From Bacteroidales bacterium (GTDB taxonomy: Bacteria > Bacteroidota > Bacteroidia > Bacteroidales > Muribaculaceae): a DNA stretch of 41,507 nucleotides. Both the position numbers and the translations under genes were made by a program. The DNA lies in contig JAAVFL010000016.1 in NCBI GenBank assembly GCA_014800795.1, positions 1-41,507 on the forward strand, read 5' to 3'. The notes under the pieces were generated by a model. That model was not told the DNA's origin. It was given only the letters and a program-made list of their open reading frames with translations, and did not search any database. Positions 1 to 41,507 of the stretch are shown here, piece after piece. Numbering within the stretch: position 1 is the first letter of the stretch; the number at the start of each line of letters is the position of its first letter.

Positions 1-58
1 AATAGAGATAGTTATTATATTTGTAAAATTTAGGAATCATGAGTTCTAAAAATAGTCC

Positions 59-337
59 TTACTTATCTGCTACATTGATTCTGCGATGATATACTTCTAA
101 ACCATGATCGCGACATGATACTTCTATATACTTTCTATCTTTTGAGACAGTATAATAAACCTGATCACGTCCGAGATATTCATCATCTACATAGATCTCA
201 ATCTGACGTTCCTGGCAGAACAGGCCAATAGTTTTCGTCGTTTTGCACGAAGATATACCTAAGAATACAACTACCAACGGGAGAATATACGTTGATCGCT
301 TAAAATGTATCTGTAATGAATGACTAATATGTCCCAT
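59..337 (-). CDS. Small predicted lipoprotein, function unknown
   Basis: A 92-residue protein with a lipoprotein signal: a basic start, a hydrophobic stretch (about residues 17-30) and a lipobox ending ISSC with the acceptor Cys at residue 31. The mature part is only about 60 residues and contains four further charged, beta-prone segments but no motif I recognise. It is expected to sit lipid-anchored in the envelope. The gene lies just downstream of a probable structured RNA on the same strand, and the RNA's T-run ends about 45 bases before the ATG, so the RNA could be either independent or a leader for this gene. I see no separate promoter in the short gap. The ORF is intact and the lipobox is convincing, but the function is unknown. 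Confidence 0.6.
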   Translation of the reverse strand: MGHISHSLQIHFKRSTYILPLVVVFLGISSCKTTKTIGLFCQERQIEIYVDDEYLGRDQVYYTVSKDRKYIEVSCRDHGLEVYHRRINVADK

Positions 338-383
338 ATTCTGTGGGAATTATTATTGATCCTAGCTCTCAAAGGATCAACCT

Positions 384-698
384 AAAAAAAAAGCGTGAGA
401 GCCGTACTGTGTTGCTCGTCCCACTCGTTGAGGCTCTGGAAATGCCCGGTATAGTTGAACGAGCAAACTTGCAGAAGCCTCACGCGAAATATGTAAATAA
501 ATCAATTGCAAACGCTCGCGCGCTCGCAGTTGATATGATATACATATCCACATGGCATCTACCGCTTGCCACATTCCTGACTATACCAAAAGAAATTTTC
601 CAGATTTCAACGAGTCAAGAAAGAGCGTCAAGTAAACGCTTTAAAATGTCTGCCGATCCCTCCCACATTACCCTGATCGGGCTTCTGCGATGCGATCT
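384..698 (-). ncRNA. Candidate structured RNA, about 315 nt, unclassified
   Basis: No credible protein is encoded here, yet the minus strand has a complete transcription unit. A promoter lies at 705-735. The 3' end is a terminator-like fold: GCGTGAGGC (485-477) pairs with GCTCTCACGC (402-393) with one bulged base, followed by nine T (392-384). Inside it, TTGCTCGT and ACGAGCAA (412-419/459-466) form a second stem. Further hairpins towards the 5' end include an AGCGT/ACGCT stem near 626-645 and a GATATG/CATATC stem near 530-547. It lacks the tmRNA CCA-type 3' end, the RNase P GAGGAAAGTCC core and the SRP tetraloop motif. It may be a free RNA or a leader of the downstream lipoprotein gene. The structure is seen by eye only. 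Confidence 0.5.
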
Positions 699-704
699 GC
701 GTTG

Positions 705-735
705 CAAAATTAAATATAATTTTTGAATGTACAAA
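705..735 (-). promoter_or_regulatory. Bacteroidota promoter for the candidate RNA
   Basis: On the minus strand a -33 TTTG (735-732) is followed by 19 bases and then TAATTTTG (712-705), an exact TAnnTTTG -7 box. Transcription would start near 698 and run leftward. No gene starts within 350 bases downstream, which is why this promoter points to an RNA gene. Confidence 0.65.
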
Positions 736-817
736 AAAACGTAAATAAAATTCACGTAGGGTGCCGCGGTACAACAGTCGGAGTTAGTTCTACGACTGTT
801 CGCTCAGGGATACAGAT

Positions 818-855
818 TATCCCCTACCTCTGAATTAATTCAGAGGTAGGGGATA
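818..855 (-). terminator. Perfect inverted repeat ending the GH92 gene
   Basis: A 38-base perfect palindrome centred at 836/837 starts six bases beyond the GH92 stop codon. No long T-run follows on the minus strand, so it may act as a strong hairpin or 3'-end stabiliser rather than a classic intrinsic terminator. Confidence 0.65.
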
Positions 856-860
856 TCGGT

Positions 861-3047
861 TTATTCGGTTGTTATCACAAGTGTTTTCCCTTTCTGAAGA
901 CGGTCGTGATCAATGAAATATCCATCCAATTTGCTACCATCGTAAGTTATTCCGGTTATTCGTTTGCCATTGCCTGTTTTCTGGATGATAAACGGTCTGT
1001 CGCCGAGGGTGAATGTTGTCTGATCGAATAGTGGTACTGATATCAGATATTCCGGATCGGCGGGAGAGTATGTGTACAGACCGATTGCATTAAGAACATA
1101 CCATGCAGACATTTCTCCGGCATCATCCATGCCTGCATATGCAAGTTTTTCCGGTCCCATATCGTAGAAACGGTTCATGATACTGTCTAAGACGGCTTGT
1201 GATTTTTCTTGTTTGCCTATAAAGTAATATGTATATGGTATATTATGTCCGGGTTGGTTGCCGTGGCAGTAATTTCCTATAAATCCGGTCATATTATGTA
1301 CTTCGAGGCCGCACCATGGTTCGGTAAACAAGGAGTCAAGTTTATTTTCAACTGCCTTATGCGATGGGTAAAGTGCAACAATTCCTTCTGGATCGTGAGG
1401 GGCATAGAAGAGTGAGTTCCAACCGTTGGCTTCCCGATACATCTGTTGGAAATATGGATAATAGGGATTATACGGCGAAAGCCATTCGCCACCCTCTATA
1501 CGTCCGCGGAAGAAACCTGTGGATCGATCAAACACGTTTCCGTAGTTTTTCGAATGTGCCATAAGTGTATTGTAATTGTCTGTATCGCCGAGTTCTTTGG
1601 CAATCTGTGCAACCGCATAGTCATCGTAAGCATACTCAAGTGTTTTTGTCACGCCTCCCTTGTGTTCATCCCAGAATGGGCAGTCGGGGAGGTTCTCATC
1701 GGCTATATAACCGTTTTTGAGGTATTCGTCAAGATATGGCCTGCCATTTTTACCCGGTACTGTAGCACTTTTAAGTGCCAGCGAATAGGCACGTGGGAGG
1801 TCGAAATCTGTAATACCTCTTTTATAAGATCCGATAATGAATGTCGGTGCATGATCGCCATGGAAGTATGAAGGGATGTACCCGTCGCTTTTTTCACCGC
1901 GGTCAATAGTGGATTTGATAACGTCGCGGGCTACGTCGGGCCGGAGCATTCCAAGAAGAATAAGCTGGTTGCGGTATACATCCCAGAATGCCGGATTACT
2001 ATAATAATTGAAGTCGGCTCCGGAAACAATGTGCCCTCTGTTGTCGCGGAAGTCTCCGTTGATATCACTCTCAAGACGTGGCATTAATGATGCCCGGTAA
2101 AGGGTGGTATAAAGCAGATTGCGATTGCGCTCCGTCGAGCCTTCAACTTTAATTTTAGACAGATGTTTCTCCCATATATCATCGGCTTCAGAGGCTACCT
2201 GATCGAAATTTTTGTCAAGCATTTCCTTTTCCATATTTTCCCGGGCGTTTTCGACACTTACCCGAGATATGCCGATCTTGATTTCCAATGGTTCTGACGA
2301 GTAGTTGTCCTTAAAATCAATCAGTGCTACCGGTGTCTGATGATTGCCGCGAGGTCCGCGATTCTCTTTTTTGTCACTATGGAGTATGGCAATTGAGTCT
2401 ATAGGTAGATTAGATAGAGCATAGTAATAAAAGCCGTTGCCCTGACGGCCGGCAAATGCATTGTCACCAATTTTCTTAATATCCCAGTCGCGGATAGGAT
2501 TCTGGTTGTGGGCTATATTTACAAGTAGCCTTTTTATGTCTCCCTTGTTGAATGTATATCGGTGGTAGCCGGCGCGTAGGGTAGATGTAAGCTCGGCATT
2601 TATGCCGTATCTGTCAAGAAATACCTGATAATATCCGGGGCGTGCGGATTCATTATCGTGTGAGTATGAGGATGCGTAGTTGTCGGGGGAAACATTGCCG
2701 GTAACCGGGAGTATCGGAAGATCAATCAGATTCCAGTGTCCCATGGCGGAATGTGCGAATCCGAGAATAGTCGTGTCTTCATATTGATAACCGGCCCCTG
2801 CACGCCACATGGTTACGGGTGTTAATTGAACCATTGCGTTCGGAAGTGTTGCTCCTGGAAAAACTTCGGCTCCCCACGTGCGTTGTTTGATTTTACGTTC
2901 ATATCCGAGATCGGCAGGATCCCATAATGTGGCGGTTCCTAATAGGGGGTTGACATGGTTCGTGAGTTTGGGCTCAGCGGATGCGGCTATGGTTGAATAA
3001 AGCGAGATACACACTATTGCCGATCGTGTCAATTGTTTTATTGTCAT
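861..3047 (-). CDS. Secreted GH92 family alpha-mannosidase-like enzyme
   Basis: A 728-residue protein with an N-terminal signal peptide (residues 1 to about 24). The GH92 signatures follow in order: the N-terminal VNPLLGT and FPGA..PNAMVQL segments, a GFAHSAMGHW loop, YREANGW carrying the likely general acid Glu539, a GNQPGHNIPY segment, and MDDAGEMSAWYV near residues 640-651 with the acidic residues expected to activate water. GH92 enzymes are calcium-dependent exo-acting alpha-mannosidases that invert configuration and trim N-glycan or yeast-type mannans. This one is likely periplasmic. It stands alone with its own promoter and terminator, and no SusC/SusD pair lies nearby, so the substrate cannot be read from context. 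The family assignment is firm. The linkage specificity is unknown. Confidence 0.93.
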   Translation of the reverse strand: MTIKQLTRSAIVCISLYSTIAASAEPKLTNHVNPLLGTATLWDPADLGYERKIKQRTWGAEVFPGATLPNAMVQLTPVTMWRAGAGYQYEDTTILGFAHSAMGHWNLIDLPILPVTGNVSPDNYASSYSHDNESARPGYYQVFLDRYGINAELTSTLRAGYHRYTFNKGDIKRLLVNIAHNQNPIRDWDIKKIGDNAFAGRQGNGFYYYALSNLPIDSIAILHSDKKENRGPRGNHQTPVALIDFKDNYSSEPLEIKIGISRVSVENARENMEKEMLDKNFDQVASEADDIWEKHLSKIKVEGSTERNRNLLYTTLYRASLMPRLESDINGDFRDNRGHIVSGADFNYYSNPAFWDVYRNQLILLGMLRPDVARDVIKSTIDRGEKSDGYIPSYFHGDHAPTFIIGSYKRGITDFDLPRAYSLALKSATVPGKNGRPYLDEYLKNGYIADENLPDCPFWDEHKGGVTKTLEYAYDDYAVAQIAKELGDTDNYNTLMAHSKNYGNVFDRSTGFFRGRIEGGEWLSPYNPYYPYFQQMYREANGWNSLFYAPHDPEGIVALYPSHKAVENKLDSLFTEPWCGLEVHNMTGFIGNYCHGNQPGHNIPYTYYFIGKQEKSQAVLDSIMNRFYDMGPEKLAYAGMDDAGEMSAWYVLNAIGLYTYSPADPEYLISVPLFDQTTFTLGDRPFIIQKTGNGKRITGITYDGSKLDGYFIDHDRLQKGKTLVITTE

Positions 3048-3092
3048 ATGGTTATGAGCTGTATGGTTAATTGTGATGGGATAAATTTAATA

Positions 3093-3124
3093 CAAAGGTA
3101 TAAAATAAATCCAGAATCGCCAAT
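3093..3124 (-). promoter_or_regulatory. Promoter of the first GH92 gene
   Basis: Minus strand ATTG (3124-3121), a 20-base spacer and TACCTTTG (3100-3093), an exact TAnnTTTG box, about 45 bases before the GH92 start codon. Confidence 0.6.
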
Positions 3125-3375
3125 AATGAATGTCGTGTTTATTTTGTCATCTTTTACAGAGAAGTTATGACATTTCTGTCAGTATAAACATACATGGGAA
3201 ATTCCGTCAAATATAAAATTAACTTAGTAGGGGAGGACACCAACCTTTTTGGCATAAGATTTGTTTTATTAGTGAAATCAGAAACGGATGAAACCGAGGA
3301 TATATCCTCATGGAAATCTGAACTGAGTTCAATTAACTGAATAATATAAAACTAATATAAAAAACTAAAAACATT
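3125..3375. other. Intergenic leader region of dnaK
   Basis: No gene is present. The stretch holds the sigma-54-like element at 3250-3265 and an approximately 100-base dnaK leader. The leader contains a perfect 14-base palindrome (3296-3309, GAGGATA/TATCCTC) and a second short inverted repeat (TGAACT/AGTTCA, near 3319-3331). These could form a small RNA structure ahead of the start codon, but I cannot say whether it is regulatory. Confidence 0.5.
3250..3265 (+). promoter_or_regulatory. Sigma-54-like -24/-12 element before dnaK
   Basis: TGGCAT, five bases, then TTGTT, against the sigma-54 pattern TGGCAC-N5-TTGCW. The spacing is exact, the -24 half has one mismatch and the -12 half one. It lies about 110 bases before the dnaK start, and no TTTG-N19-22-TAnnTTTG pair is present here. 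The groES operon has a closer match in the equivalent place. Confidence 0.45.
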
Positions 3376-5304
3376 ATGGGAAAAATAATTGGTATTGACT
3401 TAGGAACTACTAACTCATGTGTTGCAGTTCTCGAAGGTAAAGACCCCGTGGTAATCCCCAACAGCGAGGGACGTAACACAACTCCTTCTGTTGTGGCATT
3501 CGTTGACGGTGGTGAGCGTAAGGTGGGTGATCCTGCCAAGCGTCAGGCTATCACCAATCCCGGGCGTACTATTTACTCGATCAAGCGCTTCATGGGTGAG
3601 ACCTACGACAATGTTGCGAAAGAAATAGAACGCGTACCATATAAGGTTGTGCGTGCAGACAACAATACTCCGCGTGTGGATATTGACGGACGTCAGTATA
3701 CACCGCAGGAAATTTCGGCTATGATTCTTCAGAAGATGAAGAAGACAGCCGAGGATTACCTTGGTCAGGAAGTGAAGGAGGCTGTGATTACAGTACCTGC
3801 TTACTTTAACGATTCTCAGCGTCAGGCTACCAAAGAGGCCGGTGAGATCGCAGGTCTGACAGTCCGCCGAATTGTGAACGAGCCTACAGCAGCCGCGCTC
3901 GCTTATGGTCTTGACAAGAGTAATAAGGATCAGAAAATCGCTGTATTCGACCTCGGTGGCGGTACATTCGATATTTCTATCCTTGAACTTGGTGACGGCG
4001 TATTCGAAGTAAAATCTACCAACGGTGATACACACCTCGGTGGTGATGATTTCGATCATGTGATTATCGACTGGCTTGCCGATGAATTCCTAAAAGAGGA
4101 AGGTGTGGATCTGCGCCAGGATCCTATGGCTCTTCAGCGTCTGAAAGAGGCTGCTGAGAAAGCTAAGATCGAGCTTTCATCGACAACTTCTACAGAGATC
4201 AATCTGCCTTACATCATGCCGGTTAACGGTGTGCCCAAACACTTGGTGAAAACTCTTACCCGTGCTAAATTCGAGCAGCTTGCCGACCGTCTGATCAACG
4301 CGACAATCGCTCCTTGCGAACAGGCTCTTAAGGATGCCGGTCTCAAAGCATCGGATATTGATGAGGTTATTCTGGTAGGCGGTTCTACACGTATTCCTGC
4401 TATTCAGGCAATTGTAGAGAAATTCTTCGGCAAGGCACCTTCGAAGGGCGTTAACCCCGATGAGGTAGTGGCCGTAGGCGCTGCAATTCAGGGCGGTGTT
4501 CTTTCTGGTGATGTAAAGGATGTTCTTCTTCTTGATGTTGTGCCTCTGTCTGTAGGTATCGAGACCCTCGGTGGTGTGATGACCAAACTTATCGAGGCCA
4601 ACACAACAATTCCTACCCGCAAGAGCGAGACATTCTCTACTGCAGCAGACAATCAGCCCTCGGTTGAAATCCACGTTCTTCAGGGCGAGCGTCCTATGGC
4701 TAAGGATGACAAGACTCTCGGTAAGTTCCATCTCGACGGTATCGCACCCGCACCCCGTGGTATTCCTCAGATCGAAGTGACTTTCGAGATCGATGCAAAC
4801 GGTATTCTCAACGTTTCCGCAAAGGATAAGGCTACCGGAAAGGAACAGAGCATCCGTATTGAGGCGTCGTCGGGTCTGACAGAACAGGAAATCAAGCGAA
4901 TGAAAGATGAGGCTGCTGCCAATGCTGCTGCCGATGCTAAAGAGAAAGAGCGTATCGACAAACTCAATCAGGCAGATGCAATTGTATTCCAGACTGAGAA
5001 ACAGCTAAGCGAACTCGGTGATAAGATTCCGGCTGACAAGAAGGCTGCGATCGAAACGGCAGTTGCCAAACTGAAAGAGGCTCACAAGGCGCAGGATATT
5101 GCCGGTATCGATGCCGCTATCAAGGAAATTGAAACAACCTTCGGTGCAGCTCAGCAGGATATCCTCAATGCCCAGGCACAGGCTCAGCAGGGAGCTGCCG
5201 GTCAGCCCGGTGCAAACCCCTTCCAGGGTGGTGCAGCTGGCGGCAATAACAACCCCGGCGGCGACGACCATGTGACCGACGTAGACTTTGAAGAGGTGAA
5301 ATAA
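3376..5304 (+). CDS. dnaK: Molecular chaperone DnaK (Hsp70)
   Basis: A 642-residue Hsp70. The N-terminal ATPase opens with [13 protein letters not shown], followed by the second phosphate loop [11 protein letters not shown] and the [11 protein letters not shown] segment. The substrate-binding domain starts near residue 390 with the interdomain linker [11 protein letters not shown]. The C-terminal lid ends in a Gly/Gln/Ala-rich tail and the EEVK terminus typical of bacterial DnaK. It refolds client proteins in the cytoplasm with DnaJ and GrpE, neither of which is in this window. It is monocistronic: a strong hairpin terminator follows 23 bases after the stop. Start and length match the family. 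Confidence 0.98.
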
Positions 5305-5327
5305 ATTATAATAATCTCAATCCATAT

Positions 5328-5366
5328 AAATGGAGTGTAACTCAGAAGGTTACACTCCATTTTATT
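5328..5366 (+). terminator. Intrinsic terminator of dnaK
   Basis: A perfect 14-base-pair stem (5328-5341 with 5349-5362), a 7-base loop and a T-rich tail, 23 bases after the dnaK stop. Confidence 0.85.
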
Positions 5367-5413
5367 TATTATGATAAATATTCTGCAGCGTTTGTCATTA
5401 AGCCACATAAAAA

Positions 5414-5446
5414 TTGACTTCGGTTCAGCCTGTTTTCGTAACTTTG
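5414..5446 (+). promoter_or_regulatory. Promoter ahead of the small ORF
   Basis: TTGA (5414-5417), 21 bases, then TAACTTTG (5439-5446), an exact -7 box. A transcript would start near 5453, about 20 bases before the ATG at 5474. Confidence 0.5.
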
Positions 5447-5473
5447 ACGTTGAATAAGAAAAGATTATAGATT

Positions 5474-5626
5474 ATGTTGGAAGAACAGATGAATAGTTAT
5501 TGGCTCACGTCGATGGAGGATCCGGGCGATGAACGCATGGCTCAGATCATGCGCGAGGTTGCTGAGGATGCCCGTGAAAGTACCCGTAGGGATGCAGAAC
5601 GTGTGGCTGCAGGCATTCAAATTTAA
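5474..5626 (+). CDS. Hypothetical 50-residue acidic protein
   Basis: ATG at 5474 to TAA at 5624-5626. The product is helical and charged. It opens MLEEQMNSYWLTSMEDPGDE and continues with a run of Glu, Arg, Asp and Ala that looks like one amphipathic helix. It has no signal peptide, membrane segment or cysteine. Support comes from a good promoter placed at the right distance and from protein-like amino-acid composition. The homology is unknown to me. It sits between dnaK and two decayed genes, so it may itself be a relic, but the frame is clean. Confidence 0.5.
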   Translation: MLEEQMNSYWLTSMEDPGDERMAQIMREVAEDARESTRRDAERVAAGIQI

Positions 5627-5695
5627 TCTTTAATCTTGGCTGAGATTGTGGCATTGCAGGCGATGCGTTCCTGGCGCTCCATGGCCATTTCATGA

Positions 5696-5823
5696 TCATT
5701 GCGGGCCGCTTGAATATGTTTCAAACAGATGAAAAGCCACTACTATCATGGCTACTACACACGTAGTCCGTCGAGGATTTCAAACCTCGGTTTTGAAGAT
5801 AGAGGGATCGTTTCTGATGCCAT
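5696..5823 (-). pseudogene. Decayed N-terminus of an acyltransferase-3 family membrane protein
   Basis: From ATG 5823 the frame reads through PRFEILDGLR, the hallmark opening of membrane acyltransferase-3 proteins (usually continuing G-V-A-A). A single missing base in the next glycine codon shifts the frame. In the neighbouring frame the family sequence resumes as VVAMIVVAFHLFETYSSGP and then stops at 5696-5698. About 41 of an expected 350 or so residues remain. A TAATTTTG box sits just upstream on the minus strand. Further left, an unrelated-looking minus-strand frame ends at 5623 with ...RQERIACNATISAKIKD. I cannot place it, but it may be a fragment of another gene. Confidence 0.75.
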
Positions 5824-5916
5824 AAACTTGATATTTGATTTTTTGGCGCAAAATTAGTAAGACTTTCTTATACAATATTTGTCTATATTTCATATTTTTT
5901 GAATTATATTTGCATC

Positions 5917-6749
5917 GTGAATTCATGTGCGTTTATATTAGATGATGTTTGCGTAACTCCAGACCGCCAGATCGGAAGGCATTCCCATCCGCAGTAGGAG
6001 CTGTCGCTGTTAATCTGCGGGGCTGGCGTCCGCACTATCGGCAATCATTCAGAACCGATGACACAGGGTGAAATTATCCTTATACCACCCAATATCGCTC
6101 ATGTGTGGGAGTTCGATCCCACTCATACTGATCACGACGGGAATATAGCCAATATTACAGTATTTTTTGATACGGCAACTCTCGATAGTCTTGCGCTCAT
6201 TATCCCTGAATATGGCGCCGTCATAAATAAGCTGAAATCCTTGAGTGAGGCTATTAAGATAAGTGGAGAGTCATACTGCAATGTAAATGAATTGCTGATG
6301 TCTATGCGCGGTATGACACCTGAGGCACGTGTGCCAAAAATGATTGAACTGCTGGGAACGATAGCAGGTGCCGGCAACTGCGTATCGGTTGGCCGGAACA
6401 ACGCCCTAAGCATAGCTGAACTACGGCTTGAAAAAGTGAGGACATTCTGTAATTGCAATTATGCCCGTGAGATATCGCTTGATGAGATTTCGGCATATGC
6501 GGAAATGAATAAATCGGCCTTTGCACTTTCATGCGTCGGCATGCGGAAATGAGTTTTTCTGAGTTTGTAAACAATATTCGTCTGGAAAGAGCGATAGAGA
6601 TGCTTTGCAATACAGACAAAAATATAGCTGAAATAGCTTACGACACAGGCTTTGCTAATGTAACATACTTTAACCGCATTTTTCGCAGAAAGTTTAAATG
6701 CGCTCCCAAATCAATAAGAATGGATCATGGTAGATTTAAAGCCGTTTAA
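5917..6749 (+). pseudogene. Broken AraC-family transcriptional regulator
   Basis: The reading frame carries an AraC-type cupin N-terminus (DDVCVTPDRQIGRHSHPQ, then ELSLLICGAGVRTIGNHSEP, then GEIILIPPNIAHVWEF). A TAG at 5995-5997 sits exactly where family members have Tyr (HPQYEL). The C-terminal HTH domain is split by a one-base deletion just before 6531: the upstream frame ends in MNKSAFALSC, while the downstream frame holds MRRHAEMSFSEFVNNIRLER and the second helix-turn-helix (NIAEIAYDTGFANVTYFNRI). An exact TATATTTG box at 5905-5912 survives. The original start codon is unclear; GTG 5917 is only a placeholder. With two independent lesions the gene is very likely inactive unless the assembly is wrong. 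Confidence 0.8.
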
Positions 6750-7137
6750 AATTGCATTTAAGGAGGAGGAATTCCTTGATTTGGGGATCGAGAGCAGACG
6801 GTCTCCTTCAGATGCCAGGATTTGTCTTTTCACTGTTTTATTGAATCCTGTTGTTTATCAATTGAGATCATTATTGCCGGAAGAATATATGGGCAGTTAT
6901 CACAATTCCGATGCAAATGTGTCGGGTTTGTGTTAAGTGAAATTTTTTATCGGTATAGTGGTGTATATTTCAACACGGCAGTTGTGGTTTTTATATTTTT
7001 TTAATCTAAATTTGTAGTCAGGAATCCGTTATACAAGCTGACTATCGGTATTCATCGTATTGCGACCTTGTGCGGATACCGTTGTTACTGCATGTTTATA
7101 AAAATAATATACGCACAAATCTAACGATTGTAAACTT
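6750..7137. other. Intergenic region before the histidine kinase, with its promoter
   Basis: No convincing gene. An open frame at 6727-6936 has atypical composition and overlaps the end of the AraC relic. A promoter-like pair GTTG (6981-6984), 22 bases, TAAATTTG (7007-7014, exact -7 box) would start the kinase transcript near 7021, leaving a leader of about 115 bases. A short palindrome (AGGAATTCCT) lies near 6766. A cognate response regulator gene is absent. Confidence 0.45.
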
Positions 7138-8568
7138 ATGTCGGTCAAACGGATGTCAAGGCTTCAGTGGAAACTCTATTTCCCGCTTGTGGGAATGTTG
7201 TGGCTCATCATCGGTATCACGATATGCTATTTTGTGAGACATGAGCAACTTCGTCAGAAAGACAATCTGGAGAATCGTCTGATGAATGTGAATAATACTG
7301 TGATCGAGGCATATGAACATGGCGCCGACTTGCAGGAAACGGTAGAATTCATACGTCTGTTTACCGACAATACTACATTAACTCCGTTACGGATCACGGT
7401 TTACGATAAAGGTGGCAATATGGTTGCTGATAACCCAGAAGCCACTATCAAACTGTACGATGATAATGGGATACCGAATTCCGAAATTTTAAAACTTGTT
7501 GATAAACATGATAGTACAACAGTTGTCGATATGATATATGACAATTATGTAACTATGATATGTTCTAAAGAAAGTAAAGACGGACAGATATACTCACTTG
7601 CAGCGCTGCCATATGAAGGTGAGGTTCTTGCTTTCCTGAGCATAGATCCGATGGTGTGGCTGGTGGTTATTATACTTGGGCTGCTGACCTCGGTACTGGC
7701 ATATATTGGAGTTAGAGCCGTATGTCGCAATGTGTATATGCTGAAGGATTTTACTCAGGCTATCGCCGATGATACCCTTCCTGAAGATACAGAATTCGAT
7801 AACTTTTCCAATGATGAACTTGGCGATGTGTCCCGAAATCTGCTTACGGTGTATCGTGAGAAAATTCTTGCACAACGGGAGAAGGTTCACCATGAACGAC
7901 AGATCTGCATGAATATAAGTCATGAACTCAAAACCCCTGTGGGAATAATCAAAGGGTATGTTGATACAATTGTAGGTGATGATTCTCTTCCTGAAGAGAT
8001 GAAAGCTGTCTTTATGTTGAGAATACAGCAGAATATAGACCGTCTGTCAGGCCTTGTGAGTGATGTAAGCATGGTGATGCGTCTGGCAGAGAATAATAGC
8101 GCGTTGAAATGTTCTCCGATAGAACTATATGATCTCACCCAAAGATTGTCTGAAGATATAGTTCAAAGTGGTATTGCTCACGATATGGTATTCCGCTTTG
8201 ATATACCGGAAGGATGCAAGGTGATGGGTCATGAGTCCCTACTTACCAATGTGTTATTGAATCTGGTGAATAATTCTGCCAAATATTCGGGTGGAACAGA
8301 GATGTCATTGAAATGGGTGAAGGAAGCCGACGGATTTCATTGGTTTGAATTTGCCGATAATGGAACCGGGGTAGATGAGAAGCATTTAAACCGGCTTTTT
8401 GATCTGTTCTACAGGGTTGATTCCGGCCGGTCTCGTAAGAGCGGTGGAACCGGCTTGGGTCTACCTCTTGTTCAGAGAGTTATCAGGGCTATGGGGGGAG
8501 AAATAAAGGTGGAAAATGTTTCAACCGGAGGTCTGAAATTTATATTCAGTATACCTCAGGCAAACTAA
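7138..8568 (+). CDS. Membrane sensor histidine kinase (orphan)
   Basis: A 476-residue two-component kinase of the inner membrane. Transmembrane helix 1 is at about residues 12-32, an extracytoplasmic sensor domain covers about 33-165, and helix 2 is at about 172-195. A HAMP-like linker follows. The H-box MNISHELKTP has the phosphoacceptor His262. The ATPase carries the N-box NLVNNSAKYSG, the G1 box DNGTGVD, the F-box LFYRVDS and the G2 box GGTGLGLPLV. All catalytic motifs are present. No response regulator gene is adjacent on either side: upstream is a decayed AraC gene, downstream a convergent gene. Its partner must be encoded elsewhere or has been lost. The sensed signal is unknown. Confidence 0.93.
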   Translation: MSVKRMSRLQWKLYFPLVGMLWLIIGITICYFVRHEQLRQKDNLENRLMNVNNTVIEAYEHGADLQETVEFIRLFTDNTTLTPLRITVYDKGGNMVADNPEATIKLYDDNGIPNSEILKLVDKHDSTTVVDMIYDNYVTMICSKESKDGQIYSLAALPYEGEVLAFLSIDPMVWLVVIILGLLTSVLAYIGVRAVCRNVYMLKDFTQAIADDTLPEDTEFDNFSNDELGDVSRNLLTVYREKILAQREKVHHERQICMNISHELKTPVGIIKGYVDTIVGDDSLPEEMKAVFMLRIQQNIDRLSGLVSDVSMVMRLAENNSALKCSPIELYDLTQRLSEDIVQSGIAHDMVFRFDIPEGCKVMGHESLLTNVLLNLVNNSAKYSGGTEMSLKWVKEADGFHWFEFADNGTGVDEKHLNRLFDLFYRVDSGRSRKSGGTGLGLPLVQRVIRAMGGEIKVENVSTGGLKFIFSIPQAN

Positions 8569-8640
8569 ACAGTCAGGACAGGCTGTCGTCACCCGGACAT
8601 GGGCAACTGCCTGTCAGATTGTAATGATATTCGAAAATAA

Positions 8641-8692
8641 AATCTCCGGATTCCGTCTGCGACAGTATGGTTCGCGTTGGAGTCCGGAGATT
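8641..8692. terminator. Bidirectional terminator between convergent genes
   Basis: A 14-pair stem (8641-8654 with 8679-8692, one G-T pair) lies between the kinase stop at 8568 and the minus-strand stop at 8698. The minus-strand side is followed by a T-rich run, so it serves that gene best. Confidence 0.75.
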
Positions 8693-8697
8693 CTGTA

Positions 8698-9843
8698 TTA
8701 TTGTATAAAGGGACGCACAAGGTCTATGAAGTTCTCAAGAGGAATCGTCTCTCCTTCTTTGATATCTACTTTGTGAGTTTCGCCATTGATTACTATATCG
8801 ATTTCGGTTTCATCCGGCATGTAATCTTTACGGAAGTATGTTATGGTTCCGCCGGATACCTTACCTTTTTCCCATCTAAAGCAGATATTGAAGGAGTCGA
8901 GCGCCTTTATGTTGTCAATACCTCCATCGGTGGCGTTTGTGAAATCAATGTATGGCAGGAACTCGATACGTCCGGGGCTCGTGCGGAGCGCGACAACCGG
9001 ATTACCAAGAGAATCGGTGGCCTCGATATTTACAAAAGTCTCCTGTTTCCCCGTAGGCGATGTAACTTTTTCTTCCGTAGTTGTATATGCGGCATAACTG
9101 TAGTCAGACTGTGATACGGGGGCAGTCTGCTGATATTTATCCAATCCGTTTTTTAGTCTGAGAGCAGTACGGAATATGCGGAGATTTGCCAGATCGGTGG
9201 CCTGCGATCTTACAGTCGTGATTATAAATTTTGCCCCTTTAATATTGCATATGGCAAGCGATGCATCCGGATTTGTTGTTATCATACCGCCCGTTCCGGG
9301 GATAACTTTCAGCAACATGGTGAAGTCTGTGCCTTCCCCTCTTCCTTGGGCCGGCAGCTTACCTTTGAGTGTGATAAGGTCGTCAAACGATTTTACATCT
9401 GTCGCGTAGTCCGATTTCAGAAAAACAGTGCTGTTGAGTGGCAGGTCATCGCTATATTCAACTATCAATACAGAGTCTTTTGCGGCGGAATAAAACTGCT
9501 CTTTCCAGGTTCCGTCTGTTAGCGTCATATCGATATATGCAGTTTCAGTGTCCTTGTTTATTCCGCGCTCATAAGTTTTTACTTTACGTTTGACCGGAAT
9601 GGAATGGAATACGGTAAGAGTGGCAAGTTTTTCGGTTTTTCCTTCGGGAGTGGTATAATTTATCTCGACATTCTCATCGGGAAATGTGCCGTAAATTGTG
9701 GCAGCCGATGTGCCGTTACCTATATGTATCGCTTCATTTGCAGTGGCGGCTGGTTTGTCATATATATGGCTAATTTCTTTAGCAGAGGCAGAAAATAATG
9801 TAATTGTCATCGCTGTGAGAGCAGCGATATTTTTTTTATACAT
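8698..9843 (-). CDS. Secreted GH95-like protein without the catalytic barrel
   Basis: A 381-residue protein with a signal peptide (about residues 1-21). The N-terminal half resembles the GH95 beta-sandwich: IHIGNGTSAATIYGTFPDE near the start corresponds to the family's GNGRLGAMVFG segment, and a GRGEGTDFTMLLKVIPGTGG region matches the later sheet. The C-terminus has RIEFLPYIDF, then GGIDNIKALDSFNICFRW.KGK, matching the closing GH95 domain (IEFLPALP...GSVKGLRARGGF...W.dG.L). The several-hundred-residue (alpha/alpha)6 barrel carrying the GH95 catalytic residues is missing between them. Function is therefore unlikely to be fucosidase or galactosidase hydrolysis; glycan binding is a guess. An exact TACCTTTG box (9938-9945) lies about 95 bases upstream. 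Confidence 0.65.
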   Translation of the reverse strand: MYKKNIAALTAMTITLFSASAKEISHIYDKPAATANEAIHIGNGTSAATIYGTFPDENVEINYTTPEGKTEKLATLTVFHSIPVKRKVKTYERGINKDTETAYIDMTLTDGTWKEQFYSAAKDSVLIVEYSDDLPLNSTVFLKSDYATDVKSFDDLITLKGKLPAQGRGEGTDFTMLLKVIPGTGGMITTNPDASLAICNIKGAKFIITTVRSQATDLANLRIFRTALRLKNGLDKYQQTAPVSQSDYSYAAYTTTEEKVTSPTGKQETFVNIEATDSLGNPVVALRTSPGRIEFLPYIDFTNATDGGIDNIKALDSFNICFRWEKGKVSGGTITYFRKDYMPDETEIDIVINGETHKVDIKEGETIPLENFIDLVRPFIQ

Positions 9844-10023
9844 AATAATATAGAATGGAGTTTGTCTGAAAGTTATTTAAGTGATTATTCCAACAGGAAT
9901 CAGATAACCTGACCGCCCTGACAGGTAAAATCATATACAAAGGTACTCAATATTTTTATTACTGCGGTAATTTCCGTTAGGTTGTGCAGATAAGTTTCAG
10001 CGCACATAGAGACTGCGGATGTG

Positions 10024-10068
10024 TAAAAAAACAGGATGCGGCCACCGTATATCGGTAATCGCATCCTG
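10024..10068 (-). terminator. Intrinsic terminator of groEL
   Basis: Minus strand CAGGATGCG pairs with CGCATCCTG (10068-10060 with 10040-10032), followed by seven T (10031-10025). Confidence 0.85.
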
Positions 10069-10121
10069 CCAGTTTATATGAATTTCCAGATTTTTCTGTG
10101 ATATTCAGGTGTTACCGGGGA

Positions 10122-11774
<1,653 letters not shown>

Positions 11775-11824
11775 TCAATTGATAGTTGTCGGAAACTTAT
11801 CTCTCTATTGTGCAAGGGAAAAAC

Positions 11825-12100
11825 TTATGCCTCAAGAACTGCGAGAATATCGCTTTGACGCATGATAAGATATTTTTCACCCTCGAATTCGATCTCAGTT
11901 CCGGCATATTTGCCATAAAGAACCTGATCGCCTTTCTTTACAACCATTACTTCATCCTTGGTGCCTTCACCTGCTGCGAGAACTTCGCCGCGGAGCGGTT
12001 TCTCCTTAGCTGAATCGGGGATGATAATGCCTGAGAGGGTAGTTTCTTCTGCCGGAGTGGGCTTGATCAGCACACGGTCGGCAAGCGGTTTAATGTTCAT
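11825..12100 (-). CDS. groS: Co-chaperonin GroES (Hsp10)
   Basis: A 91-residue protein starting [14 protein letters not shown]. It has the mobile loop around [17 protein letters not shown], the glycine-rich roof and the closing [10 protein letters not shown] segment of GroES. It forms the heptameric lid of GroEL. It is the first gene of the groES-groEL operon; its leader is about 45 bases if transcription starts from the sigma-54-like element at 12155-12170. Confidence 0.98.
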
Positions 12101-12154
12101 AATTCTATGATATATGTTTTTAGGTTAATTGTTATTTCTTCACTGACACAAATA

Positions 12155-12170
12155 TGCATAATCCGTGCCA
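12155..12170 (-). promoter_or_regulatory. Sigma-54-like -24/-12 element before groES-groEL
   Basis: Minus strand TGGCAC, five bases (GGATT), then ATGCA. This matches TGGCACG-N4-TTGCW with one mismatch and exact spacing. A start would fall near 12145, 45 bases before the groES ATG. The -24 part lies inside a small inverted repeat, ATCCGT-5-ACGGAT (12161-12177), which could also be an operator. The TAnnTTTG pattern has only an imperfect match here (CATATTTG) and no -33 partner. Confidence 0.5.
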
Positions 12171-12318
12171 AACGGATACTTTCTGATCTGCGATGGTTCA
12201 CTACGCCATGCCATACTGACAAACTGACACCCGCCGTCATCGGCATATGTTCGTTTTGTCATGTTTTACAACAAACGATGCATCCGGTTAGTTCTGCACT
12301 GGGGCGTGAAATGTGATG

Positions 12319-14610
12319 TCAGCTTCCGAGCTCGAGCTGATTTTTTACTAAATTGAAATATGCTCCTCTCATGGCGGTAAGAGATTCGTGGGTGCCGGTC
12401 TCGACAATACGGCCGTTATCTATCACCACAATATTGTCGGCATTTCTGACAGTACTCAGGCGGTGTGCGACAACAACAACGGTACGCCCACGGTAAAATT
12501 CTGTCAGATTATCGGTTATCATGCGCTCGTTAGCAGCGTCAAGTGAATTTGTCGCTTCATCGAAAAACAGAAATTGCGGGTCGCGATATACGGCACGTGC
12601 TATTAAAATGCGTTGCTTCTGTCCCTGGCTGATGCTGTTGCCGTCTCTTCCGATCTTTGTTTGATATTTAAGCGGTAAAGATTCGATAAAGGTGTCGATA
12701 CAAGCTATCCGTGCGGCATATTTAATTCGTTTGTCATCTATTATCTCATCCGATGTAGCTATATTTCTTTCAATTGATTCTGAAAATATCACGCCATCCT
12801 GCATAACAACTCCGCATTGTTTTCTCCACCAGTCAAGTTTATATTCCCTGAGGGGAACATCGTTTAATATGATGTTACCGCTTTCCTGCTTGTAATATCC
12901 GAGCATGAGTTTGATCAGTGTAGTTTTTCCACTTCCGGACATCCCTACTATCGCCGTCACTTTACCGGCAGGGACAGACAGATTAATATGATTTAATGTC
13001 GGAACAGGGGAGTGGCGGTCATATCTGAAAGTTACGTCTCTGAATTCTATAGCCGATGTAGTGGCGGGCATATCATTGAATTTTGTCCGTAAAATGCATC
13101 CGCTTCCGTCTGTATTCTGCTCGTTGTCGTTATTATGAATCTGGTTAATTCGTTCGAGAGATATCCTTACATCCTGAATTGAAGAGATAAAACCCATAAG
13201 CTGCTCTACCGGGCTGTTAAGCTGACCTACGATAAACTGAATTGCAAGCATGGCTCCCAAAGTTATCTCCCCGTCAATTACCCCCATGGCTGCCAATATC
13301 GTAATCAGTATGTTTTTCAGTTCATTTATGCAAAGACATCCGGCCTGCTGCATCTGCTTTAGTTTGAGACTCTTCATCTGAATGTCGAAAAGTTCCTTCT
13401 GACTGGAAGCCCATTCTGTGCGTCGTCTTTGCTGGCATCCCTGCAACTTTATCTCCTGCATGCATGTCATAAACTGATACGTTATACCGTTGTTTTTGGC
13501 TGCTGCTTCAAATTGCTCATAATCCAATATTTTACGACGTTTCAGAAATGCTGCTATCCATGCGGCGTATATCGCGCTTCCTGCAAGGAATACCACGAAT
13601 ATCAGCCAGTTGTAAACAGCCAGTACACTTCCGAGAATTATGAAACTCATGGATGTAAAAACAACATTCAGGGTTTGCTGTGTCAGAAAATTCTCTACTC
13701 TCGAATGATCTCCCATACGTTGCAACAGATCACCCATAAGTTTTGTATCGAAGAAACTCATCGGTAATCTCAACAGTTTTATAAAGAAATCGCTCAGAAG
13801 CGATATGTTCACATGCATAGAGATTCTAAGAAGCAACCGTCTGCGGATAAAGTCTGATAGTGTACACCCGGCCACGATTACAACTTCTCCAAGCAGTATA
13901 AGCCAAATTATACTGATACTTCGTCGTGCGATACCGACATCCACAATAGCCTGAGTGAGAAATGGCATCAATAGCTGCAGGCCGCTTCCTATGGCGAGCC
14001 AAATGGCGATTTTTACAAACTGTTGCTTATGATGCGTCACGTATCCCCATAGAAATCTCCAGGATCGTTTATTTACACTCGCTTCCCCGCCGTCCGGAGC
14101 AATCTTCTTTCCGAAATCTTCTGTCGCTTCGAAAAACATTGCTATTCCATGATGCTTCCCGTATGTGTCCCGTTCACCCCAGTGATCCCTGAATTGATCG
14201 CGCCCTATTTTATATATCCCCTTAGCCGGATCAGCTATGCAATAGTGCTTACCATTACGTGATATCCCATATACCACTACGAAATGATTCTGATTCCAAT
14301 GCAGAACCGCAACTTCAGAACTGCCACCGTTTCTTTTTTGTTCCTGATGGAATATACTGTACAACTCATCTTCTGTAATCCTGTAACCGTTTGCTTTCAA
14401 CCCTAGCGCAGCTGCTCCATCGGCAATCCCCTTGAGCGATACCCCCTCTTTTGTCGGTGTACATAGTTTTTCAAGAGTGTCGAGGCTGTATTCATATCCA
14501 TATGCCGAGCAAACCATACCCAAACAAGCGACGCCACATTGCATGGCGTCGCGCTGTCTGACATATCTGAGTTTGCTTTTACGGCGGGAATGATACATAC
14601 ACCTTTTCAA
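12319..14610 (-). CDS. C39-peptidase ABC exporter for Gly-Gly leader peptides
   Basis: A 763-residue peptidase-containing ABC transporter. The N-terminal C39 cysteine protease has RQRDAMQCGVACLGM with catalytic Cys25, HFVVVYG with His109 and IADP with Asp127. A six-helix membrane domain follows (about residues 180-460). The ATPase has Walker A GMSGSGKTT (near 555), signature SISQGQKQR (near 657), Walker B FLFFDEAT and the H-loop VAHRLST. Such proteins cut leader peptides after Gly-Gly and export the core across the inner membrane. The precursor at 20638-20886 has exactly such a Gly-Gly, making it the probable substrate. The gene lies 49 bases after the barrel gene at 14660 and shares its promoter. 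No HlyD-type adaptor is encoded nearby. Confidence 0.95.
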   Translation of the reverse strand: MKRCMYHSRRKSKLRYVRQRDAMQCGVACLGMVCSAYGYEYSLDTLEKLCTPTKEGVSLKGIADGAAALGLKANGYRITEDELYSIFHQEQKRNGGSSEVAVLHWNQNHFVVVYGISRNGKHYCIADPAKGIYKIGRDQFRDHWGERDTYGKHHGIAMFFEATEDFGKKIAPDGGEASVNKRSWRFLWGYVTHHKQQFVKIAIWLAIGSGLQLLMPFLTQAIVDVGIARRSISIIWLILLGEVVIVAGCTLSDFIRRRLLLRISMHVNISLLSDFFIKLLRLPMSFFDTKLMGDLLQRMGDHSRVENFLTQQTLNVVFTSMSFIILGSVLAVYNWLIFVVFLAGSAIYAAWIAAFLKRRKILDYEQFEAAAKNNGITYQFMTCMQEIKLQGCQQRRRTEWASSQKELFDIQMKSLKLKQMQQAGCLCINELKNILITILAAMGVIDGEITLGAMLAIQFIVGQLNSPVEQLMGFISSIQDVRISLERINQIHNNDNEQNTDGSGCILRTKFNDMPATTSAIEFRDVTFRYDRHSPVPTLNHINLSVPAGKVTAIVGMSGSGKTTLIKLMLGYYKQESGNIILNDVPLREYKLDWWRKQCGVVMQDGVIFSESIERNIATSDEIIDDKRIKYAARIACIDTFIESLPLKYQTKIGRDGNSISQGQKQRILIARAVYRDPQFLFFDEATNSLDAANERMITDNLTEFYRGRTVVVVAHRLSTVRNADNIVVIDNGRIVETGTHESLTAMRGAYFNLVKNQLELGS

Positions 14611-14659
14611 GGTTACGCAATATTATTGCATGAATTACCGATATTTCGGGATGGATTTT

Positions 14660-16849
14660 TTATCTGACTGTACTGCTGGCAGAATTGGATATTTCTATGG
14701 ATTTTGAGTGGTCTATCTTTTTGCCATATTCGAAATTGTAGGAAAACGACAGACTTACGGAACGTCCGTATGCCCGATCCATTACCTTGCTGTGGACATC
14801 GGCAACAGATGTTGCCATATGTGTAGCAGTTGTAAAATATTTGTTCAGGGGCAATATGTCGAGGCTTATATTGAAACTTTTGTCCGTATAGGAGCCGCGT
14901 AGCCATAGGTTCCAGTCCTTACGGTCTTCATATCCCCCTTGGTAGAAGCTTGCCCGGCCATCAGGTCCTGTGAAAGAGGCGTGTACCATAAAATGATTGT
15001 TAGGGGTATATGTCAGATTGATCGACGGCATACATATCCATTTGTTAAGGCCAAAAATACCACCGGTCTGATGAAATCGTCTGGCTGTTACCGCCAGATC
15101 TAATGACAGTGATGAAGTCAGATCATATTCTCCCATAAGAAATGCATAAAATTCATCGTTATTGCCGCTCGTCACGGGAACAGTGTACATAATGTTGTTG
15201 TACGGTACGTAACTGTTAACGATAGCGTCGGCTGTTCCGCTGTATTGGGTCGATAACGCTACCCGTGCTTTATTCGATATGAACCAAGAGTAATTGAACA
15301 TAAATGAATAATACTTTTGCCATTTGAGGTCGGCGTTACCGATAGTCCCCGTGTACGACGTATTTTGAGTAAATACGGAAGTATACATATAGGGGCTGGG
15401 TGGGGTAGGCTTATATTCACCGCTAAATGTGAACGAGTGTTTTTGACCGGCTCTCCCGGAAAGGGTGAACTTGCCGTTCCACATATCTTCATTCATATTA
15501 TCTGAGTTGCTCTGGGTTGTGAGCGAGTGAAAATACGATGCGTCTAACGACAGATTCCATGATTTGCTTAACTTCATGGCATATGTCAGGCGTGCTGAAG
15601 TCGTGTTGGTTGTAAATCTATGGTGTGCAATTGTATTGCCGGTGTATGCCGTATTGAATATGGTGGCTCTGTCTGTCAGATGCAATCCCAGCTGAGTGTT
15701 GTTGGGAAGCAGATAATACGCACTTAAAGTTCCTTCAGGAGAAATCCCTTTCTCATTTGTCATATTAATAAATTGTACCGACTGCATGATTGATTGTTCT
15801 GTGCGGCAGTCGTTCGCATTTGTGATACTCCCGACAGCCTTTCCTCGGAAACTCAGATATAATTTGTCGGATGCCGCATAGTTCATATTGACAGATAAAG
15901 AGGGGATTACACGGCTTGATGAGAAATCGACAGTCGTATTTTTTACAGTCGCATCGCCTGCAATAATGTCGGTTACGCTGCCATCTCTCTTATAATCAGG
16001 CATTCGTGAACCGAATACTCCGGCATTGATCAACACGTTGAATCTGGAATCCGGCACCAATCTCCATTGTACTCCTGCATTGTACGTGCCACTGCGCCGT
16101 CTGGTAATTTCAGATCTGCTTGCTCGTTCGAGTGTCCAAGGATTTCCTGCTTCATCCCTCATATTGTAGACATACCCGTTTTCATACACAGTGCCGTTTG
16201 TGTTGGCGTATCCGCCTCCTCCGGTAAACTGCCATGTCGATTTCCCTTTTACCAATTTACTGTAAACATCTCCGTTCCCTTCATTTATAATAAATTTTTC
16301 ATTGAGATTTATGGTTGTAAAGCCACCGTATTGATACTCTTTGGCAATGATATTGATTACATTTTCGTCGCCATGAAACTGTGGATTGACCGGATTTTTA
16401 AGTACCTCTACTCTGAGGATATCTTTAGGGCGCAGGTTCACGATTTCTACCTGTGAGGCCTCCAGCCCGTTGAGGTAAAATGTAAATGCCTGATCGGTAT
16501 TTGTAGAGATTTTTCCATTTACAAGGTCGACCCTTACCAAGGGTAAATGCATCGCCGATAACAACTGAAATGTATTGAACGACGCGTCTTTGAGTCGTTT
16601 TTTAGGTATGTACGCCTGACCATCCTCTATAGCCATTGACATCTGAGCTTCAACAGCAATTTCTTTCAGGTCAATGCTATATTCTATACTGTCAGTATCG
16701 GCCTCAACTTTTTCCTCTGATTTTTTATCGGAAGATGTGTTGCCGTTGTCTGTCGTGGATTTGCTTTGAGCCGACATTATTCCAGTCGTCATCCATACCA
16801 ATACAGTGGTCAGTAGATATGTTGAGATGCGTCTTACCTGTATTTTCAT
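14660..16849 (-). CDS. Outer-membrane beta-barrel protein (TonB-receptor-like), RiPP locus copy 2
   Basis: A 729-residue protein with a signal peptide (about residues 1-27), then a low-complexity Ser/Glu/Asp stretch. A plug-like domain follows, with ILRVEVLKNPVNPQF and ENVINIIAKEYQYGG, which correspond to the VEVIKNP...GGVINIITK part of TonB-receptor plugs. The rest is a long alternating-hydrophobicity barrel closing SLSFSYNFEYGKKI. It lacks the usual N-terminal carboxypeptidase-like domain and SusC features. Its C-terminal pattern matches the other barrel at 17030, so the two are divergent relatives. It starts a two-gene unit with the C39 exporter from its own promoter. Roles in peptide release, uptake or self-protection are possible; none is shown by the sequence. 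Confidence 0.85.
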   Translation of the reverse strand: MKIQVRRISTYLLTTVLVWMTTGIMSAQSKSTTDNGNTSSDKKSEEKVEADTDSIEYSIDLKEIAVEAQMSMAIEDGQAYIPKKRLKDASFNTFQLLSAMHLPLVRVDLVNGKISTNTDQAFTFYLNGLEASQVEIVNLRPKDILRVEVLKNPVNPQFHGDENVINIIAKEYQYGGFTTINLNEKFIINEGNGDVYSKLVKGKSTWQFTGGGGYANTNGTVYENGYVYNMRDEAGNPWTLERASRSEITRRRSGTYNAGVQWRLVPDSRFNVLINAGVFGSRMPDYKRDGSVTDIIAGDATVKNTTVDFSSSRVIPSLSVNMNYAASDKLYLSFRGKAVGSITNANDCRTEQSIMQSVQFINMTNEKGISPEGTLSAYYLLPNNTQLGLHLTDRATIFNTAYTGNTIAHHRFTTNTTSARLTYAMKLSKSWNLSLDASYFHSLTTQSNSDNMNEDMWNGKFTLSGRAGQKHSFTFSGEYKPTPPSPYMYTSVFTQNTSYTGTIGNADLKWQKYYSFMFNYSWFISNKARVALSTQYSGTADAIVNSYVPYNNIMYTVPVTSGNNDEFYAFLMGEYDLTSSLSLDLAVTARRFHQTGGIFGLNKWICMPSINLTYTPNNHFMVHASFTGPDGRASFYQGGYEDRKDWNLWLRGSYTDKSFNISLDILPLNKYFTTATHMATSVADVHSKVMDRAYGRSVSLSFSYNFEYGKKIDHSKSIEISNSASSTVR

Positions 16850-16950
16850 AATTTGATTGTGTTTATGTTAAATGAATAAGATATAACTCTATGTTGCTAT
16901 ATTACTTATTGCTGTTTTAAACAAAAGTGCGACATACTCGGCTGTGCTTG

Positions 16951-16982
16951 CAAATGTAGTAACTGCAATTGACATATCCAAA
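16951..16982 (-). promoter_or_regulatory. Promoter of the barrel-exporter unit
   Basis: Minus strand TTTG (16982-16979), 20 bases, TACATTTG (16958-16951): an exact match to the Bacteroidota promoter pattern, about 100 bases before the start of the barrel gene at 16849. Confidence 0.75.
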
Positions 16983-17029
16983 TGTCCACATTGATTCTGA
17001 AAGAAAATTGCGTGTGTGGGAGCGGAGTT

Positions 17030-19165
17030 TTACTCAGGTAACAGTTGCTTGACATCGATTGGGTTGACTTTCTTTCCGTGATGTAGGGAATAGGCGATCC
17101 TGAGAGACAGCCTGTTATCCATCCTGAACTGGTTATTGCTCCATGTAAGCATATCGAGCGCAGGAGAATGGAGCCTTTCCCGTGACTTTCCGGATGTGAG
17201 ATGCAGGGGTGTATGATAGGTCAGGGAGACTGACAACCGATTTTTGAGAAATGATTTTCGTATCATAAGATATAGACGGTCGGTATGCATACTTGAATTC
17301 GCTTGTGGAGTGGGAATATCACGCAGATCCATTGTATAGGTTGCATAACACATCATTCCTATACGGCTCATATAATATTGCCCTGAAAGATATACATTGA
17401 ATGCAAGTCCCTTCCGGTGGAGTTCTTCAAATCGTGCATATGTCTGTGTGAGGTCGAATGCTCCGGAAAGAAACCATACGTCTTTTATGGGAGCGTTCCA
17501 ATCGATTCTGAATCCCCAATATTTCTGTGAGGTGTTGTATGGAGTTTGAACGACATAATATCCCTCCTCGCCGTCGGGACGTAGACCATAGCCTGCTTCA
17601 TATATCGTTGATATGCTTCGTGGGGAGATACCACATTTAGGTCGCAGTGTAATGTGGTTCCACAGTCCGAACACAACATTCAGATTATGGAAAGGCGCAT
17701 CGCGCAGATAGGGATTGCCCTGATTGTACATCAGTGAATCGGTAAATTGTCCGTAATCTGTCACCTGACCGAGAAAAGGCTGCGATACTGATGTGGTGTA
17801 GTAGATTCTCATCCAGTTTTTCTCCGTGAATTTATATGACATATAAAGATCGGCGCGGGGTGTAGCGTGCATCTCCACCCCGTCTCCAGAGTTGACGGAT
17901 GTTGCTTGTACGCCTCCGGATAAGCGAATGGTAAGTTTTTCCAAAGGAACCCAGCTCGCCGTAAACATACCGCGGTTCAGTTTCTGATTGGTATGTGAAA
18001 GCGTTTTATCGGTTTCCATGCGTCTGTATCGGTAATCGTAGTTGAACCACCTGTAGTTGAAGTTGAACTGCCACTTTTCATTGGAAGGGGTGAATGTGAT
18101 ATCGGCGTCTGCCAATGCTGTTACAGCACGTGCTATGCGGTTGTCGGGCAATGAGAACCCGCTGCTGCGCTCCACGTTGGCATATTCATCGTTCTTTACA
18201 TTATAAATCTCTGCAGTGGCGCTGAAATCCCATCTTTTATTGTGACCGACATAATAGATTGTACCACCGAAATCGAACACAGGGTCTGTCGTTGAAGTGG
18301 CAAGGGATGTTTCCCGATATGAATCCTGTGCTGCGGGGCTCACAACGCTCATATCCTGATACGCCCGTTTATTGACCTTGGTATGTTGATAATATCCGTT
18401 CAAGGATATTGTATGGTTGCTGCTGATTTTATAATCGACAAAAGCTTTCCCGTATGCTGAGAATATTTTGTTGAAATCGGTGGGTTTATCGCGTGGTTGC
18501 TCGATGTCGGTCTCGCATAGATCGTTGAAAGGATAGTGGCGCGCGTGATATTGCGAGGTCCCGTTTCTTTGCCAGATATATTGACCATACACTCCGAATG
18601 TCAATTTATTGCGTACGTAGTTGAAAGTCATGCTGCCGTCGGAATACGAGAAGTCGTTCCCCTTACCGTTTCTCCCTCCTGGCATCAGCTGTACCTGATC
18701 GTCGGCTTGCAAGTCGTAACCCACATAGTTAGTCTTGGTATGTAGATTAAGAACCACGTCGAAATCCTGATAGCGACCTGCCGGGTTATAGATGACATCC
18801 ATCTTGCTGAACCGCCTGTGATCGAGTTGCTTTACTTCATCATAACTTTTCTCAATGCTGTCTACAAGAATCTTTATCTTCTTTTCTCCAAGATATTCCA
18901 AAGTTTTGTCAGAGGGATCATAGCGGAATCCCGCGAGTTTTCCCGCGACCTCAGCAATGTTTACAGCATTCTTTCGCATTGCCGGTGTGAGAATCACCAC
19001 ATCGTGCGACCCATTGTGGATGATAGCATCATGCTTCACCACAATCTCTCCGAATTCTTTGCCCACAATTGTATCTGCCGATTCGGCATATTGTCCCCAC
19101 ATTTGTTCATCTAATATAGATGCTATTGATAAGATCAACAAAATTACAATTCTTATATGCGTCAT
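17030..19165 (-). CDS. Outer-membrane beta-barrel protein (TonB-receptor-like), RiPP locus copy 1
   Basis: A 711-residue protein with a hydrophobic signal sequence (about residues 5-24). A short periplasmic and plug-like region includes KILVDSIEKSYDEVKQL, SKMDVIYNPAGRYQDFDVVLNL, comparable with TonB-receptor plug motifs (I.V..NP..RY). It is followed by a barrel rich in aromatic alternating strands, ending LRIAYSLHHGKKVNP. That closing pattern resembles the second barrel (YNFEYGKKI), so they are paralogues in a broad sense, but their plug regions differ strongly. It lies 130 bases after the radical SAM gene. I see no strong promoter in that gap, only a weak CATATTTG box. Confidence 0.82.
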   Translation of the reverse strand: MTHIRIVILLILSIASILDEQMWGQYAESADTIVGKEFGEIVVKHDAIIHNGSHDVVILTPAMRKNAVNIAEVAGKLAGFRYDPSDKTLEYLGEKKIKILVDSIEKSYDEVKQLDHRRFSKMDVIYNPAGRYQDFDVVLNLHTKTNYVGYDLQADDQVQLMPGGRNGKGNDFSYSDGSMTFNYVRNKLTFGVYGQYIWQRNGTSQYHARHYPFNDLCETDIEQPRDKPTDFNKIFSAYGKAFVDYKISSNHTISLNGYYQHTKVNKRAYQDMSVVSPAAQDSYRETSLATSTTDPVFDFGGTIYYVGHNKRWDFSATAEIYNVKNDEYANVERSSGFSLPDNRIARAVTALADADITFTPSNEKWQFNFNYRWFNYDYRYRRMETDKTLSHTNQKLNRGMFTASWVPLEKLTIRLSGGVQATSVNSGDGVEMHATPRADLYMSYKFTEKNWMRIYYTTSVSQPFLGQVTDYGQFTDSLMYNQGNPYLRDAPFHNLNVVFGLWNHITLRPKCGISPRSISTIYEAGYGLRPDGEEGYYVVQTPYNTSQKYWGFRIDWNAPIKDVWFLSGAFDLTQTYARFEELHRKGLAFNVYLSGQYYMSRIGMMCYATYTMDLRDIPTPQANSSMHTDRLYLMIRKSFLKNRLSVSLTYHTPLHLTSGKSRERLHSPALDMLTWSNNQFRMDNRLSLRIAYSLHHGKKVNPIDVKQLLPE

Positions 19166-19236
19166 AACTTAAACAAATTATTGTTTTCTCAAATATGGGA
19201 GTATGGATGTGGTTGAGTAATACATTTATCTGTAGT

Positions 19237-19258
19237 ATCAATAAAAATTTTTATTGAT
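19237..19258 (-). terminator. Perfect AT-rich palindrome after the radical SAM gene
   Basis: A 22-base perfect palindrome (ATCAATAAAAA/TTTTTATTGAT) 37 bases beyond the radical SAM stop. It could terminate or attenuate transcription before the barrel gene, but the stem is all A/T apart from one pair on each side. Confidence 0.4.
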
Positions 19259-19295
19259 GCGATTGCTATTTCTGGCGTAAGTTACATAATTTTTA

Positions 19296-20549
19296 TCACC
19301 AAAAGTTTGCTTGTATTATCCGTTCGGTTATCATTCTATCTTTATCAGGAAGGAAACAACTGATATTTGTTTGTCGTTGAAGCATTCTTTTTCTTTTAGC
19401 CGGACATGGTCCCCAACATACGGGTAAGTATTTACATGAATAACATTCTGATTTATTATCAAAAATTGCAGGGATGGTGTATTTAAGTCCATCCGGCCAG
19501 ATTATCTGTCCGTCAACCTCAATGTGGGCTGGAACTTTATCCATTCCATCATTATCACATTTTCCAATTTTTCCATTTGGAAATATACAGTTAAAACTTG
19601 GTTTATCGGCATAACACATGTCGAATCTATGAATGACTGGGAAAATCCCAGAGTCTCTTGCTATTGTACATAGATATTCAATTTTTCTCTCAGTCTCGCG
19701 ATCTTCCTGTTCCTGCCAAACTCTCTCAATTGAGAGAATAAGATTCTTCTTAGCCTCTTTACTTAGGCGTTGATTCAATTCCGATATAATTTGGTCAGGT
19801 TTGGTGTTCTTTCTTGTGTAGTTAAATCTAAGCGCACAAGTTGAATATCCTGGTAGCAAATTAATGTTTTTCAGCACTGTTTCGTATGCAGATACAGACT
19901 TGAGACGTTTGATTTTATCATGATCCGCTTTTATACCATCAATTGTGATTTGATAATGTGTTACACCCGCTTTATGTAATTCTTTTATGCGTACGTCATT
20001 TAAAAGGGTTCCATTAGTAGTGATGGAACAATCAAATTTTTTGTTCAACTTTTTGCAAAGTTGATTGGAATACGAGGTTATCTCTTTAACAATGTCATAT
20101 GCTAAAAGGGGTTCACCTCCAAACCAGGAAAGAGTAAATAATTTAATATGTTCCTCATTTACTTTTTTATGAATATGTAATTTAATAGCGCTTACAATAT
20201 CAGGGCTCATATAAGCGTCTGCATGCTCCTGAATGCAGTACCAACATCTTAGGTTGCATTGGTATGTTGGTAGGAGCATTAAGTGATATTCTTCGTGATG
20301 CTGTCTATTATGAAACTTTAGTCTAACAAACTCCATCTCATTAATTTCATCGTCGCAGATGAATCTTAAATTATTCATTCTGGCATAAAAGTCAGGATAA
20401 AGATTAATATATTCATCTGGATTCTTCAGTAGTTCCTCAAAGAGTTTAATTCGTTCTTTTGAAACTGTAAAATAGAATTCGCTCAGACCATTATATATGA
20501 TATAATCGTCTCCGTATGGAATATAATAGTTGTAATAACTTGTTTTCAT
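19296..20549 (-). CDS. Radical SAM/SPASM peptide-modifying enzyme
   Basis: About 418 residues when started at the MKTSYYNYY methionine (20549). An upstream in-frame extension would overlap the precursor gene, so I reject it. The radical SAM cluster motif is CNLRCWYC with Cys98, Cys102 and Cys105, preceded by a 90-residue N-terminal domain typical of RiPP enzymes. SWFGGEPLL and TTNGTLL follow the TIM-barrel order. The C-terminal SPASM domain supplies auxiliary [4Fe-4S] ligands: FNCIFPNGKIGKC, ECYSCKYLPVCWGPCP and a final SCF. SPASM enzymes of this kind install thioether or carbon-carbon links or epimerise residues in peptides. The adjacent Cys-rich precursor is the obvious substrate. The exact chemistry cannot be read here. 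Base composition is markedly A/T-rich. Confidence 0.94.
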   Translation of the reverse strand: MKTSYYNYYIPYGDDYIIYNGLSEFYFTVSKERIKLFEELLKNPDEYINLYPDFYARMNNLRFICDDEINEMEFVRLKFHNRQHHEEYHLMLLPTYQCNLRCWYCIQEHADAYMSPDIVSAIKLHIHKKVNEEHIKLFTLSWFGGEPLLAYDIVKEITSYSNQLCKKLNKKFDCSITTNGTLLNDVRIKELHKAGVTHYQITIDGIKADHDKIKRLKSVSAYETVLKNINLLPGYSTCALRFNYTRKNTKPDQIISELNQRLSKEAKKNLILSIERVWQEQEDRETERKIEYLCTIARDSGIFPVIHRFDMCYADKPSFNCIFPNGKIGKCDNDGMDKVPAHIEVDGQIIWPDGLKYTIPAIFDNKSECYSCKYLPVCWGPCPAKRKRMLQRQTNISCFLPDKDRMITERIIQANFW

Positions 20550-20569
20550 TCGTAACTGATTAGCGATTA

Positions 20570-20626
20570 ATTGTATCGGGCTGCATTTATGAGTTATATA
20601 TAGATATAAGTGCATCCCGATACAAT
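20570..20626 (-). promoter_or_regulatory. Intercistronic stem-loop between precursor and enzyme genes
   Basis: An 11-pair perfect stem (20570-20580 with 20616-20626) extends inwards by two further four-pair blocks broken by single mismatches, around a 15-base loop. It fills the 88-base gap between the precursor stop and the enzyme start. It has no T-run, so it looks like an attenuator or mRNA-stabilising hairpin that would leave the precursor more abundant than the enzyme. Confidence 0.6.
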
Positions 20627-20637
20627 ACGTTCCATTA

Positions 20638-20886
20638 CTATGAAATGCAGCCTGCACTTCCTCCTGTTTTAATTATTTCTTTGCAGTCATTGCAACCTGC
20701 ATTAAAACAACCAGCATTATCATCTTTTGAGCAATCTATATTGCACCCAACTTTCCGACAACCTCCATTTGTACATCCGGTGTCTGTAAGAGGCATGATA
20801 TCTCCACTTCCGCCTTTAATCTGCAAGGCTTCCATTTCTGTTAGCAGTTCGTTGTCTGCTATTTTGTTCGATAATTGTTTGATCAT
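20638..20886 (-). CDS. RiPP precursor peptide: Gly-Gly leader plus eight-cysteine core
   Basis: An 82-residue peptide. The leader MIKQLSNKIADNELLTEMEA runs to LQIKGG (Gly25-Gly26), the double-glycine cleavage site and KGG ending seen in Bacteroidales natural-product precursors. The core (27-82) holds Cys38, 43, 48, 52, 60, 65, 68 and 80 and is rich in Gly, Asn and Asp. It shows an internal repeat: C-x-N-(G/A)-G-C occurs at 38-43 and 60-65, and C-N-(I)-D-C at 48-52 and 65-68. It has no signal peptide. The radical SAM/SPASM gene follows directly and a C39 exporter lies downstream, so modification, Gly-Gly cleavage and export are the expected fate. Thioether crosslinks are plausible from Cys spacing and nearby Asp, but this is inference. 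Confidence 0.9.
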   Translation of the reverse strand: MIKQLSNKIADNELLTEMEALQIKGGSGDIMPLTDTGCTNGGCRKVGCNIDCSKDDNAGCFNAGCNDCKEIIKTGGSAGCIS

Positions 20887-20965
20887 GTTTTTACTTCTTA
20901 TTAGTTAATATATGAATTAGTTTTCATTTTTTGTATAGCTGTAATGCATCAGCTTATAGAGGCGA

Positions 20966-21334
20966 TCATAAGTCGAATGTTCCGACAAATTCGTCATCAG
21001 TTTCAGTGGTGATGGTGATAGTGAAATTTCCGTTTGATGCAGGAAGGTAAACTTCTATCCCTTCATCAAGATATCCTGCACCTATAGAAACTGCATCGGT
21101 TTTTGTCTCTGTAACAACGATGGTGGCATAACTCCAATCATTAGGTGATGCAGCATAAATTATGTTATCAATGATTTTACACTCGGGAATGGGGGACATA
21201 GTATTCCGTCCACCTTTATTTTTTACAACTACTTTTATGTTTATGTCTGGTGGATTATTTGGAGAAATACCATCCGCATATCCATTTATGCAGAAAATGA
21301 TAGAAACAATTAATGTGATTATTCGATATTTCAT
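20966..21334 (-). CDS. Small secreted DUF3244-like protein
   Basis: A 122-residue protein with a signal peptide (about residues 1-20). The mature part is a single beta-sandwich-like domain ending NFTITITTETDDEFVGTFDL, which resembles the closing strands of the Bacteroidota DUF3244 family (short secreted proteins of unknown role). It is the first gene after a very good promoter and lies 79 bases before the precursor gene, so both probably share a transcript. It contains one Cys after the signal peptide and no lipobox. Its link to the peptide pathway is positional only. Immunity, binding of the product or an unrelated surface role are all open. Confidence 0.75.
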   Translation of the reverse strand: MKYRIITLIVSIIFCINGYADGISPNNPPDINIKVVVKNKGGRNTMSPIPECKIIDNIIYAASPNDWSYATIVVTETKTDAVSIGAGYLDEGIEVYLPASNGNFTITITTETDDEFVGTFDL

Positions 21335-21360
21335 AACCGTGATTTTTGATTTTTTCTTTG

Positions 21361-21392
21361 CAAAAATATGAATGGTTTCGCGTTATGACAAA
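21361..21392 (-). promoter_or_regulatory. Promoter of the RiPP precursor operon
   Basis: Minus strand TTTG (21392-21389), 20 bases, TATTTTTG (21368-21361), exact in both boxes. Transcription would start near 21353, 20 bases before the DUF3244-like start. Confidence 0.78.
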
Positions 21393-21437
21393 TAATTTGC
21401 ATGGAAATTATCGTAACACATGTGTGCTTTATGTGTT

Positions 21438-21505
21438 GATAATAAGGCAGTTATATAGGCGTTACGATGCAATAATCGTAACGCCTATATAACTGCCTTA
21501 TTATC
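21438..21505. repeat. Perfect 31-bp inverted repeat (6-base loop)
   Basis: 21438-21468 is the exact reverse complement of 21475-21505. It lies 33 bases past the regulator stop and about 45 bases upstream of the precursor-operon promoter. A further hairpin (AACACAT/ATGTGTT) abuts its left side. There is no T-run. It may end the regulator transcript, or it may be the target of the regulator or a small mobile relic. Confidence 0.8.
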
Positions 21506-21537
21506 AGGTGCAAATGCGGAGTGTTTTTTGGGTGCTG

Positions 21538-23304
21538 TTACGCAAACATTTGCAAATATATGTTGCGATTGGGCGATTCAGTTTGTTCTACAATTTTTTT
21601 CAGTCGAGATTTCCGCATTCTTATGGTCTCAATTCTCTGAATACCGAGTATCAATGCTATGGTGTGAGAACTCATTTTAGTGAAGATTAACAAGGCTAAC
21701 TGTATATCCTTTTCTGATAATTCAGGAAAATCACTCCGAAAATCGGACATGATATCAGAATGTGACTTATTAAGTGACTCTTCTAAGATTAAATATACTT
21801 TGGATGAATTAAGCTGGGTGATCATGTTTGAGAAATCATCAAGGAATGATTTTTCAGCGTTTGCTATGTAATTTGTCTTAATATCTTTATTCTTTTGTTT
21901 AAGAGCCTCCACCTCTTTATCTGCAAGTAATTTTTTCTTTGAAAGCTTATTTATTTGAGATATCAAGGAGTTCAAGGTCTCATAAAGCGATATTGATTCG
22001 GAAGTTGAGTTATTAATGTATGTGAGATTCTGATTTTGTAGTAATTGTATTTGTTTATTTAAATTGCAATTGATTAATGCAATGTTTGCAAGTTCTTTTG
22101 TTTTATTGTTCCTATATCGGGAGAATATATATAGGATAATTGTAATTACGGAAAAAGCACATAGTATGAATATTATTAATCTCTGTTTAAGCAATTTGTT
22201 TTGAATCAATTGAATCTTAAATTTGGAAGTTGTATAATCATTAAATCCGATAGCCACATGATTATTAATTCGGAATACAGCTTCTTTGCGGTTAATCTTC
22301 TTATATGTATCATATAAATTCATTAGAATCGTATCATTTAATTCAACGATACGGTTTTTTACCATGAAATATGAAATATTTAACGAGTCGTTTTGGTTTT
22401 TTGCAATAGACATAGCTTTGTCTATCAGTAAATTTGCATTTATTTTATTGCCGTTTTGCATCTCAAGATATGACATGAATGCATAGTTCAAGCTTTCTAA
22501 ATAAGTGCATTTATCCATGTACTTAGAATAATATTTGGCAGCTTCTTTCCAATTATTTTTGTTAGCAAGACTGTGGGCCATTATGGCAAATGATTCAGTC
22601 TTTTGATAGTGTGTTACGCATCTGTCGCGGATTGTTTCAAAAAGACTGTCTGAAGCTGACCATTGATCAGTTATCTGAAGACAAGTTAGCATCATTATCT
22701 CCGCATCTGTTTGCCAGTTTGTAAGTCCATTTCTCCCAAATATGTCAATTGCTTTGGCGAGATTTTCATAACATAACTTAAAGCATGATGATTGGTATGA
22801 AATGCTGGCAATATGGAAATATGTTCTACCTAACCAATAGTCCTTATTGTCAAAATGGGTGGAATTTATGATGTCCTTAGCTTTTTCAGCTTCATATGAA
22901 GCCTTTGAGTACTCGTCTGCGTAATAATAAATCGTAGAGAGGTAGAAGTGCGCGAGCATGCGGTGGTATGCGTCGTCGGAAGTGTCGAAGTAGGCGACGG
23001 CAGGGGAAATCAGCGTGTCGGACGTCTGATCAATGTAGTTTTTGTCGCGTGCCTGCGTCAGTAGCAGGGCGTGGAGGGCGCGGCGGCGCTCTCCGCTCAG
23101 ATCTTCCGTGGGGATAGCTTCAAGAATAGTCAGAGCACTGTCGGGATGCTCCTCCATAACGGTTTCGGCAATCTCCATGGCGCGGTCTGCCTCTAAGTCA
23201 GATTTGCTTGTGCAACCCGCGATAAAAATGGCAGACCATACTATTACCGTAATTTTACATAATGCCTCAAGAGGGCGATATTTCTTGGATAGTTGAATAT
23301 TCAT
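21538..23304 (-). CDS. TPR-transmembrane-HTH regulator of the RiPP locus
   Basis: A 588-residue protein of a Bacteroidota membrane-regulator type. It has a lipoprotein-like signal (IFIAGC, about residue 31), a helical TPR-like periplasmic part (about 40-365), one membrane helix (LIIFILCAFSVITIILYIF, about 377-395), a coiled coil (about 400-480) and a cytoplasmic C-terminal helix-turn-helix (LSEKDIQLALLIF...TIALILGIQRIETIRMRKSRL) like LuxR/GerE domains. It probably senses a peptide or envelope cue and controls the adjacent operon. It starts 21 bases after the plsC stop. The first ~120 codons (downstream to about 22945) are G/C-rich like plsC, while the rest is strongly A/T-rich like the precursor operon. 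This points to recombination within the gene. Confidence 0.85.
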   Translation of the reverse strand: MNIQLSKKYRPLEALCKITVIVWSAIFIAGCTSKSDLEADRAMEIAETVMEEHPDSALTILEAIPTEDLSGERRRALHALLLTQARDKNYIDQTSDTLISPAVAYFDTSDDAYHRMLAHFYLSTIYYYADEYSKASYEAEKAKDIINSTHFDNKDYWLGRTYFHIASISYQSSCFKLCYENLAKAIDIFGRNGLTNWQTDAEIMMLTCLQITDQWSASDSLFETIRDRCVTHYQKTESFAIMAHSLANKNNWKEAAKYYSKYMDKCTYLESLNYAFMSYLEMQNGNKINANLLIDKAMSIAKNQNDSLNISYFMVKNRIVELNDTILMNLYDTYKKINRKEAVFRINNHVAIGFNDYTTSKFKIQLIQNKLLKQRLIIFILCAFSVITIILYIFSRYRNNKTKELANIALINCNLNKQIQLLQNQNLTYINNSTSESISLYETLNSLISQINKLSKKKLLADKEVEALKQKNKDIKTNYIANAEKSFLDDFSNMITQLNSSKVYLILEESLNKSHSDIMSDFRSDFPELSEKDIQLALLIFTKMSSHTIALILGIQRIETIRMRKSRLKKIVEQTESPNRNIYLQMFA

Positions 23305-23324
23305 TGGCAGAGAAAGAGATATTT

Positions 23325-24053
23325 TTACTGATGGCGGCCAGGTAGAGCGGAGTGAACGGCGGCATACGATTCGTCGATCACCCGGCGGCGGTCAGCCTCG
23401 TCTGCAGGAGCGGCCACAGGCTTGTGGATGGTAAGGCGGATAGTGCCCCAGCGGGGGAGCCACGTGGTGCGGGGCATCACATCGAAGGCTCCGTCGATGG
23501 TTACGGGAACTACCGGCAGATGAAACTCCATGGCGAGCTGAAACGCACCTTTGTGGAAGGCGCGCATGCGTCCGGTGAATGTGCGCGATCCCTCGGGGAA
23601 CACTACGAGCGACATACCTCCCTGAAGGGTGCGCTCCGCTTTATCCATAGTGTGGCGTATGGCTGTCGGCGACGAGTTGTCAACGAATATATGTCCGGCA
23701 GCCGCGCAGCTTGCCCCGATGACCGGAAATTTCAGAAGCTCCTTTTTCATCATCCACTTGAAGTTGTGGTTGAGGTAGCCATAGATGGCGAATATGTCGT
23801 AGGCCCCCTGATGGTTGGCTACGAACACATATGAGGTTTTCGGGTCGATGTTTTCGCGTCCTGTCACCTTTACCCTTACCAACGAGGCCGCAAGGCATAT
23901 GCGAGCCCAGATGTGGCCGGGCCAGTAACCCCACCATTTTCCTCCGAAACAGAGCGAGCCTATTATGGTAAGTGTGCCCGCCACAATAGTGGTTGCTACA
24001 ACAACTGGAAGCATTATAAACAGCTGATATATGCGATAGAGGAGGAGTTTCAT
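23325..24053 (-). CDS. plsC: 1-acylglycerol-3-phosphate acyltransferase (PlsC family)
   Basis: A 242-residue membrane-associated acyltransferase. An N-terminal hydrophobic segment (about residues 12-37) precedes the catalytic NHQGAYD (HX4D). The substrate motif FPEGSRTFTG and a VPVTIDGAF segment follow. It converts lysophosphatidic acid to phosphatidic acid in phospholipid synthesis. It sits after the glyA terminator, and its promoter is not obvious. It is separated by only 21 bases from the TPR regulator, so some read-through into that gene is likely. Confidence 0.9.
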   Translation of the reverse strand: MKLLLYRIYQLFIMLPVVVATTIVAGTLTIIGSLCFGGKWWGYWPGHIWARICLAASLVRVKVTGRENIDPKTSYVFVANHQGAYDIFAIYGYLNHNFKWMMKKELLKFPVIGASCAAAGHIFVDNSSPTAIRHTMDKAERTLQGGMSLVVFPEGSRTFTGRMRAFHKGAFQLAMEFHLPVVPVTIDGAFDVMPRTTWLPRWGTIRLTIHKPVAAPADEADRRRVIDESYAAVHSALPGRHQ

Positions 24054-24135
24054 GATTTTCGGAATGGTTTGAAGTTGGTGATAGGGTAATGGGTAGAGGG
24101 GGCGGGTAATAGTTATAGAGAGATTGGAAAAGGAT

Positions 24136-24195
24136 ATGAGCAGGGGAGCAATCCGGTGCGTCGGTTTTACATCGCACCGGAATGCTCCCGCTCAT
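24136..24195 (-). terminator. Hairpin terminator after glyA
   Basis: A long imperfect stem (ATGAGC...GGAGCA.TCCGGTGCG with its complement), closing loop about 24161-24172, 59 bases past the glyA stop. Confidence 0.7.
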
Positions 24196-24253
24196 TTACT
24201 ATTTATACAGACAATTACTAATTGCAAAATTGCTAATCGCTAATTGCACAGGG

Positions 24254-25534
24254 TTACCATGCGAACATGGGGCGGTCTTCCATCATGGTGTTCACTTTCT
24301 CGCGAACTGATGCGATGGTGGCGGGGCTTTCGGGATTTGACAGTACGGTGTCGATCATCTCCACAATGTCGCCCATCTGATCCTCGCGCACGCCGCGGGT
24401 GGTAATGGCGGGAGTTCCGAGGCGGATTCCTGAAGTGAGGAAGGGGGAGCGGCTGTCGAAGGGCACCATGTTCTTGTTGGCGGTGATGTCGGCTTCCACG
24501 AGCACACGTTCTGCTACCTTACCGGTGAGGTCGGGGAACTTTGTGCGGAGGTCTACGAGCATGCAGTGGTTGTCTGTTCCACCTGAAATAATCTTGTAGC
24601 CTTTGTCAACGAGCGCCTGAGCCATTGTGGCTGCGTTTTTCTTCACCTGAGCCTGATATTCGCGGTATTCGGGAGTGAGAGCCTCGCCGAAAGCCACAGC
24701 TTTGGCTGCGATGACATGTTCGAGCGGACCGCCCTGAACACCGGGGAAGACTGCCGAGTCGAGCAGCGACGACATTTTGCGGATCTCACCTTTCTTGGTA
24801 GTCTTGCCCCAAGGATTATCGAAATCCTTGCCGAGCAGAATCACGCCACCGCGCGGACCGCGCAAGGTCTTGTGGGTAGTGGAGGTTACGATATGGGCAT
24901 ACTTGAGCGGGTTGTCGAGCAGACCGGCTGCGATGAGACCTGCGGGATGGGCCATATCTACCATGAAGATTGCACCGATCTTATCGGCGATCTCACGCAT
25001 GCGTGCGTAGTTCCATTCGCGTGAGTAGGCGCTGGCTCCGCCAACAATCAGTTTCGGACGTTCGCGCAGGGCAATCTCCTCCATCTGGTCGTAGTCTACC
25101 AGACCGGTTTCCTCATTTACGTTGTAGCCGATGGCATTGAACATCAGTCCGGAGAAGTTTACAGGACTTCCGTGTGAGAGGTGACCGCCGTGGTCAAGAT
25201 TCATACCCATGAATGTATCGCCGGGTTTAAGCACCGACATGAATACTGCCATATTGGCTTGTGCGCCCGAATGGGGCTGAACGTTGGCATATTCCGCATC
25301 GAACAGCTTTTTAAGGCGGTCGATGGCGAGCTGCTCGGCTTCATCCACAACCTGACAACCACCATAGTAGCGGTGGCCGGGATAGCCCTCGGCATATTTA
25401 TTGGTGAGGCATGAGCCCATAGCTTCCATCACCTGATCTGATACGAAGTTTTCCGAAGCAATCAGCTCGATACCTTTCTTCTGGCGCTGATGCTCACGTT
25501 CGATAATGTCGAAAATCGCGTTGTCGCGTTGCAT
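24254..25534 (-). CDS. glyA: Serine hydroxymethyltransferase
   Basis: A 426-residue PLP enzyme of one-carbon metabolism, interconverting serine and glycine with tetrahydrofolate. Visible motifs are [12 protein letters not shown] near the start, [26 protein letters not shown], and the PLP-lysine segment [15 protein letters not shown]. It starts 33 bases after the flavin reductase stop and probably ends the pyrB-pyrI transcript. Standard length and start. Confidence 0.97.
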
Positions 25535-25567
25535 AATTGAGTGGTTTATATTATGATAAATCGTTGT

Positions 25568-26140
25568 TTACTTTTTCTTTTTCTGAACCGAGAATCCGAA
25601 TTTTCCGATATGATCGCCTTGCCGGAAATATTGTCCGTGGCTATAGCTGATCAGACCGGCGCGGTCAAGGCGGAAAGCATCTGTCTCGGGATCGAACAGT
25701 CTCTCGTCGGCAAGCACGTTCACAACCTGCGCCACGAACATGTCGTGGCTGCCAAGGGGGAGTACGGTCTTAACCTTGCACTCGATGCATAGCGGTGATT
25801 CCTTAATATAAGGACAGGCTACCGCCACGCCTTTTACGGGAGTTAGGCCGGTCTCTTTCCATTTGTCGTAGTCGCGCCCGGACCGTACACCTATCCAGTC
25901 GGTTGCGCGTGCCATAGCCTCTGTGGTCAGATTAATGGTGAACTGCATCTGTTCGCGCAAGATAGGGTAGGAGTGCCGTGAAGGACGCACCGAGATATAA
26001 CACATGGCAGGATCTGTGCATATGGTACCGGTCCAGGCAACGGTAATCATGTTTGACTGTTCGATGCCCGCGCCGCAGGTCACTATCACTGCGGGCAACG
26101 GGTATATCATTGTTCCCGGTTTGAGATTGCGGTGTGGCAT
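25568..26140 (-). CDS. Flavin reductase-like FMN-binding protein
   Basis: About 190 residues from the methionine at 26140 (MPHRNLKPG), 11 bases after the pyrI stop. The longer in-frame extension runs back through pyrI and is rejected. The opening MIYPLPAVIVTCG..., NMITVAWTGTICTDPAMCYIS and HSYPILREQMQFTINL are typical of flavoredoxin/flavin-reductase domain proteins that bind FMN on a split beta-barrel. It ends in a lysine run. A partner electron donor is not identifiable. The spacing shows it is in the pyrBI operon. Confidence 0.88.
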   Translation of the reverse strand: MPHRNLKPGTMIYPLPAVIVTCGAGIEQSNMITVAWTGTICTDPAMCYISVRPSRHSYPILREQMQFTINLTTEAMARATDWIGVRSGRDYDKWKETGLTPVKGVAVACPYIKESPLCIECKVKTVLPLGSHDMFVAQVVNVLADERLFDPETDAFRLDRAGLISYSHGQYFRQGDHIGKFGFSVQKKKK

Positions 26141-26151
26141 GTCGGCAGAAA

Positions 26152-26613
26152 TCAGAGTATTTCGGCTTTCGCTGCCTCTACGGTGTGGTTGCAGTAGCGG
26201 CAACGGATCAGTGCGCTGTTGTCCGCGTCCGCTTCGAATATGGTGGCCATAGGCTCGTTGTTGGTAATGCATTTGGGATTGTTGCATTTTACGATGCCAC
26301 GAAGCTGTTTGGGGAGCGACACGGGACGTTTCTCAGCCACCTTGTAATCGCGTATGATATTTACAACCGCCGATGGAGCTATGAGGGCGATGCGGTTAAG
26401 CACAGCCTCGGGAAAGAAGGTGTCGGCAACCTTTATGATTCCTTTTGTGCCCAGCCTTCCGCTTTCGAGGTTGTTGCCTATGGTCAGCTTATGAGGCATC
26501 TCGGCGAGGCGGAGTATCTTTACGCATTTGAAAAGCGCATCGGATGGGATATGATCTATGACTGTACCGCTCTCTAAGGCGGCTACTGCCATCTCTTTGT
26601 CTGTCTTTGTCAT
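26152..26613 (-). CDS. pyrI: Aspartate carbamoyltransferase regulatory subunit
   Basis: A 153-residue regulatory chain. The allosteric N-terminal domain has GTVIDHIPSDALFK and LTIGNNLES. The zinc domain has CNNPKC and CRYC, the four-cysteine site that docks on PyrB. It confers nucleotide feedback control on the catalytic trimers encoded by pyrB, 60 bases upstream. Length is normal. Confidence 0.97.
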   Translation of the reverse strand: MTKTDKEMAVAALESGTVIDHIPSDALFKCVKILRLAEMPHKLTIGNNLESGRLGTKGIIKVADTFFPEAVLNRIALIAPSAVVNIIRDYKVAEKRPVSLPKQLRGIVKCNNPKCITNNEPMATIFEADADNSALIRCRYCNHTVEAAKAEIL

Positions 26614-26673
26614 GATAGCGGGAATAATTGCATTTATTTCTTCCGGTTTTAACTTGTTGCAGTCTGCAGCCGG

Positions 26674-27594
26674 TTACCGGGGTACTTTGATTCCCAGGGC
26701 ACGACATATAAGTGCCTGGCGCGCGAACAGTCCGTTGCGGGCCTGATCGAAGTAATATGCCTTGGGATTATCGTCCACGTCGTGTGATATTTCATTGACG
26801 CGGGGAAGGGGATGAAGTATCCTGAGGTTCTCTTTCGAAGTATCGAGCATCGAGTTATGAAGAGTATACAGATCCTTTACCCTTTCGTATTCCATTATGT
26901 CGGAGAATCGTTCGCGCTGCACACGGGTCATATAGATTATGTCGGATGAATCGATAACTTCACGCGAGAAGTCTTTGTGCTCCTCGTATGGGATGCCTTG
27001 TCTTTCGCAGAAATCGATATATTCACGCGGCATTTTCAACTCGTCGCATGCAACGAACCGGAATGTCGGTTTGAAATATTTCATCGCCATAAGCAGCGAG
27101 TGAACGGTGCGGCCATATTTCAGATCTCCAACCATGGTGATGGTGAGATTCTCGAGAGTGCCTTGCGTCTTGAGAATGGAATATAGATCGAGCATGGTCT
27201 GCGAAGGGTGTTGGTTCGCTCCGTCGCCTGCATTGATCACTGGGATCTCTGTTACTTCTGTCGCATACCGCGCGGCTCCTTCGAGATAGTGTCGCATGAT
27301 GATGAGATCCACATAGTTGCTCACCATCTTGATAGTATCTTTGAGGGTTTCACCTTTTGAAGAGGAGGTCGTGGACGCATCGGAAAAGCCGATTACTCTG
27401 CCACCCAGACGGTTTACGGCAGTCTCGAAGCTTAAGCGAGTGCGGGTAGAGGGTTCAAAAAAGAGCGTCGCCACCACTTTTCCGTCAAGGATCTTGTGGT
27501 TGGGATGCTCTTCAAAATATCGTGCCGTCTCAAGCAGTTGCAAAATCTGCTCCTTGGAGAGGTCGTCGATGGAAACCAGGCTGTTTGGATTCAT
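26674..27594 (-). CDS. pyrB: Aspartate carbamoyltransferase catalytic subunit
   Basis: 306 residues from the methionine at 27594 ([16 protein letters not shown]). A 20-residue upstream extension crosses the promoter -7 region and is rejected. [13 protein letters not shown] is the carbamoyl-phosphate site. [12 protein letters not shown] and [15 protein letters not shown] follow, and HPLPRVNEI closes the active site. It catalyses the first committed step of pyrimidine synthesis and leads the pyrB-pyrI-flavin reductase-glyA operon. Confidence 0.97.
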
Positions 27595-27621
27595 CACAAA
27601 ATAAATTTGAATTAGTTTTGG

Positions 27622-27655
27622 CAAAGTTACAAAAAATGGCGCTCTTTCATACAAT
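27622..27655 (-). promoter_or_regulatory. Promoter of the pyrB operon
   Basis: Minus strand ATTG (27655-27652), 22 bases, TAACTTTG (27629-27622, exact -7 box), 28 bases before the chosen pyrB start. Confidence 0.6.
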
Positions 27656-27752
27656 CTCCCACCTCAAATTTGTATCGGCCATCTGTAAAAAAACATATGT
27701 GGATGATGATGTCGTTACTCTTTCCCGCGATATAACGGCAGGTAAGTTTCCG

Positions 27753-27784
27753 GTTGTGCGATAAGAAGGATTTAAGTATCTTTG
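27753..27784 (+). promoter_or_regulatory. Promoter of the second GH92 gene
   Basis: GTTG (27753-27756), 20 bases, TATCTTTG (27777-27784, exact -7 box). A start near 27791 favours the ATG at 27861 or 27822. Confidence 0.62.
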
Positions 27785-27860
27785 CAGTTGTTGCCGCAAC
27801 TTTTTGGGGTGACGGTATGATATGTTAATTATTAATTTATTTATCTGTAAGTATAAGCTA

Positions 27861-29897
27861 ATGAAGAAATTATTGGTAATACCGCTCGTCACTGCCATTA
27901 TCGGCGGGTCGCATGTATATGCCTCGACGGGCAGCGGTAAGGGTATGGAGAGCCCTCATGATTTTGTGAATCTCTTCATGGGAACGGCGGGGGATAACGG
28001 TCAGGTAACTCCATGTGCGAGCGCCCCTTTCGGAATGTTGAGTATAGGGCCTGACAGCAGGCCGCGTCAGCATTCAGGGTATGATTATTATATATCTGAT
28101 ATAAGCGGAATTTCTATAAACCGGCCCTCAGGTGTGGGATGTAGCGGTGGTGGTGGAAACATCAATATTCTCCCTGCGCCGCCTGATGCGCGTCTGAAGA
28201 TAGTGAAAGATACGGAGATTGCTGTTCCGGGATATTATAGCGTCACGCTTGATAACGATGTCAGGTGCGCGTTTACCACAACCGGTAATGTCGCTTTTGA
28301 AAGATATGCATATCCCTCGGATTCGGTTCCGGTCTTGACTGTGGATTTCGCATCATCGCTTATAGAGGGTGCTGAAGCGGAAATTACGGAGTTGACCGAC
28401 ACATCTGTCTCCGGTTGGCTTAGCTCAAAGAACGTTTGTTCTAACGGGCGATACCGGCTGTGGTTCGATTTCGTATCGTCAGTCCCGTTTACAGTAATGG
28501 GGCGTGATGGTGCGTGCCTTGTGTTATCTTTCGCATCTGCGAAAGATAACACTGTAGAGGTGAGAATAGCGGTTTCTCCGGTCTCGGGGGAAGCTGCGGA
28601 GGCGCTGATGAATCAGTGCAGCGACAAAAGCTTTGAAGATGTACGCAGCGCGACCCTTGCCGACTGGGACAGACAGCTCTCGATATTCGAAACCGAGGGT
28701 GGAAGCGCGGATGACAAAGTAATATTCTATACGTCGCTTTACAGGGTATTTTTGTCGCCGGCTGATGTTACATCGCCATCCGGAACGTATCTTGGAACCG
28801 ATAATGTCGTGTATGATGCAGACGGCCGGTCTGCCTATGGTTCATGGTCGCTTTGGGATACTTTCCGTACAAAATTCCCCCTTATAGCGGTTACTCATCC
28901 CGAACGGATGAGCGACATGTGTCAATCGTTGGTTCATTTATACCGGACCGGCAAAAAAAACTGGTCCACACCCTATGAGCCAACAATCAATGTGCGAACG
29001 GAGCATGCCGTAATCCTATTGCTCGATGCCTGGCGCAAAGGAATAACAGATTTCGATCTCCGGCCGGGATATGAGGGGATGAAACGTGAAGCGGCGGAGC
29101 TTTCTTTCGATAGTCCGGATCATAGGTTGGAGTCTGTTTATGACTTGTGGGCACTTGCGCAAATTGCTGATATAATTGGCGAACACGAAGATGCGGTAAT
29201 TTATGACGCGATGGCCGACAGTGTGTTCGATGCCACATGGAAAAACGAGTTCATGAATATCACTCCTCAATTCAAGGTGATGAAAAACAACGGGTTATAT
29301 CAGGGCTCAAGATGGCAGTACAGGTGGGCAGCCCCACAGTATGTGGACAAAATGATAGAATGGATAGGACGCGACAGTCTTTGCTCGCAGTTAAGCTATT
29401 TCTTCGACAATAATCTCTATAATCAGGGAAACGAGCCTGATATTCATGTTCCCTATCTTTTTAACAGGTTCGGGGCTCCGGAGCGAACGCAGGATATTGT
29501 GAGACGACTACTGACAGACGATACGATGGTTCATGTATACGGTGGTCAGGGAGAATATCCCGCGCCTTATGTAGGGCGTGCGTTTAAGAATGCACCGGAG
29601 GGATACAGTCCGGAAATGGATGAGGATGACGGTGCCATGAGCGCCTGGTATGTTTTCAGCTCCGCAGGGTTTTATCCGATGCTCGTTGGCAGTGATGTGT
29701 ATGAACTCACATCGCCTATCTTTGATAAGGTTACAATAAATCTTTCAAATGGGGAAAAACTCGTGATTAAAACGAAGGGGCGCAAGTCACCCGCGGACAT
29801 TGTGAAGTACGTGAAATTAAATGGTAAGAAACTTCCGGATATGCAACTTAAACACTCAGATATCGTTGCAGGAGGAACTCTGACATTCGTTTACTGA
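27861..29897 (+). CDS. Secreted GH92 family enzyme with Gln at the catalytic-acid position
   Basis: 678 residues from MKKLLVIPLVTAIIGG, a clear signal peptide; an ATG 13 codons upstream (27822) is less likely. The GH92 order is complete: DFVNLFMGTAGDNGQ, PFGMLSIGPDS, a GVGCSGGGGNINILPAP loop, NQGNEPDIHVPYLF, and DEDDGAMSAWYVFSSAGFY. In the motif that normally reads E-G-N-x-W-Q-Y this protein has YQGSRWQYRW, so the general acid Glu is Gln481. A Gln there is known from a GH92 that releases mannose from mannose-1-phospho-6-mannose, where the phosphate leaving group needs no acid. That activity is an inference here. The gene stands alone, with no transport or sensor partners. Confidence 0.92.
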   Translation: MKKLLVIPLVTAIIGGSHVYASTGSGKGMESPHDFVNLFMGTAGDNGQVTPCASAPFGMLSIGPDSRPRQHSGYDYYISDISGISINRPSGVGCSGGGGNINILPAPPDARLKIVKDTEIAVPGYYSVTLDNDVRCAFTTTGNVAFERYAYPSDSVPVLTVDFASSLIEGAEAEITELTDTSVSGWLSSKNVCSNGRYRLWFDFVSSVPFTVMGRDGACLVLSFASAKDNTVEVRIAVSPVSGEAAEALMNQCSDKSFEDVRSATLADWDRQLSIFETEGGSADDKVIFYTSLYRVFLSPADVTSPSGTYLGTDNVVYDADGRSAYGSWSLWDTFRTKFPLIAVTHPERMSDMCQSLVHLYRTGKKNWSTPYEPTINVRTEHAVILLLDAWRKGITDFDLRPGYEGMKREAAELSFDSPDHRLESVYDLWALAQIADIIGEHEDAVIYDAMADSVFDATWKNEFMNITPQFKVMKNNGLYQGSRWQYRWAAPQYVDKMIEWIGRDSLCSQLSYFFDNNLYNQGNEPDIHVPYLFNRFGAPERTQDIVRRLLTDDTMVHVYGGQGEYPAPYVGRAFKNAPEGYSPEMDEDDGAMSAWYVFSSAGFYPMLVGSDVYELTSPIFDKVTINLSNGEKLVIKTKGRKSPADIVKYVKLNGKKLPDMQLKHSDIVAGGTLTFVY

Positions 29898-29943
29898 TCG
29901 GAATCTCTCCCATTCTTTTCAGTGTGACTTCAGTATGATTTCA

Positions 29944-29998
29944 CCCAAAACCAAACCCGGCGTCGGATCTGTTATCCGACGCCGGGTTTGGTTTTGGG
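29944..29998. terminator. Perfect 25-bp bidirectional terminator
   Basis: 29944-29968 pairs perfectly with 29974-29998 around a 5-base loop, between convergent GH92 (ends 29897) and PpiC-type (ends 30007) genes. The outer pairs give T-rich ends on both strands. Confidence 0.85.
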
Positions 29999-30006
29999 GT
30001 ATTGGC

Positions 30007-31932
30007 TTATTTCGCTTTTTTCAGCACATTCTTTTTAACCTTTGCAGGATATTTCTTCTTGAGAGTGGCTATCCATTCTTCTTCAAGTTGGGTCTGGTAG
30101 TCGCCGGTGACCGCGCCACGAACATCTGCTGCATCTTCCGGGGCGTCAATCAGGCGGTCGCGGTATCCGAAATAAAATTTCCACTTACCTTTGGGTTCAG
30201 GCATTTCACCTCCGAATCCGAGGTAATCGGTTATGGCGTTTTCTCCCTTGGCTGCAATAACTTTCTCGATTTTCACATCTTTTCCGAATTCATTGCGGAG
30301 TTCTGTCGCCAGATTTTCATTTTCAATTGGTTGTAGGTCGAGGAAAGCTTTAGCTGCATGCATCAGCGAATCCGATGTCGCAAATACTACGAATCCCTTG
30401 TATTTAGGCGCTTCCCAGCGATATTTGTCACGATGGGTTTCGAAATATCTGTTGAGACCATCCTGATCTTGTTTTGCCTTGGACCAGACTTTACGATCGG
30501 CGACTTCAAAGAGAAGTATTCCGTCGCGATATTCATTAAGCAGATTACGGTATTCGGGATTTTCGAGTGCAAGTCTCTGGCGTTCCTGCTCAAGAGTAGC
30601 ATCATCAAGAGCGCTGTTCACACGGTTCTCAATGAGTGTGCAATAGCCTTCTGCATCAGGAACTTGAGTAACAGGAATCTCAGCCATTATATCAGACAGG
30701 GTGATTTCTGTTTCAGAAGTGGATGCAAGCGGTGTGTCTCTTGTGATGAATTGAGAGTAAAGCGCCGAGTCAATTCCTCCTGCGGCTCTAATTTCAGCTT
30801 TCACGGCATCAAGATTCTTTGTGTTCACGCGTGAGTTGAATTTTTTCTTCAACTGCTCCAGTTTGCGTGTGGCAGGCATCTGTCCGCGCTCATCATTGCT
30901 CATGGCTGTCTTTATCATCGGAGCTGCTTCATCATATGGCTCGATGCCTTTCCAGTCAAGACGCTTGATAATATGATAGCCATAGGAAGTCTTTATGGGC
31001 TTGGACACCTCTCCGTTTTTTAGAGCGAACGAAGCCGCTTCAAATTCCGGTACCATCTGGCCGGAGCCGAACCAATTGAGTTTGCCACCGTTTCGTTTCG
31101 AACCGGGATCCTCGCTTTCAGCTGTAGCAATGGCTTCGAAGTCGGCACCGTTTGCTATCAGGGTAGCGATTGAGTCTATCTGCGCTTTTTTTGCAGCTGC
31201 CTCTTCTTCGCTTAGCCCTTGTGTCAGTTTGAGTATATGCTCTACAAGAACTTTTCCTTGTGCCGGACGGCGACCGTTTAATTTGATGATATGCCATCCG
31301 AATGGTGTGGAGATTACTTCAGATATTCCTCCTACCGGCAAGCTGTATGCAGCTTCTTCAAAAGAATTGGGGAGGCGTCCGGCTGTTACGAATCCCATAT
31401 GGCCTCCGTTGCGTGGCGCCGTCCGGTCTATTGAAAAGCGTCGTGCAAGATCGGCGAAGTCTGCACCGTTAAGAATTGCTGTCCGGATAGAATCAAGACG
31501 CGCTTTCTGCTCTTGCGGATCAATTCCCTGTCCGCGGTTAGGGAGCATTATGTGGCTTACATCCACGTCCTCTTTCATCCGTTCGTATTGGGCCGCTATG
31601 AGGCTGTCTTCAACTTCCTGTGCGCGAAGGTAAGGTGCTGCAAGTTCGCGACGATAGCCGTCAAATTCATTCTGGAAAGCCTCGCTCTTGTCTATACCCT
31701 CGGCTTCGGCATCAGCTACCTTCTGCTTATAGGTGATAAACATGTCAAGATAACTGTCGATAGACTGGGGCGCCATCTGTTGGCTGTTGTTCTTGTGATA
31801 AAGATACTCAAACTCGCTGAGGGTCACAGGCTTGCCCGCTATCGTCATCAATACCGGATCGGATGTGCTTTTGGCAAGCATCATTCCCGACGATGCCACA
31901 AGCACAGCCAATGACAGAATGCTTTTTTTCAT
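30007..31932 (-). CDS. Periplasmic PpiC-type peptidyl-prolyl isomerase (SurA-like)
   Basis: A 641-residue secreted chaperone. Signal peptide about residues 1-20. A SurA-like N-terminal helical region (to about 115) is followed by two parvulin domains: the first with ADLARRFSIDRTAPRNGGHMG and STPFGWHIIKLNGR, the second with SEDPGSKRNGGKLNWF and KTSYGYHIIKRL. A long C-terminal helical part ends in a lysine-rich tail. Proteins of this type assist folding of outer-membrane proteins in the periplasm. It is monocistronic, with a terminator shared with the convergent GH92. A clear promoter is not seen upstream. Confidence 0.9.
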   Translation of the reverse strand: MKKSILSLAVLVASSGMMLAKSTSDPVLMTIAGKPVTLSEFEYLYHKNNSQQMAPQSIDSYLDMFITYKQKVADAEAEGIDKSEAFQNEFDGYRRELAAPYLRAQEVEDSLIAAQYERMKEDVDVSHIMLPNRGQGIDPQEQKARLDSIRTAILNGADFADLARRFSIDRTAPRNGGHMGFVTAGRLPNSFEEAAYSLPVGGISEVISTPFGWHIIKLNGRRPAQGKVLVEHILKLTQGLSEEEAAAKKAQIDSIATLIANGADFEAIATAESEDPGSKRNGGKLNWFGSGQMVPEFEAASFALKNGEVSKPIKTSYGYHIIKRLDWKGIEPYDEAAPMIKTAMSNDERGQMPATRKLEQLKKKFNSRVNTKNLDAVKAEIRAAGGIDSALYSQFITRDTPLASTSETEITLSDIMAEIPVTQVPDAEGYCTLIENRVNSALDDATLEQERQRLALENPEYRNLLNEYRDGILLFEVADRKVWSKAKQDQDGLNRYFETHRDKYRWEAPKYKGFVVFATSDSLMHAAKAFLDLQPIENENLATELRNEFGKDVKIEKVIAAKGENAITDYLGFGGEMPEPKGKWKFYFGYRDRLIDAPEDAADVRGAVTGDYQTQLEEEWIATLKKKYPAKVKKNVLKKAK

Positions 31933-32230
31933 GAGTTATTTAATATGAATAAATTACACGTATTTACTGCACCGGAATCATATTTCTCACAGAGCTATAC
32001 GGTTGCAGGAAATGCAAAATGTTGGTTTTGCTTCACTCTCTAAACGTTACAATTTTATTTTTATTATGATTCTCCCAAAGAAAAATAGATTACAGAGATG
32101 TTGTCTGTGGGAGAGCAGGATTATATGCCGTATTTTCCGTCAACTTATGAAGCTGTATTTAGATTAATCCGCCCTATGGTGGATTGATAAATTCAACATC
32201 ATAGGGCGGATTTATATTGAAAAAAAAGGT
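31933..32230. other. Intergenic region between PpiC-type gene and guaB
   Basis: No gene. It holds the guaB terminator (32167-32211) and an inverted repeat TCTCCCA/TGGGAGA (32071-32077 with 32108-32114) of unknown role. The promoter of the PpiC-type gene must lie here, but no TAnnTTTG box is convincing. Confidence 0.5.
32167..32211 (-). terminator. Terminator of guaB
   Basis: Stem ATCCGCCCTATG (32167-32178) with CATAGGGCGGAT (32200-32211), 20 bases past the guaB stop. Confidence 0.75.
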
Positions 32231-33724
<1,494 letters not shown>

Positions 33725-33758
33725 CTATGAAGCTGTGTTATGTCGATTTTATTGCATG

Positions 33759-33791
33759 CAAAGGTACAAATAAATTTCCGTATGGTTCAAA
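33759..33791 (-). promoter_or_regulatory. Promoter of guaB
   Basis: Minus strand TTTG (33791-33788), 21 bases, TACCTTTG (33766-33759); both boxes exact, about 45 bases before the ATG. Confidence 0.75.
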
Positions 33792-33964
33792 AAAAACGTT
33801 TACAATTTTCTTGCGTATAAGGTCGGCGGTTCTCTGGCGGGCGTTTCTGTGGAAAATTCAGGCAGAGTTTGAGGCATGCGTAAGTTTAGATCTTATATGT
33901 CGGATTGTCTCATGAAAAAATTATATAAATATGCCCGTTATATCTGGATTTTTGGCGCGTCTGA

Positions 33965-33996
33965 TTTGGGGGTGGTATGGGAAATGCTTAAATTTG
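33965..33996 (+). promoter_or_regulatory. Promoter of the hydrolase-ligase operon
   Basis: TTTG (33965-33968), 20 bases, TAAATTTG (33989-33996); both boxes exact, 28 bases before the TTG start at 34024. The remaining 33792-33964 stretch between the divergent promoters holds nothing I can name. Confidence 0.75.
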
Positions 33997-34023
33997 CAGT
34001 CCTATATAAAAGAGTAAACTGTA

Positions 34024-34800
34024 TTGGAAAAAGATATAACAATCGATGGTCAGCATCTGCACTATGAAGTGACGGGTAATGGTCCGGCATTATTGCTGAT
34101 GCATGGTTGGGGATGCTCGCTTACCACGGTCAGGAGTATTGCCCAGACGGCAGCCCGTACCCATACGGTGTATAACCTCGATCTGCCAGGCTTCGGTAGC
34201 TCGGCCGAGCCACCTGAGACATGGGGGGTAGAGGAATACTCTCACCTCGTAGAGGAGTTTATGAAAGCGGAGAATATCGAACGTCCGGTGCTGGCGGGTC
34301 ATAGTTTTGGAGGCCGGCTTGCCATTTATCTTTCTGCCCGGGGCCGGATACGTCCCGACAGTATCATTCTTATTGATGCAGCAGGTATCAAGCCTCGCCG
34401 TTCATTTAATTATTACCGTAAAGTATATGCTTTCAAGCTGTTGAAAAAGATAGCGCCTGTAATACTTGGATCTGAGAAGGGCGAACGGCTCATTAGAAGC
34501 GTCAGGGAAAAACGTGGTTCATCCGACTATTCACAGGCATCTCCTGTGATGCGCGCGGTGTTGAGCCGTACCGTTAATCAGGATCTGACCCCTCTTTTGA
34601 AAGATATTGATGTTCCTGCGTTGCTGATATGGGGTGAGAACGATACGGCGACCCCTATGCGTGACGCACGGTTGATGGAGAAAATAATACCCGATTGCGG
34701 TTTGGTTAGTTTTCCGGGGTGCGGGCATTATAGCTTCCTTGATAATCCCGTTCAGTTCGCGGCAGTCCTGCAATCGTTTCTCAGCTCAAGAAAAAAGTAA
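34024..34800 (+). CDS. Alpha/beta-fold hydrolase
   Basis: A 258-residue cytoplasmic hydrolase with an unusual TTG start at 34024; an in-frame stop lies three codons upstream and no ATG fits. The oxyanion HGWGCS, nucleophile elbow GHSFGG (Ser), acid WGENDTATP (Asp) and GCGHYSFLD (His) form a complete catalytic triad with a cap domain. The substrate is unknown. It is 21 bases ahead of a MurF-like ligase gene and probably in one operon with it and the D-Ala-D-Ala-ligase-like gene, which suggests a cell-wall precursor or ester-related role. Confidence 0.88.
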   Translation: MEKDITIDGQHLHYEVTGNGPALLLMHGWGCSLTTVRSIAQTAARTHTVYNLDLPGFGSSAEPPETWGVEEYSHLVEEFMKAENIERPVLAGHSFGGRLAIYLSARGRIRPDSIILIDAAGIKPRRSFNYYRKVYAFKLLKKIAPVILGSEKGERLIRSVREKRGSSDYSQASPVMRAVLSRTVNQDLTPLLKDIDVPALLIWGENDTATPMRDARLMEKIIPDCGLVSFPGCGHYSFLDNPVQFAAVLQSFLSSRKK

Positions 34801-34821
34801 CCTCCTGTTTAATCAGTTGTA

Positions 34822-36408
34822 ATGGAAAATCTAAATGTAATTTTCGGTTCTCTGCTTGTCGTTGTCTGTCTGTGCGATATGTGGACAGTCTTTGCACGGG
34901 ATCTGATGATGCTTCAGCAGAATTCGTATAGAAATGAAAGATATTACCGGTGGTTCTCCAATTCCGGTGAAAGTACCAATATGGGACGCGTATGCTGCTG
35001 CGTCGCATTATTGTTTCTTCTTGTGAACAAACTGCCGTTTTTCGCAGGTGCAATTATAGGTACGATGGTTGCAGTGTGGCAGTTCATCGTGCTTCTGCGG
35101 CGCAAATATAAGAAATCGCTTGTGTGGACGGCCAGAGCGCGCCGTATATTCTATGTTATGTGGATATTGGCTCTTATTCTTGCGGCGGTAGGTTTTTTAT
35201 TGTGGGGATTGAAAGGATGTTGCATGATCTTGTTACTTTTGTTAATGGTCTCTCCTGTAGTTCTGATTGGCGCAAATGATATACTGTTGCCCGTGGAGAA
35301 ACACATCAACAAAAAATATTATAACGAGGCTGCTTCGATCTTATCGTCCATGCCGGGTCTTAAGATAATCGGTATAACCGGAAGTTACGGCAAGACCTCG
35401 ACTAAACATTATCTTCACCGCATCCTTTCGGAACATTTCAACACAACGATGACCCCCGGAAGCTTTAATACAACAATGGGTGTCATAAGAACAGTGCGTG
35501 AATATTTACGTCCGTACGACGAAGTCTTTATCGTGGAGATGGGTGCGAAACAGACCGGCGATATTAAGGAAATCTGTGATTTGGTTCATCCGTCTGTAGG
35601 TATAATCACGGCGGTAGGCGAGCAACATCTGGAGTCGTTCAAGTCGATAGAAAATGTACAACGTACAAAATTCGAGCTTGCCGATGCTATCGGTAAAGAT
35701 GGATTCGTGGTTCTTAACAATGATTTTCCATATGTCGCCTCCAGAGATGTGTCTAATACTGAAGCTATACGTTACGGTGTAAATACGGCTGACGGAACAG
35801 ATTTCAGGGCCGTGGATATCGAGTATTCACCGTCAGGAACATCATTTGCGATTGTAGGGAACGGCGTGAGCGAACCTGTGGTATTACAAACGAAGTTGGT
35901 AGGTGAATGCAATGTATCGAATCTTCTGGCTGCAGTAATTGTAGCGTTGAAGCTGGGAGTACCCACAGAAAAAATAAAATATGCGGTAAGTCAGTTAGAG
36001 CAGGTTGAGCATAGGCTTAATATGAAACAGACACCGGCCGGTATCACGATTATAGACGATGCTTTCAATTCAAATCCAGCCGGCTCTAAGATGGCTCTTG
36101 ATGTCCTTGCAATGATGACCGGTGGCAAACGTATTGTGATTACTCCGGGAATGATTGAACTCGGCGACCTTCAGGAGACGGCAAACCGAGAGTTCGGACG
36201 CCACATAGCATCAAGCGCCGATGTGGCTATAATTGTCGGTCAGTATAATCGCGGGGCAATTCTCGCGGGTATAGCCGGTGGACCGATTAAGGAAGAGAAT
36301 ATACATGCGGTTGACAGTTTCACTGATGCTCAGGCACTCTTGCAGCGGATAGCTTCGAACGGAGACACTGTATTGTATGAGAATGATCTGCCTGATACAT
36401 TCAACTAA
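34822..36408 (+). CDS. Membrane-anchored MurF-like amino-acid ligase
   Basis: 528 residues. In place of the usual N-terminal UDP-MurNAc-binding domain there are about four to five hydrophobic segments (residues 1-20, 57-95, 108-155). The central Mur ligase domain has the P-loop GITGSYGKTSTK (Gly184 on) and HPSVGIITAVGEQHLESF. The C-terminal Mur domain carries EQVEHRLN, IIDDAFNSNPAGSKMAL and TPGMIELG, which are MurF-type motifs. It is predicted to add D-Ala-D-Ala or a related dipeptide to a lipid-bound or membrane-presented peptide stem. The substrate is inferred from the neighbouring ligase gene. It is not the standard soluble MurF. Confidence 0.85.
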   Translation: MENLNVIFGSLLVVVCLCDMWTVFARDLMMLQQNSYRNERYYRWFSNSGESTNMGRVCCCVALLFLLVNKLPFFAGAIIGTMVAVWQFIVLLRRKYKKSLVWTARARRIFYVMWILALILAAVGFLLWGLKGCCMILLLLLMVSPVVLIGANDILLPVEKHINKKYYNEAASILSSMPGLKIIGITGSYGKTSTKHYLHRILSEHFNTTMTPGSFNTTMGVIRTVREYLRPYDEVFIVEMGAKQTGDIKEICDLVHPSVGIITAVGEQHLESFKSIENVQRTKFELADAIGKDGFVVLNNDFPYVASRDVSNTEAIRYGVNTADGTDFRAVDIEYSPSGTSFAIVGNGVSEPVVLQTKLVGECNVSNLLAAVIVALKLGVPTEKIKYAVSQLEQVEHRLNMKQTPAGITIIDDAFNSNPAGSKMALDVLAMMTGGKRIVITPGMIELGDLQETANREFGRHIASSADVAIIVGQYNRGAILAGIAGGPIKEENIHAVDSFTDAQALLQRIASNGDTVLYENDLPDTFN

Positions 36409-36506
36409 GAAAATCTATCCGGTGATTATAGAATTTCCGTGTGTGGGGAATGTACGGGAGGGGACAAAAGTTATAGTAACGTAAAATCATAATAATTCAT
36501 ATTGAA

Positions 36507-37706
36507 GTGAAAACCAATATAGGAGTATTCTTCGGAGGACGTTCGACCGAACACGAGATCGCGATGATTTCCGCCAATCAGGCCATGGCTGCGATTGACA
36601 GAAATAAGTTTGATGTTACACCTGTATATGTGTCGAAGGATGGCAAATGGTTCACCGGCGATGCTCTGCTGGATATAAAGAATTATCGCGATATACCGTC
36701 GATGCTGAAACAATGCAAAGAGGTATACATGCGCCCGATATATGGCGATTATAATCTGTATCTTGTCAACCCTCAGGGACTTTTTAAAAATAAGAATATC
36801 GCATGCAAGCTGGATGTGGTGATTCCGGTGATGCACGGTGCCAATGGTGAGGACGGCACATTCGAGGGGCTGCTTGATTATATCGGTATCCCTTATGCCG
36901 GATGTGATACCCTTTCGTCTGCTAACGGAATGGATAAAATTACGATGAAGATGATACTGCGTGAGAATGGTATTCCAGTGGTAGATTACGTCTGGTTTAC
37001 AGACCGCCAGTGGTTCGCGGATAAAGATCGTCTCATTAATGAAGTTGAAAGCAATCTTGGTTATCCGGTGATAGTGAAGCCCGCTAATCTCGGATCATCG
37101 ATCGGTATCGGAGCCGCCCATAACCGTAAGGAACTTGAGGCAAAGGTTGAGGATGCCTCGCGGTATGCTTCCCGAATAATTGTGGAACATATGGTGGAGC
37201 AGCTTCAGGAGATAAATTGTTCGGTTTTGGGTGATTGTGATGAATTCCGGACATCAGTGCTTGAGGAACCGATCAAGTCTGAGGAGATTCTATCATATAC
37301 GGACAAGTATATGGGTGGGTCGAAAACCCCACGCGGCATGGCGGCATCTGCCAAGAAAATACCTGCCGAGCTTCCTGAAAACGAAACTGCTGAAATACGT
37401 CGGCTCGCAGGAGAGACATTCCGGGTATTGTCCTGTCATGGCGTTAGCCGTGTCGATGTGATTGTGGATCGTGAGACAAGAAATATATATGTAAATGAGA
37501 TCAATACGATTCCGGGATCACTTTCATTCTATTTGTGGGAAGCAACCGGTATAAGTTTTTCGTCTCTCATGGAAACACTTGTTGGACTTGCAGTTAAGCG
37601 CAATGACAGACGTAGACGCAAGGTGTTGACTTTCAATCAGAATATTTTTGCACTTGGAGGGGGTACAAAAGGTGTGAAGGGTGGTAAATTCGGTACAAAA
37701 CATTGA
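36507..37706 (+). CDS. D-alanine-D-alanine ligase family ATP-grasp enzyme
   Basis: 399 residues with a GTG start at 36507 (KTNIGVFFGGRSTEHEIA). Ddl motifs run in order: the N-terminal GGRSTEHE, PVMHGANGEDGTFEGLLDY.GIPYAG, the ATP-grasp KPANLGSSIGIG, a Y-x-D-K-Y loop (YTDKYMGGSK) and the metal site NEINTIPGSLSFYLWE. It is somewhat longer than classic Ddl and ends in a Gly/Lys tail (GGGTKGVKGGKFG). It likely joins two D-amino (or similar) acids for the MurF-like ligase upstream (98-base gap). A second canonical ddl may exist elsewhere in the genome. Confidence 0.87.
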   Translation: MKTNIGVFFGGRSTEHEIAMISANQAMAAIDRNKFDVTPVYVSKDGKWFTGDALLDIKNYRDIPSMLKQCKEVYMRPIYGDYNLYLVNPQGLFKNKNIACKLDVVIPVMHGANGEDGTFEGLLDYIGIPYAGCDTLSSANGMDKITMKMILRENGIPVVDYVWFTDRQWFADKDRLINEVESNLGYPVIVKPANLGSSIGIGAAHNRKELEAKVEDASRYASRIIVEHMVEQLQEINCSVLGDCDEFRTSVLEEPIKSEEILSYTDKYMGGSKTPRGMAASAKKIPAELPENETAEIRRLAGETFRVLSCHGVSRVDVIVDRETRNIYVNEINTIPGSLSFYLWEATGISFSSLMETLVGLAVKRNDRRRRKVLTFNQNIFALGGGTKGVKGGKFGTKH

Positions 37707-37742
37707 CACTACGGCTTACCGCGATCGGCTTCTTATAGATTG

Positions 37743-37774
37743 GTTGTAAATAAGCCGTAAAATTATTATCTTTG
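37743..37774 (+). promoter_or_regulatory. Promoter of ileS
   Basis: GTTG (37743-37746), 20 bases, TATCTTTG (37767-37774, exact). The roughly 65-base leader contains a small hairpin TCACCA/TGGTGA (37791-37807), but no T-box features are visible. Confidence 0.62.
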
Positions 37775-37848
37775 CACCCGTCACATAGGTTCACCATTTA
37801 TTGGTGACTTTAAATATGAAAATATAATTCCATCAACGAATCAGAAAG

Positions 37849-40800
37849 ATGAAATTCGCAGAATATAATAAATTTAATCTCTCCGATATAAACAAGGAGG
37901 TCCTTGCACGCTGGAATAAGGATAACCTTTTCGAGCAGAGCATGCAGACCCGCGAGGGAAAACCGTCGTTTGTGTTCTATGAAGGTCCTCCTTCGGCAAA
38001 TGGCATGCCCGGTATTCATCATGTCATGGCCCGCACTATTAAGGATATATTCTGCCGATACAAGACCATGAAGGGTTTCCATGTTAAGCGAAAGGCCGGA
38101 TGGGATACTCATGGCCTCCCTGTGGAGCTCGGCGTTGAAAAGGCTCTCGGTATAACAAAGGAGGATATCGGTAAAAAAATATCAGTCGACGAATATAACG
38201 CCGCATGTCGCCGCGAGGTGATGAAATATACGAAGGAGTGGTCAACCCTGACCAATTCGATGGGATATTGGGTTGATCTTGAAAATCCATATATCACTTA
38301 TGATAACCGCTACATAGAGAGTGTATGGTGGTTGCTCTCTCAGTTGTATAAAAAAGATTATCTATATAAAGGTTATACAATACAGCCTTATTCTCCTGCG
38401 GCCGGAACAGGTCTCAGTACCCACGAACTCAATCAGCCCGGATGCTACCGTGACGTAAAGGATACGACATGTGTGGCACAGTTCCTTGTTACAGATCCTG
38501 CCGATTACATGAAGGGACATGGCAATCCATATTTTCTGGCGTGGACTACTACACCATGGACACTCCCGTCGAATACGGCATTGTGTGTCGGACCGGAGAT
38601 AGAATATAGTGTGGTACGTACGTTCAATCCATATTCCGGAAATCCCGAGACTGTGATTCTTGCCACAGCCCTGATGGCGCATTATCTCAATCCCAAGGGT
38701 GAAGGTGTGGATTTATCATCATATGTCAAGGGTGATAAGGTGATACCTTATGAAGTTGTCAAGACACTGAAAGGTAGTGAACTTGTCGGATTTCACTATG
38801 AGCAGCTTTTCAAATGGATGAATCCGGGTGAGGGCGCCTTCCGTGTTATACCCGGTGACTATGTAAGTACCGAGGACGGTACGGGTATTGTTCATATTGC
38901 CGGTACATTCGGTGCGGACGACTTACGTGTTTCGCGTCAGAGTGGAATACCTCCTCTGACACTTATTGATAAGGATGGAAATGTGCGGCCCATGGTGGAT
39001 CTGCGTGGCCGGTTCTTTTTGCTTGAAGATATAGACCCGGCTTTCGTAAGAGATATGGTTGACGTGGAAGCGTACAAACCCTGGGAAGGCAAATTTGTAA
39101 AGAATGCTTATGATCCGGCCAAGACAGATGCGGACGAAACACTTGATGTGGAACTCTGCATGTGGCTGAAGCAGAACGATAAGGTTTTCAAAATTGAGAA
39201 GCATACTCACTCATATCCTCACTGCTGGCGCACGGACAAACCTGTTCTTTATTACCCGCTTGACAGTTGGTTTATCCGTACTACAGCCGCTCGCGAACGG
39301 CTGATGGAACTTAATGAGGAAATAAAATGGAAACCTGCTTCAACCGGATCCGGACGGTTCGGGAAATGGTTGGAAAATCTTCAGGACTGGAATCTGTCGC
39401 GCTCGCGCTATTGGGGAACACCGCTTCCCATATGGCGTACCGAGGATGGAAAAGAGGAAATATGCATAGACTCTGTTCAGATGCTCTACGATGAGATAGA
39501 GAAGTCTGTCGCTGCGGGTGTGATGAATGAAAATCCATATAAGGTCAGAGGATTTGTTCCAGGTGATTATTCCGCGGAGAATTACGACAAGATTGATCTT
39601 CATCGCCCGTATGTTGACGATATTGTGCTTGTAAGTCCATCAGGTCGCCCGATGCATCGTGAAACAGATCTTATCGATGTGTGGTTCGATTCCGGAGCGA
39701 TGCCATATGCACAGATTCATTATCCTTTCGAAAACAAGGAGGGACTTGATTCAGGAGAGCTGTATCCGGCCGACTTTATTGCCGAGGGTGTAGATCAGAC
39801 CCGCGGATGGTTCTTTACTCTCCATGCCATAGGAGGAATGGTATTCGATTCTGTGGCATATAAGGCTGTTATCTCAAACGGTCTTGTGCTAGATAAGGAT
39901 GGGAATAAGATGAGCAAGCGCTTGGGTAATGCAGTCAATCCTTTCGAAACGATAGAGGAGTTCGGTAGCGATCCGGTTCGTTGGTATATGATTGCAAACT
40001 CATCGCCATGGGATAATCTTAAATTCGATAAGGATGGTGTGAAGGAGGTGGCGCGGAAGCTCTTCGCAACACTTTACAATACATACTCTTTCCTTGCGCT
40101 ATATGCTAATGTCGATGGATTTACAGGAGCAGAGAAACAGGTCCCTGTGAACGAACGTCCGGAAATCGACCGCTGGATACTGTCAGTACTCAATACTTTG
40201 GTCAAGGATGTTGACAGTGCGCTCGATGATTATGAACCGACAAAAGCGGCCCGCGCTATCAATACGTTTGTAAACGATAATCTGTCAAACTGGTATGTGC
40301 GCCTGAACCGCAAACGCTTCTGGGGTGGAGAAATGAATACAGATAAACTTTCGGCCTTCCAGACGCTTCTCACATGTATGAAGACTGTGGCAAAGCTGAT
40401 GGCTCCATTCGCTCCATTCTTTGCAGACAAATTGTACGGAGATCTTTCGGCCCCGGCACTCGAGTCTGAGGGTAAGACAGGGATATCTGTACATATTGCA
40501 GACTTCCCGGCAGCAGATGAATCACTCATTGATCCGGCATTGGAAAGCCGGATGAATCTGGCGCAAGTGATCACGTCAATGGTGCTGTCGCTTCGCCGTA
40601 AGGTAAACATCAAAGTTCGACAGCCGCTCCAGACGCTGATGATTCCTGTGGCTAACAGCGAACAACAGACTGAAATAGAGGCTATGTCGCAGCTGATACT
40701 TTCTGAAGTGAATGTGAAGGGAATCAAATTCGTAAGCAATGACGAAGGTGTTCTTGTAAAACGAATAAAGGCCGATTTCAAGAAGCTGGGTCCGAAATTC

Positions 40801-41286
40801 GGTAAACAGATGAAAGCTGTAGCACAATCGATAGCAGACATGAGCCAGACTGATATCGTCGCGCTCGAACGTGACGGATCGGTAGATATCACCCTTGCCG
40901 GTGGGGAGAAAGTCAGAGTGGATATTACAGATGTTGAGATCCGCAATGAGGATATTCCCGGGTGGCTGGTTGCCAATGAGGGTGCTGTCACTGTAGCACT
41001 CGATGTTACAGTAACTGATGAACTGCGTCGCGAGGGAATGGCTCGTGAACTTGTGAACCGAGTTCAGAATCTCCGTAAGAGTCGTGATTACGACATAACA
41101 CAGCGTATTAATATTACGGTTGAGCCGTCTGAGCTTACAGATGCTGCTGTAAATGAATTCGGTGAATATATCTGCCGTCAGGTACTTGCCGATGCTATTA
41201 TCGTTGCCCCTGTATCTGCACCGGCTGAGGATGAGCAGTTTGATATCGACGGACAGAAGGTCGCTGTATCAGTGACCTTGGTATGA
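37849..41286 (+). CDS. ileS: Isoleucyl-tRNA synthetase (long, eukaryote-like type)
   Basis: A 1145-residue class I synthetase charging tRNA-Ile. The HIGH-equivalent is PGIHH (residues 54-58) and the lysine loop KMSKR starts at Lys687. GWDTHGLPVE and an internal editing domain (about 200-400, with TTPWTLPSN) are present. The C-terminal half has an anticodon-binding helical domain and an extension beyond it. It lacks the C-terminal zinc cluster of the E. coli type and is longer, matching the bacterial IleS2/eukaryote-like branch common in Bacteroidota. That branch is often insensitive to mupirocin. The start follows a good promoter. Confidence 0.96.
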   Translation: MKFAEYNKFNLSDINKEVLARWNKDNLFEQSMQTREGKPSFVFYEGPPSANGMPGIHHVMARTIKDIFCRYKTMKGFHVKRKAGWDTHGLPVELGVEKALGITKEDIGKKISVDEYNAACRREVMKYTKEWSTLTNSMGYWVDLENPYITYDNRYIESVWWLLSQLYKKDYLYKGYTIQPYSPAAGTGLSTHELNQPGCYRDVKDTTCVAQFLVTDPADYMKGHGNPYFLAWTTTPWTLPSNTALCVGPEIEYSVVRTFNPYSGNPETVILATALMAHYLNPKGEGVDLSSYVKGDKVIPYEVVKTLKGSELVGFHYEQLFKWMNPGEGAFRVIPGDYVSTEDGTGIVHIAGTFGADDLRVSRQSGIPPLTLIDKDGNVRPMVDLRGRFFLLEDIDPAFVRDMVDVEAYKPWEGKFVKNAYDPAKTDADETLDVELCMWLKQNDKVFKIEKHTHSYPHCWRTDKPVLYYPLDSWFIRTTAARERLMELNEEIKWKPASTGSGRFGKWLENLQDWNLSRSRYWGTPLPIWRTEDGKEEICIDSVQMLYDEIEKSVAAGVMNENPYKVRGFVPGDYSAENYDKIDLHRPYVDDIVLVSPSGRPMHRETDLIDVWFDSGAMPYAQIHYPFENKEGLDSGELYPADFIAEGVDQTRGWFFTLHAIGGMVFDSVAYKAVISNGLVLDKDGNKMSKRLGNAVNPFETIEEFGSDPVRWYMIANSSPWDNLKFDKDGVKEVARKLFATLYNTYSFLALYANVDGFTGAEKQVPVNERPEIDRWILSVLNTLVKDVDSALDDYEPTKAARAINTFVNDNLSNWYVRLNRKRFWGGEMNTDKLSAFQTLLTCMKTVAKLMAPFAPFFADKLYGDLSAPALESEGKTGISVHIADFPAADESLIDPALESRMNLAQVITSMVLSLRRKVNIKVRQPLQTLMIPVANSEQQTEIEAMSQLILSEVNVKGIKFVSNDEGVLVKRIKADFKKLGPKFGKQMKAVAQSIADMSQTDIVALERDGSVDITLAGGEKVRVDITDVEIRNEDIPGWLVANEGAVTVALDVTVTDELRREGMARELVNRVQNLRKSRDYDITQRINITVEPSELTDAAVNEFGEYICRQVLADAIIVAPVSAPAEDEQFDIDGQKVAVSVTLV

Positions 41287-41296
41287 TAATTCCAAT

Positions 41297-41352
41297 GTTT
41301 TGTTGTTCCGCTTCCGGACTTATCAGTCCGGTGCGGAACAACAAAACTTTTT
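41297..41352 (+). terminator. Intrinsic terminator of ileS
   Basis: A 15-pair outer stem (41297-41311 with 41333-41347) enclosing a CCGGACT/AGTCCGG inner stem, then five T, 10 bases past the ileS stop. Confidence 0.88.
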
Positions 41353-41435
41353 AGGAAAAGAGTTCACAGTATGTGGCGCATGCTCTTTATCTGAGTTTTG
41401 TTACTATTCCTTTTACCAATTTAAACCATAGAAAA

Positions 41436-41507
41436 ATGACTGAAAAGACCCGATATACCGATGAGGAACTTCAGGAATTCAAAGTCCTGATTCTTCAGAA
41501 ACTTGAA
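41436..41507 (+). CDS. DksA/TraR-family zinc-finger regulator, start only
   Basis: The first 24 codons (MTEKTRYTDEELQEFKVLIL...) match the opening of the short DksA/TraR-type proteins found after ileS in Bacteroidales. The zinc-finger part lies beyond the window edge, so the assignment rests on the N-terminus and gene order. Such proteins bind RNA polymerase and modulate transcription. Confidence 0.7.
   Translation, partial: MTEKTRYTDEELQEFKVLILQKLE

Follow-up and report, generated by a model that had tools for sequence, protein, structure and literature searches.

In the colicin V and microcin V systems, a barrel serves uptake by the target cell. Export in these systems resembles that of the locus described here in pairing a GG leader with a C39 ABC exporter, but it employs a full MFP and TolC (PMC10352776). 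How RiPPs cross the outer membrane in adaptor-less clusters of Bacteroidales is a published question: clusters BGC6-9 encode a PCAT and an OMP but no MFP, and the authors ask whether transport in these clusters is distinct (PMC10352776). The window analyzed here, a 41,507-nucleotide stretch of a Muribaculaceae genome, resembles BGC6-9 in its C39 exporter, its GG-motif precursor (a motif that most BGC6-9 precursors carry), its OMP and the lack of an adaptor gene, and BGC6-8 in its radical SAM enzyme. Unlike the window, BGC6-8 add a YcaO and BGC9 has a LanM. In the sections of PMC10352776 considered here, the type of OMP is unnamed and a reduced adaptor is not mentioned.

Export through barrels has been proposed or reported elsewhere. 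An export role has been predicted for PF14905/SusC-like barrels in graspetide loci of Bacteroidetes, where C39 exporters, barrels and TPR proteins are neighbors as in the window; these loci differ in their ATP-grasp chemistry and, as tabulated there, in having HlyD as a commoner neighbor than the barrel (PMC8939145). Oar of Myxococcus xanthus is a TonB-dependent transporter required for secretion of PopC from the periplasm; its cargo is a protease and not a peptide of the present kind, and any likeness to the window barrels would be one of function (PMC6434023). These comparisons draw on parts of each paper.

Results

The operon lies on the minus strand of the window, and every part is an open frame there. 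Its features and those just upstream are as follows.

12319..14610, minus strand: C39 peptidase-containing ABC exporter (PCAT), 763 aa from TTG (open frame, Pfam, motifs)
14660..16849, minus strand: outer-membrane barrel 2, 729 aa, PF14905 (Pfam)
17030..19165, minus strand: outer-membrane barrel 1, 711 aa, TonB-receptor-like with plug (Pfam, alignment, AlphaFold, Foldseek)
19296..20549, minus strand: radical SAM/SPASM peptide maturase, 417 aa from ATG 20549 (Pfam, NCBIfam)
20638..20886, minus strand: RiPP precursor, 82 aa, GG leader ...LLTEMEALQIKGG, core with 8 Cys (open frame)
20966..21334, minus strand: small secreted protein, 122 aa, weakly DUF3244-like (sub-cut-off Pfam match)
21361..21392, minus strand: Bacteroides-type promoter match TTTG-N20-TAnnTTTG (pattern search)
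21437..21506, no strand: perfect inverted repeat (32-nt arms, 6-nt loop) separating regulator and operon (repeat search)
21538..23304, minus strand: putative one-component membrane regulator, 588 aa (by eye, weak Pfam TPR matches)

The original prediction had named a GG-leader precursor with an eight-Cys core, a radical SAM/SPASM enzyme, two TonB-receptor-like barrels, a C39 peptidase ABC exporter and a membrane regulator preceding them, and all of these are present. The exporter, which has an alternative ATG 12 bases inside its TTG start, matches Peptidase_C39 (2.4e-28), ABC_membrane (3.3e-25) and ABC_tran (2.8e-30). All seven motif strings for its catalytic and nucleotide-binding sites were found. 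By its predicted domains, a C39 peptidase with catalytic residues, an ABC membrane part and an ATPase, the exporter is a PCAT. Downstream of it, groES/groEL-like frames were recognized by eye.

The enzyme matches Pfam Radical_SAM at 1.2e-17 and shows, by eye, a CX3CX2C motif and a SPASM Cys pattern; its start was placed by eye at ATG 20549 in preference to GTG 20657. It scores far under cut-off with all 25 NCBIfam models listed. Its nearest named relatives, the maturases of Cys-rich peptides TIGR04463 and NF038107, give 119 bits (cut-off 525) and 114 bits (cut-off 600), so that by score the enzyme belongs to neither family. A Cys-rich core and a SPASM-type enzyme make the product at most a candidate ranthipeptide or sactipeptide, classes defined by thioether links from Cys to carbon. 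The precursor gave no NCBIfam match (E <= 1) to TIGR04149, which we take to be the GG-Bacteroidales precursor family; the sole match listed at that threshold was TIGR04194, at 16.3 bits (cut-off 33). The score of this precursor against our leader profile is no test, because the precursor itself seeds the profile.

The stretch singled out in the original prediction ended at 21392, the end of the promoter match. The pattern TTTG-N20-TAnnTTTG, presumably the Bacteroides-type promoter consensus, has six matches in the window against 0.63 expected. The inverted repeat beyond it is longer than a usual terminator, and may be a terminator or an operator. A defence system was considered and rejected, as PADLOC matches (an ABC ATPase, a viperin-like radical SAM) looked generic. 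Elsewhere the same genome holds a second RiPP locus, L032 (G000:C29), which encodes a C39 exporter, a mini-adaptor of 71 aa and a single barrel together with two radical SAM proteins.

Homologues of the enzyme, both close and remote (E <= 1e-10), occur in 54 of 198 Muribaculaceae genomes, and 60 stretches around them were examined. The original prediction saw the barrels as not fitting standard type I export, but as members of the cluster they are no oddity: one or two barrels lie within 7 kb on the same strand for 34 of 36 exporters of at least 300 aa in the Muribaculaceae loci and the window, a sample that is not random because the stretches were chosen by enzyme. The 2.72 Mb window genome has 11 PF14905 matches at E <= 1e-5, two of them the window's own. 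About 0.013 such matches would be expected by chance within 3.3 kb on one strand per gene; the observed figure was 12 of 71 exporters in an order-wide survey described below.

The precursor, too, was expected to persist wherever enzyme, barrel and exporter persist, and largely it does. Among 37 loci with all three, automated rules identified a precursor-like frame in 27 and inspection by eye in 34. Twelve of the 37 were recognized by the leader profile, which is no independent test because the profile was built largely from these loci. A simple rule, which in places flags a different frame, picked out 15 of the remaining 25. By eye, a small Cys-rich frame lies beside the enzyme in 22 of these 25. 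The three loci that depart from expectation are L033 and L140, both cut by contig ends, and L165. The parts and their recurrence together support the predicted RiPP logic of precursor, enzyme and exporter. No exporter was seen in the stretches L034, L039 and L041, despite enzyme and barrel.

A family 2 glycosyltransferase fused to a LanC-like domain lies beside a radical SAM RiPP cassette (L047:5417-7789), with homologues in L048 and L049. Behind an exporter and a mid-length adaptor, L053:16609-18072 encodes a Branch-type glycosyltransferase with a weak methyltransferase-like part; L055 has a 487-aa frame at the matching position.

Both barrels match PF14905, the 729-aa protein at E 1.5e-9 and the 711-aa protein at 1.2e-14, and barrel 2 is assigned to its class by this match only. 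An EVVV-like stretch seen by eye in the barrel alignment is a TonB box candidate. The AlphaFold model of barrel 1, made from 7 sequences (mean pLDDT 76, pTM 0.61), combines a large barrel with an N-terminal part that resembles a plug. Foldseek listed 50 PDB matches, nearly all TonB-dependent receptors and led by Cir (E 1.5e-19), which has been solved with microcin V (PDB 9nn6). The superpositions are loose (query TM 0.38-0.51, rmsd above 20 A) and we therefore claim the general fold alone; as modeled, barrel 1 is a plug-in-barrel protein of the TonB-dependent receptor type.

The two barrels are 14% identical and fall in different clades, which rules out a recent duplication. The nearest relative of the window, L033, also carries two barrels of different clades. 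Between these two loci the exporters are 67% identical, the enzymes 60% and barrels 1 45%, and blastp finds no significant similarity between the second barrels. Two barrels of such different descent could have separate tasks, the one adjacent to the exporter exporting the peptide and the other taking it up or protecting the producer. This division of labor seems improbable: just 12 of 51 barrel-bearing exporters have at least two barrels within 7 kb, and where L035, L039 and L175 carry barrels in tandem, the tree places the two as sisters. The idea that RiPP-linked barrels form a clade of their own apart from ordinary PF14905 proteins found no support, since the tree mixes both on long branches. 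In Heminiphilus faecis (L054:11220-15844), an 86-aa piece of the radical SAM gene sits between two barrels that are sisters, an arrangement suggestive of joint duplication of enzyme and barrel; no exporter was seen in that stretch.

The predicted absence of a HlyD-type adaptor was borne out. No HlyD-like frame is adjacent to the window exporter, and no mini-adaptor behind it was found among small frames with a hydrophobic stretch. Judged from its genes, the window's operon lacks the duct-bearing HlyD adaptor of tripartite type I secretion (ABC-HlyD-TolC), and for this operon the evidence on the adaptor is one of absence. A profile built from 14 full HlyD proteins scored full-length members at 434-570 bits and detected them in each of the four control genomes. 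In 19 Muribaculaceae genomes that carry the cassette, where all candidates were scored, no full-length adaptor of this type came up, nor did one in the whole set of 198 (mostly the best 8 candidates from each, the best at 56 bits). Within the sensitivity of these searches, neither the window nor its genome leaves room for conventional type I export through an overlooked adaptor. An RND-type efflux adaptor could instead act in trans with TolC, leaving the barrel some other role such as immunity or display, and weakly matching adaptor-like frames of about 350 aa do exist in some Muribaculaceae genomes. These frames score below 39 bits against the exporter-linked HlyD profile and the window genome is matched by a single 71-aa frame, outside the window operon, which makes such help in trans quite improbable.

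What the profile did find were short frames. Of 53 rows in the 198-genome scan, 21 were 60-95 aa long and aligned with roughly model positions 1-55 and no further; stops interrupt one of these frames. They belong to a class of mini forms (48-97 aa) that consist of the tail and the membrane helix. Mini forms follow the exporter immediately, either overlapping it or separated from it by no more than about 50 bases; L032, with a barrel in between, is the exception. In Heminiphilus faecis, a Muribaculaceae species, locus L169 combines enzyme, barrel and exporter with a mini-adaptor of 65 aa. Mid forms of 159-178 aa join HlyD positions of about 1-65 to about 315-430, and so keep the start and the terminal beta-barrel domain without the lipoyl part and the hairpin. 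NCBIfam TIGR01843 matches the C-terminal part in three of four mid forms tested, two strongly; in L118 and L138 this half is too diverged for the profile. The 226-aa adaptor of L120 keeps a lipoyl-like stretch. The hairpin is the part of HlyD that reaches TolC. An adaptor without it is already known, BesA (PMC8277102, as far as that paper was drawn on here). The mini forms share a motif, and their codon-position identities (0.43, 0.59 and 0.27 over 19) speak for selection as a protein, which rules out mere decay for the group. Broken copies do occur, in L145, L198 and the one row of the genome scan.

The relation between adaptor and barrel was surveyed across the order, where C39 domains were found in 113 of 247 genomes. 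The 80 survey loci were taken from the best-scoring C39 matches listed, so that the sample covers the upper part of the range; seven loci from the top of the list were left out (contig ends, cut frames, the other locus of the window genome and two more). HlyD, mostly of about 435 aa, accompanies 64 of 81 survey exporters. Counted on the same strand within 7 kb and with contig ends unfiltered, 58 exporters are accompanied by HlyD alone, 9 by a barrel alone, 6 by both and 8 by neither (Fisher p 2.4e-4).

For a pooled tally, 116 exporters of 600-900 aa were reduced to 108 by dropping 8 at contig edges. Adaptors were classed as full at 300 aa or more (L103 has 300, L063 372) and as reduced at 48-97 or 159-178 aa; the mini-adaptor of L036, a near relative of the window, was missed by the profile and tallied as none. 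With a barrel within 3.3 kb (n=48), 5 exporters had a full adaptor, 22 a reduced one and 21 none, against 53, 3 and 4 with no barrel (n=60; p 3.7e-17, in a tally that mixes a family-biased sample with the order survey and is confounded by ancestry). The adaptor is thus absent or cut beside 43 of 48 barrel-bearing exporters and 7 of 60 others. In the survey loci alone the counts of full, reduced and none were 5/4/3 with a barrel and 53/2/4 without (p 6.6e-4). The phylogenetic control, on well-supported branches, gave 8 independent pairs with a mean of 3.5 agreeing and 0 opposing, which falls short of significance (p 0.125). The exporter tree has a well-supported clade of 15, all barrel-only, made up of 12 of the 15 Muribaculaceae exporters included and three from other families. 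The Muribaculaceae exporters of L047, L050 and L051 and further barrel-only exporters lie elsewhere.

The exceptions run both ways. A full HlyD is kept in 5 of 12 survey barrel loci (L060, L061, L095, L127 and L136), so a barrel does not force adaptor loss. The seven barrel-free exporters without a full adaptor are L076, L084, L090, L092, L119, L121 and L174.

Two of these loci have arrangements of their own. In L084:7441-12185, a 55-aa mini-adaptor behind the C39 exporter has no barrel beside it and a MacB/FtsX-type permease (794 aa) as neighbor, perhaps another replacement of the adaptor. In L121:9398-12113, a clear 174-aa hairpinless adaptor follows the C39 exporter, and no barrel was detected nearby.

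A search from the adaptor alone, run after the idea had formed, used a mid form as query against 396 genomes of the class and gave at least 14 frames of at most 263 aa among the matches listed. One was the window genome's, one (G340) had already been surveyed, nine were examined, and G791, G739:C216 and G764 were left out. In five of the nine loci the short adaptor lies near an exporter, and in four of the five a barrel is adjacent (L193, L194, L196 and L201); L201 is the weakest case, with an exporter frame of 282 aa and its 239-aa adaptor further off. The exporter of L195 has neither an adjacent barrel nor a full adaptor. L197 has an adaptor fragment away from an exporter that has a full HlyD, L198 a broken HlyD and no exporter, and L199 and L200 show no exporter in the stretch. 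Among longer-frame controls, hand-chosen and non-random, a barrel lay beside the exporter in 0 of 11; in control L202 a barrel is next to an enzyme on the other strand.

Upstream of the operon, the regulator shows by eye a lipobox-like N-terminus, TPR-like helical repeats that would be periplasmic, one TM stretch, a coiled coil and an HTH-like C-terminal end. Its Pfam matches are weak TPR matches only, and its AlphaFold model (pLDDT 58) is too poor for a structure search. A scan of the 5 kb upstream turned up a regulator homologue for 18 of 46 Muribaculaceae radical SAM genes and for 1 of 64 order-survey exporters, with a profile built mostly from Muribaculaceae and two sets anchored on different genes. 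The 122-aa secreted protein matches PF11589 at E 0.029, under its cut-off. Its profile, seeded from the same loci and with one spurious frame among 8 seeds, finds relatives upstream of 14 of 46 Muribaculaceae radical SAM genes and 0 of 64 survey exporters; all 14 also have the TPR regulator. From this distribution, the TPR regulator and the secreted protein appear to be an optional upstream module.

As the original prediction also proposed, the barrels could instead be receptors. The exported peptide, a signal or a scavenging compound, would return through them to the periplasm and be sensed by the TPR regulator, and export would take another route. Barrel 1 has an importer fold with a plug, its best matches are Cir and siderophore/heme receptors, and the regulator is enriched beside the Muribaculaceae enzymes. 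In addition, barrels diverge faster than exporters and are swapped, the second barrels of the window and L033 being non-orthologous. We regard this reading as a serious rival, though a less likely one than export: it leaves the loss or cutting of adaptors beside barrels unexplained, and no regulator was found upstream of 28 of the 46 radical SAM genes.

Discussion

The window holds a radical SAM RiPP operon in which, at roughly even odds (about 0.5), the route of export has been rebuilt and a barrel carries the peptide out. The gene sequences establish the predicted parts, their joint recurrence, and exporters that, beside a barrel, mostly lack a full adaptor. Adaptors beside barrels are mostly absent or reduced to the membrane anchor, with or without the terminal beta-barrel domain.

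In the export that we propose, the enzyme would cross-link the Cys-rich core, the C39 domain would cleave the precursor after GG, and the ABC part would release the mature peptide into the periplasm, the last two steps following what is known of the exporter family. To get that far a C39 exporter needs no duct. With no HlyD duct to TolC, the barrel encoded beside the exporter would then carry the peptide through the outer membrane, possibly drawing on TonB for energy as has been reported for Oar and PopC. Any remaining adaptor remnant presumably still serves the ABC subunit. We favor export through the barrel because the duct is gone, the barrels are the only outer-membrane proteins of the operon, and Oar provides a precedent. 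The fuller version, two-step TonB-powered export in which the barrel displaced HlyD-TolC and the adaptor is now a one-helix ABC subunit or gone, is a tentative proposal to which we give slightly less than an even chance. The original prediction that barrels replace the adaptor/TolC route gains partial support: a barrel and a full-length adaptor seldom share an exporter, and many barrel-side adaptors appear to lack the part that reaches TolC.

An exporter with an OMP and no MFP has already been published, and what appears to be new here is the graded reduction of the adaptor beside barrels. In the passages of openly licensed literature that our searches brought up, we found no mention of a truncated HlyD beside barrels. 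Graded adaptor loss beside barrels makes the outer-membrane route testable, with a periplasmic intermediate predicted. If the barrel works outwards, TonB-dependent transporters would export peptides in a common gut lineage.
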